Positions 1 to 64,000 of a stretch of DNA of 64,000 nt are shown piece by piece. Both the position numbers and the translations under genes were made by a program. This DNA is from Candidatus Latescibacterota bacterium (lineage in GTDB: Bacteria; JAAXHH01): contig JAJEHX010000028.1 of assembly GCA_022823465.1 (NCBI GenBank), positions 62,001 to 126,000 on the forward strand, in the 5' to 3' direction. How positions within the stretch are numbered: position 1 is the first letter of the stretch; every line of letters begins with the position of its first letter. Under the pieces are notes generated by a model. It searched no databases and was not told the origin of the DNA. It saw only the letters and a program-made list of their open reading frames with translations.

Positions 1-1
1 G

Positions 2-3000
2 GATTTCGCCCGGGCATGCAGCGACGTCATTCTCGTCCACGTGTCGACGGCCTACGTCAACGGACAGATCAAGGGACGCATTCCCGAAGTCCCGCCTCGT
101 CCGGACTGGTCCATGGTCCAGGAAATGGGAAAAACCGACGTGCCTTTCGACCTGGAACAGGAAACACGGGACATACTCGCCCGGGCGGATGAAATACACG
201 ATGAATCCCGGTCGCCGGAACAGCAGAAACGTTTCAGAAAGATGGCGCTGCAACAGAATCCAAGCCCCACGCAGCGCTGGCTAGACGCCCAGATGGAGAC
301 TTTTCGCAAGCGCTGGCTCAAGGAACGGCTCATCGAAGAGGGCATGCGCCGCGGGCAGCAGTGGGGGTGGCACGACAGCTATACCATGACCAAGGCCATG
401 GGCGAGCAGTTGATCGTAAAGCACCGGGGCGACCTGCCCACGGCCATCATACGGCCTTCCATCGTGGAAAGCGCGCTGGTCGAGCCCGAACCGGGATGGA
501 TCGAGGGACTCAAGGTGGCCGACCCGCTCATCGACGCGGTGAGCAAGGGCCGCCTGCCGGACTTCCCCGGCCAGAAAGACATGATCGTGGATATCATCCC
601 GGTGGACATCGTGACAAACACGGCCCTGGCGGCCATGGCCCGCACAGCCCGGGAAGGCGGGGTCGGCGTGTACCACGTATCGACGGGGGACCGGAATCCC
701 GTTCTCTTCCACCAGGCTTTCGAGCATTCCTACGAGTACTTTCAAAAACATCCCCGCCTGAACCGGAACAACGAACCCATACCAATCCAGCGGTGGACCT
801 ACCCGACCCTCGCCGGGTTCCGGCGCCGGTACAACCTGCGCTACGTCTACCCCCTGAACGCCACGCTATGGATATTGAACCGCTTCAACCGGATCACTCT
901 GCTGAACAACCTGAAGCGCAGGATCACCGTGATGAAGTCGGCGATCTCACGCATGCTGTACTACGCCGCGATCTACAGTCCCTATACTTCGTTGGAGTGT
1001 ACCTTCGAGACGGACCGGACGGTCGAGTTGCACGAAAGCCTGGATCCGGAGGACCGGCTGCTGTTCAACGGCGACGTCTCCAGGATCCACTGGAAGACGT
1101 ATTTCCAGGAAATCCATATCCCCGGCCTGAAACGCCACGTGCTGAAGACCGACGAGCCGAAGCCCGCGGTCACGGAAGAAGAGGAGGTGGCGGAGCGGTC
1201 CGGGTTCGTCCAGGCAGAGGAAGATGCCCTGCCCCATCTCGATACGCTGACGGACATTCTGGCCAAGAGCGCGGACATGTACGGGGACAAGACCGCGCTG
1301 CAGATGCAGCGGGACGGCGGCTGGCATTGCTATTCCTTCAAGGAAGTGTTCGCCCTGGCCGGGCGCATCGGCTGGCAGTGGCGGTCCGGCGGGCTGCATC
1401 CGGGCGACCATGTGCTGCTTTTCTCGGAAAATAAGCCCGAATGGGGCATCGCCTGTTTCGCCGGGATGGTGGCCGGGGCCGTGCTCGTGCCAGTGGATCG
1501 CCGGTCGACAGTCCAGGAAGTCTGGCGCATAGCCCGGTTTACCGAATCGCGGGCGATCCTCTGCACGGAAAGCGGTTACGCATTGCTCAGGGCGTCGGCG
1601 GAGCCTGGCTGCGAAGTCATGTTCTGGAACATCGACAATTACGGGTTGCCCTTTGACGCGCCCCGCCAGCCCGATTCACCCGTCACCCTGAACGAGGAGC
1701 CGCCCCCATGGGCGCCGGTGGAACCCGAAACGCCGGCGGCCATCATGTTCACCCGGGGCATGGCAGCTGAATCCCACGGCGTGGTACTGACCCACCGGAA
1801 CTTCGTTTCGAACCTGCTGTCTCTCGCCGAGATCCTTCGCGCCTACCGGACCGACCATTTCCTGTCCCTGCTGCCCATGAGCCAGGCCCTCGAGTTCACG
1901 GGCGGCTTCCTCATGCCGTTCTACGCGGGGGCGACCATAACCTATACCACGTCGGTACGGCCGCGGTCCCTGGTCGGCCTGATGGATGAAACCGGGGTCA
2001 ACTGCCTGATCGCGGCGCCCCGGATATTCGGGCTGTTGCACCGGTCGCTGCGGCAAAGGGGCGAAAAAGACGGCGAAAGCGTCGTTTCTCGCATGCGGTT
2101 GCTGGTCAGCGGAGGCGGCACGCTCGATTCGGACCTGTACCACGCCTACCGGGAGATCGGACTCACGATACACGAGGGATACGGTCTCACGGAAGCGGCT
2201 CCGGTCGTGACCGTGAATCCCATGGACCGAAGCAAGCCGTCTTCCGTAGGTGTATCCCTGCCGGAGGTCGACGTTGAAATTCACGCGCCCGACGCGGAAG
2301 GCAATGGCGAGATCGTCGTACGCGGGAACAACGTCATGCAGGGCTACTACAGGAACCCCGCGGCGACGGAGAACCGCCTCCGAGGCGGGTGGCTGCACAC
2401 GGGGGACATCGGGCGCATCGACCGGGACGGCTATCTGTATATCGCCGACCGCCTGGACCGCCTGGACCGCCTGGACCGCGTGGACCGCGCCGAGCGCCCG
2501 GGCGGGTCCGCATCAGAAGGCTCGACCCGGCAGGCGGGACGCGCCGGAAACGGCCGGGAACCCGCCGTGACGGCCTTTTTCGACGTGGACGGCACCATCG
2601 TGGACGCGACGATAGTACACTACTACGCTTATTACAGGACCTGGGGTTGTTCCGCGCTGCGGCGCCTTCTCTGGATCACGGGATTCCTGCCGAAAATCCT
2701 CTATTACATCGCGCTGGACAAATTCAGCAGGAGCCGATTCATCCAGGCGTTCTACCGGCAGTACCGGGGTTTCGTGCGCGGGGACTGCGTTTCCCGGAGC
2801 GAGCGGCTATTCGAAGAAGTCATGCGTCCGCGCATGTACGCCGGCGCCGTCGAACGCATACGGGCGCACCAGCAACGGGGCGAGCGCGTGGTCCTGGTCA
2901 CGGGATCCCTCGATTTCATCATGGAGCCGCTGGCGGAATACACCAAGGCGGACGACCTCATCGCCGTGTCCATGAAGGAAGCCGAGGGCCGGCTGACTGG

Positions 3001-3229
3001 AGAAATGGAAGGCCCGCCCATCGGCGACGAGGCGAAGGCCCGTATCGTCCGGGATTACGCCGAGCGCCGGGGTATCGACCTGGCCCGGTGTTACGCCTAT
3101 GCCGACAGCAGCTCGGACCAGCCCATGTTGAGCGTGGTAGGACGCGCCGTCGCGGTGAACCCCGGCGGGAAACTGAAAAAGGCCGCGGAAGCCGGCGGCT
3201 GGGAAGTCGTTCACTGGACCCACGTATGA
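2..3229 (+). CDS. Fatty acyl-CoA reductase / adenylate-forming-like / HAD-IB fusion (5' partial)
   Basis: The frame is open to the left edge, so the true start lies outside the window. The first third is the C-terminal part of a fatty acyl-CoA reductase (NAD-binding, male-sterility type): HVSTAYVNG near base 38 and the catalytic Y-x-x-x-K of SYTMTK near base 380. The middle (about 1240-2440) is an adenylate-forming (ANL) domain with GYGLTEAAP and GWLHTGDIG. Its P-loop is degenerate (FTRGMAAESHG instead of a TSGTTG-x-PKG pattern), and its C-terminal subdomain with the catalytic lysine is absent. In its place is an Asp-Arg-Leu repeat linker. The last third is a HAD-IB phosphatase-like domain: FFDVDGT (2578), VTGS (2896) and YADSSSD (3097). 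Reductase-HAD fusions are known in bacteria, and a lipid or wax-alcohol role is an inference. It overlaps the next gene by ATGA. Confidence 0.85.
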   Translation, partial: DFARACSDVILVHVSTAYVNGQIKGRIPEVPPRPDWSMVQEMGKTDVPFDLEQETRDILARADEIHDESRSPEQQKRFRKMALQQNPSPTQRWLDAQMETFRKRWLKERLIEEGMRRGQQWGWHDSYTMTKAMGEQLIVKHRGDLPTAIIRPSIVESALVEPEPGWIEGLKVADPLIDAVSKGRLPDFPGQKDMIVDIIPVDIVTNTALAAMARTAREGGVGVYHVSTGDRNPVLFHQAFEHSYEYFQKHPRLNRNNEPIPIQRWTYPTLAGFRRRYNLRYVYPLNATLWILNRFNRITLLNNLKRRITVMKSAISRMLYYAAIYSPYTSLECTFETDRTVELHESLDPEDRLLFNGDVSRIHWKTYFQEIHIPGLKRHVLKTDEPKPAVTEEEEVAERSGFVQAEEDALPHLDTLTDILAKSADMYGDKTALQMQRDGGWHCYSFKEVFALAGRIGWQWRSGGLHPGDHVLLFSENKPEWGIACFAGMVAGAVLVPVDRRSTVQEVWRIARFTESRAILCTESGYALLRASAEPGCEVMFWNIDNYGLPFDAPRQPDSPVTLNEEPPPWAPVEPETPAAIMFTRGMAAESHGVVLTHRNFVSNLLSLAEILRAYRTDHFLSLLPMSQALEFTGGFLMPFYAGATITYTTSVRPRSLVGLMDETGVNCLIAAPRIFGLLHRSLRQRGEKDGESVVSRMRLLVSGGGTLDSDLYHAYREIGLTIHEGYGLTEAAPVVTVNPMDRSKPSSVGVSLPEVDVEIHAPDAEGNGEIVVRGNNVMQGYYRNPAATENRLRGGWLHTGDIGRIDRDGYLYIADRLDRLDRLDRVDRAERPGGSASEGSTRQAGRAGNGREPAVTAFFDVDGTIVDATIVHYYAYYRTWGCSALRRLLWITGFLPKILYYIALDKFSRSRFIQAFYRQYRGFVRGDCVSRSERLFEEVMRPRMYAGAVERIRAHQQRGERVVLVTGSLDFIMEPLAEYTKADDLIAVSMKEAEGRLTGEMEGPPIGDEAKARIVRDYAERRGIDLARCYAYADSSSDQPMLSVVGRAVAVNPGGKLKKAAEAGGWEVVHWTHV
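2447..2491 (+). repeat. 9-bp coding tandem repeat (5 units)
   Basis: Five consecutive units of GACCGCCTG or close variants encode the Asp-Arg-Leu linker between the truncated adenylate-forming domain and the HAD domain. The first three units are identical. This is a likely slippage site, and because the unit is a multiple of three the frame is kept. Confidence 0.85.
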
Positions 3230-4461
3230 AAGCGGTACAATACATCAAGAGCGTACCCCGGTACCTGTTCGTCCGCGCCCTCGGCCACAGGCGCCCCGGT
3301 CCGGCCACGGGCGCGCTGTCGTGCATACGCATGGCGGACGTCGATCCCCCGGTGCTTCCGACCCCCGAATGGATGCGCGTCAGGCCGCTGTTGAGCGGAA
3401 TTTGCGGATCGGACCTTTCCACCATAAGGGCGAAGGGCAGTCCATATTTTTCTCCCCTGATCTCCGCGCCTTTCGTCCTTGGGCACGAAGTGGTGGGCGA
3501 GGTCCTGGAGACCGGTTCCGGTCCCGGGGACGTTTCCCGGGGAGACCGCGTGGTGATCGAACCCGGCCTCTGCTGTCCCGTGCGGGGTATCCACCCACCG
3601 TGTCCGCCCTGCCGGGAAGGCGAGTTCGGCCTGTGCGAGATGGTCATGCACGGCGATATTTCCCCTGGGATACAGACCGGGTACTGCAGGGACACGGGTG
3701 GTGGATGGAGTACGTCCCTGGTGGCGCACCCCTTCCAGGTCCACCGGGTGCCCGGCCGGCTTACCGACGAGGAAGCAGTCCTGGTCGAGCCCTTCAGCTG
3801 CTGTCTGCACGCCGTGCTGAAATCCCTCCCGGCTGACGATGAAACCATTCTCGTGATCGGCTGCGGTGCCGTTGGACTCCTCACCATCGCGTCCATCCGG
3901 GCCCTGGGCGGGAAGTGCCGCATCCTCGCCGCCGCGCGTTATCCCCATCAGCAGGCCATGGCGGCCGCCCTTGGCGCCGACCGCGTCATCGGCCGGGACG
4001 AAGACCTCTACGATACGATCAGCGAAGTGACGGGAGCAGAGATCCACCGGCCCGAGATCGGGCGTCCCGTATTCATCGGCGGCGTGCACCGGACTTTCGA
4101 TTGCGTCGGTTCGTCGCGCACCATCGACGATGCGCTCCGTTTGACCGGCTCCGGCGGCGAAGTCACCGTGGTGGGCATGCCGGGCATACCGTCCGGGATC
4201 GACTGGACGGCGGTGTGGTACAAGGAGTTGAAGGTGCAGGGGGCCTATGCCTACGGGACGGAAGCATACGAAGACCGGTCCGTCCGGACTTTCGATCTGG
4301 CCATTGGACTGCTGGAATCGGGGAAGGCCGATCTGAAGCCCCTCGTGACGGACCTCTTCCCCCTTACGGCATACCGGAAGGCCATAGGCCGGGCCCTGGA
4401 AGCCGGGCGGCGCGGCGCCGTCAAGGTGGCCTTCGACCTGAGAAACGAACCGGGGCCGTAA
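3226..4461 (+). CDS. Zinc-dependent alcohol dehydrogenase (MDR family)
   Basis: This is a 411-residue medium-chain dehydrogenase/reductase. The ATG at 3226 overlaps the stop of the upstream fusion gene, which indicates translational coupling. A longer open frame runs upstream but is only a shadow of that gene. Catalytic zinc ligands appear in CGSD and GHEVVGE. A cysteine-rich loop (CCPVRGIHPPCPPCREG) is consistent with a structural zinc. The Rossmann motif is VIGCGAVGL. The family oxidises alcohols or polyols with NAD(P). The substrate cannot be read from the sequence. Coupling to a fatty acyl reductase suggests a fatty alcohol or aldehyde, but that is inference. Confidence 0.88.
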   Translation: MKAVQYIKSVPRYLFVRALGHRRPGPATGALSCIRMADVDPPVLPTPEWMRVRPLLSGICGSDLSTIRAKGSPYFSPLISAPFVLGHEVVGEVLETGSGPGDVSRGDRVVIEPGLCCPVRGIHPPCPPCREGEFGLCEMVMHGDISPGIQTGYCRDTGGGWSTSLVAHPFQVHRVPGRLTDEEAVLVEPFSCCLHAVLKSLPADDETILVIGCGAVGLLTIASIRALGGKCRILAAARYPHQQAMAAALGADRVIGRDEDLYDTISEVTGAEIHRPEIGRPVFIGGVHRTFDCVGSSRTIDDALRLTGSGGEVTVVGMPGIPSGIDWTAVWYKELKVQGAYAYGTEAYEDRSVRTFDLAIGLLESGKADLKPLVTDLFPLTAYRKAIGRALEAGRRGAVKVAFDLRNEPGP

Positions 4462-4500
4462 GCCGTGATTTTCTGAAATCGCACGAATCGGAGCACACCC

Positions 4501-6165
4501 GTGCCCTACCTGAAGCTGTTGCACGCCAAAGACCCGCAAGTATATGTCCTGTCGCGGGATGCCACTACCCTGGGCCGTTCCGGCGAGGTCGACATCGCCA
4601 TACGCGGCGACCGGGGCGTTTCGAAGCTGCATGCCCGTATCGAAACGGATGCGTCAGGCTACGTAATCGCGGACCTGGGCAGCCGGAACGGGACCTACGT
4701 CAACGATCATCCGGTTGGCGGCGAGCCCGCCCCGCTGCTTCCGGGCGACTACATCAGGATCGGCCAGACGATCCTGGTCTTCGAGGTGGGAGAACCCGTG
4801 GAGACGGAGTCCTCGGCAGGCGCGGACGCCCCCGGGGCGCATCCGTCCCTCTTCCGGGCAGATCAACTTCCCTACACGCTGGCCGGCGGAACACCCGGCG
4901 GAACACCCGGCCGCGTTCGCCGTGACACCGGTGACGACGGTCAACTGCTGAAGCTTACGGCGCTGAGCAAGGCCGTCATGACGGTGCGCAGCGAAGCGGA
5001 GCTGGGAGACCTCGTGACCCGGCGCCTGCTGGACTGGCTGGAGGCGGACTGCTGCGCGATCGTCCATCCCCGGGAGACCGAAGACGGGTACGACCTCGAG
5101 ACCCGCGCACTCGCCACGCGGACCGGAGAAAACCGGGAGATATCGATCAGCACGACCGCGGTGAACCAGGCCCTGGAAAACCGTATGGCATCGATCACCA
5201 CCAACGCCATGGTGGATGACCGGTTCAGGAATCAGCAGAGCGTCATCGTCCGCGGGCTTGCGTCCATTCTGTGCGTGCCCCTGTGGCACGAGGACCGCGT
5301 GTTCGGCCTGGTGTACCTCGATTCTTCGGACCCGGCCGTGCAGTTTACCGTGGATCATCTCGGCCTGGTGAGCGCGGCGGCCAATCTGGCCGCCATAAAG
5401 ATCGACAATCTGAGGCTGTTCGACGCCGCCGTGGCAAAGAGCGCGCTGGACAAGGAACTGGCCTTGGCCGGCGAGATACAGGCGGGCCTGCTGCCGGGCG
5501 AAAGCTATGCCTTCAATGCGCTCGCATGCGCGGGGGCCCATGTGTCTTGCGAGGAAATCGGCGGGGATTACTACGACTTCATTCCCTACGACGACGACGT
5601 GCTGACGGTAACGATCGCCGACGTGACCGGCCACGGCCCGTCCAGCGCCCTGCTGATGGTCGCCTGCAAGACCATGCTGACCACGCTTATCGACATGGGC
5701 ATACCGCTGGTGGAACGCATAGGCAGGTTGAACGAATACATGATCCACCACTCCGCGGAGAGCCAGTTCATTACCTTCTTCCACGCCGATATCGATACCC
5801 GGTCGAAAACGCTGAGCTATTGCAACGCCGGGCACAACCCGCCCATGCTCCTGTCACGGAACGGGTCGGTGAAGAAGCTGGACCCCGTCACGCCTCCGCT
5901 TGGGATCACGACCGTTTCCTTCGAGGCTGAAACGGTACGGTTCGAACCCGGGACCCGGCTGGTCATGTATACCGACGGCGTCACCGAGGCGGCCAGCCCG
6001 GTTGGCGAACTGTTCGAAGAGCACAGGCTAGAGTCCCTGTTGACCGAGCACAGGGGTCAGAACGCGGGGGATTTGAAGGACACCATCATCACGAAGGTAT
6101 TCGAGTTCGCCGCGGGGTCCCGGCAGTGCGACGACGTCACCCTGGCCGTGGTGGAGCATACCTGA
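4501..6165 (+). CDS. FHA-GAF-PP2C (SpoIIE/RsbU-type) serine phosphatase
   Basis: The protein is 554 residues and starts at GTG 4501. Residues about 20-70 form an FHA phosphothreonine-binding domain (LGRSG, SxxH at 41-44, NGT at 63-65). Residues about 150-310 look like a GAF sensory domain. Residues about 340-554 are a PP2C phosphatase of the RsbU/SpoIIE type, with EIGGDYYDF, DVTGHGPSSALLM, YCNAGHNPP and YTDGVTEA carrying the metal-binding aspartates. Such proteins dephosphorylate anti-sigma-factor antagonists or other phosphoproteins in stress signalling. No partner kinase or STAS protein is adjacent, so the target is unknown. No transmembrane segment is apparent, so it is probably cytoplasmic. 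Confidence 0.92.
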   Translation: MPYLKLLHAKDPQVYVLSRDATTLGRSGEVDIAIRGDRGVSKLHARIETDASGYVIADLGSRNGTYVNDHPVGGEPAPLLPGDYIRIGQTILVFEVGEPVETESSAGADAPGAHPSLFRADQLPYTLAGGTPGGTPGRVRRDTGDDGQLLKLTALSKAVMTVRSEAELGDLVTRRLLDWLEADCCAIVHPRETEDGYDLETRALATRTGENREISISTTAVNQALENRMASITTNAMVDDRFRNQQSVIVRGLASILCVPLWHEDRVFGLVYLDSSDPAVQFTVDHLGLVSAAANLAAIKIDNLRLFDAAVAKSALDKELALAGEIQAGLLPGESYAFNALACAGAHVSCEEIGGDYYDFIPYDDDVLTVTIADVTGHGPSSALLMVACKTMLTTLIDMGIPLVERIGRLNEYMIHHSAESQFITFFHADIDTRSKTLSYCNAGHNPPMLLSRNGSVKKLDPVTPPLGITTVSFEAETVRFEPGTRLVMYTDGVTEAASPVGELFEEHRLESLLTEHRGQNAGDLKDTIITKVFEFAAGSRQCDDVTLAVVEHT

Positions 6166-6210
6166 CCGCTCCGACCGGTCGGCGACCGCTCTGCCCGGCT
6201 GGCGTTCCGC

Positions 6211-7263
6211 CTAGATCCAGCCGTGATCGATGGCGACCGGCGAGCCGGACTGCTGGTGCGTCCACTGCCCTCCACTGGCCAGCGGCACCTCCCGGCCGGA
6301 AATGGAAGACTCCTCGGCGGCGAACAAGATCTCCATGACGTGGCGGCCCCATTCGCCCGGCGTGGGCGGCTCAATATCCTTTCGGACCGACTCGACGAAC
6401 CCCTTCCACTCGTTGTACATGGGATGGGGCGGGTCGTCGAAGGGCACGTCCTCCCACTTGTTGTCCTTGCCTACCCGGACGTACTTCTCGCCGGATTCGC
6501 AGAAGCGCAGCGAGCCGTTGGCGCAGATCACCTGGCACTCGTGGTTGGGACCGCCATCGGAGTAACCGACGGCCACCGCCACGCCCGCCGTGCCGTTCTT
6601 GTACCGGATGAATGCCGTGGCGGAATCATCTGCGGCCTGGTAATGGGCGCGGTTGCCTATGGAGGCGGAGACCGAGACCGCCTGCGAGGCCATGACCCAG
6701 GAGAGCCGGTCCACCACGTGGACCCCGTTGGTCATCCACATGCCGCCCCCGTGGAACCGGCTGCGGTACTGGGGCCTGCGGCCGCCGTGCCCCCAGTTCT
6801 TGGACATGTAGCATACGGCGGTGATGGCGGGGCCCAGGTCGCCGGAATCGAGGATTTCCTTGGCCTTGACGCTGGTGCCGTAGAAGTGCTGCGTCAGGCC
6901 CACCATGAGCTTGACGCCGTTGGCGGCGGCCGCCGCGATCATGTCGTCGCACTGGTCCAGGCTGATGGCCATGGGTTTCTCCACCAGGACGTGCTTGCCC
7001 GCGTTGCAGGCGTCCACGGTCAGGCGGTGGTGAAGCTGGTGGCCGAGGACGATGGCCACCGCTTCGACGTCGTCATCCGCCAACAACTCCGTGTGGGTGG
7101 CGTAACCCCTGGGAATGTCGTACTTGTCCATGTATTCCCGGCGCTTTTCCTCGAGGAGATCCGCTACGGCGACGACCTCCACGCCGTCCAGGTTGGTGAT
7201 GGCCTCGCAGTGGGGCCGGGCGATGCCGCCCAGTCCGATGATGCCGACGCGCAGGTTAGACAC
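6211..7263 (-). CDS. Gfo/Idh/MocA family oxidoreductase
   Basis: This 350-residue protein has the N-terminal NAD(P)-binding glycine motif GIIGLGGIA directly after the start, the EKP motif (LVEKPMAIS) that carries the catalytic lysine, and the C-terminal alpha/beta substrate domain (NGVHVVDRLSW). The family oxidises or isomerises sugars, inositols and their derivatives. It ends 45 bases from the convergent phosphatase gene and is the first of three such genes in the window (others near 44.1 and 57.8 kb). The substrate is unknown. Confidence 0.92.
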   Translation of the reverse strand: MSNLRVGIIGLGGIARPHCEAITNLDGVEVVAVADLLEEKRREYMDKYDIPRGYATHTELLADDDVEAVAIVLGHQLHHRLTVDACNAGKHVLVEKPMAISLDQCDDMIAAAAANGVKLMVGLTQHFYGTSVKAKEILDSGDLGPAITAVCYMSKNWGHGGRRPQYRSRFHGGGMWMTNGVHVVDRLSWVMASQAVSVSASIGNRAHYQAADDSATAFIRYKNGTAGVAVAVGYSDGGPNHECQVICANGSLRFCESGEKYVRVGKDNKWEDVPFDDPPHPMYNEWKGFVESVRKDIEPPTPGEWGRHVMEILFAAEESSISGREVPLASGGQWTHQQSGSPVAIDHGWI

Positions 7264-7431
7264 GGGTTAGGCTCCTTTAATAGATGCGGAAAAGTGGATC
7301 GGCGGAGTGGTCGGGTCCACCCCTTTGCCGCGATCTTAAGCGTTTGACAGCCGCGAACGGCCTCTGTACATTTTACTTGTTGTAAACCACCGGAAGCACG
7401 AATCATAGACAGTCTAAAACGGAGGGACGTC

Positions 7432-7551
7432 ATGATAGCTTTTGAACTAACCCCAATCATATACTTAGTAGTTGGATTGTTAATCGGGTTTATGGCAGGG
7501 CGGGTTTCCCTGGTACTCGGAATATCCTTCTGGCGGAACAACGACGGTTGA
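7432..7551 (+). CDS. 39-residue single-pass membrane peptide
   Basis: A short open frame begins at ATG 7432 behind a good ribosome-binding site (GGAGGG at 7421, spacing five). It encodes 39 residues with one hydrophobic segment (IIYLVVGLLIGFMAG) followed by a polar, positively charged tail (SFWRNNDG). The size and single hydrophobic helix fit small membrane peptides that often accompany transporters. It is divergent from the oxidoreductase at 6211-7263 and convergent with the DUF4268 gene. The function is unknown. The strong Shine-Dalgarno sequence and clean membrane helix are the only evidence that it is real. Confidence 0.55.
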   Translation: MIAFELTPIIYLVVGLLIGFMAGRVSLVLGISFWRNNDG

Positions 7552-7556
7552 TCTCA

Positions 7557-8714
7557 TCAGCCGGGACCATTCGAGGTGGCAGAGGTGCCCTCCTGGGACT
7601 TCATAAGCTCGTTCAACCGACCCAGCGGTTCCGAGAACGCCTCCTCCAGCTTGACAATGTGCTCGCACAGCCACTCAATCATCCCTGGCCAGTTGTCGTC
7701 GTTAAAGCCATCGAACGAGTGCTGATAGCAGATCCGACTTGCCTTCTTGTCGTCTAACCGCTGCCATTGGAGTTCTGCTCCGAAACGGCCTTCAATCTCC
7801 TGCCTTTCCCGGTCGAGCTGGTCAAAAAACCATTTGTTTTCGACCGCTTGCGTGCGCGACAGGTAGAGTTCCACGCGCGCCAGGTTTTTTCCAAAGATCA
7901 GGTTGTATCCGCAGCCTGACACGCCCGTTGCGCTTGCCAGCCAGTGGTCTTTGGAAGGACTGATATTGTCGAACCGCGAAACGCCGTGGGTGCGGAGTGC
8001 CTCCAACGTTTTTGTCCAGAACGCTTGTCGCAACTCGTGGCGTCGCGTTTGATTGCGCTGAATGGACTTCTCCTCGGATTCCTTGTCTGCCACCCCAATC
8101 ATGTAATCCGCAGCCTCAGGCGTGGGTATAATCTGTTGCAAGTCGATCAGGAGTTCTTGGCCAAAGCCATATGGCACCACGCGGAAGCACTGCGCCCTGA
8201 TCCCGTGTCCAATTAGCCAGAGTACAGTCGACGTGACCTCCTTTCGGAAGTTCACCGCGACCAGCATAAGTCGTTGTTCATTGCCCACGTTCAGCACTAT
8301 GTCGTCAAGATCATCGACTTCGAGAAACTCGCAAAGGTTCGTCACCGCGCTTGCTCCCTCGGCCCACCGGTCGAGATACTTCTGATAGATATCGATGACT
8401 TCCGCTTTCTTCAAACTGGAGCAATAGGCAACGTACTTGAGCGCCTGCCATACGACATCGCGACCCGAATCGTCGAGTTTGTTCTCGATGATCACCACCC
8501 GGCCTTCCTTGTCGAGCGCCAGAAGATCGAGGCGTTCTCGCGTGTCCTCGAAGCCGTCGAATTCCTTCTGGATGATCAGGAGATCCTCGCCAAGCGCTTC
8601 CGGCATGTGCACCAACCATTCCTGGAGGTGCTCGCGTTCATTCAGATTCAGTTCGCTGAAACGCCGTTCTTCAAGGCGGACGAGGCGGTTTTCTGAAAGG
8701 TCTACCTTGTACAT
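7557..8714 (-). CDS. DUF4268-type protein with PD-(D/E)xK nuclease-like N-terminus
   Basis: This 385-residue protein starts at ATG 8714, with GGAG seven bases upstream. An in-frame TTG immediately precedes the ATG. Residues about 60-100 contain RLDLLALDKEGRVVIIENK followed by QALKY, which matches the D-(E)xK-Q pattern of restriction-endonuclease-like folds (NucS and DUF4268 relatives). The C-terminal half resembles DUF4268. Such proteins are often found in restriction or defence loci and may be nucleases. Here it sits directly downstream of a short frame that resembles an HsdS start, consistent with a degraded restriction locus. Nuclease activity is inferred from the motif only. Confidence 0.75.
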   Translation of the reverse strand: MYKVDLSENRLVRLEERRFSELNLNEREHLQEWLVHMPEALGEDLLIIQKEFDGFEDTRERLDLLALDKEGRVVIIENKLDDSGRDVVWQALKYVAYCSSLKKAEVIDIYQKYLDRWAEGASAVTNLCEFLEVDDLDDIVLNVGNEQRLMLVAVNFRKEVTSTVLWLIGHGIRAQCFRVVPYGFGQELLIDLQQIIPTPEAADYMIGVADKESEEKSIQRNQTRRHELRQAFWTKTLEALRTHGVSRFDNISPSKDHWLASATGVSGCGYNLIFGKNLARVELYLSRTQAVENKWFFDQLDRERQEIEGRFGAELQWQRLDDKKASRICYQHSFDGFNDDNWPGMIEWLCEHIVKLEEAFSEPLGRLNELMKSQEGTSATSNGPG

Positions 8715-8725
8715 CAACGGGTCTC

Positions 8726-8902
8726 CTACGGAAGTGCGTCGAGCAGGCTATTCCTGGCTTCGGTTCCGGTGGTAAGGCTTACGTCGATATGGTCCACAGT
8801 TCCATGAATTCGAGGGTGTAAACGGCGCAGTCTGGAATTGGCAAACGGCGACGGCGCGTCGGCTGCGCGATCGTAGAGGGCGAGCACACGATCGGCATTC
8901 AT
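8726..8902 (-). pseudogene. Possible HsdS (type I restriction specificity) N-terminal relic
   Basis: The short frame encodes 58 residues starting MNADRVLALYDRAADAPS, which resembles the conserved opening of many HsdS specificity subunits (MNAxRLLALYxRxxxAPD). An LRR tripeptide follows, as in HsdS, and then the sequence diverges. In a shifted frame it continues as TLEFMELW before a stop, suggesting an indel. It ends 11 bases before the DUF4268 gene. It may be a genuine short protein, but a truncated, frameshifted remnant is more likely. The identification rests on remembered motif similarity. Confidence 0.4.
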
Positions 8903-8910
8903 TCTTCACA

Positions 8911-9254
8911 CTATCCCAATTCAGTAATCAATGCCTGTACAATCCGGCGCAGTTCCGGCAGGTTGTTTATGGCGTAGGTCCATACTCGTTCCGGCATCAC
9001 TCGGTCGTAGCCGTGGCTCAGGAGGTTGCGAAAATCAATGATTCGGCGTAGTTGGGAAACCGTTGCGACAGTTCGGGATCAATGTCATGTAGTCGATTCA
9101 GCGCCTCCCCGATGATTTCGAACTTGCGCTCGACTGCGGCCTGCTTTTCGTCGTCGCCGGTGTAGGCAATTCTGTCGAATCCATCGAGATAACGCTCGAT
9201 ATCAGCGGCCGCATTTTCGACGTCTGCAAGTAGTACGCGAGTGTCAAAGCGCAT
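8911..9254 (-). pseudogene. hepT: HepT-like toxin gene (DUF86), frameshifted
   Basis: The first 78 residues (9254 to 9018) match the HepT/DUF86 helical fold (EIIGEALNRL) but end in a stop before the catalytic motif. The diagnostic RNxxxHxY motif appears in another frame as IIDFRNLLSHGYD, about bases 9033-8995. That frame then runs on to a proper C-terminus (VWTYAINNLPELRRIVQ) ending at 8911. A single-base indel near 9035-9040 would restore a full-length toxin. HepT is an RNase toxin or AMPylation target paired with MntA, which lies immediately upstream with an 11-base overlap. This is either a real inactivation or an assembly error. Confidence 0.75.
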
Positions 9255-9555
9255 ATACTAGCTCTCTTGATCTATCAATCGCCTCCCGGAGATATGGATT
9301 GCGAATGGTGCCTGTTTCTACCAGGTCCACCGGACGTTTGAGCGTACGGCATAGGGCATCCCTGAAATCGAAATACTGATCCAGCGAGGCAGGACCGCTT
9401 CGCCGGGAGAATTCTACCAGAAAATCCGCGTCACTGGCCTCCGTGTCGAAGTCCGTACCTCTTGCCGCCGAACCGAAGACTTCAAGCCGTACCACGTCGT
9501 ATTGGCGGCATATCTCGGCGATTTCTTCGTGTTTGTCAGCAATGGTGGCATGCAT
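9244..9555 (-). CDS. mntA: MntA-like nucleotidyltransferase antitoxin
   Basis: The 103-residue protein has the minimal nucleotidyltransferase signature GSAARGTDFDTEASDADFLV, that is GSxxxG followed by the metal-binding SDxD. In characterised HepT-MntA modules this enzyme adds AMP to the tyrosine of the HepT RNxxxHxY motif and neutralises it. The stop overlaps the hepT start by 11 bases, the usual antitoxin-first order. With its toxin partner frameshifted, this copy may have no target at the locus. Confidence 0.85.
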   Translation of the reverse strand: MHATIADKHEEIAEICRQYDVVRLEVFGSAARGTDFDTEASDADFLVEFSRRSGPASLDQYFDFRDALCRTLKRPVDLVETGTIRNPYLREAIDRSRELVYAL

Positions 9556-9874
9556 GACCAGTCTCCCGTTTGCAACGGAAACAGATTCGCCTTCCTGAGT
9601 TCATTCGCAACAACGTCTCAGATTGTACCCGCGCTTTTGATCTCTCCCAGACCGCGCTGGCGAAATGACACGGTCACAAAGTACTACGGTAATTCGTCGC
9701 CTATCAGTTAACAACCCTTATTCGAAAGCAGGATGATTTTGACAGGTTGACAACCGGGAAGGAAAACACCAAACTTCTGTCATCATTAGCAAACTGCCCG
9801 GCATTCACGGTTCTTATCATCCAGTCACATCTGACCCCGTGGTCTTACGATTCTGAAATCCCAGGGAGCATCCC
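9556..9874. other. Intergenic region between mntA and the cyclase gene
   Basis: No gene is convincing here. Two overlapping TTGACA hexamers (9739-9744 and 9747-9752) point toward the cyclase gene but lack a good -10 box. A Shine-Dalgarno-like AGGGAG lies before the cyclase ATG. Confidence 0.4.
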
Positions 9875-11668
9875 ATGTATCATCATCGAAAGCACGGACG
9901 CATTGCAAAACCGGCCCGCGGCCTGGCCCTCATCGTCCTCATCCAGCTGGCCACCCTGACGGCCTCCGCCCAGTACATGCCGGTCGGCCCCGACGACGTG
10001 GTCGACCTCTCGCCGGTCATTTCAGGCCGCCACTACCAGTACTGGCCGGGCGGCCAGGTGCACCACCAGCCCCTCGTCGTGCCGTATATCGTCCATGGCG
10101 GCCGCCCGTGGGCGTCGGACCTGATCATCCTGGACGAGAACACGGCGACGCAGACGGATACCCCGGCCCACATGATGCCGCCCCAGCACAGCGGTCTGCC
10201 TAACGCCCACTACTGGGGCGATCTGACGGTGGAGAAAGTCCCCGCCTGGCAGCTGGTGGGCGAAGTGTACAAGATCGACGGCCGGTCCATGCTGGACCAG
10301 GCGCCCCCGGGAGTGAGCCCCCTGTTCACGCTGGAGCGGGTCAGGGCCGCCGAGGCCGCCCACCGGCCCATGGGCCCTGGCGACGCCGTCCTCTACTGGA
10401 GCGGGTATGACGACCGGCACGACCGGCCCGCGCCGGCTGACCGGCGCCTGATCGTCGATCCGGTCGCGGGTTCGGTCCCCGGATGGCCCGCGCCGGACTA
10501 CGACGCGGCGGAATACGTGGGCAGCCGGGGAGTCTGGCTGATGGGCATCGACAGTCCGAGCATGGGCGGGCTGGGTTCCCCGAAGTACAGTGCGCAGGGT
10601 CCCCAGGGCATGTTCGAGAATCCCCTCGCCTTGGAAAGCCATCTCGGCCACTTCAAGTACGGGGCCGTCCACACGGAGGGGTTGATCAACCTGGACAAGA
10701 CGCCCGACGGTTCGGTGTACATCGCCCTCCCCGTGAAGCACGAGAACTCCCCCACGGTCGAAACGCGGGCCGTCGCCATCACGAACCCGGCGCTGGCCTC
10801 GCGGCTGCTCGAGGCCGTGAAGGCAAAAAGGGTGGTGGACCTGTCCGTCACGCTCTCCATGGAGCATCCGGTCTGGTGGCCCGGCCGCGGCGTGGGCCGC
10901 CACGTCTTCCCCTATTCACGGGTACAGCCCGTAAACTACTTCGACGGACCCTTCGGACCGTACTGGGTCAACACCCACATCATGGACGCCCATACCGGGA
11001 CCCACGTGGACCCGCCGGCGCACTACGGCCCGCCGCCCGGATTCGACGTCGCCGGGTACGACGAGACGACCCGCGCGGCGCTTCGGGACTTCGAGGCCGC
11101 GCACGGGCCGCTGAAGCGCACGGAGATGACGACGGACAAGGTCCCGCTGCACCACTTCATGGGACCCGCCCGGGTCGTCAACGTACAGCACCGCGTGGGG
11201 ACGGCCCCGCGGGAAGACTGGCCGGCGTCGCCGGCGATCACGGTGGATGACGTGCTAAGGTACGAAGAACTGCATGGAGGAATCGAGGCCGGCGAGGTCG
11301 TGCTCTTTCACACGGGCCATACGGACGCCCACTTCCGCCGCTTCGAGCGGGGCCGCGTGGACCAGAGCGTCAAGGGACCCCTGGACGGGCTGTCCGAGGG
11401 CTGGCCGGCGCCGGGTGCGGAAGTCATCGCCTACCTGGCCGAAAAAGGCGTCAGGCACGTGGGCATCGATGCGCCCGACATGGGGTCGGTGGACCCGGTC
11501 GAATCGATGAAGACGCACTGGGCGGCGGTGAACCACGACATGATCTTCACGGAGTATCTGCTTGGCGTGGGGCAGCTTCCGCCTAAAGGCGCCTTCTACG
11601 TCTTCCTGAATCCCCGGCTCGAAAACAACCACGGCGGACCGGGCCGGGCCATCGCCATTCTGCCGTAA
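9875..11668 (+). CDS. Exported double-domain cyclase family protein (kynurenine formamidase-like)
   Basis: The 597-residue protein has an N-terminal signal sequence (positively charged start, then LALIVLIQLATLTASAQ) and two tandem cyclase/formamidase domains (about 45-310 and 320-597). Domain two has the canonical metal motif HTGTHVDPPAH. Domain one has NTATQTDTPAH, in which the first two histidines are replaced by Asn and Gln, so its metal site is altered or belongs to the Gln-type subgroup. The family hydrolyses amide or lactone bonds with zinc or manganese. It is probably periplasmic. A synonymous duplicate of its last ten codons follows the stop. The substrate is unknown. Confidence 0.85.
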   Translation: MYHHRKHGRIAKPARGLALIVLIQLATLTASAQYMPVGPDDVVDLSPVISGRHYQYWPGGQVHHQPLVVPYIVHGGRPWASDLIILDENTATQTDTPAHMMPPQHSGLPNAHYWGDLTVEKVPAWQLVGEVYKIDGRSMLDQAPPGVSPLFTLERVRAAEAAHRPMGPGDAVLYWSGYDDRHDRPAPADRRLIVDPVAGSVPGWPAPDYDAAEYVGSRGVWLMGIDSPSMGGLGSPKYSAQGPQGMFENPLALESHLGHFKYGAVHTEGLINLDKTPDGSVYIALPVKHENSPTVETRAVAITNPALASRLLEAVKAKRVVDLSVTLSMEHPVWWPGRGVGRHVFPYSRVQPVNYFDGPFGPYWVNTHIMDAHTGTHVDPPAHYGPPPGFDVAGYDETTRAALRDFEAAHGPLKRTEMTTDKVPLHHFMGPARVVNVQHRVGTAPREDWPASPAITVDDVLRYEELHGGIEAGEVVLFHTGHTDAHFRRFERGRVDQSVKGPLDGLSEGWPAPGAEVIAYLAEKGVRHVGIDAPDMGSVDPVESMKTHWAAVNHDMIFTEYLLGVGQLPPKGAFYVFLNPRLENNHGGPGRAIAILP

Positions 11669-11687
11669 CACCGGGTCTTGCTCATTA

Positions 11688-11718
11688 CCGGGCCGGGCCA
11701 TTGCGATACTCCCGTAAG
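11688..11718 (+). pseudogene. C-terminal relic of a second cyclase copy
   Basis: About 31 bases repeat the 3' end of the cyclase gene (11638-11668). Both encode PGRAIAILP-stop. The differences fall at synonymous codon positions, which suggests the tail of a former tandem paralogue rather than a chance repeat. Confidence 0.6.
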
Positions 11719-11776
11719 TCCGGTTCCGTCTCCCGTCCGCGGGGCACTGCCAAACCATCACCCGCGCCGCGCCGTC

Positions 11777-12355
11777 TCACGAATCGTCCGCGTCCCGTCC
11801 TACCCCCAGGGCGTCTGCGACGCGGTTGATATAATTGAACCAGGACGCGATCAGCGTGATCTGGAGAATGGCGACGTCGTCGAACCCCACGGACCTAAGG
11901 CCGTCGAGATCGGTCTTCCGTATTTGCGTGGCATCCTCGGTAAGGCGGATGGCGAAATCCAGCATCGCCCGGTCCTGCGCGCTCAGCGGCGCCTTTTCGT
12001 AGTCGTACTTGATCACTTCGACCAGTTCGCTGTCCAACGTGACCCGACGCAGAAACTCTGCGTGCGAATCAATTCAGTAGACGCATCGGTTTCTCGACGA
12101 AACGATGGTCGAAATCATCTCGTGCTGCCTGCGGCTCAGCGGCAGGTCCGGCGACAGCAACACCCCGAAGGTGGCGAAGGCGTGGTGCAGCGCTTCCGGG
12201 ATCAGCGAATGGGACGCCACGATGCCGGAAGTGCCGTCGTCGGTGGGGTGCACGGGCGTGTCGTACTCCGCGGGATAGAGCGCGCGCTGTGCCTCGAGGG
12301 CGGCGAGCAGCCGTTCGTCCCCATCGCTCGCGGAGACGGTTTTAATCCAGGCCAT
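11777..12355 (-). CDS. Probable AhpD-like peroxidase-related selenoprotein (TGA = Sec94)
   Basis: Read through an in-frame TGA (12076-12074), this frame encodes 192 residues of the carboxymuconolactone decarboxylase/AhpD peroxidase-related family. The AhpD catalytic pattern is complete if TGA is selenocysteine: E79, C91-V-Y-U94 and H98, with the spacing of E-(11)-CxxC-(3)-H. Sequence after the TGA continues as a typical family member ([23 protein letters not shown] and [17 protein letters not shown]). A six-base-pair hairpin begins 10 bases after the TGA, a position suited to a bacterial SECIS. The gene starts inside the end of the amino-acid permease gene (14-base overlap). The expected role is thiol/selenol peroxide or alkyl-hydroperoxide reduction. 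The alternative is a nonsense mutation. Confidence 0.78.
12047..12076 (-). promoter_or_regulatory. Candidate bacterial SECIS hairpin with the Sec TGA
   Basis: On the minus strand, ten bases after TGA the sequence ACGCAG-AGTTT-CTGCGT forms a perfect 6-bp stem with a 5-base loop. The loop lies 16 bases from the TGA and has G as its second base, matching the known bacterial SECIS rules for spacing and loop G. Confidence 0.6.
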
Positions 12356-13697
12356 GGTTTTCTCCTATCCGACTTTGCTGCATGGATTGATTTCGAAAGA
12401 CGAGTAAGTACACCGGTATACCCAGGGCGGTCACGCCTACGCCCAGCATGGCCTGCAGCGGACTGTTGCCGAAGAGCAGCACGAGCAGGACCGCGGCGAG
12501 GAGCAGGAACAGAACCGGCGTGACGGGGTAGAACGGAGTCCTGTACGGAGGCGTATCGGCCGCTTTGCGGCGGATCACGAAGAGGCCCGCCACGGTGAGC
12601 GCGATGAACAGTACGGCCACGAAGATGAAGTAGTCGAGGATCTGGCTGAAGGTCCCCAGCCACACCAGCAGCGAGGCCAGCCCGCCCTGGATGGCGATCG
12701 CGCGGTAGGGCGTGCCGAAGGCGGGATGGACCGCGCCGGCGAAGCGGAGGAAGACCCCGTCCCTGGCCATGGCGAAATACACGCGAGGGGCCATCAGTAA
12801 CAGCCCCGTCAGGCTGCCGACGATGGACAGGATGACCACGGAGGAAAACAGGATGCCGCCGCTGCGGCCGAAGAGCACTTCGCCCGCCTGCGCCGCGAAG
12901 GTCTCGTCGCTGGTGACCTGCGAGACGGGCACGAGATACATGAAGACGGCGCTGGTGGAAATGTAGGTCAACGCGACGATGCCTACGGCCATCAGCAGTG
13001 CCCGGGGCAGGATTCTCGCCGGGTCCCGGATTTCTCCGGCCACCTTGTTCAGGTCCCACCATCCGGCAAAGGCAAAGAAGGCGCCCACGATGCCGCCGGC
13101 GAGGGCGCCGAACAACGGACCGGAGTCCGCCGGCCGGTCCACGAAGGGTGTGAAGTTCGACCAGTCGCCGAGTCCCAGGCCGAACCCCAGCAGGGAGATG
13201 ACTGCGAGGACGCCGACTTTGAACACGGTCAGCAAGACGATGATCCAGGCGCCGATGCGCACGCCGTAGATGTTTACGCCTGTGAGGACAAGAAGCACGG
13301 CGATGGCCAGCAACTTCATCGCGACCGTTTCCATCGAATAGATGTGACCCGCGTAACTCGCCAGTCCGGTCGCGAGGGTCGCCGTGATGCCGGGATCCAG
13401 CACCATCAGGGACATCCAGCCGTACAGGAAGGCCGTCGGGGTGCCGTAGGCTTCGCGGAGATAGATGTATCCGCCGCCCGCGTGGGGATAACGGGAGGCG
13501 AGTTCGCCGAAGCACAGCGACCCGCACAGGGCCATCCCCGCCATAGCCAGCCAGATGACGAGCAGCAGCAGGGGCGATCCCAGGGACTTGGCCATCCCGG
13601 CGGGCACCAGGAAGATGCCCACGGCGATCATGCCGCTGATCACCATGGCCGTGGTCGGCCAGATACCCAATTGGCGGCGCAGGTTAGCCGTGGTCAT
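12342..13697 (-). CDS. APC-family amino-acid permease
   Basis: The 451-residue protein has about twelve hydrophobic segments and the amino acid-polyamine-organocation signature early in TM1 (MVISGMIAVGIFLVPAGMA). It then shows GELASRYPHAGGGYIYLREAYG, typical of bacterial amino-acid transporters. It is an inner-membrane protein that probably takes up or exchanges amino acids. The gene is directly upstream of the selenoprotein gene and overlaps it by 14 bases, so the two are likely co-transcribed and translationally coupled. The substrate cannot be assigned. Confidence 0.9.
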   Translation of the reverse strand: MTTANLRRQLGIWPTTAMVISGMIAVGIFLVPAGMAKSLGSPLLLLVIWLAMAGMALCGSLCFGELASRYPHAGGGYIYLREAYGTPTAFLYGWMSLMVLDPGITATLATGLASYAGHIYSMETVAMKLLAIAVLLVLTGVNIYGVRIGAWIIVLLTVFKVGVLAVISLLGFGLGLGDWSNFTPFVDRPADSGPLFGALAGGIVGAFFAFAGWWDLNKVAGEIRDPARILPRALLMAVGIVALTYISTSAVFMYLVPVSQVTSDETFAAQAGEVLFGRSGGILFSSVVILSIVGSLTGLLLMAPRVYFAMARDGVFLRFAGAVHPAFGTPYRAIAIQGGLASLLVWLGTFSQILDYFIFVAVLFIALTVAGLFVIRRKAADTPPYRTPFYPVTPVLFLLLAAVLLVLLFGNSPLQAMLGVGVTALGIPVYLLVFRNQSMQQSRIGENHGLD

Positions 13698-13736
13698 GAA
13701 CCCGGTTTCGTTGAGGTCGGTAAATGGACCGCGTTA

Positions 13737-14540
13737 TCACACCAGTTCCGGTTCGTTTTCGATACGGCTCAGCCAGTAGTGGTTGTCGAACTGGTCGTCG
13801 CCGGTCAGAAACCGCCAGAAGTGGATCCGGTTGACATGCTCGATCCGTTCTTCGTTCCCGTGCCACGGCTGATTCGTGCTCAGGATATGGCTGACTTCAG
13901 GGTCGTCGATATCATCCGTGTTCCACAGGCGCAGTTGCCTGACCGTGGGGTTGAGGCGCAGCTTGAACATGTACCGGAGCTCGCTGGTCCGGTTGGGCTG
14001 GGCGCAGTGCCACATGCCGTGATGGACCACGATCAGCGTGCCGGCCTTGCACACCATGGGTACCTGGCCCACGAAATTGTGGTACCGGGCGATGTCGGAT
14101 TCGCTGATGCGCCGGTAATGGCTCCCGGGCAGGATCAGCGTCCCGCCCATCTCCCTGGGCGTGTCGTGGGCGAAATACATGAACTGGATGTCGAAATGCT
14201 TCCGTGTGTCGATAATTGCGTCCGCATGCCAGTGCTGTCCGAAATGATGGCCCGCCGCAACGGTATGCACGGCATGGTGGTCGTACAGCGGATCCGGCCC
14301 CACGAGGCTGTGGATGATGCCTTCGATCTCCGGAAGCCGAAACACGCGTCCCACGGCCGCGTCCGGCCAGATGGCGCTGAGCGGCGATCCGGCCTCTTCC
14401 CGGGGGACGGCCTGGTTGTCCATTTCCTCCTTCACGGCCTGGTTCAGGTCGTCGGGAACCAGTTCATCGAAGCGGAGATACCCCTCCGCGACGAACCGGG
14501 CCATCTGCTTTGAATTCAAAAGATGGGTGCTGTCAGCCAT
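13737..14540 (-). CDS. Phytanoyl-CoA dioxygenase (PhyH) family protein
   Basis: The 267-residue protein starts at ATG 14540, inside the end of the upstream small gene (8-base overlap). The longer frame upstream has no family similarity. It has the Fe(II)/2-oxoglutarate facial triad: H105 and D107 in HWHAD and a distal histidine in VVHHGMWH (about 174-178), followed by an arginine (R184) that may bind 2-oxoglutarate. PhyH proteins hydroxylate lipids, amino acids or small metabolites, and the substrate here is unknown. Confidence 0.9.
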   Translation of the reverse strand: MADSTHLLNSKQMARFVAEGYLRFDELVPDDLNQAVKEEMDNQAVPREEAGSPLSAIWPDAAVGRVFRLPEIEGIIHSLVGPDPLYDHHAVHTVAAGHHFGQHWHADAIIDTRKHFDIQFMYFAHDTPREMGGTLILPGSHYRRISESDIARYHNFVGQVPMVCKAGTLIVVHHGMWHCAQPNRTSELRYMFKLRLNPTVRQLRLWNTDDIDDPEVSHILSTNQPWHGNEERIEHVNRIHFWRFLTGDDQFDNHYWLSRIENEPELV

Positions 14541-14838
14541 CGACCACCTCCATTTTTTCGAGGATGTACTCGTACTTGAGATAGGACACCTGGTATTCCG
14601 TACCTGGATAGGCCGGGTACTGCTGGGGGAACTGGACGACCCGCCAGCCGTCGCGCATGGCGTCCACCACGGAGCCGTAGGGCGGCTCGGTTTCACCGCC
14701 CGAATCGGCGGCGTCTCCCGATGTATGGCGTTCGTCGGCGGGCGCGGCCCCGTCGTATTCGGACCAGGCCACGACCCCGGCGTGCAGGTCGGGCGTACGC
14801 AGATAAAGCACCAGCAGTTTCTGGCGTGTTTCGGACAT
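14533..14838 (-). CDS. Small hypothetical protein coupled to PhyH
   Basis: The 101-residue protein has a strong Shine-Dalgarno sequence (AAAGGAT) before ATG 14838. There is no signal peptide or membrane helix. The N-terminal half looks like a small alpha/beta unit (KLLVLYLRTPDL) with an acidic, low-complexity middle (about 31-52) and a tyrosine-rich end (YQVSYLKYEYILEKME). Its stop overlaps the PhyH start by eight bases, so it is probably an accessory protein of that operon. No family was recognised. Confidence 0.7.
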   Translation of the reverse strand: MSETRQKLLVLYLRTPDLHAGVVAWSEYDGAAPADERHTSGDAADSGGETEPPYGSVVDAMRDGWRVVQFPQQYPAYPGTEYQVSYLKYEYILEKMEVVDG

Positions 14839-14969
14839 CTTGATCCTTTCTGATTCGACCGCCGTCAGGGGCGGCGTGGATGCTTTGACCGGATACCTTA
14901 CGACCAGACGCTCGTACCGCCGCCTTTCGACCGGCCGCTCGTGCCGCCGGCCAGCCGGGAACCCCGCGA

Positions 14970-15461
14970 TTATCCGGTTCCGGTAATGCGCTCGATCGTG
15001 CCGGTAGTGGACATGCCGTCCAGCACGGGTACTCTTTCCACGCGGCCGCCGTATCCCTCTACCACGTCCCAGCCCACCACCTCCTCGTGTCCGTAGTGGC
15101 CTCCTTTGACGAGGATATCCGGCCTGAGCAGATTGAGCAGTGGAATGGGCGTCGGTTCGTGAAAAAGGACCACGTGGTCTACGCAGGCCAGGGCGCTGAG
15201 CATGTAGGCCCGCTCCGTTTCGTCGTAAATCGGGCGTCCCTCGTCCTTGATCGCCCGGACGGACGCGTCAGTGTTTATGGCCACGACGAGCACGTCGCCG
15301 AATGAACGCGCCGTCTGTAACAGGTGGACGTGGCCGGGATGGAGCAGATCGAAACACCCGTTCGTGAATACGACGGTTCCGCCCTGCTGCCGGGCGCGCT
15401 CCACCACCTTTGCAAGGTTATCGCGGCCGATGAGTTTGCCGCGGGTCTGCCGAGAGTGCAT
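14970..15461 (-). CDS. rfaE2: Heptose-1-phosphate adenylyltransferase-like cytidylyltransferase (RfaE2/HldE C-domain)
   Basis: The 163-residue protein belongs to the nucleotidyltransferase alpha/beta superfamily. The HxGH motif lies in FTNGCFDLLHPGHVHLL. Further motifs AINTDASVRAIK and DILVKGGHY match the adenylyltransferase half of HldE (RfaE domain II), which makes ADP-heptose for lipopolysaccharide. It lacks the kinase domain, so it is a stand-alone RfaE2. ATG 15461 is preferred; an in-frame TTG lies four codons upstream, and neither has a clear ribosome-binding site. The presence of this enzyme supports a Gram-negative envelope. Confidence 0.88.
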   Translation of the reverse strand: MHSRQTRGKLIGRDNLAKVVERARQQGGTVVFTNGCFDLLHPGHVHLLQTARSFGDVLVVAINTDASVRAIKDEGRPIYDETERAYMLSALACVDHVVLFHEPTPIPLLNLLRPDILVKGGHYGHEEVVGWDVVEGYGGRVERVPVLDGMSTTGTIERITGTG

Positions 15462-15600
15462 GACTGGCCACAAGGTACCGTGAGCGATTCAAGCGGGTTG
15501 TCTTTGATGTAATATCGCAGGAGACGGGGCCTGTCAACCTAAATAACCAACTGGAGGGACGATCGAAATCGGCCGGAAGGGCAAGGACCGGTGAGACCGG

Positions 15601-16701
15601 TTAGGACCGTACGAACATCATGCCCGGAAGCTGCCGCACCGCGCCTTTCAACTCGAGCGCCAGCAGTACGCCGAGGGCTTGCGAGGAAGTAAGGGCAAGA
15701 GCGGATGCCAGCTGATCGATGTGTTGCGGATCCGGGGAAAGCCGGTCGTACACGGATTTCTCCTCCGGCAGCAGGTCGAACGCCGGGACAGGTGGTTTTC
15801 GTTCAATCCTGGAGGGATCGAAGCCCAGGCGGGGCGCCAGTTCGTCGATCACGTCCTCGACGCGCTGGATCAGCTTGGCGGTACCGTCCTTGATCAGCCT
15901 GTTGACGCCCTCGCTGCCGGGCGCGTTCAGCGGACCGGGGACGGCAAAGACCTCGCGGCCCTGTTCCAGGGCGAAACGCGCGGTGATCAGCGCCCCGCTG
16001 CGCTGACCGGCCTCCACCACGATCGTTCCCAGGGTGGCGCCGCTGATGATCCGGTTCCGCTGGGGGAAATTGACGGCGTCCGGACCGGTGCCGAAGGGCT
16101 GTTCCGTCATCACGGCGCCGTGCTCGCGGATCGACGCCATCATCTTGCGGTTTTCCGCAGGGTATGGCCTGTCCAGGCCCGATCCCAGTACGGCCACGGT
16201 GCGGCCGTCTCCCCGCAGCGCGGTCTTATGGGCCAGGGTGTCCACCCCCCGCGCCATGCCGCTTACGACGGTGAAGCCGTACGAACTCAACTCCGCGCTG
16301 AACGACTCGGCCATTCTTCGGCCATAAGAAGAGACAAACCGCGTCCCCACGATGGCGACGGACTGCTCGTCCCGTGCTTTCCAGCCCCCGGAAACGAACA
16401 GCAGCGGCGGCGGATCGTAGATCTCCCGCAGGCGCCCGGGATAGCCCCGGTCGCGGAAGGTGACGATTCGCGCCTCGTGCCGTTCCAGCAGACGCAGCTG
16501 GCGGTCGACGAAGGCCTCGTCCCGGTGGGTGCGTATCGCCCGGGCGGTTTGCGGCCCAAGTCCTTCGATCGTGATCAGTTCGTCCGTAGAGGCGGACAGG
16601 GCCGCGGAGGGTGAGCCGAACCGTCGCAGCAAGGCGTGGAACCGCGCCGACCCCACGCCCGGCACACGGGCCAGGGTCAGCCAGGAAGCCAGATCCGACA
16701 T
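15601..16701 (-). CDS. dprA: DNA processing protein DprA
   Basis: The start at ATG 16701 is supported by AAGGA upstream; the open frame extends further but without similarity. The 366-residue protein has an N-terminal helix-hairpin-helix/SAM-like region (ARVPGVGSARFHALL), a Rossmann-like DprA core (AIVGTRFVSSYGRRMAE, VVSGMARGVDTLAH, AVLGSGLDRPYP, SGALITARFALEQGR) and a C-terminal winged helix. DprA loads RecA on incoming single-stranded DNA during natural transformation. comEA at 24.3 kb fits a competence capacity. Confidence 0.97.
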   Translation of the reverse strand: MSDLASWLTLARVPGVGSARFHALLRRFGSPSAALSASTDELITIEGLGPQTARAIRTHRDEAFVDRQLRLLERHEARIVTFRDRGYPGRLREIYDPPPLLFVSGGWKARDEQSVAIVGTRFVSSYGRRMAESFSAELSSYGFTVVSGMARGVDTLAHKTALRGDGRTVAVLGSGLDRPYPAENRKMMASIREHGAVMTEQPFGTGPDAVNFPQRNRIISGATLGTIVVEAGQRSGALITARFALEQGREVFAVPGPLNAPGSEGVNRLIKDGTAKLIQRVEDVIDELAPRLGFDPSRIERKPPVPAFDLLPEEKSVYDRLSPDPQHIDQLASALALTSSQALGVLLALELKGAVRQLPGMMFVRS

Positions 16702-16833
16702 GGGCAGATCCTTACAGAACGGGGTTTCATAGAACGGGTTTAACCGAACGGTATAGCGGCGCGGGTTCGGGTCACCGTGGATCACCGTAAGGTCGCCCGG
16801 GCATAATGTCGTTCGCCTTGAATTACTTGAATT

Positions 16834-17859
16834 TTAGTCGAGCGAGGCGGGGCCGATCTCGAATAGAATCTGGCCGATTTCACTGAGAAGTTCGGGGATG
16901 CCTTCTCCGGTGGCGGATGAGATCGCGAGCACGGGGTTGTTGCGCTGCCCCGCGTGTTTGGCGCGGCCGGGGTCCACCGCGAGACTTTCCAGCATGGAAC
17001 GGTCCACGATCAGGTCCAGCTTGGAGAATACGATCAGGGCGGGGCGGGAGAGGAGTACGGGATTGAACTGGCGGAGTTCGCTGACGAGCACGTCATAGTC
17101 GTGCAGGGGATCGGGCTGGCTCGCGTCGAGCAGGAAGACGAGGATGCGGGTCCGCTCTATGTGACGGAGGAACTGGTGGCCGAGTCCCTTGCCCTCGTGG
17201 GCGCCCTCGATCAGGCCGGGGATGTCCGCCAGGACGAAGCGGTCGTACTCCCCCAGCTTGACGATGCCCAGGTTGGGTTCGAGGGTGGTGAAGGGATAGT
17301 CGGCGATCTTGGGTCGTACGGCGGACAGGCGGGACAGCAGCGTGGATTTGCCGGCGTTTGGATGGCCGACCAGTCCCACGTCGGCGATCAGCTTCAGTTC
17401 GAGTTCGAGCAGGCGTTCCTCGCCCGGCTGACCCTCTTCCCATCGCCGGGGCGCCCGGTTGGTCGACGTGGAGAAGGCCGAGTTCCCCCGGCCTCCGTTT
17501 CCCCCGCGGGCAATGACCAGGGACTGGTCCTCCCCGACCATGTCGGAGATCACCGTACCGGTCTCCCGGTCCTTGACGATGGTCCCGGGCGGGACGCCGA
17601 TCACCAGGTCCGGAGCGTTCCGTCCGTGCATGTCCTTGCCCTGACCGTGCGTGCCGTTCCGGGCCCGGTACAGATGCTGGTACTGGAAATCGAGCAGGGT
17701 GCGCTTGCCCGGATCGACCTGCAGGACGACATGACCGCCGTCGCCGCCGTGGCCGCCGTCAGGGCCGCCTCGCGGTACGTTCTTCTCACGGCGGAAACTG
17801 CAGCAACCATTGCCGCCGCGGCCGGCCTTCACGTGGATTCTCGCAAAGTCGACGAACAT
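16834..17859 (-). CDS. obg: GTPase Obg (ObgE/CgtA)
   Basis: The start at ATG 17859 gives MFVDFARIHVKAGRGGNG, the usual Obg opening. Residues 1-158 form the glycine-rich Obg fold. The G domain follows with GHPNAGKS (G1), DIPGLIEGAHEGKGLG (G3) and SKLDL in place of the usual NKxDL (G4). The 341-residue protein has no OCT domain, as in many phyla. It acts in 50S ribosome assembly and stress control. The Asn-to-Ser change in G4 is unusual and may affect guanine specificity. Confidence 0.96.
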   Translation of the reverse strand: MFVDFARIHVKAGRGGNGCCSFRREKNVPRGGPDGGHGGDGGHVVLQVDPGKRTLLDFQYQHLYRARNGTHGQGKDMHGRNAPDLVIGVPPGTIVKDRETGTVISDMVGEDQSLVIARGGNGGRGNSAFSTSTNRAPRRWEEGQPGEERLLELELKLIADVGLVGHPNAGKSTLLSRLSAVRPKIADYPFTTLEPNLGIVKLGEYDRFVLADIPGLIEGAHEGKGLGHQFLRHIERTRILVFLLDASQPDPLHDYDVLVSELRQFNPVLLSRPALIVFSKLDLIVDRSMLESLAVDPGRAKHAGQRNNPVLAISSATGEGIPELLSEIGQILFEIGPASLD

Positions 17860-18003
17860 GAGGGATTCCCGAAGATCCGGTCGCTCGCGATTGAGACGCC
17901 GGGCGCGCCGTTGGATGACTACACCCGAAGATCCGGTCGCCCGCGCCCGGTTCCAACGAACGCAACGTTCGAAACAGGTATCCAAGGACGCAGCGTTCGG
18001 AAC

Positions 18004-19233
18004 CTACATCCGCTCAATGATGGCCGTGCCGAATTCCGAGCACCTGACTTCCTGTGCGCCATCCATCAGGCGGGCGAAATCGTACGTTACGATCCTGTCC
18101 GCTATGGCTTTTTCTATCCCCTGAATAATCAGGTCGGCCGCTTCGTCCCACCCGAGATACCGGAGCATAAGTTCGCCGGAAAGGACGACGGAACCCGGGT
18201 TGACCTTGTCCTGATTGGCGTATTTCGGCGCCGTGCCGTGGGTCGCTTCGAAGACGGCGTGTCCGGTCCTGTAATTGATGTTGCCGCCCGGCGCGATGCC
18301 GATCCCGCCCACCTGGGCGGCCAGCGCGTCGGAAATGTAATCGCCGTTCAGGTTCATGGTGGCGATGACGTCGAATTCGTCGGGGCGGGTCAGGATCTGC
18401 TGCAGGAAGATGTCGGCGATGGCGTCCTTGACCAGGATTTTGCCTTCCGGTACGCTGCCCTGGCACTCTTCCCAGCTGACCAGCCGGTCCGGGTACTCCT
18501 CTTTCGCGAGTTCGTACCCCCATTTCTGAAAGGCGCCTTCCGTGAACTTCTGGATGTTGCCCTTGTGCACCAGGGTGACGCTCTTCCTGTCGCGCGCGAT
18601 GGCGTACTCGACCGCCGCGCGGATCAACCGCTTGCTGCCGCTCTCGCTCACCGGCTTGATTGCGATCCCCGAATCGGACCGGATGTCCCACCCGAACTGT
18701 TCCTTGCAGAAGGCGATCAGTCTGCCGGCCTCTTCGCTGTAGGCTTCCTGTTCCTTCCCGGCGTACACGTCCTCCGTGTTTTCACGGAAAATGACCATGT
18801 CCACCTTCTCGGGATGACGCACGGGACTGGGCACGCCGGTAAACCATCGCACCGGCCGCAGGCATACATACAGGTCGAGGATCTGGCGCAGCGCCACGTT
18901 CAGGCTGCGGATGCCGCCCCCCACAGGCGTCGTCAGGGGCCCTTTGATCCCTACCAGGTACTCTTTAAAATCCTCAACGGTCTCATCCGGCAGCCAGCTG
19001 CCCGTGAGGTTGAAGGCTTTTTCTCCTGCCAGCACCTCGTGCCACATGATGCGCCGGTCTCCGCCGTAGGCCTTTTCAACGGCGGCGTCGAAAACGCGCT
19101 GGGCCGTCCTCCAGATATCCGGTCCCGTGCCATCGCCCTCGATAAAGGGGATGACCGGCTGGTGCGGGACGTTGAGCTCGCCCTGCGCATTGATGGTAAT
19201 GTGTTTTCCACCAGCGGGTGGTTTTGAAGCCAT
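18004..19233 (-). CDS. icd: Isocitrate dehydrogenase (NADP-type)
   Basis: The 409-residue protein matches the homodimeric bacterial isocitrate dehydrogenase. It has [11 protein letters not shown] at the N-terminus, [22 protein letters not shown] carrying the phosphorylatable serine and substrate residues, [24 protein letters not shown], and the cofactor loop [16 protein letters not shown]. It converts isocitrate to 2-oxoglutarate in the TCA cycle. It lies directly downstream of malate dehydrogenase on the same strand, so the two TCA genes may be co-transcribed. Confidence 0.96.
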
Positions 19234-19287
19234 GTCTCTTTCTTCCTCCTCGTCCTGATCTGTGTTATGACGATATGTCAGTGATGC

Positions 19288-20211
19288 TTATATGCCCAGT
19301 TCGTCCAGGCTCTCCTGGTATACCGAAGCGGAAGCATGCAGCGCCGCCCGTTCGTCGTCCGATAGCTCCAGTTCGATCACTTCCTCGATGCCGCCGCTGC
19401 CCAGCTTCACGGGTACGCCCACGCAGACGTCCCGCAGTCCGTATTCGCCGTCCAGCATCACCGAGGCGGGCAGCACGCGATTCTTGCCCTTCAGGACGGA
19501 TTCCACCATCTGGACCACGGAGGCCGCCGGGGCATAGTAAGCGCTCCCCGTCTTGAGGTAGTTGACGATCTCCGCGCCGCCGTCGCGCGTCCGCTGCACG
19601 ATGCGGTCGATGGCGTCACGGGACAGCAGTTCGGTAATGGGAATGCCGGAGACCGTGGTGTACCGGGGAATGGGGACCATGGTGTCGCCGTGTCCCCCGA
19701 GGATGATCGCCTGTGTGTCTTCCATGGATACACCCAGTTCCATGGCGACGAAGGACCGGTAGCGGGCGCAGTCGAGCACGCCGGCCTGTCCGTAGACCCG
19801 TTTCCGACCGTAGCCTGAAACCTTGAGGGCGACGTAGGTCATGACGTCCAGCGGGTTGCTGACCATCAGGATCTGGGCGTCCGGCGCGTATTTCACGATG
19901 TTCTCGGTCACCGACGTGATGATCTCCGCGTTCTTCTTCAGCAGGTCGAGCCGGTCCATGCCCGGCTTGCGGGCCAGGCCTGCGGTGACCACCACGAGGG
20001 CCGCACCCTCCAGGGCCGCGAAATCATTGGATCCTTCAATTGCCGAGTCATATCCCAGCACGGGTCCGGCTTCCATCATGTCCAGTCCCTTGCCCTGCGG
20101 GATCCCGTCGACCACGTCGATGAGTGCGATATCGCCCAGTTCCTTCTGGGCGGCGTACAGCGCCGCGGTCGCCCCCACGTTTCCCGCGCCGACCATGCCG
20201 ATCTTTACCAT
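19288..20211 (-). CDS. mdh: Malate dehydrogenase
   Basis: This 307-residue LDH-like malate dehydrogenase has the NAD motif GMVGAGNVGATAA, the substrate-binding arginine region ARKPGMDRLDLL, and the catalytic histidine in ILGGHGDTMVP. A strong Shine-Dalgarno sequence (GGAGGATC) precedes the ATG. It interconverts malate and oxaloacetate in the TCA cycle. It is followed on the same strand by icd after about 55 bases. Confidence 0.96.
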   Translation of the reverse strand: MVKIGMVGAGNVGATAALYAAQKELGDIALIDVVDGIPQGKGLDMMEAGPVLGYDSAIEGSNDFAALEGAALVVVTAGLARKPGMDRLDLLKKNAEIITSVTENIVKYAPDAQILMVSNPLDVMTYVALKVSGYGRKRVYGQAGVLDCARYRSFVAMELGVSMEDTQAIILGGHGDTMVPIPRYTTVSGIPITELLSRDAIDRIVQRTRDGGAEIVNYLKTGSAYYAPAASVVQMVESVLKGKNRVLPASVMLDGEYGLRDVCVGVPVKLGSGGIEEVIELELSDDERAALHASASVYQESLDELGI

Positions 20212-20338
20212 TTGATCCTCCGTGAATGAACGATGTATCGAATTTCGTACGACCCGCTTATGATCACAAACGTCGACAACTACTGGTTTCTCGATCCCTG
20301 CCGTCCTTAAACGCCTGTTGAAATCGGCCGCTTTCAGG

Positions 20339-21487
20339 TCATCGGGCCGGATCCATGCCGATCAGCAGGGATCTGTCGATGGGTTGATAGCGGTCCGCGG
20401 CTTCCATCAGGTCCCGTGCCGTGTTGTGCGGGAAGGAAAACACCTCCACGCGGGGGCCCAGTTCCTTGAGCAGTTGGACCAGCGACACGAAATCGCCGTC
20501 GCCGCTGGCCAGGATGACGACGTCGACCTTGTCGGCCATTCTGATCATGTCGATGGCCATTTCCATGTCCCAGTCGCCTTTCGCGGATCCGTCGCTGCGC
20601 CTGCGGAGGTCCTTCCGTTTCACCTCGTAACTGAACTGCTCCAGCATGGTGACGAATCCACTTTGATCCACCTCAGGGGTCTGTATCAGGTATGCGTAAG
20701 CGCGTATCAGGCGCCTGTCGCCCAGGGCGGACTGTATGAGCTTTTCGAAATCCAGCCGCGCCGAAATCCCGTGCTGTTGCCGGGCGGCGTACCACATGTT
20801 CTGCACGTCGACAAAGAGGCTCACTCTTTCGTCGGCGGGACGCTGCTGCAGTTCCCTGACGCGGTCTTCCAGCATACGATTGCGCTTTTCCAGGTCCGCG
20901 CTGTGCCGACGGGCTTCGATCAACGCCAGGGACGGACTCCCCGACTGGCGCGCGTCATCCGGCCCGCCGATCAGGTCCTGTCCGCCATTCAGGTCCGGCT
21001 CGTCCCTCCGGTATGGAGACGCCGTCTCCTCCGATACGCCGGACCGGGATTGAAAGCCCGGAATCCGGTTCAGGTGTTCGATAGCCGGTGCATAGACCGC
21101 CTCTCGTTCATCCAGCAACATGGCGAAGGCCATCCGCCCGCACTCCCGAGTGTAGGCGTCGGCCCGATCCCCCAGCAGGGAATTGACGTCTTCAGGGGAC
21201 GTTCTGCCGATCTGTGCGATCTCCCGGGCACTGGTTTGAACCAGGGTCCGGATGACCTGCGCGGCGGTGACTTCCCGTTCGAAGCAGTCCCCGGCGAGCT
21301 GCGCGGCGAGCGTGTGCGTCGCCGTGGATTCCAGATCCCTGCCGCCATGGACCAGTCCACAGATGTGGCACAGCTTGACGATCAGCTGACGGTCGAGGGC
21401 GAGTTCCAGGATCCGGGTGAGTTCCCGTTGGTCGATCCTGCTGAAGAGATACCGATAATCCGGCAACGCGGTTTTCGAGTTTTCCAT
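20339..21487 (-). CDS. NYN-domain (LabA-like PIN-fold) protein
   Basis: The 382-residue protein's C-terminal part (about 210-382) is a NYN/LabA-like domain of PIN nuclease fold. Acidic residues expected to bind metal occur in SLFVDVQNMWY, GDWDMEMAIDM and ILASGDGDF. The N-terminal 200 residues are mostly helical and not recognised, with a variable Gly/Ser/Arg-rich link around 130-175. NYN proteins are predicted RNases acting on structured RNA. The gene lies between mdh and the aspartate aminotransferase, on the same strand. Confidence 0.82.
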   Translation of the reverse strand: MENSKTALPDYRYLFSRIDQRELTRILELALDRQLIVKLCHICGLVHGGRDLESTATHTLAAQLAGDCFEREVTAAQVIRTLVQTSAREIAQIGRTSPEDVNSLLGDRADAYTRECGRMAFAMLLDEREAVYAPAIEHLNRIPGFQSRSGVSEETASPYRRDEPDLNGGQDLIGGPDDARQSGSPSLALIEARRHSADLEKRNRMLEDRVRELQQRPADERVSLFVDVQNMWYAARQQHGISARLDFEKLIQSALGDRRLIRAYAYLIQTPEVDQSGFVTMLEQFSYEVKRKDLRRRSDGSAKGDWDMEMAIDMIRMADKVDVVILASGDGDFVSLVQLLKELGPRVEVFSFPHNTARDLMEAADRYQPIDRSLLIGMDPAR

Positions 21488-21571
21488 GTGCTCACCGTGC
21501 TCGCCGTGCCTTTGACAGGGCCCGCGGGACTGCGCGGTCAGCCTTTCGGCCGGCCTCGCTGGACGCCGCGG

Positions 21572-22783
21572 TCAGCCTTCCAATGCCGACAGCCCTTCCT
21601 CTACCCGGTCCATGCCCTTTTCGATGATGTCCAGCGTGGTCGCGTAGGAAAACCGCAAACACCCTTCCGTGCCGAAGGCGGCGCCCGGCGCCGAGATCAC
21701 CTGGTACTCCTCCAGCAGGTACATGGCGAGGTCCAGCGATCCTTCGATGGCGCCTCCGCCGGGCTTCCTGAGGCCTGTATAGGCCGACATGTCCGGGAAT
21801 ACGTAGAACGCCCCGCCGGGCCGGGCGCAGGCGACGCCGTTCATGTTTCCCAGTCTTTCAAGGATGTAGTTCCGGCGTCGATCGAACGCCCTGATCATGG
21901 GCGGCAGGAAGTCCTCCGGACCGGTCAGCGCGGTAACGGCGGCGTGCTGGGTGATGGCGCTCGGATGCATGACGGTCTGTCCCTGGAATTTCACGACCAG
22001 GTCCATCACCTCCCGGGGCCCGGCGGCGTAACCCAGGCGCCAGCCGGTCATGGCATAGGCCTTGGACAGTCCGTTGACCACCAGTACCTGTTCCTTCATC
22101 TGCGGATGGAGGGCGGCGATGCTTACGTGGCTGTGGCCGTCGTACAGGATCTTCTCGTACAGTTCGTCGGTAATGACGTAAATGCCCGCATCCATGGCCA
22201 CTTCGGCGATGGCGGCGAGTTCGTCCCGCGTGTACACCATGCCCGTGGGATTGGAGGGGGTGTTGAGCATGAGCGCCTTGGTTTTCGGCGTAATCGCGGA
22301 CCGCACCTGGCCGGCCGTCACCTTGAAAGAGGCCTCCGGTCCCGCATTCAGCACCACCGGCGCGGCGCCCGCCAGTTTCACCATCTCGGGATAGCTGACC
22401 CAGTAGGGGGCGGGGACGAGGACTTCGTCTCCTTCGTCGCAGATTACGTAGAGCAGGTTGTAGAGAGCGTGCTTGCCTCCGGAGGTAGTCGCGATCTGGT
22501 TCGGCGCGTATTCGAGTCCGTTGTCCCTGGCAAGCTTCTGGCAGATCGCCTCCTTGAGGTCCAGTATGCCGGTCGCAGGCGTGTACCGGGTAATGTTTTC
22601 CCGGATCGCGGCCATCCCCGCTTCCTTGATATGGTCCGGCGTGGGAAAGTCGGGTTCTCCCACGGCGAAATTGAAAACGTCGACGCCTTCGCGTTTCATC
22701 GCGATGGCCCGTTCGTTGAGTACGGTGGTCGCGGAGGGCGCGATGCGATCCAGTTTTCGGGAAAGGGGACGGATAGCGGGCAT
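21572..22783 (-). CDS. aspC: Aspartate aminotransferase (class I/II, PLP)
   Basis: The 403-residue fold-type I aminotransferase has FAVGEPDFPTPDHIKEA near the start, NTPSNPTGMVYTRDEL, the PLP lysine in NGLSKAYAMTGWRLGYAAG, and the arginine region CLRFSYATTLD. This matches class Ib aspartate (or aromatic/prephenate) aminotransferases. It transfers the amino group between aspartate and 2-oxoglutarate. It is followed 48 bases upstream by the coaD-rsmD pair on the same strand. The exact substrate range cannot be read. Confidence 0.93.
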   Translation of the reverse strand: MPAIRPLSRKLDRIAPSATTVLNERAIAMKREGVDVFNFAVGEPDFPTPDHIKEAGMAAIRENITRYTPATGILDLKEAICQKLARDNGLEYAPNQIATTSGGKHALYNLLYVICDEGDEVLVPAPYWVSYPEMVKLAGAAPVVLNAGPEASFKVTAGQVRSAITPKTKALMLNTPSNPTGMVYTRDELAAIAEVAMDAGIYVITDELYEKILYDGHSHVSIAALHPQMKEQVLVVNGLSKAYAMTGWRLGYAAGPREVMDLVVKFQGQTVMHPSAITQHAAVTALTGPEDFLPPMIRAFDRRRNYILERLGNMNGVACARPGGAFYVFPDMSAYTGLRKPGGGAIEGSLDLAMYLLEEYQVISAPGAAFGTEGCLRFSYATTLDIIEKGMDRVEEGLSALEG

Positions 22784-22830
22784 GGGTATGGGGCGGAGGG
22801 TGGTGTCGGGCAGTCCTTGGATATCCGGGG

Positions 22831-23316
22831 TCAGCTGATCGAGCCGCGCTTTTCCGACAGCGCCTTTAACACGGGAGGCGGGACCTGGTGGCTTACGTCG
22901 CCACCGAAGCGAAAGACCTCTTTGACAAGCGAAGAGCTCACATACACCGATGGCTCGCCGGGAAAGAACGATACCGTGGTCACCGACGGGGCCAGGCGCC
23001 GGTTCATGAGCGCCATTTGGGATTCCGTCTCCAGGTCTCCGGTGGAACGGACGCCACGGACAATGGCACGGGCTCCTAGCCTTGCCGCCAGGTCGACCGT
23101 CAACCCGTCCGAGGACAACACCTCGACCCCCGGCCAGCCATCCACGGCCTCCCTGAACATTTCCACCCGTTCCTCCGCCGAAAACACCGGGCGCTTCCCG
23201 ATGTTGGGCGCAACGGCCACCACGACCCGGTCGAACACCGTCAGCGCCTGTCTCAGCACGTCCAGATGCCCGTTCGTCACGGGATCGAATGTACCGGGAT
23301 ATACCGCAACTGTCAT
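22831..23316 (-). CDS. coaD: Pantetheine-phosphate adenylyltransferase
   Basis: The 161-residue enzyme has the hallmark opening AVYPGTFDPVTNGHLD with the TxGH-type nucleotide-binding motif (TNGH), ARAIVRGVRSTGDLETE, and the C-terminal SSSLVKEVFRFGGDV. It makes dephospho-CoA in coenzyme A synthesis. The start overlaps the rsmD stop by four bases (ATGA). The rsmD-coaD pairing is common across bacteria. Confidence 0.97.
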   Translation of the reverse strand: MTVAVYPGTFDPVTNGHLDVLRQALTVFDRVVVAVAPNIGKRPVFSAEERVEMFREAVDGWPGVEVLSSDGLTVDLAARLGARAIVRGVRSTGDLETESQMALMNRRLAPSVTTVSFFPGEPSVYVSSSLVKEVFRFGGDVSHQVPPPVLKALSEKRGSIS

Positions 23317-24140
23317 CGCCGGGTTCTCGATGAAGGAGGTGGAAGATCGATGGGCAGAACTTTCGATTGATTTACGGTTGCCGCCAGAACAGGCTGGCCG
23401 GACGAGGCGGATCGGGCGGTCCCGTCGGGTTGGTCCGACCTATCGGTTCGGGCGGTCTGAGCGGACCGGGCGGACCGGGCGGGCCAGGCGGACCGGAAGA
23501 ACGATAACGCGGTGTCGCCGATGTCCCGTCTGCGTACCAGGTCGAGCCCGGCGCAGGTTTCCGGTGGATCGTCTCCGCGATGCTCCAGGACGAGCAGGCC
23601 ACCGGGCGCCAGTACGCTCCGTTCGCCTATGGTCCGGATGATTTCACGGGCGACAGGATCGCCGTAGGGCGGATCGGCGAGAATGATATCCACCGCACAG
23701 GAGTGGTCGGCAAGATGACCCAGACACCGAACGGCGTCGGTCATCCAGACCCTGCCCTGTCCATTCGACCCTTCCCGGTCATGCGGATCCTGCCCGGGAT
23801 GCCGCCCAGGCGGGTCATGCTCGGCAATCGGACTATGCGCACCATGCCGGCCAGACCGGTCACGGGGATCAGCGAATCCACAACGATCCAGGTTGTCCCT
23901 GATCATCCGTACGGCGCGCCGGTCATTGTCGACGAACAGACAGCAGCGCGCGCCCCTGCTCAGGGCTTCAATGCCCAGAATCCCGCTGCCAGCGCACAGA
24001 TCCAGCACAGTGCCGTCTACGATCGGGGTCGACAGGGTGTCAAACAACGATCCGCGTACGCGGCTGCCGGTAGGGCGAATCGCACCGGTGACGGACTTCA
24101 GCCGCCGTCCCCTGGCGATCCCTGTGCCGATTCGCAGCAT
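23313..24140 (-). CDS. rsmD: 16S rRNA (guanine966-N2)-methyltransferase with insertion and tail
   Basis: ATG 24140 gives MLRIGTGIARGRRLKSV, the RsmD start; the longer upstream frame is not conserved. Methyltransferase motifs are GTVLDLCAGSGILGIEALSRGA and the catalytic DPPY in IILADPPYGDP. At 275 residues it is longer than usual (about 180-200). A roughly 37-residue His/Asp/Gly-rich insert lies after NLDRCGFADP, and an Ala/Arg/Ser/Asp low-complexity tail follows SFFRSAWPA. Both are encoded by repetitive GC-rich DNA (for example 23405-23490). The core appears intact, so methylation of G966 is expected. Confidence 0.92.
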   Translation of the reverse strand: MLRIGTGIARGRRLKSVTGAIRPTGSRVRGSLFDTLSTPIVDGTVLDLCAGSGILGIEALSRGARCCLFVDNDRRAVRMIRDNLDRCGFADPRDRSGRHGAHSPIAEHDPPGRHPGQDPHDREGSNGQGRVWMTDAVRCLGHLADHSCAVDIILADPPYGDPVAREIIRTIGERSVLAPGGLLVLEHRGDDPPETCAGLDLVRRRDIGDTALSFFRSAWPARSARSAQTARTDRSDQPDGTARSASSGQPVLAATVNQSKVLPIDLPPPSSRTRR

Positions 24141-24312
24141 AATTCCCCACTTCCAGCCATTATTATCCTTCGGACGGCCATAACCGTTCGGACCACATCG
24201 AAAATAGAATTGCAGGGGGTGAATGTCAACAAAAAAGGCGGGCGTGAAACCCCTGTTCCACGGCTGTCCGCGGCGGTATTCAGGTCCATGCAACAGGGGG
24301 CTGGCCAACCGG

Positions 24313-24795
24313 CTACCGGAGCTCCACGAAAGGACGCATCCGGGTGAGTTTGGCCGGACCGATCCCCTTCACCTCGAGCAGTTGCTCGACGGTCGAGAAG
24401 CCCCCCGATTGTTCGCGGAAGGCGATGATTCGTTCCGCCAGCGTGGGGCCGATTCCGGGCAGTTTCTGCAGTTCGGACGTCGGGGCGGTATTTATGGGCA
24501 CACGCAGGTCTTTGTCGGAAGAGGGAGACGCGACCCGCGAAGGCGGAGCGTCCCTGGCGGCCTTCTCCCCTCCGATACCGGACCCCGCATCGGAGGACAA
24601 CCCCGTCATGGCCAGGGCGTTTCCGGTGGTCTGTGCCGATAACGCCTGGATTTCGGCGTTCGCCCGTCCTTCCGCCGGGACCGGGCCCAGATCGGGCAGG
24701 AGGTCCGAATGAAACTGCTTCGCCAGCAGAACAAGGCCCCCGGCCAGCATGCTGGCTGCGACGAACAGAACGGCCTGTATCTCACCTTTTGTCAT
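24313..24795 (-). CDS. comEA: ComEA-like helix-hairpin-helix protein
   Basis: The 160-residue protein has an N-terminal membrane anchor (about 8-26, VLFVAASMLAGGLVLLA), a variable Ala/Ser-rich linker and a C-terminal double helix-hairpin-helix domain. The hairpin motifs are INTAPTSELQKLPGIGPTLAERII and LLEVKGIGPAKLTRMRPF. ComEA binds double-stranded DNA in the periplasm during uptake. With dprA in the same window this supports natural transformation. It starts just after the sprA-like gene ends, on the same strand. Confidence 0.9.
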   Translation of the reverse strand: MTKGEIQAVLFVAASMLAGGLVLLAKQFHSDLLPDLGPVPAEGRANAEIQALSAQTTGNALAMTGLSSDAGSGIGGEKAARDAPPSRVASPSSDKDLRVPINTAPTSELQKLPGIGPTLAERIIAFREQSGGFSTVEQLLEVKGIGPAKLTRMRPFVELR

Positions 24796-24877
24796 GATTG
24801 GCTGTAAGTCAGTGTTTACCGGTAAGTCGGCGTTTATCTGCGCGTTGTTCCGAAACCGTGGTCACACTCAAAGCAAG

Positions 24878-27800
24878 TCAGTTGAATACAAACTCGGTCC
24901 ACAGGCCGCCGCCCCGCCGAAGCCGTTTCTGCTCGGTTATAACGTTCACCGTATTCGTCAGCTCGACCGTGACACCGCCGCGGACGTACCTGCTGAAACG
25001 GTAGTCCGTCGTGACCGAGAACCGGTTCTGGTTCTGTCCGTTGTTGGGCTGGAAATCGGCGCCTATGCGGGAAATCAGGGTCCTGTTGGCATTCCGGGTG
25101 AATTGCAGCCGGGCGTTTATGTCCCCGCTCGTTCTCTTCCCGAAGATCCGGATTCCGGGCCTGAGCCGGTAATCTACCGCGATGGTGAATCGCCTGTTCT
25201 GTTGTTTCTGATCGGTCGCGTTCCGTCCGAACCGGGTTAATTGGTCCAACGTGGTGAAGTTGCCTCTCAGTACCAGGCCGGCGGACAAATCAACGACGAA
25301 ACCGATCAGTGGAGACAGAGTAGTCGTGGTCGTCCGGGTGATTCCGGCTTCTCCGGGATCCGAAACCCCTGCTGCCGAACGGTCGGAGAGTCTCAGGTCG
25401 GTGTTCTTCCCCTTGCGTCTCGAGTACCCGCTGGACAGTTCGATGCGACGGAACATCCGGCCAAAGTCGCCCATGCTCCTGGGGTTGGGGCTCCATCGCA
25501 GGTTCATTTCGGGCCACGTTGTATTGTTCTGCTTTCGGTTCAGATTCGTAGACCGGTTGTGGGTCGATGCCCATGTGGGCCTGATGGACAGCGTCGCCCC
25601 GAGGAATCTGAATCCTGCCCCCAGGTTGAAGGAAGATCGGTTTGCTTCCGCTTCCCGGTTCCGCTGAATCCCGGTAACCCCACTGCCGGATCCCAGCGTA
25701 TCGAAGGATACCGAAAAATGATCCGACAGCCCCACGCGGTCCCGCAAGGTTGGACGGGATATCGCGTTGAAGAAGCTCTGGTTGCGGCTGGTCGTGTAGT
25801 TCAGGGTGATCGGCGTGAGGTTCCTGAAGACCGCGGCAAACCGGTTTATCACGTTACGGCGGAACCATCCGGAATCTTCCTGGTTCGATCCCCGGGAAGA
25901 TCTTCCGAAAACGTCCGATGCCATCCTGGCCATATTGACGTTGGTACGTACGCCCTGCTGGTTATTGAACGTGATGGTCCGCGCCTCGGGCGAAGCGCCG
26001 ACGGACTGTAACAGGGGATTCCGGTTTTCTGCGTAAGACGTGGTGAAGTTGTATGAGGGTCTGAACCAGGTCGTGATCTCGGGGCGGTAATCGATGCCCA
26101 GGTTCTGACGGTAGTTGGTTTCAGGTCCGAATTCAAACCGGGTGAGTGCTACCGTGGAATCGGATTTCATGTCGTTGGAAACGGCGAAATTGTAATTCAT
26201 TCTCACGGATTGGAAAGGTTCCATGATCGCCCTGACGTTACGACTCAGATACCGCGTGAACCGCTCGCCGCGGTCCGTATCGGCCGGTGCTGTTTCATCG
26301 GTATCGTTGACTAAGGCGGGTTGTGTCGGCCTGTTGAGATAGATGCGCCTGTCACGGTTGACTTCTGAGAACAGTTCCAGTCGCACTGGAAGCGGGTTGA
26401 ACGTCAGACCTGTAATGAATTCCGGCAACGGCATCCACCCGAGAATCTGCCACTGGATTTTGGAGCGCGGGGTCAGATTGTAACGCAGACGAGCCCGGTA
26501 GGAACCCGACGTGTCGATCCTCGAGACGGAGTGGCGGAAATAACTGGTCGATGTAAAATCCAGCCGGATACGTTCCAGGGTCCAGGCTACGAAGGGATTA
26601 TTTGAACCGACTCGCTTGGAGATCGAGGCCGAAAAAGACTGATCCGCGTTCTCAGTGCGTTGTGCTTCGCGCTGTTCCCTGTTCAGCAGCAGGATATCGG
26701 AGCCGACCTGCAGACGCGGCAGCTTCAGATCATTCTTCCATCGGAAGCGCAGCGGGATGGACAGTCCCCAGTTGTCCGGCAGCATGCTTCCGAGGTTCAG
26801 CAGGCTGGACAGGTTCATCACCGTCGTTCTGCTCCCCGCTTCTTCTCCGCCTATCCTGCGAAAGTGACTGCCCACGCTTCTGACGCTTCCGAACAGTGAG
26901 AAAACGTCGGCAAGATCGGCGTCGATCTTCAGGCGTCCGGCGAGGCCGCGGTCTCTCCGTACGTCTCCAGCCCGCAACTCGTCTAGCCAGAGTTCACCTC
27001 CCCCTAGCGGATCGTCGTAGGGGTTGTAGATCCCCACCGTGATATGGCGGATCCGGGCCAGGGCGGGTGAGCCGAGTACCCTGTATTGCCGGTTCCCCTC
27101 CAGTTCGACTACGGCCACCGTAAGCCCCTCGCCCGGCGGCCCTTCCCTGAATCGCACGGGACGCGCCTTCCCGTCGCTCAGCGTGATCGTATACGTGGTG
27201 TCCGTCACCGTCGCCGTCCTCCGCGCGAGTTCCGTCTCGCTCTTGAGGATTGTCAAGTCGTCAAAATTCACCCTGAGATGATTCGCCTCGTCCCAGCCGG
27301 GCAACACGCGCGTCCGATATTCGTAATAGTCGGATTCTCCGCTGCCGAATCGAATGAAAAACTCGGGTGATCGGCCAGGTTCAAAGTGGTCCGAACCGTG
27401 GATGTACAATCTCAGGGTGTTGTACAACGTATAGTCCTGGTCGGAGAACAGCGCACGGTAGGCCTGGGCGCTGTGGTGGGGCTGCAGGTTGGTATAGGTG
27501 AGGATCAGCGACTGCTCCTTGTTTTGCAGTCCGGTTACCCGGTCATACTCGATGATCGCGCCGGGAGGCGGCGTATATTCTCCCGGATTGTCGTAGGTAT
27601 TCTTCACGGCAACATCGAAAGTCTCCCCGTATTTCGCCAACGTGGAAGCCGGTACCGGATTGCCGCTGGAATCGGTTATGGCTCCCTGGAAGTCTTCCTG
27701 CCACTGATTGCCGACGATATTGATGGATGCGATCCGCATTTTCACCGGTTCATTCACCTTCGTGATCCAGAGCCGGACCATTTCGATCTCGTTGAGTCTC

Positions 27801-30800
27801 GGCGCGCCGACCACGCCATCGAAAGCCCGGTGTGCCTCCGCCGTTCCGCCTCCCACAACACCCTGCTGACCAGCATTCCCCGACGGACTGGGGCCTGTCG
27901 TATCGCCTGCGAACAGTTCGGTATCCAGCGGAATGCGGTACAGGCGCCAGCTGTCCGGACTCCCCCAGTTGGATCGATCCTGGTCGCCTCCGGCCACGAG
28001 TACGGTGTCTTCGTGGTCCGGACTCAGATTCACGGCGAACTTGAAGTAATCGTTCCGATTTTCCAGGAAACCGTTGTAGTCGAGGTCCTCCGTGTCGGGA
28101 CGCCGGTTCTGATCCGGATCGCGGGCATTGTCTTCCGGTCCGTTGATCTTGCTGTAGTCGACCTGGTCGACCGGTACATCTCCGCCCATCGTGCCCTCGA
28201 AGGAGAAGTTGTCCCCATGGGGGTCTGGGTTGATCGTCGGGTGGTAGCCCGTCTCGTCCTCGTCCCGCAGACCGTCCATGCCGATGTCTTCTTCCGGTTC
28301 CAGGAGATTGTTGCCGAAACCGTCGCTTCGGTCGTCTTCCGTATCGAGCAGTCCGTCGTCGTTGACGTCCTCGCTGATCACGCCGAGGTCGATATGCAGT
28401 TCGCCCTGGTTACCGTTCACCCAGAGCTCGATGAACCGGCTGCGCGTCTGGTCCACGTTTGCCCCGGCCAGCGGATGCATCAGCCCCGCCCACCTGTTCG
28501 GCAAGTCATCGGGCCCGCTTTGCCGCCACGGCGCGTTGAAGGTAGAGTCTGCGTGTATCCCGCCCCAGCGCAAGTCGGGTTCCGTAGGATCGAATTCCAT
28601 GATCAGCACGTGCTGAAGCTGGTCCCGGCCCGTTACTTCCCGGGTGGGGTAGATCTCGCGGACATCGACCTGCTCCAGGGGATTGTACCAGATCATCCGG
28701 CCCCGCTGGCCGTGCGTACGCTCGTCCGGTGGACTTGCCGGCCGCCAGCTGCTGCGGCGCACGCCCAGGTCGGTTTCCTCCTTGCTTCCTTCGAAGTCGT
28801 CGATGAATCCGTCGCCCAGTACATTGGGGTTGGGTACGCTCTGGGCCAACTCGGCCTCGATGATCACGGAGGACGCCTCATCCCCCAGGTCGGCGGGGGA
28901 GATGAAGTCCATGAAGGAAGTCAGGAAGTCCGGTTCGAAAGCCAGGCGGGTATCGAGCCCCCACATCATGTAGCGGCCGGTCTCGCGGCCGATCCGGGAT
29001 TTCTGCTCCAGGGACTTGTCGGACCGGTAGAGTAAGGTGCCCTTTATCCAGGACTGTTCGCTGAACTGGTACTCCCCCTGCAGTCCCAGCAGCGTGTTCG
29101 ACACGGGTTTGAAGAATGGCGCGTATTGGAACTGGACGGTCACGTCCGCGTCCGGGCTGAGAGCCTCTTCGTTCGTGAAGCGGATCTGCCCGACCTCGTA
29201 CAGGATGATGTAGTCCGTTCCCCGTTGCAGTTGCTGGCCGTTCAACCGCACGATTTCACTCCCCTCGATGATATTGGACCGGCCAAGTGAGTACTGAGAC
29301 AACTGGTCCCGGTATTCGACCTCCAGGAAGTACTTGTGCAATATGCTGAACTGGCGGTTGACCTCGGTGCCCGTAAGCGTATAGAATTCGGGCGTTTCGT
29401 CGGGAAGGCCGTCGCCCTGCGTGTCCGGATAGGCCAATTGGCCGGCGGATGTCCGCGTCAGATTCGGTGCGAATGGATAGGGGTCCGGGAAGATCAACTC
29501 TCCGCGTGCGAAATTGATCAACGCGTGGTCTATATCGACGAGCCGGTCGGGATCAGATCCGGGGTCTACGCCCCGTCGGTCGAGCCCAAGCAACTGTATG
29601 AAGGGCGTACCGTTCTCGTCGACTTCGCTGTGCTCGCCCGAAGGTTCTATGTGGTAGATTCTCAGTTCGAAGGTTTCCGGATCGATATCCGTCTGGCCGA
29701 GGTAATACACGTTTCGCCACTCGTACTGCCAGGTACCCCACTGGGAAGGATCGTCCGGCGTGTCGGGGGGGTGTACCTGTTGTCGCTTGAGCAGGCGCAG
29801 CAGCGGGACCTCGTCGTCGAGGCGGCCGTACCTCTGGACTGTTCCGTCCCGGCTCACGGTCTCGTAATACACCGCGAGCATGTCGTCTTCCTGCAGCGGA
29901 GTGTCCAGGACGATGTAGCCGAATCTTTCGTTCACGTAGAATTCCTCGGATTCCAGGAATCGGAATTCCCCCTTGACGAAATCACCTTCCTCAGAACCGT
30001 GGATGAGCTTGCCCGTCGAGTCGTACACCGGGGGTTCGGGATAGGCGTTGGCAATGACCAGTTTCGCCGAGTTGTTTGGGTTTAGCTGTCCCGACACGTA
30101 AACCTGGATCGACTGAACCGAGTCTTCAGCCGCGACGCGGAAACCGTTTTCGTCCCTGCGCGAGAAAGCCGCGCGGTATTTTCCATCGATGAAATAGTAG
30201 GTCCTTCGCCTGAAGTCGAGGTCCCTGATCACCCGCTGGGACCCCTTCGTGCCGGCCTGGAACGTGGCGGACTCGCCTTCCCCCTTCTCCTGGCTGGCGA
30301 TCGCGGTCAGGTGAAAGCCGCCGAGCTGACTTATCATTTTAATTCCGAAGAGGCCGGTGTGCTGATGCGTGTAACCCGTGAATTCCGTGTTCTTCAGCTC
30401 GAGGGACACGTTGCCCGCCTCGAAGCTCTTCAGTATGCCGTTTCCTTCCTGGCCGTCGTCGGAAACGTCCTGGTAGCGTATGGCGAGGTTGTTGTCGAGG
30501 TCGGTGAACGCTTCGCTGTTCTGCTTGATGTTCACCTCGATCTTTTCGCCGATGTTCCCCGTAACGGTAAACTCCTGGTTCTGTTTCATGGATACGTTGG
30601 GTGCGCGGGAAGCCCGGTTCGTCGCCGTACTCGCGGCGCCTTCCGTCCATTCGCTGGCCATGTCCATTTCGATTCGCTGGTTCCCGAGAATCCGGATGAC
30701 GGGCGTGCCGCCCCCCAGAAAAGTGGGCAGGTTCACCGGTACGTCGAGGGTCAGCAGTCCTTCCTGGTTCATGCGCGTTTCGGTGTCGAAGACGTAGGAC

Positions 30801-31153
30801 AGCACGGACGTCCGCCACAGTTTCCTGAACTGAGCCGAACTGCGAAGCCGGTAATACTGGTCGAAAGAAAGGACCAGCGGCACGCGCCGGCCGAGACCGT
30901 CTTCTTCGTCGATGAACGCCAGGAGCTGGAGCGTGGGATAGACTACGGTCCGGCCGCCCAGGGGCCACGGCCGGTCGGTGAGGGTACGCAGCGGGGGCCT
31001 GTTCTGCCCACGGGCGATTTCGTCAACCTCTTCGAAAGTCACGATGTGCAGCCGTGCGCTTTCGAGCCGGATCTTCGGGCCTTCCGCCTGTGCGGCGAAG
31101 GCCCACAGGGAAACCAGCACGTGGCTGAAGAAAATCGTGCAGATGCGTTTCAT
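24878..31153 (-). CDS. sprA: SprA-like giant outer-membrane protein (type IX translocon family)
   Basis: ATG 31153 gives a signal peptide (MKRICTIFFSHVLVSLWAFAAQA), so the mature protein has about 2070 residues; the extra upstream frame is not used. Features typical of SprA are FLGGGTPVIRILGNQRIEMD, GNIGEKIEVNIKQ, GFIDDFEGS, LNEIEMVRLWI followed by IVGNQW, and many amphipathic beta-strand blocks ending in a terminal aromatic (FVFN). SprA is the very large beta-barrel translocon of the Bacteroidota type IX secretion system. Homologues occur across the FCB group. No other Por/Gld gene is in the window, so type IX secretion cannot be concluded. Divergent from the moaD side. Confidence 0.88.
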   Translation of the reverse strand: MKRICTIFFSHVLVSLWAFAAQAEGPKIRLESARLHIVTFEEVDEIARGQNRPPLRTLTDRPWPLGGRTVVYPTLQLLAFIDEEDGLGRRVPLVLSFDQYYRLRSSAQFRKLWRTSVLSYVFDTETRMNQEGLLTLDVPVNLPTFLGGGTPVIRILGNQRIEMDMASEWTEGAASTATNRASRAPNVSMKQNQEFTVTGNIGEKIEVNIKQNSEAFTDLDNNLAIRYQDVSDDGQEGNGILKSFEAGNVSLELKNTEFTGYTHQHTGLFGIKMISQLGGFHLTAIASQEKGEGESATFQAGTKGSQRVIRDLDFRRRTYYFIDGKYRAAFSRRDENGFRVAAEDSVQSIQVYVSGQLNPNNSAKLVIANAYPEPPVYDSTGKLIHGSEEGDFVKGEFRFLESEEFYVNERFGYIVLDTPLQEDDMLAVYYETVSRDGTVQRYGRLDDEVPLLRLLKRQQVHPPDTPDDPSQWGTWQYEWRNVYYLGQTDIDPETFELRIYHIEPSGEHSEVDENGTPFIQLLGLDRRGVDPGSDPDRLVDIDHALINFARGELIFPDPYPFAPNLTRTSAGQLAYPDTQGDGLPDETPEFYTLTGTEVNRQFSILHKYFLEVEYRDQLSQYSLGRSNIIEGSEIVRLNGQQLQRGTDYIILYEVGQIRFTNEEALSPDADVTVQFQYAPFFKPVSNTLLGLQGEYQFSEQSWIKGTLLYRSDKSLEQKSRIGRETGRYMMWGLDTRLAFEPDFLTSFMDFISPADLGDEASSVIIEAELAQSVPNPNVLGDGFIDDFEGSKEETDLGVRRSSWRPASPPDERTHGQRGRMIWYNPLEQVDVREIYPTREVTGRDQLQHVLIMEFDPTEPDLRWGGIHADSTFNAPWRQSGPDDLPNRWAGLMHPLAGANVDQTRSRFIELWVNGNQGELHIDLGVISEDVNDDGLLDTEDDRSDGFGNNLLEPEEDIGMDGLRDEDETGYHPTINPDPHGDNFSFEGTMGGDVPVDQVDYSKINGPEDNARDPDQNRRPDTEDLDYNGFLENRNDYFKFAVNLSPDHEDTVLVAGGDQDRSNWGSPDSWRLYRIPLDTELFAGDTTGPSPSGNAGQQGVVGGGTAEAHRAFDGVVGAPRLNEIEMVRLWITKVNEPVKMRIASINIVGNQWQEDFQGAITDSSGNPVPASTLAKYGETFDVAVKNTYDNPGEYTPPPGAIIEYDRVTGLQNKEQSLILTYTNLQPHHSAQAYRALFSDQDYTLYNTLRLYIHGSDHFEPGRSPEFFIRFGSGESDYYEYRTRVLPGWDEANHLRVNFDDLTILKSETELARRTATVTDTTYTITLSDGKARPVRFREGPPGEGLTVAVVELEGNRQYRVLGSPALARIRHITVGIYNPYDDPLGGGELWLDELRAGDVRRDRGLAGRLKIDADLADVFSLFGSVRSVGSHFRRIGGEEAGSRTTVMNLSSLLNLGSMLPDNWGLSIPLRFRWKNDLKLPRLQVGSDILLLNREQREAQRTENADQSFSASISKRVGSNNPFVAWTLERIRLDFTSTSYFRHSVSRIDTSGSYRARLRYNLTPRSKIQWQILGWMPLPEFITGLTFNPLPVRLELFSEVNRDRRIYLNRPTQPALVNDTDETAPADTDRGERFTRYLSRNVRAIMEPFQSVRMNYNFAVSNDMKSDSTVALTRFEFGPETNYRQNLGIDYRPEITTWFRPSYNFTTSYAENRNPLLQSVGASPEARTITFNNQQGVRTNVNMARMASDVFGRSSRGSNQEDSGWFRRNVINRFAAVFRNLTPITLNYTTSRNQSFFNAISRPTLRDRVGLSDHFSVSFDTLGSGSGVTGIQRNREAEANRSSFNLGAGFRFLGATLSIRPTWASTHNRSTNLNRKQNNTTWPEMNLRWSPNPRSMGDFGRMFRRIELSSGYSRRKGKNTDLRLSDRSAAGVSDPGEAGITRTTTTTLSPLIGFVVDLSAGLVLRGNFTTLDQLTRFGRNATDQKQQNRRFTIAVDYRLRPGIRIFGKRTSGDINARLQFTRNANRTLISRIGADFQPNNGQNQNRFSVTTDYRFSRYVRGGVTVELTNTVNVITEQKRLRRGGGLWTEFVFN

Positions 31154-31264
31154 AGATAAACGAAAATAAGCCTGGGATGCGACACTCGCAACACCTGTTC
31201 CTACGACGGAAGGACGACCGACGGGTGCATGGCGTTCCATGCCGGGACCCACAAGGGAAATGAC

Positions 31265-31293
31265 TTGACAGGGGCAGGGACCGGGATTAGGGT
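31265..31293 (+). promoter_or_regulatory. Candidate sigma-70-type promoter
   Basis: TTGACA at 31265 is followed after 17 bases by TAGGGT, a weak -10. It points toward the 38-residue membrane peptide at 31392. Confidence 0.35.
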
Positions 31294-31391
31294 ATTTACG
31301 ACGTATGCGTTGCGCGCGAAAGACTCCGAAGCGGTATGCGCGCGAGCACCTTCGAACCCGAATCTGAAATGAAACCTGGAGTTTGCTTCCC

Positions 31392-31508
31392 ATGGAACAG
31401 CAAGCCACCGAATTGACCACGGGCGGGTGGATTTTTCTCATTCTCGCGTGGACCGTGATCACGGCGCTGACAGCCGCCTGTTTCTACCGGGTGCGTAAAC
31501 TGGATTAG
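31392..31508 (+). CDS. 38-residue single-pass membrane peptide
   Basis: ATG 31392 opens a 38-residue frame with a polar N-terminus, a strong hydrophobic helix (GGWIFLILAWTVITALTAA) and a short basic tail (CFYRVRKLD). The pattern resembles small accessory subunits seen beside sodium symporters and other transporters, but no transporter is adjacent. No strong ribosome-binding site is seen. It lies between the divergent sprA-like gene and moaD. Function unknown; a genuine gene is plausible on helix composition alone. Confidence 0.5.
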   Translation: MEQQATELTTGGWIFLILAWTVITALTAACFYRVRKLD

Positions 31509-31600
31509 GACCTGGTCTCCTTCTTTCGATCCCCTCCAATACGCTCGCGATTTGCACTTCGAACAACCCGCCGCCTTCCCGCCCTGAACGGACGCCCCGC

Positions 31601-31629
31601 TTGACATTCGGGCGTTTTTGCCTTATCCT
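31601..31629 (+). promoter_or_regulatory. Promoter of the moaD sulfur-relay operon
   Basis: TTGACA at 31601, a 17-base spacer and TATCCT at 31624 form a good sigma-70-type promoter 45 bases upstream of moaD. Confidence 0.6.
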
Positions 31630-31673
31630 GTAACGGTTTTTCCGCCTTCGAACGATGCCTGCAAAGGACGGCC

Positions 31674-31931
31674 ATGCGAATCATCGTGAAATGCTTCGCC
31701 GGGTGCAAAGACGCGGTGGGCGCGACATCGGTTTCGGTGGAGCTTCCGGCGGGGACTACCGTGGGCGAGGCCTTTGCGGGACTGATCGAATCCTATCCCG
31801 CCCTCGGGGGTTACGACCGGAGCGTAATGCTGGCCGTCAACAGGCAATACGCCGATCGACAGGCGGTACTGGAAGATGGTGACGAATTGGCGTGCATCCC
31901 GCCGGTGAGCGGCGGCGCCGGTCCCCAGTGA
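31674..31931 (+). CDS. moaD: MoaD-like molybdopterin synthase small subunit with C-terminal extension
   Basis: The 85-residue ubiquitin-fold protein has MRIIVKCFAGCKDAVG at the start and DGDELACIPPVSGG near the end, as in MoaD. Normally the protein ends at Gly-Gly, which is adenylated by MoeB and converted to a thiocarboxylate. Here four residues (AGPQ) follow, so the di-glycine is masked and would need trimming. AAAGGA precedes the ATG. moaE follows after a 105-base repeat-bearing spacer. If processed, it supplies sulfur for molybdopterin. Otherwise it may be a different sulfur-carrier protein. Confidence 0.88.
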   Translation: MRIIVKCFAGCKDAVGATSVSVELPAGTTVGEAFAGLIESYPALGGYDRSVMLAVNRQYADRQAVLEDGDELACIPPVSGGAGPQ

Positions 31932-31942
31932 AGGACGAGTGG

Positions 31943-32035
31943 GATGAGGCGCTGGTCCTGCGATGAAGCGCTGGTCCTGCGATGAAGGGGTGGTGCGGGA
32001 TGAAGCGCAGGACCTGCGACGAAGCGCCGATCCCA
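31943..32035 (+). repeat. 19-bp degenerate tandem repeat between moaD and moaE
   Basis: Five units of 18-19 bases follow each other (31943, 31962, 31981, 31999, 32018). The first two differ by one base (GATGARGCGCTGGTCCTGC); later ones are degenerate. They fill the spacer between the two molybdopterin synthase genes. Confidence 0.8.
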
Positions 32036-32036
32036 A

Positions 32037-32471
32037 ATGAAGGACGGCAACGAGCGCGTGTACAAGATCACTACCGACAGAATCGAACCGGACGCCCTCT
32101 TCGGCTGGTCCCTCAAACCCCACCACGGCGCGGTGGTCACCTTTGCCGGCACGGTGCGGGACAACACGGATGGCCGGCGGACGCTACGGCTGGAGTATGA
32201 GACCTACGCCGAGATGGCCGAAGCCAAGATGCGGGAAGTGGGCGTTGAAATCCGCGATAAGTGGGGCATTGAGGACGTGGCCATGATTCACCGCGTCGGC
32301 ACGCTCGAGATCGGGGAGATCAGCATCCTGATTTCCGTGGCGGCCCCCCACAGGAAAAACGCCTTCGAGGCCTGTTCCTACGCGATCGACCGCGTAAAGC
32401 AGATCGTGCCCGTCTGGAAGAAGGAGATCTGGGCGGACGGGAAGCGGGAATGGGTGGAGCGTCAATCCTGA
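32037..32471 (+). CDS. moaE: Molybdopterin synthase catalytic subunit MoaE
   Basis: The 144-residue protein has GAVVTFAGTVRDNTDGR, HRVGTLEIGEISILISVAAPHRKNAFEACSYAIDRVK and the catalytic-lysine motif PVWKKEIWADG, all diagnostic of MoaE. With thiocarboxylated MoaD it adds the dithiolene sulfurs of molybdopterin. The ORF starts at the end of the tandem repeat region, so the start is set by homology to ITTDRIEP a few residues in. It is followed 38 bases later by the desulfurase homologue. Confidence 0.95.
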   Translation: MKDGNERVYKITTDRIEPDALFGWSLKPHHGAVVTFAGTVRDNTDGRRTLRLEYETYAEMAEAKMREVGVEIRDKWGIEDVAMIHRVGTLEIGEISILISVAAPHRKNAFEACSYAIDRVKQIVPVWKKEIWADGKREWVERQS

Positions 32472-32509
32472 CCGCCAGGCCCAGTTGCTCCCGACGACCG
32501 GTCCCTGCC

Positions 32510-33661
32510 ATGATATACTTAGACCACAGCGCGGCGCCGCCGGTTGACCCCCGCGTCATCGACGAGATGGTGCCCTGTTTCAGGGAACACGCCGGCAGTC
32601 CGTCCAGCCTTCACCGGTTGGGTGTGGAGGCGCGCGGCGCGTTGGACCGGGCGCGCGGCCGGGTCGCCGGGCTGATCGGCGCCGGTCCGGATGAAATCGT
32701 ATTCACGGCCAGCGGCACGGAGGCGGACAACCTGGCCGTCAAGGGGCTGGCGCAGGCGAGGACGAATCGGGGCCGGCACATCGTCGTATCCAGCATCGAG
32801 CATCATGCCGTGCTCTATGCCGCGAAAACCATGGAACGACAGGGGTTCACGGTCACGCAGGTCCCATCCGGCGGGGACGGCGTCGTGCAGCCCGACGAGG
32901 TCGCGCGGGCCATGCGGGACGATACCATCCTCGTTTCCGTCATGCGCGCAAACGATGAAACCGGTACCATCCAGCCCGTGCGCGAAATTTCCGAAATTGT
33001 CCACCGGCACGGCGCAGCCATGCATACCGATGCCGTGGCCGCGGTGGGGCGGCTGCCGGTAAACGTAGATGAGTTGAACGTAGATGCCCTGTCTCTTTCC
33101 GCCCGGTCCCTGAACGGCCCGCCCGGCGCCGGCGCCCTTTATCTGAAAGCGGGCACCCGGCTGCGTCCGCAGGTGGAAGGGGGCGTGCAGGAGGAGGGCC
33201 GCCGCGGCGGCCATGAGAACATCCCCGCCATCGTGGGGTTCGGCAGGGCGGCGGAATTGGCGGCGGAAGAACTGCCTGGCCGGATCGACCGGCTGAAGCG
33301 GCTGGACGAATCGCTGTTGCGCGGCTTGAAGGGCCGCCTGCCGGATGTCGTTATTAATGGGCACCCGCACAAGCGCCTGCCGGGTCACCTGAACCTGTGG
33401 ATACCGGAGGCCGATGGGGAGTCCCTGGTCCTGATGCTCGACGCCCGGGGAGTCGCCGTTTCCGTCGGTTCCTCTTGCGCCGCTCACGCGTCCAAGCCCT
33501 CGCACGTGCTCATGGCGCTGGGGCGGACGGCAGTTGAAGCCCGCTGCTCGCTGCTGGTCACCGCTGGTCCGGACACTGGTGAATCCGAGGCCGAGGAAGC
33601 GCTGGACGCACTCGTCGAAGTGGTGGGAGAGTTGCGCGCCATTGCGGGTGTAACGGCATAG
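32510..33661 (+). CDS. Cysteine desulfurase (NifS/IscS) homologue lacking the PLP lysine
   Basis: ATG 32510 gives MIYLDHSAAPPVDPRV, the NifS-family start (383 residues). Retained features are the PLP-stacking histidine region SIEHHAVL, NDETGTIQPV, the aspartate in HTDAV, and the mobile-loop catalytic cysteine C323 (SSCAAHASKPSHVL). The Schiff-base lysine is absent: the family pattern SxHKxxGPKG reads SARSLNGPPG, so lysine becomes Ser200 (codon 33107-33109) and His becomes Arg199. The conserved Gln after HTDA is Ala. It should not perform PLP-based desulfuration but could still carry sulfur on C323. It is co-directional with moaD, moaE and a TusA-like gene, 16 bases before the latter. It may be a persulfide carrier or scaffold (inference). 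Confidence 0.88.
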   Translation: MIYLDHSAAPPVDPRVIDEMVPCFREHAGSPSSLHRLGVEARGALDRARGRVAGLIGAGPDEIVFTASGTEADNLAVKGLAQARTNRGRHIVVSSIEHHAVLYAAKTMERQGFTVTQVPSGGDGVVQPDEVARAMRDDTILVSVMRANDETGTIQPVREISEIVHRHGAAMHTDAVAAVGRLPVNVDELNVDALSLSARSLNGPPGAGALYLKAGTRLRPQVEGGVQEEGRRGGHENIPAIVGFGRAAELAAEELPGRIDRLKRLDESLLRGLKGRLPDVVINGHPHKRLPGHLNLWIPEADGESLVLMLDARGVAVSVGSSCAAHASKPSHVLMALGRTAVEARCSLLVTAGPDTGESEAEEALDALVEVVGELRAIAGVTA

Positions 33662-33676
33662 GAGGCTCGACGAACC

Positions 33677-33910
33677 GTGATCCAGCCGGTCTTGACCCTC
33701 GACACCTACGGCCTGCTCTGTCCCGTGCCGATTATGAAGACCGCGGCCGCCATCAAGGAGATTTCGGCGGGTGAAGTGCTGGAAGTGCTGGCCGACGATC
33801 CCCAGATCCTGGAGGACATGCCGGCCTGGTGCGCGAGTAACGGGCACGCCCTGCTCGACACCATCGAAGAGGACGAAGAGTTCAGGCTGTATGTAAGAAG
33901 GGTAAAATGA
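33677..33910 (+). CDS. TusA/YedF-like sulfur-carrier protein
   Basis: The 77-residue protein shows the family's CPxP motif (TYGLLCPVPIMKTAAAI), in which the cysteine carries persulfide sulfur, and a typical C-terminus with AWCASNGHALLDT. TusA relays sulfur from IscS to tRNA 2-thiolation and molybdenum-cofactor synthesis. Its position 16 bases after the lysine-less desulfurase and before Mrp and an MnmA-like gene makes a relay role plausible, although the upstream partner appears unable to generate persulfide. Confidence 0.93.
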   Translation: MIQPVLTLDTYGLLCPVPIMKTAAAIKEISAGEVLEVLADDPQILEDMPAWCASNGHALLDTIEEDEEFRLYVRRVK

Positions 33911-34034
33911 TTGCTCTGGCGTACCGCCGGATGTAGATTGCGCAACGATGTTGGAACGCAGCGCGTGAGATCGTATATGACGTAAGGGTGTGCCGCACCG
34001 CAGATCAGAGTTGCACAGCGATCACACCAAAGGT

Positions 34035-34058
34035 TGTACAATTATACAATTGTACAAT
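34035..34058. repeat. Three tandem 8-bp TRTACAAT repeats upstream of mrp
   Basis: TGTACAAT, TATACAAT and TGTACAAT follow without gaps and contain nested palindromes (AATTGTACAATT). The AT-rich block stands out from its GC-rich surroundings 100 bases before the mrp start, so it may bind a regulator or form part of a promoter. Confidence 0.65.
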
Positions 34059-34155
34059 TGGGCGTGTCACAGGCAGTTCGGTGCGGGACGAGATTTGGTT
34101 AACGCAAAGACCCACAGGAACGAAACACCGTGTTACCGTCGTGCGGGAGGAAAAG

Positions 34156-35232
34156 ATGGCCCATGAAGTCACCATGCGGGACGTGGTGGACCGTTTGAAG
34201 CAAATCATGTACCCGGGATTCGATCGCGACATCGTCTCCTTCGGCTTGGTGAAGAACGTACAGGCCTCCGATGGCCACGTGGCCTTCAGTTTGGCCTTTT
34301 CCACGCAGGACGAATCCACGCGGCGCCAGATCACGATGACGGCCAAGGAAGCGGTGGAGCGCATGCCCGGGGTGCACGACGTGCAGATCACCGGTCCGCC
34401 TCCCGGACAATCGGCCACGGCCCAGGGACCCGCGGCGGGTCAACACGGGCAGCCCGGGCAGGCCGGCAAGATCGAACTGCCCGGGGTCAAGACCATCGTG
34501 GCGGTGGCCAGCGGCAAGGGCGGGGTGGGCAAATCCACGGTCTCCGTGAACCTGTCCGTGGCCCTGGCCGACGCCGGCGCGAGCGTGGGCCTGCTCGACG
34601 CCGACATTTACGGCCCCAGCATTCCGACGATGATGGGCGTCAAGGATCAGCCGGGCGTGGTGGGGCAGAAGATCCTGCCCATGATCGCCCATGACATAAA
34701 GATGATGTCCTTCGGCTTCCTGATCCCGGAGGACCAGTCGGTCACCTGGCGGGGTCCCATGGTACACCAGGCTGTGCAGCAGTTGCTGAGGGACGTCCTG
34801 TGGGGCGAACTGGACTGCCTCGTCATCGACATGCCGCCGGGTACGGGGGACGCGCACCTGACGCTGACCCAGTCCGTGCCGCTGACCGGCGGCCTGGTGG
34901 TGACGACGCCGCAGGACGTGGCCCTGATCGACGCGCGGCGCGGCGTAGCCATGTTCCAGCAGGTCAACGTGCCCATACTCGGCATCATCGAAAACATGAG
35001 TTATTTCAACTGTCCCCACTGTGGCGACCGGACGGATATCTTCACGACGGGCGGAGGGAAGCGCGCCAGCGAGGCGCTAGGCGTACCCTTCGTAGGCGAA
35101 TTGCCCCTGGATCCGGCGGTCTGCCTGGCGGGCGACCAGGGCACCCCCATCGTCCGGAGGGATCCGGACTCGCAGCAGACCGGGGCCTTCCGGCAGGTGG
35201 CGAACACGCTGCGGGCATCGATCGGGGTATAA
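34156..35232 (+). CDS. mrp: Mrp/NBP35-family iron-sulfur carrier ATPase
   Basis: ATG 34156 follows GGGAGG. Residues 1-85 are a DUF59/MIP18 domain (VVDRLKQIMYPGFDRDIVSFGLVKN). A Gly/Gln-rich linker leads to the P-loop ATPase: VASGKGGVGKSTVSVNLS, DADIYGPSIP, MPPGTGDAHLTLTQ. The cluster-binding cysteine pair is in NMSYFNCPHCG. The protein loads or transfers Fe-S clusters and acts as a dimer in the cytoplasm. It is followed after 13 bases by the MnmA-like gene and preceded by the sulfur-relay genes, so this block serves sulfur or Fe-S metabolism. Confidence 0.95.
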   Translation: MAHEVTMRDVVDRLKQIMYPGFDRDIVSFGLVKNVQASDGHVAFSLAFSTQDESTRRQITMTAKEAVERMPGVHDVQITGPPPGQSATAQGPAAGQHGQPGQAGKIELPGVKTIVAVASGKGGVGKSTVSVNLSVALADAGASVGLLDADIYGPSIPTMMGVKDQPGVVGQKILPMIAHDIKMMSFGFLIPEDQSVTWRGPMVHQAVQQLLRDVLWGELDCLVIDMPPGTGDAHLTLTQSVPLTGGLVVTTPQDVALIDARRGVAMFQQVNVPILGIIENMSYFNCPHCGDRTDIFTTGGGKRASEALGVPFVGELPLDPAVCLAGDQGTPIVRRDPDSQQTGAFRQVANTLRASIGV

Positions 35233-35245
35233 GGAGGAAGCGACC

Positions 35246-36286
35246 ATGTCCAAACCCGTGAAAGCAGTCGGATTGCTGTCCGGCGGTCTGGACAGCACGA
35301 TCGCGGCCGCCATGCTGATGCGGCAAGGCATCGAAATACAGGGGCTCACCTTCTACACCGGCTTCTGCGTGGTGGAGCACAACCGCAGGTCCAAGACGCG
35401 GAAGCGCAAGAAACCGGTGCGCAACGAGGCGCTCCAGGCCGGCGCCAGGCTGGACCTTCCCGTCGAGATGATCGACATCTCCGGGCCCGACTACCTCAAG
35501 GTGCTGACCGATCCGAAATACGGTTACGGAAAAACCGTGAATCCATGTATCGACTGCCGGATCTTCATGTTCAGGCGGGCCCGCCAATACATGGATGAGA
35601 TCGGCGCCCAGTTCATGTTCACCGGCGAGGTCCTCGGCCAGCGGCCCATGTCCCAGCGCCGCCAGCCCATGAACGTCATCGATCGCGACGCGGAACTGGA
35701 CGGCCTGTTGCTGCGGCCGCTGTCCGCCAAGCGCCTCCCGCCCACCGTGGCGGAAGAGAAGGGGTGGGTCGACCGGGAGAAACTGGGCGACATCCAGGGC
35801 CGTTCCCGCCAGAAGCAGATGGAACTGGCCGAGGAATACGGCATCGAAGACTATCCTTCTCCCGCGGGGGGCTGCTGCTACCTGACCGATGCGAACTTCG
35901 GCCGGCGCATCCTCGACTTCTTCGAATACGAGGGCAAGGAAAACCTGACCATGGACGACGTGATGCTGCTCAAGATCGGCCGCCACTTCCGCGTCAAGCC
36001 CGACGTCAAGGTGGTGATGGGACGGGAAGAAGGGGAAAACAAGTTCCTGGAACGTTACGCCCCGGGCCGGTGGAGACTGGAAACGAAGGACGTCACGGGT
36101 CCGACCACGCTCGTCGAGGGCCATCCTACCGACGACGACCTCCGGCAGATCGCGGGCATGACCGTGCGGTACGCCGGCTCGAAGGCCGATCCCGGGACCC
36201 CGGTGGCCTGCCGCTACGAGGAGACCGAGCGCATCCTCGAACCGGCCCCGGTCGAGGAGGCGGTGGTGGAGGAGTGGAGGATTTAG
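35246..36286 (+). CDS. MnmA-like PP-loop thiolase-type protein
   Basis: The 346-residue protein starts at ATG 35246 with a perfect AAGGAGG. The N-terminal PP-loop GLLSGGLDSTIAAAMLM binds ATP. Cysteine motifs are NPCIDCRIFMFRRA and PAGGCCYLTDANFGRRILDFF. This is a known MnmA-related family annotated as tRNA thiouridylase-like. It differs from MnmA itself in its C-terminal half and in NPCIDC. Presumed role: ATP-dependent sulfur insertion into tRNA or another acceptor, fed by the adjacent TusA-like and Mrp proteins. The tRNA target is inference. Confidence 0.85.
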   Translation: MSKPVKAVGLLSGGLDSTIAAAMLMRQGIEIQGLTFYTGFCVVEHNRRSKTRKRKKPVRNEALQAGARLDLPVEMIDISGPDYLKVLTDPKYGYGKTVNPCIDCRIFMFRRARQYMDEIGAQFMFTGEVLGQRPMSQRRQPMNVIDRDAELDGLLLRPLSAKRLPPTVAEEKGWVDREKLGDIQGRSRQKQMELAEEYGIEDYPSPAGGCCYLTDANFGRRILDFFEYEGKENLTMDDVMLLKIGRHFRVKPDVKVVMGREEGENKFLERYAPGRWRLETKDVTGPTTLVEGHPTDDDLRQIAGMTVRYAGSKADPGTPVACRYEETERILEPAPVEEAVVEEWRI

Positions 36287-36298
36287 GCGAGAACGAAT

Positions 36299-36421
36299 AT
36301 GTTGCCTTTTGCGATCCAGATACCGCGCCCTGCAACCATCAAGGCGATGAAAGAGCTGGAAGAAGGCAAGGGTCAGCGATTCGAAAATGCCGAAGGTTTG
36401 TACCAAGACCTCGATATCTGA
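36299..36421 (+). pseudogene. C-terminal remnant of a RelB/DinJ-type antitoxin
   Basis: The 40-residue frame (MLPFAIQIPRPATIKAM then ELEEGKGQRFENAEGLYQDL) matches the C-terminal half of RelB/DinJ antitoxins, including LPFxIxIPxxxTIxAM and RFxxxExLxxDL. The DNA-binding N-terminus is missing because the preceding gene ends 12 bases before. No RelE toxin follows; the next gene is an esterase. It looks like insertional or deletion debris, although a short peptide could still be made. Confidence 0.6.
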
Positions 36422-37090
36422 ATGACCGATCTCCCCGTTATTGAACGCGTATCCAACAATTCGGCCGAGGTCAACGCATCCATCATCTGGCTTCATGGTC
36501 TGGGGGCGGACGGAGATGATTTTGCGCCGATTGTTCCGCAACTGGGGCTGCCGGCGGCCTACGCAGTCCGCTTCGTGTTTCCGTCGGCGCCAACCATCCC
36601 GGTGACGATCAACCAGGGGATGGTTATGCCCTCCTGGTACGATATCATGGAACTGGGCAATGCCCGTCGTATCGACACGGCCGGGTTGCGCGCTTCCGCC
36701 GGCAAAGTGCAGGCGTTGTTGCGACGAGAGATCGATCGGGGCGTTCCGAGCGAACGGATCCTCCTGGCGGGCTTCTCTCAGGGTGGCGCGGTCGGTTTCG
36801 AAGCCGGGCTGTCGTGCCAATACCGGCTCGGAGGCATCATCGCCCTGTCCACCTACTTTCCCACGGCCGACAGCGTCGTCGTGCATCCGGCTCAATCCGG
36901 GCTTCCCGTATTGGTCTGCCACGGATCGATGGACCCGATGCTGAATGAATCCCTGGGGCGCGACGCCTCCGAATCCCTCAGGCGATTGGGCATGGTTCCC
37001 GAATACCACGCGTATCCCATGGCCCACGAGGTGTCTCCGCAGGAAATCGATCAGATCGGCCGATGGATCCGGGCCGTACTGGGGAACTGA
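36422..37090 (+). CDS. Alpha/beta-hydrolase carboxylesterase (phospholipase/carboxylesterase family)
   Basis: The 222-residue protein has an alpha/beta-hydrolase fold with the family start IIWLHGLGADGDDF. The nucleophile is Ser119 in GFSQGGA. D171 lies in CHGSMDPM and H202 in PMAHEVS, completing the triad. It resembles bacterial EstA-type carboxylesterases and acyl-protein thioesterases that cleave short esters. It begins one base after the RelB remnant's stop on the same strand as the sulfur block. The physiological ester is unknown. Confidence 0.92.
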   Translation: MTDLPVIERVSNNSAEVNASIIWLHGLGADGDDFAPIVPQLGLPAAYAVRFVFPSAPTIPVTINQGMVMPSWYDIMELGNARRIDTAGLRASAGKVQALLRREIDRGVPSERILLAGFSQGGAVGFEAGLSCQYRLGGIIALSTYFPTADSVVVHPAQSGLPVLVCHGSMDPMLNESLGRDASESLRRLGMVPEYHAYPMAHEVSPQEIDQIGRWIRAVLGN

Positions 37091-37144
37091 GGTGAATGTT
37101 TACTCAGGAGGCACCTTGGAAGCCTCTGGATACGATCCGCCGGA

Positions 37145-37900
37145 TCAAACACTCAGCAGTCCCGACGCGTTGTCTTCCATAATCCCCACAGCCGTGTCAT
37201 CGTGTAGATCGATAAGTGCGCGCGCCATTGACGCCGCCGGCATGAATACCGGGGCGTGGGATCCAAAAAGTACTTTGCCCCCGATTCCCGCGTTCACGAG
37301 CATCTTCACGCTGTCCACCCCGTCCACCTGGGACGTATCCGCGTAAAGACCGGGCAGGTCGCGGACTTGCGCCGCGAAATCTCTCAAAGCAGTCGCGCTC
37401 GCCCCGCCGATGACCAGTTTCAGATTGGGATGGCGCATCGCCGCTTCCACTACATCGCCGGCCGGTACATCGGGCACCATCGCCAGGGGATGATGCCGCC
37501 GCGGGTCATCGATACGGATCTGGACCATAACGACCAGGCCGGCCTGGTCCGCTTCCGCGAGCAGATCGTCCGCCACGGCCAATTCATACCCACCATAACC
37601 CGGCAGCAGCTTGATCATGCGTACGGCACGATGTCCGGCCGCCTTCTCCAGTTCTTCAGGCCATGTGGGAAGGGTCGGATCGATGACCGGGACCGGGCTG
37701 ATGTCGTCAAATTCGTCGGCTGATTCATAGACATTCGCGTTACATAGATGCGGATTGGCGCTCCACGCCGCCGCCAGCGGCGCCATGAAAATCCGCTCCA
37801 CACCGTATTCACGCAGCGAGGCCCGTACCGAAGCCGCATCGTACGGCACGTTGACCAGCGCGGGCAACGGCCCGGTCCAGGCATTGACGTCGATGATCAC
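37145..37900 (-). CDS. Amidohydrolase-family protein lacking the metal-binding HxH
   Basis: The 251-residue TIM-barrel protein resembles the amidohydrolase-2 family in its overall layout (DPTLPTWPEELEKA, RMIKLLPGYGGYEL, VLFGSHAPV). The usual N-terminal HxH (xDxHxH) is replaced by IDVNAWTG and the terminal GSDxP aspartate by His (GSHAPV). Metal-dependent hydrolysis as in its neighbours is therefore doubtful. It shares strand and probable operon with a canonical amidohydrolase 88 bases upstream. It could be a structural or regulatory paralogue. Confidence 0.82.
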   Translation of the reverse strand: MIIDVNAWTGPLPALVNVPYDAASVRASLREYGVERIFMAPLAAAWSANPHLCNANVYESADEFDDISPVPVIDPTLPTWPEELEKAAGHRAVRMIKLLPGYGGYELAVADDLLAEADQAGLVVMVQIRIDDPRRHHPLAMVPDVPAGDVVEAAMRHPNLKLVIGGASATALRDFAAQVRDLPGLYADTSQVDGVDSVKMLVNAGIGGKVLFGSHAPVFMPAASMARALIDLHDDTAVGIMEDNASGLLSV

Positions 37901-37988
37901 GGCGAATCTCCGCGTAGCCTGGATCGTAGTCTCGGCGCACGCCGGTTGCGGGCGTCGCTTACGGTTATGATCACTTCATGCCTCCGAA

Positions 37989-38819
37989 TTAACGTTCTTC
38001 CCTTCTATCCAGCTTCAATATCCGCAACGCGTTCTCCCACAGGATCGCCCGCTTTGCCGCGTCCGGTATACCCGCCCCTAGGACCTTGTTCATCGTGACG
38101 CCGAAGTGACGGATGGGCGCGTCCGATCCATAGACGACCCGGTGCGGACCAAGACGCCGGACGGCCGCTTCGACCAGGCCGCTTTCCGGATCGCCGCCCG
38201 ATGTATCCACGACCACGTTCGGCACGTCGACGACCGCCTCGATGCCGCGATACCCCACGCCGTTGAGGTGGGCCATGATGATCCTCGCCTTGGGGTGGCG
38301 GCGGGCGAGATCGGCCACGTCGAAGGGCGTCGATTCTCCGGGCAGGTTGCCCGTGGTCTTCAGCCAGGCGTGCTGCAGCACGGGCACGTCCTTCGCGACG
38401 GCCGCCTCCATGATCGGGTCGAGGCCGGGATCTGTCGCGCGACGCGCCACCCAGAGCTTTACCCCCGCCATGGCCTGGCCGCCCACGCATCGCTCGATCT
38501 CGGCGACGGCCTCGTCCGGGAAGGCCGGTGTCACGTAGCAGAAGGGCAGGATCGCTTCCGGCTCCGCGTCGCGCATCCGCAGCACGTAGTCGTTGGCCAG
38601 CCGGCACTGTTCGGCCGTGGGTTCGTAGGGGGTGGTCTCGTACAGGGAGAACACGCACATCCTGGTAACCCCGGACCTGCGGGCGGTGGCGACAAGCCTT
38701 TCCGCGTCCGTCCCGGGCGAGGAAACCCGGTAGGAGCCAAAACAGTTCAAAGGATGTACGTGGATGTCCAGCGCCGGTCCGTCGGGCAGCAGCTTCTTGC
38801 GCAGGGAGGCGAGGGTCAT
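37989..38819 (-). CDS. Amidohydrolase family protein
   Basis: The 276-residue protein has an intact metal motif HVHP in LDIHVHPLNCFG, the lysine-adjacent strand AGVKLWVAR, a histidine in IIMAHLNG and the terminal catalytic aspartate in VYGSDAPIRHFG. These features define an amidohydrolase-2 (TIM-barrel) hydrolase or decarboxylase. The sandwich of a degraded paralogue downstream and a lactonase-like paralogue upstream suggests a shared catabolic pathway, possibly for aromatic or sugar acids. The substrate cannot be told. Confidence 0.9.
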   Translation of the reverse strand: MTLASLRKKLLPDGPALDIHVHPLNCFGSYRVSSPGTDAERLVATARRSGVTRMCVFSLYETTPYEPTAEQCRLANDYVLRMRDAEPEAILPFCYVTPAFPDEAVAEIERCVGGQAMAGVKLWVARRATDPGLDPIMEAAVAKDVPVLQHAWLKTTGNLPGESTPFDVADLARRHPKARIIMAHLNGVGYRGIEAVVDVPNVVVDTSGGDPESGLVEAAVRRLGPHRVVYGSDAPIRHFGVTMNKVLGAGIPDAAKRAILWENALRILKLDRREER

Positions 38820-38892
38820 GGCATTCGGCCAGCAAGTTACATTGCGTGACGGGCGGGGCTGCTGCGCCGCTGACGCATATGTGAAGAGACCG

Positions 38893-39741
38893 TTACAGCC
38901 GGTAGAATGAGATGGCGTTGTCCCGGAACAGCTTGCGTCTCTCCGTGTCCGAGAGTCCGTCGGTCGCCCAGGACAGGGTCTCCACCCAGCGCGGATACTC
39001 CGTGGCCTGGAAGGCGACCGGCCAGTCCCCGCCGTACATGACCCGGTCGATTCCGAAACAATCGATCACGTGATCGATGTAGGGCTTCAGGTCTTCGGCC
39101 GTCCACCGTTCCATGTCCGCCTCGGTGACCAGTCCCGACACCTTGCAGCATACGTTGGGCATATCCGCCAGGGTCCTCAGTTCATCCTTCCACGGGTCGA
39201 AGACCTGGTTCTTGATGTCGGGCTTGCCGATATGGTCCAGGATGAAGGAGACATCGGGGCATTGCCGGACGAATTCGATCACGTTCGCCAACTGCGGGTG
39301 GAATATGCAGATATCGAAGGACAGTCCATGGGATGGCAGCAGGCGAACGCCTTCGATGAAGCCAGGCTGGAGGCAGAAGTCCACAGACTCGGGCTGCAGC
39401 AGGCGCCGAATGCCCTTGACCAGCGGAATACCGGCCAGAATCTCGAGATCTTCATTGACCGCCGCACCCCGTTCGAGCGGCGCGTTGGCCACGATCCCGC
39501 GAATACGACCGTCCTGCCGGGCAAGTCCGGATACCCATTCCGCTTCCTGGACGTGCTGGCCGGCGTCGCATTCGCACTGCACGAAGACCATCTGCTCTAC
39601 CTGGACGTCGCCGCAGGCCTGCCGGTATTCATCCAGCAGGTACCGCTGGTTCAGCAGGGGGATATCGTCCAGCCAACTGTACCTCAGGTGATTCGGATCC
39701 CAGAGATGTACATGGGTGTCGACAATGGGGAAGTTTACCAT
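38893..39741 (-). CDS. Amidohydrolase-2 family, lactonase-like
   Basis: The 282-residue protein has VDTHVHLWDP at the N-terminus, KGIRRLLQPE, ILDHIGKPDIK, VCCKVSGLVTEAD and MYGGDWPV near the end. These are the signature blocks of the amidohydrolase subgroup that includes L-fuconolactonase and 2-pyrone-4,6-dicarboxylate lactonase. It probably opens a lactone in sugar-acid degradation, consistent with neighbouring oxidoreductase genes. It is the first gene of a three-amidohydrolase set. Confidence 0.92.
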   Translation of the reverse strand: MVNFPIVDTHVHLWDPNHLRYSWLDDIPLLNQRYLLDEYRQACGDVQVEQMVFVQCECDAGQHVQEAEWVSGLARQDGRIRGIVANAPLERGAAVNEDLEILAGIPLVKGIRRLLQPESVDFCLQPGFIEGVRLLPSHGLSFDICIFHPQLANVIEFVRQCPDVSFILDHIGKPDIKNQVFDPWKDELRTLADMPNVCCKVSGLVTEADMERWTAEDLKPYIDHVIDCFGIDRVMYGGDWPVAFQATEYPRWVETLSWATDGLSDTERRKLFRDNAISFYRL

Positions 39742-39769
39742 AATGTTGTCTTTGTCAGGACGTGTTGCG

Positions 39770-39985
39770 TTATGGGAAAAAGACCAATTTGATCATCACA
39801 GAAAGATACGCTGCGATAATAATGCCGATGATCCATCGAAAGTAGGTAGCATTGCTTTCGATCAGGTATCTGATGTGATCATCCGACGCTTCGAGTCTGG
39901 CCATCCGTTTTTTGGTATTGTAGTCTTCGTAATAGATCTCGACCTTAACTTCTTCGGTGGCGCTTTGTGTTTTATAGTCGCGCAT
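39770..39985 (-). CDS. Small coiled-coil protein with C-terminal membrane anchor
   Basis: ATG 39985 is preferred over the longer frame because CAGGAA lies just upstream. The 71-residue product begins with a charged region and a heptad-like helix (TKKRMARLEASDDHIRYLIES), then ends in one membrane helix (IIGIIIAAYLSVMIKLVFF). The layout resembles phage XhlA-type small proteins and the small genes at 45.2-46.6 kb. No catalytic features are present. It lies upstream of the amidohydrolase set on the same strand. Confidence 0.6.
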   Translation of the reverse strand: MRDYKTQSATEEVKVEIYYEDYNTKKRMARLEASDDHIRYLIESNATYFRWIIGIIIAAYLSVMIKLVFFP

Positions 39986-40383
39986 GGTGTTAATTCCTGC
40001 TGCTTTATCGGCAGGCTTACAGACGAACACAAGCTACCAGCGCAAAGGCAGGCAGTCAACGGATTTACAGCCCCGCCGTTCATCCGGCGTCCCACTGCAG
40101 ACCAGCCTGGAGAAACCCCGCGGGATCGGCACCGGTGATGTCCTTTTGTGCTTGAACTATCTCGCGGCCCCGTGTACTATGCCGGTTCGAACTGATCGAC
40201 GCCGGTTCGACACCGGTTTGACAGATTCGACCCGTTAGACGCCGGTTTGACAGATTCGACCCGTTAGACGCCGGTTCGACCGGATCCATCAACTTTTCGC
40301 TTTCTGTCCGATCGTACGTCTTCGGCGTTGATTGGACTATTCCCATTAGTCGGTAAATAACGCCAAATCTCGGATCGTGCTTC
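39986..40383. other. Intergenic region with repeats before the Nramp-like gene
   Basis: No convincing gene is seen in this 398-base stretch. It contains two perfect tandem 29-bp units plus a partial third unit (40213-40283), so the visible content is repetitive and possibly regulatory. Confidence 0.6.
40213..40283. repeat. 29-bp tandem repeat (2 full copies and a partial)
   Basis: The unit starting CCGGTTTGACAGATTCGACC occurs at 40213-40241 and 40242-40270 without change, followed by a partial CCGGTTCGACCGG. A related GCCGGTTCGA also occurs just upstream. It lies about 100 bases before the transporter start. Confidence 0.85.
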
Positions 40384-41838
40384 ATGTCCACTGAAACCAC
40401 CACCGAAGCCACTCGCCCCCTCGGCAAGCTTTCGCCCCTGAAGATGGCCGCCGTGCCCACCTTCGCCGGCATGCTGAAGTACATCGGTCCCGGCATCGTC
40501 TGGGCCGGGCTGGCCCAGGGCAGCGGCGAGCTCATCTGGTGGCCCTACCTGACCGCGAAGTACGGCGCGGCCTTCATCGGCCTCCTCATCCCGGCCGCCC
40601 TGATGCAGTTCTGGGTCAACGTGGAGATCGCCCGGTATACGATCATGACCGGCGAGACGGCCCTGACCGGGTTCAGCCGCATCGGCAAGTGGTACGTGTC
40701 CCTGATCTGGGTGGGGGTGTTCCTCGAGAACATCTGGTTCGGCGCCTACGCTTCGGCGGGAGGCGGCGCGCTGGCGGAACTGACCGGATTCCCGGAAGGA
40801 TGGACGGTCCGGGGCCAGTCGCTCTTCTGGGCCTACCTGACCATCGGGATCTACCTGGTGGCCCTGTTCATGGGCCGGGTGGTCTACCTGATCGTGGAAC
40901 GGCTCACCATGGCGGTGGTCGTCATCACGATGGTGGGGATCGCCTTTGCCGTATTCCAGCGGCCGGTACTGGACGTGGCGGGCGAGTTCTTCGGCGTCCT
41001 GCTCACGCCCGGCTACCACAGGCCCGCGAACTGGGATCCCGCCGACCTGTCCACGGTCCTGACCGCCATCGTCTTCGCCGGCGCCGGCGGCTTCGGCCAG
41101 CTCTTCCTGTCCTACTGGATGCGGGACAAGGGCGTGGGGATGTCGGCCTATATCGGGCGCATAACCAGCCCCCTGCGCACCGCGCCGGAGGCCATATCGG
41201 CGACAGGTTACGCCTTCGAGGACACCGAAGCCAACCGGACGAATTACCGGAAGTTCATGCGGTATCTGAAAATAGAGTCGGGACTCGGCGTCGGGCTGAA
41301 CCTGGTTACGACCGTCATCATGTGCTGGCTGGCATGGGCCCTGCTGATGCCGCAGGGCATCGTTCCCGAGGGCTGGGAAATCGCCGTGGTGCAGTCCGCC
41401 TTCTTCGAGGTCAGTTGGGGCGCCATCGGCAAAGTCGTCTTTCTGATCGTCGCCGCGGCGTTTCTGTGCGATGCCTGGCTGCAGTCCACCGACGGATTCG
41501 CCCGGATGCAGGCCGATTTCATCTACGCCAACGTAAAGCGGGCGCGCCGGTTTCATTTCCGCACGCTATACTACGGTTTCGTCGTGGTCTTCACCCTGCT
41601 GACGACGATCACGCTGCCCCTCGCGCAACCGGGAGATCTGCTCATCATACGCGGCGTCATCGCCTTCATGGCCATGGGACTCTTCTGTCCCGGGCTGATC
41701 TACCTGAACTACGTGCTCGTTCCCCGGGCCTTCCCCTCGTGGACCAAACCCCATCCCCTCACCCGGATCATCATGGTCGCCATCACCGCGACCTATATCT
41801 CCATCGGGCTCTGGTACATTTTCGTGCGGCTGTCCTGA
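40384..41838 (+). CDS. Nramp-related membrane transporter without canonical metal-site motifs
   Basis: The 484-residue integral membrane protein has about 11-12 helices and the Nramp-like opening GPGIVWAGLAQGSGELIWWPYLTAKYG. In characterised Nramp proteins TM1 carries DPGN and TM6 carries MPH as divalent-metal ligands. Here the corresponding segments read AQGSGE and AGAGGFGQLFLSYWMRD, so the manganese/iron ligands are missing. It is therefore Nramp-fold, but its substrate may be something else. A repeat-bearing upstream region and convergence with the aminotransferase gene are the only context. Confidence 0.85.
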   Translation: MSTETTTEATRPLGKLSPLKMAAVPTFAGMLKYIGPGIVWAGLAQGSGELIWWPYLTAKYGAAFIGLLIPAALMQFWVNVEIARYTIMTGETALTGFSRIGKWYVSLIWVGVFLENIWFGAYASAGGGALAELTGFPEGWTVRGQSLFWAYLTIGIYLVALFMGRVVYLIVERLTMAVVVITMVGIAFAVFQRPVLDVAGEFFGVLLTPGYHRPANWDPADLSTVLTAIVFAGAGGFGQLFLSYWMRDKGVGMSAYIGRITSPLRTAPEAISATGYAFEDTEANRTNYRKFMRYLKIESGLGVGLNLVTTVIMCWLAWALLMPQGIVPEGWEIAVVQSAFFEVSWGAIGKVVFLIVAAAFLCDAWLQSTDGFARMQADFIYANVKRARRFHFRTLYYGFVVVFTLLTTITLPLAQPGDLLIIRGVIAFMAMGLFCPGLIYLNYVLVPRAFPSWTKPHPLTRIIMVAITATYISIGLWYIFVRLS

Positions 41839-41953
41839 GCCTTCAGCGTGCCCGGCGCGTGTCACACCGCGTCCGGCGCCGCGAGCCACCCGGGCACACA
41901 CCGCCCCCGCACAAATCGCGCGAGCTACCCAGGCATTAACACGGGCATCAACC

Positions 41954-43339
41954 CTACACCACCGCCGGCGCCACACGCGCCGTTCTTTCTTCGGCGATGC
42001 GCACGCCCGCCTCGATGATCTCGAGAGATTCGTCGATCTGGGCTTCGGTAATGGTGATCGGCGGCATGAAGCGCAGTACCTGGGAACCCGACAGTTCCAT
42101 GAAGCGCAGGCTCAGCGGGTCGTTTTTGAGCATCCTGGGCACGATGGGCAGCCAGAGGCCGTTCTCGTAGCAGTACTCCGTCACAATGGCGGCGCCATCG
42201 AAGTTGGGCTTCCGGCTTTGCTTGTCCGTCACCAGTTCGAGGCCCAGACAAAGACCAAGTCCCCGCGCCTCGCCCACGATTTCGTATTCCGCCTCCATGA
42301 CCTTGAGCCGGTCCATGAAGTAGTTGCCCACGACCCGGGCGTTTTCCACCAGGTTGTCCCGGTCGACGATTTCGATATTGGCCAGTCCAGTCTCGCAAAG
42401 CAGCGGATCCCCGGCGTGGGACGAAAAGGGCATGAATCCCTTTGCCACCGCGGCGTCCGCGATCTCCGCACTGGTCATGACGGCGCACAGGGGTACGGCG
42501 CCGCCGAGCCCCTTGGAACAGGTCACGATATCGGGCACGAAATCGAAGTGCTCGAAGGCGAACCACTTGCCCGTCCGTCCGAAGCATGTAAGCGCCTCGT
42601 CCGCGACCGTCAGGATGTCTCGTTCCCGGCAGATCTCCACGATCCGCTGGATCCACTCCTTGGACGGCACGATCTGTCCCGCCGCGCTCATCAGGGGTTC
42701 GAAGAAGAAGGCCGCCGGCCGGCCGGAGGTCGACGAATCGATCACGTTCTCCGCCGCGTCCGCGCATCCCAGGTTGCAGCAGGCTTCATCCCGGCAGAAC
42801 TGACAGCGGTACTCGTAGGGCGTCGGGATGAAGGAGGCGCCCGTGGGCATGGGGCCGTACCCTTCGCGCAGCATGCCGCCACGGCCGGTGATGGACGCGC
42901 TGCCGTAGGACTGGCCGTGATAGCCGCGCATGAGGGCGATCACCTCGAAGCGGTCCGTGTACTTCCGCACGAGGCGCAGTGCCATTTCGTTGGATTCGGA
43001 GCCCGTACAGGCGAAGAAGGACTTCTGCAGCGGGTCCGGCGCGATTTCGGCCATCTTCTTGGCCAGCAGCACCTCCGATGGCGCGATGAAGGTCGTGCCC
43101 ACCTGGATGATCTTCTGGGCCTGGTCGCAGAGGGCCTTCACGTATTCCGGGTGGGAATGGCCCAGGGTCACGCATAACTGGCCCGACTGAAAGTCGATGA
43201 ACCGCCGGCCTTCAACGTCCCACATGTATAGCCCATCGCCGCGCTCAGGCACCAGGGGCGCGGTGCGCATCGGATGTCTCAGTAGATACTGATTGCCGAG
43301 TTCCAGCCAGCCTTTGTTCGTGGTGGGTAGCGACGCCAT
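41954..43339 (-). CDS. Class III (aspartate-family) aminotransferase
   Basis: The 461-residue fold-type I aminotransferase has the class III features: LYMWDVEGRRFIDFQSG, GSESNEMALRLVRKYT, EALTCFGRTGKWFAFEHF and the PLP lysine in VTCSKGLGGAVPLCAVM. A cysteine cluster (CQFCRDEACCNLGC) resembles the CxxC-rich loop of related omega-aminotransferases. It probably transfers an amino group from an amino acid or omega-amine to a 2-oxo acid. It is convergent with the Nramp-like gene and divergent from the cupin. Confidence 0.92.
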   Translation of the reverse strand: MASLPTTNKGWLELGNQYLLRHPMRTAPLVPERGDGLYMWDVEGRRFIDFQSGQLCVTLGHSHPEYVKALCDQAQKIIQVGTTFIAPSEVLLAKKMAEIAPDPLQKSFFACTGSESNEMALRLVRKYTDRFEVIALMRGYHGQSYGSASITGRGGMLREGYGPMPTGASFIPTPYEYRCQFCRDEACCNLGCADAAENVIDSSTSGRPAAFFFEPLMSAAGQIVPSKEWIQRIVEICRERDILTVADEALTCFGRTGKWFAFEHFDFVPDIVTCSKGLGGAVPLCAVMTSAEIADAAVAKGFMPFSSHAGDPLLCETGLANIEIVDRDNLVENARVVGNYFMDRLKVMEAEYEIVGEARGLGLCLGLELVTDKQSRKPNFDGAAIVTEYCYENGLWLPIVPRMLKNDPLSLRFMELSGSQVLRFMPPITITEAQIDESLEIIEAGVRIAEERTARVAPAVV

Positions 43340-43677
43340 GATCCGTCTCCTGGGGTAAATGATCCTGGGGAAATGCTCGCAGTTTTCAGGAAGGAAAAGA
43401 TAAGGGCATGCTAAATCACCGGGCAGGGCGTGTCAATACAATTCGCCGGCGCTACAATGGCCCTCGAAGGTGCCCTGATTGCCCTCGCTAGCGTCCTGAT
43501 GGTCCGGAAGGGAAGAGAATGTTTTTGCCCTGTCTCCGGTCCCGTTCTATCTTCAAGCAGAGCGTCTGGCGGGTTCGACTGAAAGACGTCGGACGGTGGA
43601 GTAACACCTTAACCCGACGCATTGCATGATCTTCGTCCGAAACGCCGTTTCAGATAGTCGATGACGACCAGCCAATT
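43340..43677. other. Divergent intergenic region between aminotransferase and cupin
   Basis: This 338-base stretch should hold the promoters of the two divergent genes. No open frame, strong repeat or confident promoter box was found. Confidence 0.5.
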
Positions 43678-44016
43678 ATGGTTATAAATTCAAGTAATGC
43701 AGCACATTATAAATGGGGCAAGCACTGTGATGGATGGCACCTCCTGAATACGGCTTCCCTGAGCGTAATCAAAGAAAGGGTTCCAAAAGGAGGCGTGGAA
43801 GAGATGCACTATCACAGCGAAGCGCAGCAGTTATTCTATGTGTTGCAAGGTGTTGCCTCTGTTCAACTCGGGGAGGAGATGTACAGGGTACCGGAAGGTA
43901 GCGCCATTCATGTGCCCCCCAAAACACCACACCGGCTAGAAAACCCTGGAGAGGAAGATCTCGTATTCCTCGTCATATCTCAACCACACAGTCATGCCGA
44001 TAAGATGAAGTGCTGA
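43678..44016 (+). CDS. Cupin-domain protein
   Basis: The 112-residue single-domain cupin has metal-ligand motif one as EMHYHSEAQQLFYVLQG (HxH with Glu) and motif two as HVPPKTPHRLENPG. This is the small beta-barrel family of isomerases, dioxygenases or mannose-type epimerases and sugar-binding proteins. No clear ribosome-binding site precedes the ATG at 43678. It lies 52 bases before the oxidoreductase gene on the same strand, so it may act on the same sugar-like substrate. Confidence 0.88.
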   Translation: MVINSSNAAHYKWGKHCDGWHLLNTASLSVIKERVPKGGVEEMHYHSEAQQLFYVLQGVASVQLGEEMYRVPEGSAIHVPPKTPHRLENPGEEDLVFLVISQPHSHADKMKC

Positions 44017-44068
44017 CAGTCAGGAGGAAATCGAGCGGGCTGTGAACTCCCTAAGCCCGCCGCACATC

Positions 44069-45160
44069 ATGAAAACCTATCGCGTAGGGATCATCGGCCT
44101 GGGCCGCATGGGCAGTACGATCGACGACGAGGGGCATACGCCCCTGCCGTATTCCGTCGCCGCGGCCTGCAGGGCGAGCGAACGGCTGGAAATCGCCGCC
44201 GGCTGCGACCTGCGGCCGGAACGCAGGGAAGACTTTTCCAGGCGCTGGGGCGTGCGCGCGCTTTACGAGGATTTCAGGGAGATGGTCCGGGAGGAGCGTC
44301 CGGACCTCGTTGCCGTATGTACCACCGCATCGGGCCTGCAGAAACCGGCCCGGGAGGCGCCCCACGCGTCGTTCCGTGGAGATTCCCATGCCGAACTGGC
44401 CATCGCGCTGGCGGAGCTGGGTGTGCCCATGCTTTACGTGGAGAAGGCCATGGCCAGCTCCATGGCGGCGGCGGACGACATCCGGGACGCCGTGTTGAAG
44501 AACGGGACCGTGTTCAATACGGGCGTGCTGCGTAGATTCGACAACCGGTACGGCGTAGTGCGGGACGCGGTGCTTCGCGGAGACGTGGGCGAGCCCAGGG
44601 CGGCCGTGCACTACGCCGGATCATCCCTGATGCACGGACACATCCACTCCATCGACACGCTGTCCTGGCTGATCGGCGATCCGGCCATTACATCTGTTCG
44701 CGGCGAGATCGACCCCCGGGACTACGTTATAGAAAACGACCACATCCCCTATGATCCGATCGCGACCTATGAATTGATCTTCGAGAACGGCGTTCGGGCC
44801 TGGTCGATCCCCGCGGCGGGCTGGGAGTACGAAATCATCGGGACAGAAGGGACCATCCGGTCGCTAAACAACGGGGCCGGCGCATCATTGCGAAAGGCGC
44901 ATGATCAGGGCGGCGACCGAAAGGGGCGCAGCAACTGGGACGAGGCGCCCTTCGAATTCGTTACGCCGAAGAGCACCGTCGTATCCTGCCTCGAAGATCT
45001 CGTCGACGCCTACGAAACGGGGCGAAAAAGCCTGGGACACGTGGAAATCGCCCATCATATCACGGAAGCCTGCATCGCCGTCGCCGAAAGCCACCGCTGT
45101 GGCGGAACCTGGGTGGATTTGCCGCTGGCGAGCCGGGATCTGTACATCTGGCACGTGTGA
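44069..45160 (+). CDS. Gfo/Idh/MocA family oxidoreductase
   Basis: The start at ATG 44069 gives MKTYRVGIIGLGRMG, a natural opening. An in-frame GTG at 44042 lies 14 bases after AGGAGG and is a possible alternative. The protein has the NAD(P)-binding domain and a C-terminal substrate domain (HIHSIDTLSWLIGDPA). The family's EKP motif reads VEKAM, so the proline after the catalytic lysine is altered. Probably a sugar or inositol dehydrogenase, downstream of the cupin. Substrate unknown. Confidence 0.9.
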   Translation: MKTYRVGIIGLGRMGSTIDDEGHTPLPYSVAAACRASERLEIAAGCDLRPERREDFSRRWGVRALYEDFREMVREERPDLVAVCTTASGLQKPAREAPHASFRGDSHAELAIALAELGVPMLYVEKAMASSMAAADDIRDAVLKNGTVFNTGVLRRFDNRYGVVRDAVLRGDVGEPRAAVHYAGSSLMHGHIHSIDTLSWLIGDPAITSVRGEIDPRDYVIENDHIPYDPIATYELIFENGVRAWSIPAAGWEYEIIGTEGTIRSLNNGAGASLRKAHDQGGDRKGRSNWDEAPFEFVTPKSTVVSCLEDLVDAYETGRKSLGHVEIAHHITEACIAVAESHRCGGTWVDLPLASRDLYIWHV

Positions 45161-45183
45161 AAGTGTGCCAAGATAGGTTGATT

Positions 45184-45381
45184 TCAGTCTGCGTATTTCA
45201 GCATTGCAAAGACCAGCAGCAAAAGAGAGATTATGGAAGGAATGAGCACCTTAAGTATGTCCCACTTGATGTTCGAAATCTCAGCTTTTGTCGCCATGTT
45301 TTCTTCGATGTGATCGATTTTTCCCAACGCGACGGCCATTGATTTCTTGAGGCTGTCGTCACCAAAGAAGATCTGGTCCAT
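45184..45381 (-). CDS. Small membrane/coiled-coil protein, possibly N-terminally frameshifted
   Basis: The 65-residue frame from ATG 45381 has a charged helix (VALGKIDHIEENMATKAE) and a C-terminal membrane helix (LIPSIISLLLLVFAML). The frame stays open upstream for about 30 residues (PEEVRQNVDRL) to a TAG. A different frame then continues with the plausible peptide NKNSQLTLTDVEKG, so the true start may have been lost to an indel near 45453-45462. It is the last member of the small-protein array. Function unknown. Confidence 0.45.
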   Translation of the reverse strand: MDQIFFGDDSLKKSMAVALGKIDHIEENMATKAEISNIKWDILKVLIPSIISLLLLVFAMLKYAD

Positions 45382-45513
45382 CAGGCGGTCGACGTTTTGT
45401 CTGACCTCTTCAGGTAAACCCCTGCGTCCCTGTACTTTTTCGCCGTTGCCGTTGTCGATGATGACCTACCCTTCTCCACGTCGGTCAAAGTGAGCTGGCT
45501 GTTTTTATTAGGG

Positions 45514-45590
45514 TCACGAGATAAATAGCTTGATGAGGATCGCGACGGTCATCACCAACTGGCCGATCATGACCGTGTTTCCAACGAACG
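45514..45590 (-). pseudogene. C-terminal remnant of the 50-residue membrane peptide
   Basis: The frame ends VMIGQLVMTVAILIKLFIS-stop, nearly identical to the C-terminus of the intact gene at 46093-46245. The surrounding bases 45512-45576 and 46091-46155 form a direct repeat with few mismatches. There is no start or coiled-coil N-terminus, so it appears to be a decayed duplicate. Confidence 0.6.
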
Positions 45591-45598
45591 GATTTACA

Positions 45599-45784
45599 TC
45601 ACTCCGACGCAACGCGGTCATTAAGGAGGTGCTGAAGGATCAACCTCACGTCCTGTCTTACGGCCTCCACTTCGGTTTTCGTTGCCACGCGGGTACAGAC
45701 GAATCCACCGAGCGCGATCACGATCATGGTGAGCGGCACAAGCAACGCTATGATGATGTTGGTCTTCCTGCCTTCCGCATTCAT
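45599..45784 (-). CDS. 61-residue membrane-anchored coiled-coil protein
   Basis: ATG 45784 is taken as the start; an in-frame GTG-TTG pair lies seven codons upstream. One N-terminal membrane helix (NIIIALLVPLTMIVIALGGFVC) is followed by a short charged helix (VATKTEVEAVRQDVRLILQHL) that could form a coiled coil. No catalytic motif. Member of the small-gene array on this strand. Function unknown. Confidence 0.55.
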   Translation of the reverse strand: MNAEGRKTNIIIALLVPLTMIVIALGGFVCTRVATKTEVEAVRQDVRLILQHLLNDRVASE

Positions 45785-45833
45785 CGTTTCGCTTTCTTTC
45801 AACACGTCTTTGGTAAAAATGAGCGAATTGTTC

Positions 45834-46049
45834 TTATTGACGGCTTTTGGAATCGTTGCACTTTACCAGGTCCGCGATCGCAATCCGAATCATTCGGATG
45901 TCTTCCTTGATATCTTCTAGCGTCGTTTTTACTCCACTTTCAAATCCCTCTCTCTTCCCCATCCATAGGCACAGTTTTACAACAGCACCGACTATAGCGA
46001 TCAATAGTACGGTAACAACCGCGGATAGCCACGAAGGCATCGATTCCAT
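45834..46049 (-). CDS. 71-residue membrane-anchored coiled-coil protein
   Basis: ATG 46049 is preceded by AGGAGAT with good spacing, strong support for translation. An N-terminal membrane helix (LSAVVTVLLIAIVGAVVKLCLW) is followed by a charged amphipathic helix (TTLEDIKEDIRMIRIAIADLV). The topology matches the neighbouring small genes. No known family was recognised, and no signal for secretion or catalysis is seen. Confidence 0.65.
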   Translation of the reverse strand: MESMPSWLSAVVTVLLIAIVGAVVKLCLWMGKREGFESGVKTTLEDIKEDIRMIRIAIADLVKCNDSKSRQ

Positions 46050-46092
46050 CGGATCTCCTTACAGCACAACGGTTTCTATACCGTGCAAGGGG

Positions 46093-46245
46093 TCACGAGA
46101 TGAATAGCTTGATAAGGATCGCGACGGTCATGGCCAACTGGCCGATCACTACCGTCTCGATCCGGGAAAGACGCTTGTCTATCTGTTCGATGATTCCTTC
46201 CAAGCGCCCGATCCGTCCTTTATGATTCATGCTTTCGGTCGACAT
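46093..46245 (-). CDS. 50-residue coiled-coil and membrane-tail peptide (XhlA-like layout)
   Basis: A 50-residue frame not captured by longer-ORF screens starts at ATG 46245 just after the preceding gene's stop, with GCAGGA upstream inside that gene's end. A charged helix (RIGRLEGIIEQIDKRLSRIE) precedes a C-terminal membrane helix (VIGQLAMTVAILIKLFI). This layout is like phage haemolysin XhlA proteins. The same C-terminus recurs as a remnant at 45514-45590, which indicates past duplication and supports it being a real gene. Confidence 0.65.
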   Translation of the reverse strand: MSTESMNHKGRIGRLEGIIEQIDKRLSRIETVVIGQLAMTVAILIKLFIS

Positions 46246-46254
46246 GATCTGAAT

Positions 46255-46620
46255 TCATTCCTGCGGTGGTAGTTCGTTGTGCGTTGCAGAAGGGTTGAAT
46301 CTCAGATATCCTCTGACCTCGTCCACCTTTGTTTCCACCCGGTCCAATGATGCTCGTAATTCTGTTTCCACCCGGTCTAATGATGCACGTAAGTCCCTTA
46401 ATTCCTCTCTCATTTCGGCCCTCAAACTACCTGTTTCAGTCCTGAAACTCCCCATTTCAGTCCTCAAGCCACCCATTTCAGTCCTCAAGCCACCTACTTC
46501 ATACCTTAATTCATCCCTAATCGTACCTAATGAAACGTGTAAATACGTTAGTATTGAAACAAGGGCGATAACCGATGTAAAAACTGCGCCGTTGCGTTGC
46601 CACCAACTTGACTCGGACAT
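46255..46620 (-). CDS. Membrane-anchored repeat coiled-coil protein
   Basis: The 121-residue protein has an N-terminal membrane helix (VFTSVIALVSILTYLHV) and a long periplasmic or cytoplasmic coiled coil. The coil contains internal repeats: GLRTEMG-type heptads about residues 45-70 and two copies of LRASLDRVET. It is the first gene of the minus-strand small-protein array. Similar tail- or signal-anchored coiled coils may be scaffolds. The direction of insertion is unknown. Confidence 0.7.
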   Translation of the reverse strand: MSESSWWQRNGAVFTSVIALVSILTYLHVSLGTIRDELRYEVGGLRTEMGGLRTEMGSFRTETGSLRAEMREELRDLRASLDRVETELRASLDRVETKVDEVRGYLRFNPSATHNELPPQE

Positions 46621-46669
46621 GTTGTTCCCTTCCCGTACATTTCGCCATGTTTCCGCGATTCCAGTGGTT

Positions 46670-46693
46670 CCTTTCCCTTTTAGTCGGGAAAGG
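46670..46693. other. Hairpin between phosphatase and small-protein array
   Basis: CCTTTCCC and GGGAAAGG form a perfect 8-bp stem with an 8-base loop downstream of the phosphatase gene. It lacks a clear run of T, so termination is only possible. Confidence 0.4.
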
Positions 46694-46727
46694 GTCCGAA
46701 ATCTCGTAGAAAAAACTAAATCATTGT

Positions 46728-47435
46728 TTAACCGAGTCTCTCATTGCGGGGATGGCTGGATTCAACCTGCACCACCCGGTCTTCCTCCAACACGTAACCG
46801 CTCAGCTGTCCACCATAGATACATCCTGAGTCCAGGCCGATCGCGTAGGGCGAGCCGTCGTTCCGGCGCTTGATGACGAGGCCGCCGGGGGCGTCGTGGC
46901 CGAATACGATCAGTTTGCCTGATGGATCGTACGCTTCGTGCCAGCGCGGACCCACGATGCCGTCCACGGGCGGCCAGGTACGGATGACGAGAAACTCGTC
47001 CGTGGTCGTGCCTTCCAGGCCTTTTTCGGGGTTGATGCCCGCGTGGACCAGGAGGAAATCTGGCTCGTCGATCCACAGGGGCAGCGATTTCAGCCAGGGG
47101 ATCAGGGAATCCGCGACAGGTGCAAGGGCTTTCAGGGTTTGCAGGTAATCGGCCCATCGCGTGGGAACCGGAGTTCCGGACAGGTGCCGGCGGAGCCGGT
47201 CCGGCAATCGGTAGTCGTGGTTGCCGAGGACCATCCTCGCACCAGTATCCTGGATCAGCTTCCACACATAGGCGGGGTCCGGCCCCCTGGTAAAGGCATC
47301 GCCCGTCAGATGGAGGAGATCCGAGTCTTTCCGGAACTCCAGTTTGGAAAGCAGTTGTTCGAATTCACGGGCACAGCCGTGAATGTCGCCGATGAACAGG
47401 GTACGCGAGGGAATGGCGGACTCCGGGATGATCAA
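46728..47435 (-). CDS. Metallophosphoesterase (ApaH/PrpE-type)
   Basis: The 235-residue protein shows the calcineurin-like motifs GDIHG (16-20), GDAFTRGPD (45-53, the usual GDxVxRG position) and GNHD (71-74), plus HAGIN and FGHDAPGG. These bind the two-metal centre. Such enzymes cleave diadenosine tetraphosphate or protein phosphates. The start is a TTG at 47435, without a strong ribosome-binding site; no ATG is suitable nearby. It is the furthest upstream gene of this minus-strand stretch and is followed by the small-protein array. Confidence 0.9.
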   Translation of the reverse strand: MIIPESAIPSRTLFIGDIHGCAREFEQLLSKLEFRKDSDLLHLTGDAFTRGPDPAYVWKLIQDTGARMVLGNHDYRLPDRLRRHLSGTPVPTRWADYLQTLKALAPVADSLIPWLKSLPLWIDEPDFLLVHAGINPEKGLEGTTTDEFLVIRTWPPVDGIVGPRWHEAYDPSGKLIVFGHDAPGGLVIKRRNDGSPYAIGLDSGCIYGGQLSGYVLEEDRVVQVESSHPRNERLG

Positions 47436-47902
47436 TATACGGATACGAACTGATGGAAACGACGGTCCAAACTGCTTCCATTAAAGGCACGGAAGACCGG
47501 TCATTTCGTCAACCTGGAAAATAACCGCGCGGCTCGGGAAGGGTCAAGGGAATGAACCGCAGGGTAAGAGTCTCAGATTGGTATGTTGCGGCTGGCTCGG
47601 TTCGGAGCAACTCACCCTTAGCCATTGAATACAGAAAAGCCCCGTTTACCTCAACGGGGCTTTTCCTATCTTCGGGACCGATCGCCCTTTTCAGTGGCCG
47701 AAGCTCCTACTCAGGGCGAACGGGAAGTTGTAACGAAATGACCGAGACAAATGCAGGGCGGATGCTGAGATGTTGATTGCCCTGTCGGGATACCTCCGGG
47801 GGTCACTCGAAACTCGGCTTGAAGGGAAAGGTTGGCACCCTTCCCCCACGCGCCACAGGACTCTGTCAGCGCCCTGTCTACGGGACCCGGATTATCCCGA
47901 TG
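47436..47902. other. Non-coding region and collagen-gene A 3' flank
   Basis: No gene is seen. From 47625 to 47902 the sequence is the 3' flank of the collagen-like gene and aligns with 51638-51915 over exactly the same 278-base length with conserved blocks and a diverged middle. It holds a terminator. Confidence 0.7.
47635..47664 (-). terminator. Rho-independent terminator, collagen-like gene A
   Basis: AAAAGCCCCGTT and AACGGGGCTTTT form a perfect 12-bp stem with a 6-base loop, followed by a T run on the minus strand. It ends the collagen-like transcript about 240 bases after its stop. Confidence 0.85.
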
Positions 47903-49492
47903 TTACTCGGCCGCTGCGTCTACTACGGTGATGAGCGGCAATACTACATCCTCGGCATAGTTGGCACCTGTGTCATAGGACACGATGAGCCTTGCATTGC
48001 CGGTCACACCCCAACCAAGAGTAGTAACTTCGCCGGCGTCGTTGGCTACGCCTGTGGCTGACGGCATCGCGATCGTGGCAATGCCACTAGCGATCGTTAT
48101 TGCCGTGTTATTAATGTAAATCACACCGTCGTCACCCTGAACCCTGATGCTTAGTCCAGCAGTAACGGCCGCATCAATCGGCGTTGTGCCATCAGTGTTA
48201 AGCGATCTGATATGCACCGTGAAACTGACTGCACCGGCGATCCCTGCGACGTTTCCGCCAGTGTAGGTGAACGTGTCGTCGTCCGTGTTGAGGTCGCCAT
48301 CAGAGCCCGCAGCTCGGACCCGTTCGATCTCAAGGTCAGACGGAGCGACTCTGGTGAAGGTCAACTTGTGCGTCGTATCACCAGTCGGCGAGACGTTGAT
48401 CGTGATTGCCTCGGATGCTACGCTTCCGACATGCGCGGTGATGTTAGCAGAACCAACACCTACTGCGTTAGCGGTCGCACCGTTAATCGTGACGACAGCG
48501 GTGTTGGAGCTCCTGAACTCAAGGAGATCCGTCGGAACCTCATTGTCTGGATCACGGTCTGCAGCGTCAGCGGCAACGTCGTACGCCGTCGCTTCCAGAT
48601 CAACCGACTCACCCACGAGCAGGAAATGACCGTCAGCAGGCGAATCGATTACCACGGACTTGACCTCGGACAACGCATCGATGAGGAACATTATATCGAT
48701 GCCCCTGCCTACAAGCGTCACCGTGACGTTCGCCGAACCGGACGAAACGGCTTCTATCGTGCCTATATTCGCGCCGTTATCGGTCACGGCCAATTTGGTA
48801 TTGTCATCGGTGCCCCACACGAACGTGACGCCTCTGATCTCTTTACCGTCCTCCGAAGCGGCTTTTGCAGCGATTATCAGGGACTCGCCGACATTGAGGG
48901 TGGCATCCCAGTCGTCACCTTCGGTTATGCCGAAATCAACGCCGTCAAATCTGGCCGTGGCATTAGCACCGCCTACGGACTGGGTCAGCACGACGTGATG
49001 AATATCGGCCAGGATACCGCCAGCAACGACTCCGTCAATGACGGCGGGGACATCAATCGGGGGTGCATCGGCACCTGGGGCACCAGCGGCGCCGGGCTCA
49101 CCCTGCTCGCCTTTTTCACCCTGGGCTCCTGGGGCACCGTCAGCACCGTCTTTGCCTGGGGCACCGGGCTCACCCTGCTCGCCCTTCTCACCCTGGATGC
49201 CCTGCTCACCCTGGGCACCGGTGTCACCCTTCTCACCTTGCGGGCCAGTAGCGCCATCAGCACCTGCGGGGCCGGTTTCACCGGTGTCGCCCTTCTCACC
49301 CTGGATGCCCTGCTCGCCCTGCGGGCCTTGGGGGCCTTGGGGGCCTTGCGGGCCAACGGCACCCTGCGGACCGGCCTGACCCGTCGGACCGGAAACACCA
49401 GTCGGACCCGAAGGACCTGCGGGACCTGTCTTGCCTTCGCATCCGTACATGGACAGCGCAAAGGCAACTACTGCGATAATGAGGTAATGCAT
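47903..49492 (-). CDS. Collagen-like surface lipoprotein A with BIG2-like domains
   Basis: The 529-residue protein begins with a lipoprotein signal peptide (lipidated Cys at 18, context SMYGC). Residues 20-142 are 41 uninterrupted Gly-X-Y triplets rich in GPQ, GEK and GDT, the sequence pattern of bacterial collagen-like triple helices. The rest contains at least two bacterial Ig-like (BIG2) domains with [12 protein letters not shown] and ANITAHVGS. It should trimerise into a membrane-anchored stalk. Its flanks and ends are nearly the same as those of the paralogue at 51916-53661. GGGAGA precedes the start. Confidence 0.88.
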
Positions 49493-49998
49493 TGTGTTCT
49501 CCCGTTTATGGAAACACTACTAATAAGGAATGACGAAATACGAAACTTGCCTATATCGCCTCCTTTCCCGCGAATTGATCGGTTGACTAAATTGCTAATC
49601 AAGACTCCCAACTAGAGTTCAAGACCGCTCTGGTTTCAGGCCGCATTTAGAGACTTTTCCCTTTAAATATGATTAGATTGAGTAATGGACTTGGTTCTCA
49701 GGAAGCACACCACTGACTCGTCCGGAGCCGGATGAGATCGGCTACCGCACACAGTTTCCTCGCTGGGAGTATGAATCGGTACGTCAGGCAGGATCTCGGA
49801 TGTCAGGCGTGAGAAATACCAGGACGGGGAAGGGAGATGAATGAGTGGGTGGATCAACAGACGGTCGAGATTGCCCATATCCACCATTTCCAACCGCAGG
49901 GTGAATTGGCTTGAGTCCACCCCACGTGCGGCGTATATTGACGGGGTTGTTGAGACGCGGAAGAATCGGAGATTCCTTAAGGTATAGCGAGGTTCGAC
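49493..49998. other. Intergenic region between collagen-like gene A and ketosynthase
   Basis: Bases 49493-49686 form the 5' flank of collagen gene A and align with 53662-53855 at equal length (194 bases). The 18-bp shared element is at 49669-49686. From 49700 on there is short GTCAGGCAGGA repeat similarity to the 53.9-54.1 kb region. No gene is convincing. Confidence 0.6.
49669..49686 (-). promoter_or_regulatory. Shared 18-bp element upstream of collagen-like gene A
   Basis: Read toward the gene it is ATTACTCAATCTAATCAT followed by an AT-rich TATTTA. Identical copies lie upstream of collagen gene B (53838-53855) and, in the opposite chromosomal sense, before the recombinase region (54201-54218). 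Confidence 0.6.
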
Positions 49999-51573
49999 TT
50001 GCGTAGAATAGGCATATTCGGGTGGGGTATCGTGGCGCCCCGTTCGCCCAACATGGCAGCCTTTGCCCGCAACCTGGAAGCGGCGGAAAGCTGGCTTGCG
50101 CCTTTCGAAGGGTTCGGCCCCAACAATTTCCTGGTCGGCGAACCCGATTTCGACTTCGGGGATTACAGGGAATGGATCGACGCCCGGTTCCCGTCGAACC
50201 GGTACCCCCGCCTAGTCGACAAGATGGACCCCACCACACTGCACGCTGTAGGGGCCTTTATCCAGGCGCTGGACCAGAACCCTGGCCTGGAAGGGGAACT
50301 CCAGGCGCTGGGTACGGCCGCTCACGTGTACATCGGTACCGGCGTGGGCAATATCCCGACGATCAGCCGGATCAGCATGGAGTTGTACCGGGCGCAGCGG
50401 GCGTGGGACCGGTTCTGGGGATCGGCTGAACGGAACGCCCGGCTTCGCGCTTACCTTACCCGGCACGACGATGAAGGCGTGGACCAGGCCATGCCGCCCC
50501 ATCCGGAGACCGCGCCTTCGGCGACGCGCGACCAGGCCGAAGAAGCCTGGAACGCCTACTGGACGTCCCAGTCTGAAGAGCTGAGATCCTACCTGGAGAC
50601 CCTCGCCGGGATCGAGGGCATGAACGTCGAGGGGACCGTCGAATCCGGCAAGTTGAAGCTCATTCGAGATAAGCAGCGCCGCAAGCAACAGTTGCAGGAT
50701 GATTGGGGCGCGCCCGAACCGCCGTGGGAATGCGTCTCGGCCGACCTGATCTGGAATATCCACAACACGCCCGCGTCGCAGGTCACCATGATGGGGCAGA
50801 TAAACGGGCTGTCCCTGGCGCCCGTGGCCGCATGCTCCACCTTCGGCGTGTGCCTCAAGCTCGGCATGGACGCCATCCGGCGCGGCGAGGCGAAGGCCGT
50901 CGTCGTCGGCGCCACGGACCCGCCGCCCACGGCCCTGCTGGTGGGCGCCTTCTACCGCGCCCGCGTTTCCGCCGCGGACGGCGCCGTGTCAAAGCCCCTG
51001 ACCGGGCTGCGCGGCACCCACGTCTCGGGCGGATCCGTGCTGTGGATCATCGGGGATTACGAATACATGACGGAGAAGGGGTTCAGCCCGGTCGGTATGG
51101 AACCTCTGGCCGTGGGCGTCAGCTCCGACGCCGACCATATCATCACGCCATCGAAGGAAGGTCCGCAGATGGCGGTCCACCAGGCCATAACGGATGCCCA
51201 CGTTTCCCCCGAGGACATCGCCTCGTGGGATCTGCACGCCACGGCGACGCCCGGGGATTTCCTGGAAATGGAAAACCTGCTCGAAATGGTACCGGGCTCC
51301 GTGACGGTCACCGCCCGGAAAGGCACCTTCGGCCACGGCATGAGCGCCGGAGGAGGGTGGGAGCTGACGGCGCAATACCTCGGCTACGAACGGGGCGCCC
51401 TATATCCCACACCCCTTTCCTGCGACGAGGTGAATCCTGAAATCGGCAGCCTGCACAACCGGTTCGTCTACGATGCGTCCTGCCCGCTTCCCGAGGGGAT
51501 CGCCGGTAAGCTGTCCATGGGAATCGGAGGCATCAACGCCTGCGTCATTTCCCGGCCGCTTGGGGATGAGTGA
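49999..51573 (+). CDS. Stand-alone beta-ketoacyl synthase-like protein with a long helical insert
   Basis: The 524-residue thiolase-fold protein starts at TTG 49999. The active cysteine is C279 (PVAACSTFGVCLKLGMDAIRRG). H413 lies in DLHATATPGDFLEMENL, and H446 in GTFGHGMSAGGGWELT, completing the Cys-His-His site. Before the cysteine, an insert of about 115 residues (about 130-245), rich in Glu, Arg and Gln, lengthens the domain beyond FabF. It has no acyl-carrier protein or other fatty-acid genes around it, so it may act on a special acyl chain. It lies between two collagen-like genes on the opposite strand. Confidence 0.85.
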   Translation: MRRIGIFGWGIVAPRSPNMAAFARNLEAAESWLAPFEGFGPNNFLVGEPDFDFGDYREWIDARFPSNRYPRLVDKMDPTTLHAVGAFIQALDQNPGLEGELQALGTAAHVYIGTGVGNIPTISRISMELYRAQRAWDRFWGSAERNARLRAYLTRHDDEGVDQAMPPHPETAPSATRDQAEEAWNAYWTSQSEELRSYLETLAGIEGMNVEGTVESGKLKLIRDKQRRKQQLQDDWGAPEPPWECVSADLIWNIHNTPASQVTMMGQINGLSLAPVAACSTFGVCLKLGMDAIRRGEAKAVVVGATDPPPTALLVGAFYRARVSAADGAVSKPLTGLRGTHVSGGSVLWIIGDYEYMTEKGFSPVGMEPLAVGVSSDADHIITPSKEGPQMAVHQAITDAHVSPEDIASWDLHATATPGDFLEMENLLEMVPGSVTVTARKGTFGHGMSAGGGWELTAQYLGYERGALYPTPLSCDEVNPEIGSLHNRFVYDASCPLPEGIAGKLSMGIGGINACVISRPLGDE

Positions 51574-51637
51574 CGGCGGGAAGTTGTCCCTACCTTCGTT
51601 GAGATCGCAACGGCTCGGCTCCCGCTACAGCAAATCG

Positions 51638-51915
51638 TTGAATACAGAAAAGCCCCGTAAACTGCAACGGGGCTCTTCCTATTTTCGGGACCGATCGCCC
51701 TTTTCGGTGGCCGAAGCTCCTACTCAGGGCGAACGGGAAGTTGTAACGAAATGACCGAGACAAATGCAGGACGGATGCTGATGTATTGCTTGCCCTGTCG
51801 GGATAACTCCGGGGGTCACTCGAAACGTGGTCCGATGGGGTACCTGGGAAGGCACCCCACCAAAACCACAGGACTCTGTCAGCGCCCTGTCTACGGGACC
51901 CGGATTATCCCGATA
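51638..51915. other. Conserved 3' flank of collagen-like gene B
   Basis: The 278-base 3' flank matches 47625-47902 in length and in long blocks (for example the GGCCGAAGCTCC and GGGCGAACGGGAAG region). It contains no gene and may be a structured untranslated RNA. Confidence 0.6.
51651..51674 (-). terminator. Terminator shared by collagen-like gene B and possibly ketosynthase
   Basis: AGCCCCGT and ACGGGGCT form an 8-bp stem around an 8-base loop with TTTT on the minus-strand side. It lies between two convergent genes, so it may work in both directions. Confidence 0.75.
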
Positions 51916-53661
51916 TTATTCCGGCGCAGCCGTCGCAGCCGTCACTGTCGCGGTGAAAAGCAGGCGGACAGGCTTTGCACCTGTGGCAGTCAGCGTTACG
52001 ACGACTTGGTCCTCCGTGGCCGCGTCTTCAGTTGTGGTCAGAGTCGGTGTTACTGTTAACTCGACCGTATCCGCCGTACCTTGAAGTGAAACGGTGCCAG
52101 ACCTTCTCAAGGTGTCGCCGTCGGTTCCTGTGTCATACGGCAGAACGTTGGCGGCGGCCTCACTTACCGCTGCAAGATCACTACCACCACTACCGCCTCC
52201 CGCCAACGCCGGAATCGCCAGACCCGGGTCCGCCGCCCCGATGGTCGCGACACCCGCCTTGTTCAACGACACGCCAAGCGTGAAGCCCTCGATCCTGTCA
52301 CCGGATATCGTATCGTACAGGTTCACTTCAAATTCCGTGTTGGCGATATCCCATGCAGGCGTGTCTAAGCTTCTATCAAACTCAAAATCGTTGCCGGCAC
52401 TGGAAGTAGTTGCAGCAATCCGTCTCGTGACGGCCTGACCGGATACGCTCACGTCGATACTGCCGCTCACTCCTTCGGCCGTCGCCGTAACCTCGCCGTC
52501 GCCAGTGGTCTTACCGGTGATCTTAACGACAGCACCCATCTTCAGGAGCGCTTCCATCGCGTCCTTCTGTTGCTCCACACTGGCTACGCTGCCGGCATCC
52601 CAGGACCAGTTTGAACGCGGCGTGAGTACGTTGCCGTCTGCATCCTGGGCCACGGCGGTTATATCATCAGCATGTGTCTGGCCCACGGCCAATACGACCG
52701 GTTCGTCCAATGCAGCGGCAGGGTCACCGGCCATGAAAACGATCTTGTCGATGGGCTTGGTCACCGTGACGTTGATATCGCCAGCGACACCGGCCAAATC
52801 CGACCCGGCCCTGACAATGGCCGACCCGGCCCCGACGGCGGTCAGCACGCCGTCTTCCAGGGTGATGGCTTCGTCGTCATCCTCGTGGATCCCCATCGTA
52901 ACCGGGATACTGTCAAGGATTTTCCCGCTCTGCGAACGGATGGCGGCTTTGACACTGCGTTCTTCACCGACCCTTAAAACGATGTTCTGAGGTGCCGTCT
53001 TTTTGGCTTTTTCGGGATCCTCGGGCGGATCGTCAGCGGGGTCAAGTATCAAGTAGGCGACGTGGTGTGCCTGGGCCAACTGAATGGGATCAATGCCACC
53101 GGTGTCAGGCGGCGGACCCTGTTCGCCCTGAGGACCTGCGGGGCCCATCGGGCCTTCGGGACCTACCGGACCTGGCTCGCCCTGAGGTCCTGCGGGGCCA
53201 GTCTCGCCGGTGTCACCCTTTTCACCCTGGGGTCCCTGCTCGCCCGGCGCACCATCGGCACCATCGGCACCAGCCGGACCTGCGGGACCAGTCTCACCCT
53301 GCGGGCCTTGCTCACCGGTGTCACCCTTCTCACCCTGCGGACCCTGGGCACCAGTCTCACCCTGCGGGCCTTGCTCACCGGTGTCACCCTTCTCACCCTG
53401 CGGACCCTGGGCACCAGTCTCGCCCTGGGCACCAGTCTCGCCCTGGGCACCAGTCTCGCCCTGGGCACCAGTCTCACCCTGCGGGCCTTGAGCACCATCA
53501 GCACCAGCCGGACCCTGGGGGCCAATCGCACCCTGCGGGCCTTGCGGACCTGCGGCGCCTGTCTGGCCGGTCGAACCGCTCGGACCCGCCGGACCTGTCT
53601 TACCCTCGCATCCCATCAGGGACAAACCGAGAGCCAATACAGCAATAATGAGGTAATGCAT
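51916..53661 (-). CDS. Collagen-like surface lipoprotein B
   Basis: The 581-residue paralogue of the gene at 47903 has a lipobox (SLMGC, Cys18) and 55 uninterrupted Gly-X-Y triplets at residues 20-184, including four GETGAQ repeats and [12 protein letters not shown] repeats. The C-terminal part contains Ig-like stretches with [14 protein letters not shown] and [14 protein letters not shown]. It should form a trimeric, lipid-anchored stalk. The leader is nearly identical to that of copy A while the remainder differs, so the two genes evolve as matching ends with different cores. Confidence 0.88.
53295..53470. repeat. 63-bp and 18-bp tandem repeats in the collagen region
   Basis: A 63-base unit (seven Gly-X-Y triplets) occurs twice, starting at 53295 and 53358. 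It is followed by about four 18-base units encoding GETGAQ to about 53470. These are in-frame expansions, so stalk length can change by slippage or recombination. Confidence 0.8.
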
Positions 53662-53837
53662 TGTGTTCTCCCGTTTATGGAAACACTACTAATAAGGAAT
53701 GACGAAATACGAAACTTGCCTATATCGCCTCCTTTCCCGCGAATTGATCGGTTGACTAAATTGCTGATCAAGACTCCTAACTAGAGTTCAAGAGCGCTCT
53801 GGTTTCAGGCCGGATTTAGAGACTTTTCCCCTTAAAT

Positions 53838-53855
53838 ATGATTAGATTGAGTAAT
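53838..53855 (-). promoter_or_regulatory. Shared 18-bp element upstream of collagen-like gene B
   Basis: This copy is identical to the element at 49669-49686 and lies at the same distance from the start codon. Confidence 0.6.
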
Positions 53856-53960
53856 GAGAAGTGGTTGGCTGACTCGGTCACAGCCCGATGCAGTCGGCCA
53901 CCACGCACTGACACATGCTGGGAGTATGAATTCGGATCCGTCAGGTATGATCGGGGGTAC

Positions 53961-54071
53961 GTCAGGCAGGACTGCCTAAGTCAGGTATGAAGCGAGATAG
54001 GTCAGATAGGATTGCTTAGGTCAGGAATAAAGCGAGGTAGGTCAGGCAGGATCGGATACGCCAGAAATGAG
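53961..54071. repeat. 40-bp tandem repeat, about 2.8 copies
   Basis: Units of exactly 40 bases begin GTCAGGCAGGACTG at 53961, GTCAGATAGGATTG at 54001 and GTCAGGCAGGATCG at 54041 (partial). They are degenerate and have no spacers. Confidence 0.8.
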
Positions 54072-54194
54072 AAAACGGTGGCGTTGGACCAGCTACAACA
54101 TAATTTATAGTGTGATGTTGACGTGATACGATTCTGGAAGGGCATTCAATTCAGGCAGGTAACTTATAACAAAAGAAAAAAATAAGTTTTTTCT

Positions 54195-54224
54195 TGACTT
54201 ATTACTCAATCTAATCATATATAT
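54195..54224 (+). promoter_or_regulatory. Candidate promoter with the 18-bp element
   Basis: TTGACT at 54195, an 18-base spacer and TATATA form a sigma-70-like promoter that reads toward the recombinase gene. The identical 18-bp element ATTACTCAATCTAATCAT (54201-54218) overlaps the spacer, as in the collagen upstream regions. Confidence 0.5.
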
Positions 54225-54599
54225 ACGGAGTAAAATCACATAAAAATCATTTTGGGTCACGAAGTGGTTGACCTGTCCTCTCTGCCATGCGTACCTTACC
54301 ATATAGAAAGACAACGGCAAGGCAGAAAGGAGACTGTCACAATTGACCGACCTGCCCCCTGTTCAACCGCCAGCCCACTGTCGATTCCGTCGTTGGGGGA
54401 CGCAACCCTGACCCCATGGGCAACGGTTTCGATCCTTCAGGCTCAGCCGCCCGAATTGCGTTGAACCGTCCATTCACCTGGCAAAGAACATCGAGACTGG
54501 AGTTAGTGGCTTAAGTTCCTGCCAGTCTAACCCCGGAAAACACGATATTTCGATCTCGCCCATGAAAGCGGATTGGGTCTCTTGCGTGGAGATAGTACC

Positions 54600-55538
54600 A
54601 TGCGGCGTAGCATCTCCTTACAGCTTCCTCTCGACAACAGGGCCGATTCGTTGTCCGTTGACGTCGCGCGATTGCTGCAGGCCAGCATCGCGCCGAACAC
54701 GGCGAAGGCGTACGGGGATGCATTGCGCAAGTTGTTCGAGCACCTGGATGGACAGCCATTGACCGACTCCACAATGGCCGGCTACCTGGCGCATTTGTAT
54801 ACCAGGGGACTTGCGCCGGCCTCTGTCACGGTCGTGGTACAGGCCGTCCGATTCTGGGAAAAACTCGAACACCGTCCGTCAAGTGTGGGGCCGTTGACGG
54901 CCCGGACGCTGGCCGGAATACGTCGCGAAGGTCGAAACAGGGGCCGCGGCCAGGTAACGGGATTGACGCGCGAGACGGTCAATCTCATGGTACAGAACGC
55001 CGTAGGAGCCGGTACCCTGGCCGGACTGAGAGACGCCGCGCTGTTTCGTGTAATGAGCGATGCCCTGTTAAGGATTGGGGAAGCCGTCGCCATCGACTGT
55101 GAGGACGTCACCGTCCAGTTCGACGGGAGCGGGCGACTGATGTTGCATCGAAGCAAGACCGACCAGGAGGGGAAAGGTGCCAGTCTCTTTCTGACCGCCC
55201 GAACCGTCGACGCGATCCGGCAGTTGCAGGAGGGAGCCGGCTACGCGGCCGGTCCCCTTTTCCGCCGGATGTTGAAGGGCGACCGTATGAGGGATGCCCG
55301 GCTGACGGTAGACGGGGCCCGGCTGGCCATCAAGGCATCTGCGGAACAGATCGGGATCAAGGGCGTGAGCGGCCACAGTCTTCGCATTGGAACCGCCCAG
55401 GAACTCGCGCAACGCGGCGCCAGCCTGGTCGAATTGCAGAACGCTGGCCGCTGGACCGACAGCCAGATGCCCGCGCACTACACCCGCGAGCAGGCCGCGA
55501 GCAAGGGCGCCGTCGCACGTTTGCTGGGGATTGACTGA
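54600..55538 (+). CDS. Tyrosine recombinase/integrase
   Basis: ATG 54600 follows GGAGA. Residues 20-105 form the core-binding SAM-like domain (APNTAKAYGDALRKLFEHL) and 120-312 the catalytic domain. All catalytic residues are visible: R158 in DALLRIGEA, K186 in HRSKTDQEG, H259 and R262 in GHSLRIG, W285 in AGRWTDSQ, and nucleophile Y294 in HYTR. The 312-residue protein is complete, so it is likely active. No clear attachment site or cassette array was found. It may act on repeats nearby or belong to a mobile element; the target is unknown. Confidence 0.92.
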   Translation: MRRSISLQLPLDNRADSLSVDVARLLQASIAPNTAKAYGDALRKLFEHLDGQPLTDSTMAGYLAHLYTRGLAPASVTVVVQAVRFWEKLEHRPSSVGPLTARTLAGIRREGRNRGRGQVTGLTRETVNLMVQNAVGAGTLAGLRDAALFRVMSDALLRIGEAVAIDCEDVTVQFDGSGRLMLHRSKTDQEGKGASLFLTARTVDAIRQLQEGAGYAAGPLFRRMLKGDRMRDARLTVDGARLAIKASAEQIGIKGVSGHSLRIGTAQELAQRGASLVELQNAGRWTDSQMPAHYTREQAASKGAVARLLGID

Positions 55539-55651
55539 GGGAGCTCGGCGCCGAGGGTGTCGTACCGTCTATCTATATCTTGTGCTGCCCACCGAAGCCT
55601 CGCTATGTGCGAGTCGAAACTCCGCGCCGCGCGGATCACGCGGGTGCGGCT

Positions 55652-57775
55652 TCAACGCTTCTTCAGGAGATCGGCCAACGCGTCCACCGTCGTGACCGGC
55701 TGCCGGCACACAAACTGTTCGCAGACATAGGCTGTGGTCGCGCCATCGATCTGCGGCCGGTTGGCGAGGAGTGGGATGCGCTCCGCGGCACGGCCGACTG
55801 CACCGCCGTCGTCGCCGGTCGGATTGTGCAGGGCAACGACCTTGTTCGGCAGGAAGGTGCCGTCGATCAGGTCCAGCATGGCCCGCGTGGCGGCGTCCTC
55901 TCGGGCGCCGACCAGGGCGATCTCGACGGGCGTGCCGAGATACCAGGAGAGTCCGCACAGCAGCTGGCCGAATCCACCGGGTGCCGCGCCCATGTAATCC
56001 GTAAACAGGGAGAGGGTCTGCCCGGCCCGGTCCCGGTAATCGTGCCTGCCGGTAAACGCGGCCAGCCTCAGCAGGTTCTGCACGCACACCGCATTGCCCG
56101 AGGGAATGGCGTTGTCGTAGGGGTTCTTGGACCGTACGATGAGCGTCTCGTGGTCGTCGCTGGTGAAGAAGAACCCGCCGTCCTCCGGGTCCCAGAACCG
56201 CTCGATCGTCGTGTCCATAAGGGTCACTGCCCGGGCGAACCAGGCCGGATCGAAGGTCGCCTCGTACAGATCGAGGAGCGCGGCCGTCGTGAAGGCGTAG
56301 TCGTCCAGGTAGCCGTTGAACCGCGCGCGTCCGTCCTTGAAGGTATGCAGCAGCCGGCCGTCTTCATACAAGGCGTCCAGAATGAAGCCCATCGAATCCA
56401 CCGCCGCGTCGAGCCAGGCCGGTGCGCCGAAGACGCGGCTCGCCCGGGCAAGGCTGCCGATCATCAGCCCGTTCCAGTCCGTCATGATCTTCTCGTCCCG
56501 TCCGGGATGGACGCGCTTTTCGCGGTGATCGAAGAGGGTCCGGCGGCCTTCGGACACGATCGTCCGCAACTCGTCCGGCGCAACCCGCAGGTGGGCGGCC
56601 AGCGGTTCGAGGCCGACGTCCACGTGCAGGACGCTGGTCCCGTGTTCGAAGTTTCCGCCCTCTTCCACGCCGTAATACCGGGCGAACAGGCGGCCTTTCT
56701 CTTCCCCCAGGACGTCCTGGATTTCTTCCGGCGTCCACACGAAGAACCGGCCTTCCTCGCCCTCGCTGTCCGCGTCCTGGGTCGCATAGAAGCCGCCGCC
56801 GGGCTGCAGCATCTCTCCGATCACGTATGCCGCCGTTTCCGATACGACCTTATGGAACAGCGGCTCCTTGATGGCCTGAAAGGCCTCCGTATAGGTGCGC
56901 ATGAGCAACGCGTTGTCGTAGAGCATCTTCTCGAAGTGGGGGATCAGCCACTTCGCGTCGACGGAATACCGGTGGAACCCGCCGCCCAGGTGGTCGTAGA
57001 TGCCGCCGTTACCCATCTTCGCAAGGGAATGGGCGGCCATGTCGAGAGCTGTCTGCCGTCCGGACCTGAGGTGCTCGCGCAGCAGGAAGGACAGGGTCAT
57101 GGACGGAGGGAACTTGGGCTGCGTGCCGAAACCGCCGTTGGTGGCGTCGTAGGACGCGGCGATCCCGGCGTGTGCCTTGTCGAGCAGCCCCATATCTAGG
57201 GTTTCGTTGCTCGAGGCGAATCTGGCCAGTTCGACGAGGCGGTCTTTGAGCTTTTCGCCCTGTTCTTCCGCGTCGGACCGGCGTTCCTGGTAGAACTGGG
57301 CCACCGCCTGGAGAATGCGTGGAAACCCGGGCCGGCCGTACCGGTCGTCCGGGGGGAAATAGGTGCCGCCGTAGAAGGGTTTCAGCTCGGGCGTGAGGAA
57401 GACCGTCATGGGCCAGCCGCCGCTGCCCGTCATGGCGGTGACGGCGTTCATGTAGATCTCGTCCAGGTCGGGCCGTTCCTCCCGGTCCACCTTGACGTTG
57501 ACGAAATGCCGGTTCATGATCTCCGCCGTTTCCCCGTTCTCGAAGGACTCGTGGGCCATTACGTGACACCAGTGGCAGGCGGAGTATCCGATGGACAGCA
57601 TCACGGGCCTGTCTTCGGACCGGGCCTTCTCCAGGGCCTCCTCGCCCCAGGGATACCAGTCCACGGGATTGTAGGCGTGCTGCCTGAGGTAGGGACTGGT
57701 CTCGTGGACCAGGCGGTTGGCCTGCTGTTCTATGTGCTGTCCGGCCTGCTGTTCGGCGTGCCGCGTATCGTTCAA
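55652..57775 (-). CDS. Thioredoxin-domain DUF255 protein (YyaL/SPATA20 type)
   Basis: The 707-residue protein starts at TTG 57775, in the overlap after the TGA of the upstream oxidoreductase. It begins with [29 protein letters not shown] and the thioredoxin motif [17 protein letters not shown] (CxxC), then a long alpha/alpha barrel-like region with [11 protein letters not shown] and [28 protein letters not shown]. This matches the widespread YyaL/SPATA20 family. Biochemistry is not settled; a redox or sugar-epimerase-like barrel is suggested. Confidence 0.92.
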
Positions 57776-57776
57776 C

Positions 57777-58802
57777 TCATACCATCCCTTCTCTGACCAT
57801 GCGTTCCAGGGCAAAATCGCGGACGTCGATGGGGAACTCCATGACGCACCGCCGGGCGGAGGATTCGAAAATGCCCATGATGGTTTCCAGGGCCACGCGG
57901 GCGGTCTTCGCTTCGGACCGGTGGGCGGCGCGGCCTTCCACGGCGGAGACCAGTTCCTCCAGTTCACCGCAGACATTCGAGTAGGTCTCGTCCAGCCGCG
58001 GCGTGTGCCAGCCCTCCGACCGGTAGCTGGACAGCATCTTCAGCGGCGGTCCGTCGGGGTTGTTCACTTCGATGATGCCGTCGGAACCGATGACCCGGAA
58101 GGAGAAAGACTGGCTCGCCCGCTCGCCGAGCTCGATGAATCCCACCACCCCGTTGCCGTACCCGACGCGTCCGACCGCCATGTCTTCCACCGGCATGTCC
58201 GGATGGTTGCGCCGGCCTTCGATCTTGCGGGGCCGGTCGATCTGCCCCATGACCCACAGCGGCGGACTGTCGCCGTTCAGGTAGTTGATCAGGTCGATTA
58301 CGTGGGTGCCGTTGTTCATAAGGTCGAGGGTGCAGTGGCCCCAGATTATGGCGACTTCCCCGATTTCCCCCGCCTGGATCAACGCCCTCGCCCGGACGGC
58401 CTGTGGCGAGAACCGGTGGGCGTGGCCGATGGCCAGGACTGCGCCGGCCTTTTCGCAGGCTTCGATCATCCGGTCGGCTTCATCCAGGGAGACGGCCATG
58501 GGTTTCTCGCACAGGATCCCTTTCGCGCCGCGCTCCGCCGCCGCGATCGTCGCTTCGCAGTGTCCCCGGGGCCAGGTGCATACGCTCACCAGGTCGAGAT
58601 CCTCCCGCTCCAGCATTTCGCGATGGTCTTCATAAAGCCGGATGCCATGTTCGCCGGCGAGACGCCGCGCCTTCTCTCCGTCCGGATGGATGTCCGATCC
58701 GGCGATCAGTTCGACTTCGGCGTTTTCTACGTGACGGTATCCGTCCGCGTGGGCGCCGGCGATGCCGCCGCAACCGATGAATCCCGCCCGGTACTTATTC
58801 AT
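57777..58802 (-). CDS. Gfo/Idh/MocA family oxidoreductase
   Basis: The 341-residue protein has the NAD(P)-binding opening [15 protein letters not shown], the intact catalytic EKP motif in LCEKPMAVS and the substrate-domain pattern [12 protein letters not shown]. It probably oxidises a sugar or inositol. Its stop and the following gene's TTG start are almost superimposed (stop 57779-57777, start 57775), so translation is likely coupled to the DUF255 protein. Substrate unknown. Confidence 0.93.
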
Positions 58803-58854
58803 GAATGGTCTTCCGATGAAGGTACAGGTGGTCAGGCCCGGAGCACGTGTACGG

Positions 58855-61820
<2,966 letters not shown>

Positions 61821-61893
61821 CTAACCGGCGCGGGCGCCTTTCGGTCCGTCACGGGACGCGCCCTGCGCGAAGCGCCCTGACATTGGGGTTACG

Positions 61894-63999
61894 CTAACCG
61901 GTACGGGCGACTTTCGACCGTGGTGATTTTCTGGCGCGTCGGATTTCCTCGCGCTTCTTCGCGATCCAGTTCTGCCACCAGACCACGATGGGACTGGCGA
62001 TGAAGATCGAAGAATAGGTCCCGGTGACGACGCCGAAGGTCAGCGCCAGGGCGAAACCCCAGTTGGTCGACGCGCTGCCCGCCAGCAGGAAGGCCAGGAC
62101 CAGGAGGACGGTGAGCGACGTCATCATGGTGCGGTTCAGGCATTCGTTGATGCTCCGGTCCACCACGCCGGAAAACCCTTCCGTCCGGGTTCGGCCCAGG
62201 CTTTCCCTTATGCGGTCGTAGACCACGATGGTATCGTTCGTCGAATACCCCACGACGGTCAGCAGGGCCGCCACGACCGCCATGGTCAGCTCCTCGCCCA
62301 CGAGGGTGAGGAGGGCCAGGACGATGAGCACGTCGTGGATCAGCGCGACGATCGTACCGATACCGAACCGGAATCCATTGACCTGCCGGAACCGGATGGT
62401 GATGTAGAGGACGATGCCGATGATGGAAGCCCCCACGGCGCCCATGGCGTCGACCGTGAGTTCCTTGCCGATCTTCGGGCTGACGTTGTATTCCTGCCGC
62501 AGCCAGTCCTGTTCATCGCCCTTGAGGTTATCGGGGAACTGTTCCCGGAGCGTCGTCTTGACGGCGGATGCGATCTGCTGCTCGTTCCAGTCGCTGTCAG
62601 CCGCCCTGATCAGGATGTTGTCCTCCTCGCCGATCACCTTGATCTCGCTCTGGCTCAGGTCGACTTCCTGGTTCTCGATGGCGACGTTGCCCAGCGCGCC
62701 GCGGATGTCCTGGACCTGCACCGGGGGATCGAACCGCATCTCGATCAGCGACCCGCTTTGAAAGTCCACGCCCCAGTTCACCCCGCCGCGCAGGACGATG
62801 GTCCCCAGGCCGACCGCAATCACGCACCAGGTGATGAGAAACGCCAGCTTGCCGAACCGCATGAATCCGAAGAACAGGCGGCCGAAGGGATCGGTCCGGC
62901 CGATGCTGACCTGGACGAGCTGCCACCGGTCGATGAGCGCGTCGAAGAGGGACCGCGTGATGAAGATGGCCGTGAACATGCTGATCAGGATGCCGAACCC
63001 AAGCGTCACGGCGAAGCCCTTGATGGGTCCGGTGCCGAACTCGTACAGGGCGAAGGCGGTGATCAGGGTGGTGATGTTGGCGTCCACGATGGTGCGCAGG
63101 GCGTTGCCATACCCGCTGTCCACGGCCTGCCGGATCGTCTTCTGCCCCGCCTTGAGCTCTTCCTTGATCCGTTCGAATATGAGGATATTGGCATCTACCG
63201 ACATGCCCATCGTCAGGATGATCCCCGCTATTCCGGGCAGCGTCAGCGTCGCCTGGAAGGCCCCGAGGACGGCCAGGAGAAAGAGGAGGTTCAGGATCAG
63301 GGCGAAATTTGCGATGAAGCCGGCCGTCCGGTAATACACCGCCATGAAGATCATGACGGCGATAAGACCGAGAATCGAGGCCCACTTGCCTGAGTTGATG
63401 GCGTCCTCGCCCAGGGACGGCCCCACGACGTACTTGCTGATGATCTCCATCGGAGCGGGCAGGGCGCCGGCGCGCAGGACGATGGCGAGGTCCCGGGCCT
63501 CCTCCAGGGAGTTGATGCCGGTGATCTCGCCCCTGCCGTTGGGAATACGTCCCTGGATGACCGGGGCCGAGAACACCCGGCCGTCCAGCACGATCGCCAG
63601 GCGCCGTCCGATGTTGTTCCCCGTCACGCGGGAGAAGGTCCTGGCGCCGTCGTCCGTTGTCGTGAAGCCGACCGACGCCACCCCCATGCTGCCGATATCG
63701 CTGCCTGAGCCGGTCTGCGGATAGGCGTCCGCCAGCACCGCCCCGGTCAGTTCCGGCTGGGCTTGCATGTAGTAGTAGGACCTGACGCGCTGGCCGCTGG
63801 CGGTCGTCCGCATCACCCCGCCCCGGATTTCCGCGCCGTCCGGGATGAAGCTTTGCACCTGGGGCTGGGCCAGGATCTCGTCGATCCGCGCGACGTTGCT
63901 CGCCGGTACGATGATTTCGTTATCAGAGAGGTCGATGAGGCTCAGGAAGGGGTTGCGTTCCGCCGAAATGGCCGCTTCGGGTATCAGGGCGTTCGTATC
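61894..63999 (-). CDS. secDF: SecDF fusion protein, Sec export accessory (5' partial)
   Basis: The frame is open to the right edge, so the N-terminus with TM1 and most of the SecD periplasmic domain is cut off. Visible SecD features are GRRLAIVLDGRVFSAPVI, LRAGALPAP and GMSVDANILIFERIKEE. SecF follows after a new TM segment (GVDFQSGSLIEMRF, GYSTNDTIVVYDRIRE, NRTMMTSLTVLLVLA). Each half has six membrane helices when complete. SecDF uses the proton motive force to pull proteins through SecYEG. A fused SecDF occurs in many phyla. Confidence 0.95.
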   Translation of the reverse strand, partial: DTNALIPEAAISAERNPFLSLIDLSDNEIIVPASNVARIDEILAQPQVQSFIPDGAEIRGGVMRTTASGQRVRSYYYMQAQPELTGAVLADAYPQTGSGSDIGSMGVASVGFTTTDDGARTFSRVTGNNIGRRLAIVLDGRVFSAPVIQGRIPNGRGEITGINSLEEARDLAIVLRAGALPAPMEIISKYVVGPSLGEDAINSGKWASILGLIAVMIFMAVYYRTAGFIANFALILNLLFLLAVLGAFQATLTLPGIAGIILTMGMSVDANILIFERIKEELKAGQKTIRQAVDSGYGNALRTIVDANITTLITAFALYEFGTGPIKGFAVTLGFGILISMFTAIFITRSLFDALIDRWQLVQVSIGRTDPFGRLFFGFMRFGKLAFLITWCVIAVGLGTIVLRGGVNWGVDFQSGSLIEMRFDPPVQVQDIRGALGNVAIENQEVDLSQSEIKVIGEEDNILIRAADSDWNEQQIASAVKTTLREQFPDNLKGDEQDWLRQEYNVSPKIGKELTVDAMGAVGASIIGIVLYITIRFRQVNGFRFGIGTIVALIHDVLIVLALLTLVGEELTMAVVAALLTVVGYSTNDTIVVYDRIRESLGRTRTEGFSGVVDRSINECLNRTMMTSLTVLLVLAFLLAGSASTNWGFALALTFGVVTGTYSSIFIASPIVVWWQNWIAKKREEIRRARKSPRSKVARTG

Positions 64000-64000
64000 C

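Follow-up and report, generated by a model that had tools for sequence, protein, structure and literature searches.

The 64-kb stretch of DNA analyzed here (the window) very probably contains a gene in which UGA at codon 94 specifies selenocysteine (Sec), under the guidance of a SECIS hairpin, within an AhpD-like protein of the TIGR01926 type that is likely a peroxide or disulfide reductase (probability of this explanation as a whole, about 0.96). For the recoding part, the comparative sequence evidence is strong. A first-pass annotation of the same DNA had proposed an AhpD-like selenoprotein with a CxxU motif, and the selenocysteine machinery of the genome, the Sec or Cys codons of homologues at position 94, and the SECIS all speak for that reading.

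The recoded frame

When its internal TGA is translated as a residue, the gene encodes a protein of 192 residues that begins with MAWIKTVS (Table 1). The 192-residue AhpD-like open reading frame of the first-pass annotation thus stands; the annotation had given no strand, which proved to be minus. The motif C91-V-Y-U94, accompanied by E79 and H98, is found in the read-through translation as had been described. The remark that the gene would otherwise appear as two unrelated fragments is fair for annotation with the standard code, since neither half of the frame, searched singly, has a Pfam match. The joined 192-aa protein matches the CMD/AhpD family PF02627 at 32.5 bits (cutoff, 23) and the NCBIfam "peroxidase-related enzyme" TIGR01926 at 116.2 bits, above the curated cutoff of 81.8, and its alignment to solved homologues shows no break across residue 94.

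TABLE 1 Positions in the window of the putative selenoprotein gene, its signals, and the adjacent permease gene
Feature	Positions	Strand	Basis
Putative AhpD-like selenoprotein gene, CVYU, TIGR01926/COG2128 type (ATG, 12355-12353; terminal TGA, 11779-11777)	11777-12355 (read 12355→11777)	-	Read-through translation, TIGR01926 score, codon 94 of homologues
In-frame UGA (codon 94), predicted Sec94	12071-12073 (read 12073-12071)	-	Aligned with Cys in L079 and distant homologues; tRNA-Sec in genome
Predicted bacterial SECIS upper stem-loop, ACGCAGA-GUU-UCUGCGU	12044-12060	-	Fold, synonymous freeze, compensatory change in paralogue, published constraints
APC/L-type amino acid permease gene, upstream, sharing 14 nt with the start of the selenoprotein gene	12342-13697	-	PF13520, TIGR00911, adjacency

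Codon 94 in homologues

Homologues were collected with six peptide patterns, none of which touched codons 86 to 104, and the matching was done with Cys at position 94. This yielded 110 homologous loci, a redundant set in that some genomes are present in two collections. Codon 94 was TGA in 105 of these loci and a Cys codon (TGC or TGT) in the other five, so that, judged from these sequences, TGA at this position is far beyond chance. After removal of duplicates, 87 distinct main-family homologues (64 to 99% identity) remained, of which 86 have TGA and one, L079, has TGC. Their records are labeled Latescibacterota, Gemmatimonadetes (Gemmatimonadota), Acidobacteria (Acidobacteriota), and KSB1, and the TGA form is present in the source genome and in all 11 other genomes of the genus. 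Since the search patterns avoided codons 86 to 104 and Cys was used at 94, neither the TGA nor the frozen hairpin described below was selected for, which speaks against ascertainment bias.

Conserved sequence lies on both sides of codon 94. Immediately downstream, H98, A99, E100, F101, L102, R103, and R104 are invariant, and in 25 sequences E79, C91, Y93, U94, and H98 do not vary except for the exchange between Sec and Cys. Close relatives ending at the TGA, which would have counted against the proposal, were looked for among these homologues, and none does so. A nonsense mutation, pseudogene, or sequencing error, with translation truly ending at the TGA of a decaying gene, has in its favor that a stop formally interrupts the frame. 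However, the same TGA is shared by 86 of the 87 distinct homologues over four phyla, and beyond it both frame and sequence are maintained; this conservation across independent assemblies refutes such an origin, which we consider extremely improbable.

The same genome carries a second AhpD-like CxxU selenoprotein paralogue (L145:907-1509, plus strand, in G000:C27) with the sequence NECEYUVRHHGE and, downstream of its TGA, a separate hairpin unlike that of the main gene; this TGA is shared across the genus, family, and order. A crude scan for readthrough frames elsewhere in the window revealed no convincing second selenoprotein; it can miss cases, its overlap filter having also discarded the gene described here.

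Selenocysteine machinery

The first-pass annotation had noted that a genome lacking selenocysteine machinery would argue against its reading. In the source assembly (3.86 Mb, 98% complete), selA, selB, selC (tRNA-Sec), and selD are all present. Downstream of the selB match (350 bits), at ~160 bases, lies the tRNA-Sec (70.6 bits; ARAGORN type SeC, anticodon TCA), and selA scores 491.8 bits. The selD gene encodes an Ndh-SelD fusion, in which SelD follows a pyridine-nucleotide-disulfide oxidoreductase domain (the TIGR03169 and TIGR00476 scores both exceed their cutoffs); such fusions are already known (PMC2398784).

Because the tRNA-Sec model also gives weak scores to tRNA-Ser, only high scores were counted. 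Among 26 genomes tested (25 TGA carriers and that of L079), 21 had a tRNA-Sec of at least 65 bits, and the five with weaker scores all had selA above the cutoff, so that one or the other was found in 26 of 26. In a set of 59 kin and distant genomes, selA was above the cutoff in every genome with the TGA form except G012, a TGA carrier of the same family in whose fragmented genome the sole trace of selA is a piece of its C-terminal part at the edge of a contig; its incomplete selA is probably an assembly loss. Three of the four genomes in this set whose sole homologue is a distant Cys form are without selA.

The complete Sec apparatus bears on a second alternative, namely, general reassignment of UGA (e.g., to Trp or Gly) or plain readthrough without Sec. 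Although this alternative would likewise have the UGA read through, the gene's own terminal stop is TGA, the residue that replaces Sec in homologues is Cys rather than Trp or Gly, and a SECIS accompanies the apparatus. We reject reassignment on these grounds and regard its chances as negligible.

A second, divergent SelA-like protein is encoded elsewhere in the genome (L147; G000:C51:51800-58200). It scores 182.7 bits, below the selA cutoff, is conserved in the genus, and is clustered with a SelD/HypE/ThiL-like protein and a TIGR04282 glycosyltransferase.

A nearly frozen SECIS hairpin

If the main reading is correct, SelB and Sec-tRNA-Sec would decode UGA at codon 94 under the direction of a SECIS hairpin that lies within the coding sequence, 11 nt further downstream. 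The first-pass annotation had drawn a 6-bp stem with a 5-base loop 10 bases after the TGA (ACGCAG-AGUUU-CUGCGU), with SECIS-like spacing and a loop G, and folding the RNA bore out each of these features; a 7-bp stem that closes a GUU loop and begins 11 nt past the UGA describes the structure better. The RNA downstream of the UGA has a minimum free energy (MFE) of -17.8 kcal/mol, compared with a mean of -9.3 for shuffled sequences (z = -3.9), and only 1 of 200 shuffled sequences folds as well. Published constraints on bacterial SECIS elements comprise a loop of 3 to 9 nt, a stem of 4 to 16 bp, a G in the first two loop positions, 16 to 37 nt from UGA to loop, and an MFE of ≤-7.5 (PMC13188914). 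The hairpin falls within all of them (3-nt GUU loop, 7-bp stem, G first, 17 nt, and -17.8 kcal/mol), and A-G-U-U-U fits the N-G-U-N-N loop pattern of the published bacterial model (PMC13188914).

The hairpin is also under strong synonymous constraint. Codons 98 to 102 (CAC GCA GAG TTT CTG) are identical in 86 to 87 of the 87 distinct homologues, whereas flanking codons vary, with six codons used for R104 and four for S97. Mean codon entropy in this set is 0.33 bits over codons 97 to 103, versus 1.32 bits elsewhere (P = 0.0003), and of the 114 columns, the six with the lowest entropy are those of codons 98 to 103, with a tie between codons 103 and 175. A diverged paralogue in the same lineages forms another hairpin at this position, and in L130 and L134 its pair 17-27 has changed from C-G to G-C, a compensatory exchange. 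The SECIS assignment draws mainly on the synonymous freeze; the covariation evidence by itself is modest because it comprises one pair in two related sequences. No further copy of the core was found in the source genome, even with one mismatch allowed, and the nine matches of the 17-nt core in a viral collection are most likely due to chance.

An apparent Sec-to-Cys change in L079

The single distinct homologue with TGC (L079:3001-3570) comes from a Latescibacterota metagenome-assembled genome labeled Baikal-deep. Since L079 branches within the Sec clade (support of 97/95 for a fork of 72 rows) and its hairpin core is identical, letter for letter, the simplest reading of the sequences is a recent replacement of Sec by Cys. 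Its genome retains tRNA-Sec and selA, and a search of that genome for another copy of the selenoprotein gene found none. A base-call error could also produce the TGC and keeps a small probability; against it, neighboring codons differ too. L079 seems to have switched from Sec to Cys recently while retaining the RNA signal, and it should be useful for studying selenoprotein loss.

Gene neighborhood

The upstream permease (PF13520, 196.5 bits; TIGR00911, 209 bits, which is below that model's cutoff) and the selenoprotein gene form a probable operon. Of 68 loci with enough upstream sequence, 20 keep this adjacency, and they span Latescibacterota, KSB1, Gemmatimonadota, and Acidobacteriota; in the remaining 48 loci, which come mostly from Terriglobia and other Acidobacteriota, no upstream permease was found. 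A common downstream gene, long-chain acyl-CoA synthetase-like by eye, is shared by 31 loci that are mostly of the Terriglobia type. The link between permease and selenoprotein is suggestive only.

We also considered that the hairpin might have a second role beyond SelB recruitment, such as mRNA control, and that the permease and selenoprotein might form a coupled unit, for example for the uptake and reduction of an amino acid-like substrate. A second role would explain both the near-frozen sequence over four phyla and the letter-for-letter retention in the Cys-coding L079; the combined proposal is speculative, and we think it improbable.

Convergent with the selenoprotein gene, the plus strand of the window (9875-11668) encodes a 597-aa protein with two PF04199 putative-cyclase stretches as tandem domains.

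Fold, active site, and likely function

The active site has the spacing Glu, Cys +12, Tyr +14, Cys/Sec +15, His +19, and thus E79, C91, Y93, U94, and H98 match the proton relay of PA0269 (E36, C48, Y50, C51, and H55); the same spacing occurs in Mycobacterium tuberculosis AhpD (E118, C130, H132, C133, and H137) (PMC3141380). An AF2 model (pLDDT, 79.5; pTM, 0.76) has as its best fold matches Deinococcus radiodurans AhpD (6k40) and "peroxidase-related" structures, with TM scores of 0.67 to 0.74 for the top chains. Because of this relay spacing and these fold matches, a peroxide or disulfide reductase is the function best supported by homology. The protein would adopt the all-helical AhpD/CMD fold, with C91 and U94 as a selenenylsulfide-type redox pair and E79, Y93, and H98 as the proton relay; it would most likely reduce a peroxide or disulfide and be recycled by a cellular thiol donor.

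A selenoprotein with other chemistry on the CMD/AhpD fold, e.g., a reductive dehalogenase or a thiol-disulfide oxidoreductase, is less likely, although it merits consideration. The fold library also returned the debrominase Bmp8 (6ohi/6ohj; TM score, 0.66 to 0.69), a reminder on the same fold to be careful about substrate, and the neighbors are not those of classical AhpC-type peroxide defense, being an amino acid permease here and other genes elsewhere. Yet the closest sequence and fold matches are "peroxidase-related" or AhpD proteins, and the AhpD proton-relay positions are all filled as in PA0269. The closest solved homologues are mostly uncharacterized in activity, several being named "uncharacterized peroxidase-related protein." A peroxide or disulfide reductase remains our preferred assignment, as a prediction from homology.

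Comparison with known families

The case for this selenoprotein is clean and well supported; standard annotation would split it into two fragments. Its carriers are uncultured and soil lineages in which selenium use is little described. In at least four bacterial phyla the family is conserved together with its RNA signal, and it illustrates the extent to which a SECIS can fix the codons that lie within it.

Among solved structures, the peroxidase-related proteins 2pfx, 3c1l, 6k40, 2oyo, and 2prr are homologous over approximately residues 62 to 185 and share the fold; the three that were aligned (2pfx, 3c1l, and 6k40) have CxxC, with Cys in place of Sec. M. tuberculosis AhpD (1knc and 1gu9) shares the Glu/Cys/Cys/His relay and its spacing but is a weak fold match, and its His132 corresponds to Tyr in the selenoprotein. 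The protein is not a member of the classical AhpD subfamily TIGR00777 (18.8 bits; cutoff, 191.95). Nor does it belong to NF041238 (AhpD_rel_CFYUT, alkylhydroperoxidase-related [seleno]protein), which has a related AhpD domain with CxxU but is longer (357 positions) and gives a score of 53.9 against a cutoff of 175.

The novelty implied by the first-pass annotation does not hold, as AhpD-like CxxU selenoproteins have been known since 2005, when 27 of COG2128 were reported from the Sargasso Sea (PMC1088965). The 2008 GOS study, where the type is named "AhpD-like 1," reported 299 (PMC2398784), and a 2026 catalogue lists an AhpD-like protein, TIGR01926, with CxxU (PMC13188914). The present protein belongs to this COG2128/TIGR01926 family by score and has the same CxxU and the same bacterial SECIS class, the likeness to the Sargasso entries being judged by family, motif, and SECIS class. 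To this known family, our analysis adds its spread over Latescibacterota-type bacteria, Acidobacteriota, Gemmatimonadota, and KSB1, a hairpin that is nearly invariant, and a permease link that crosses phyla.
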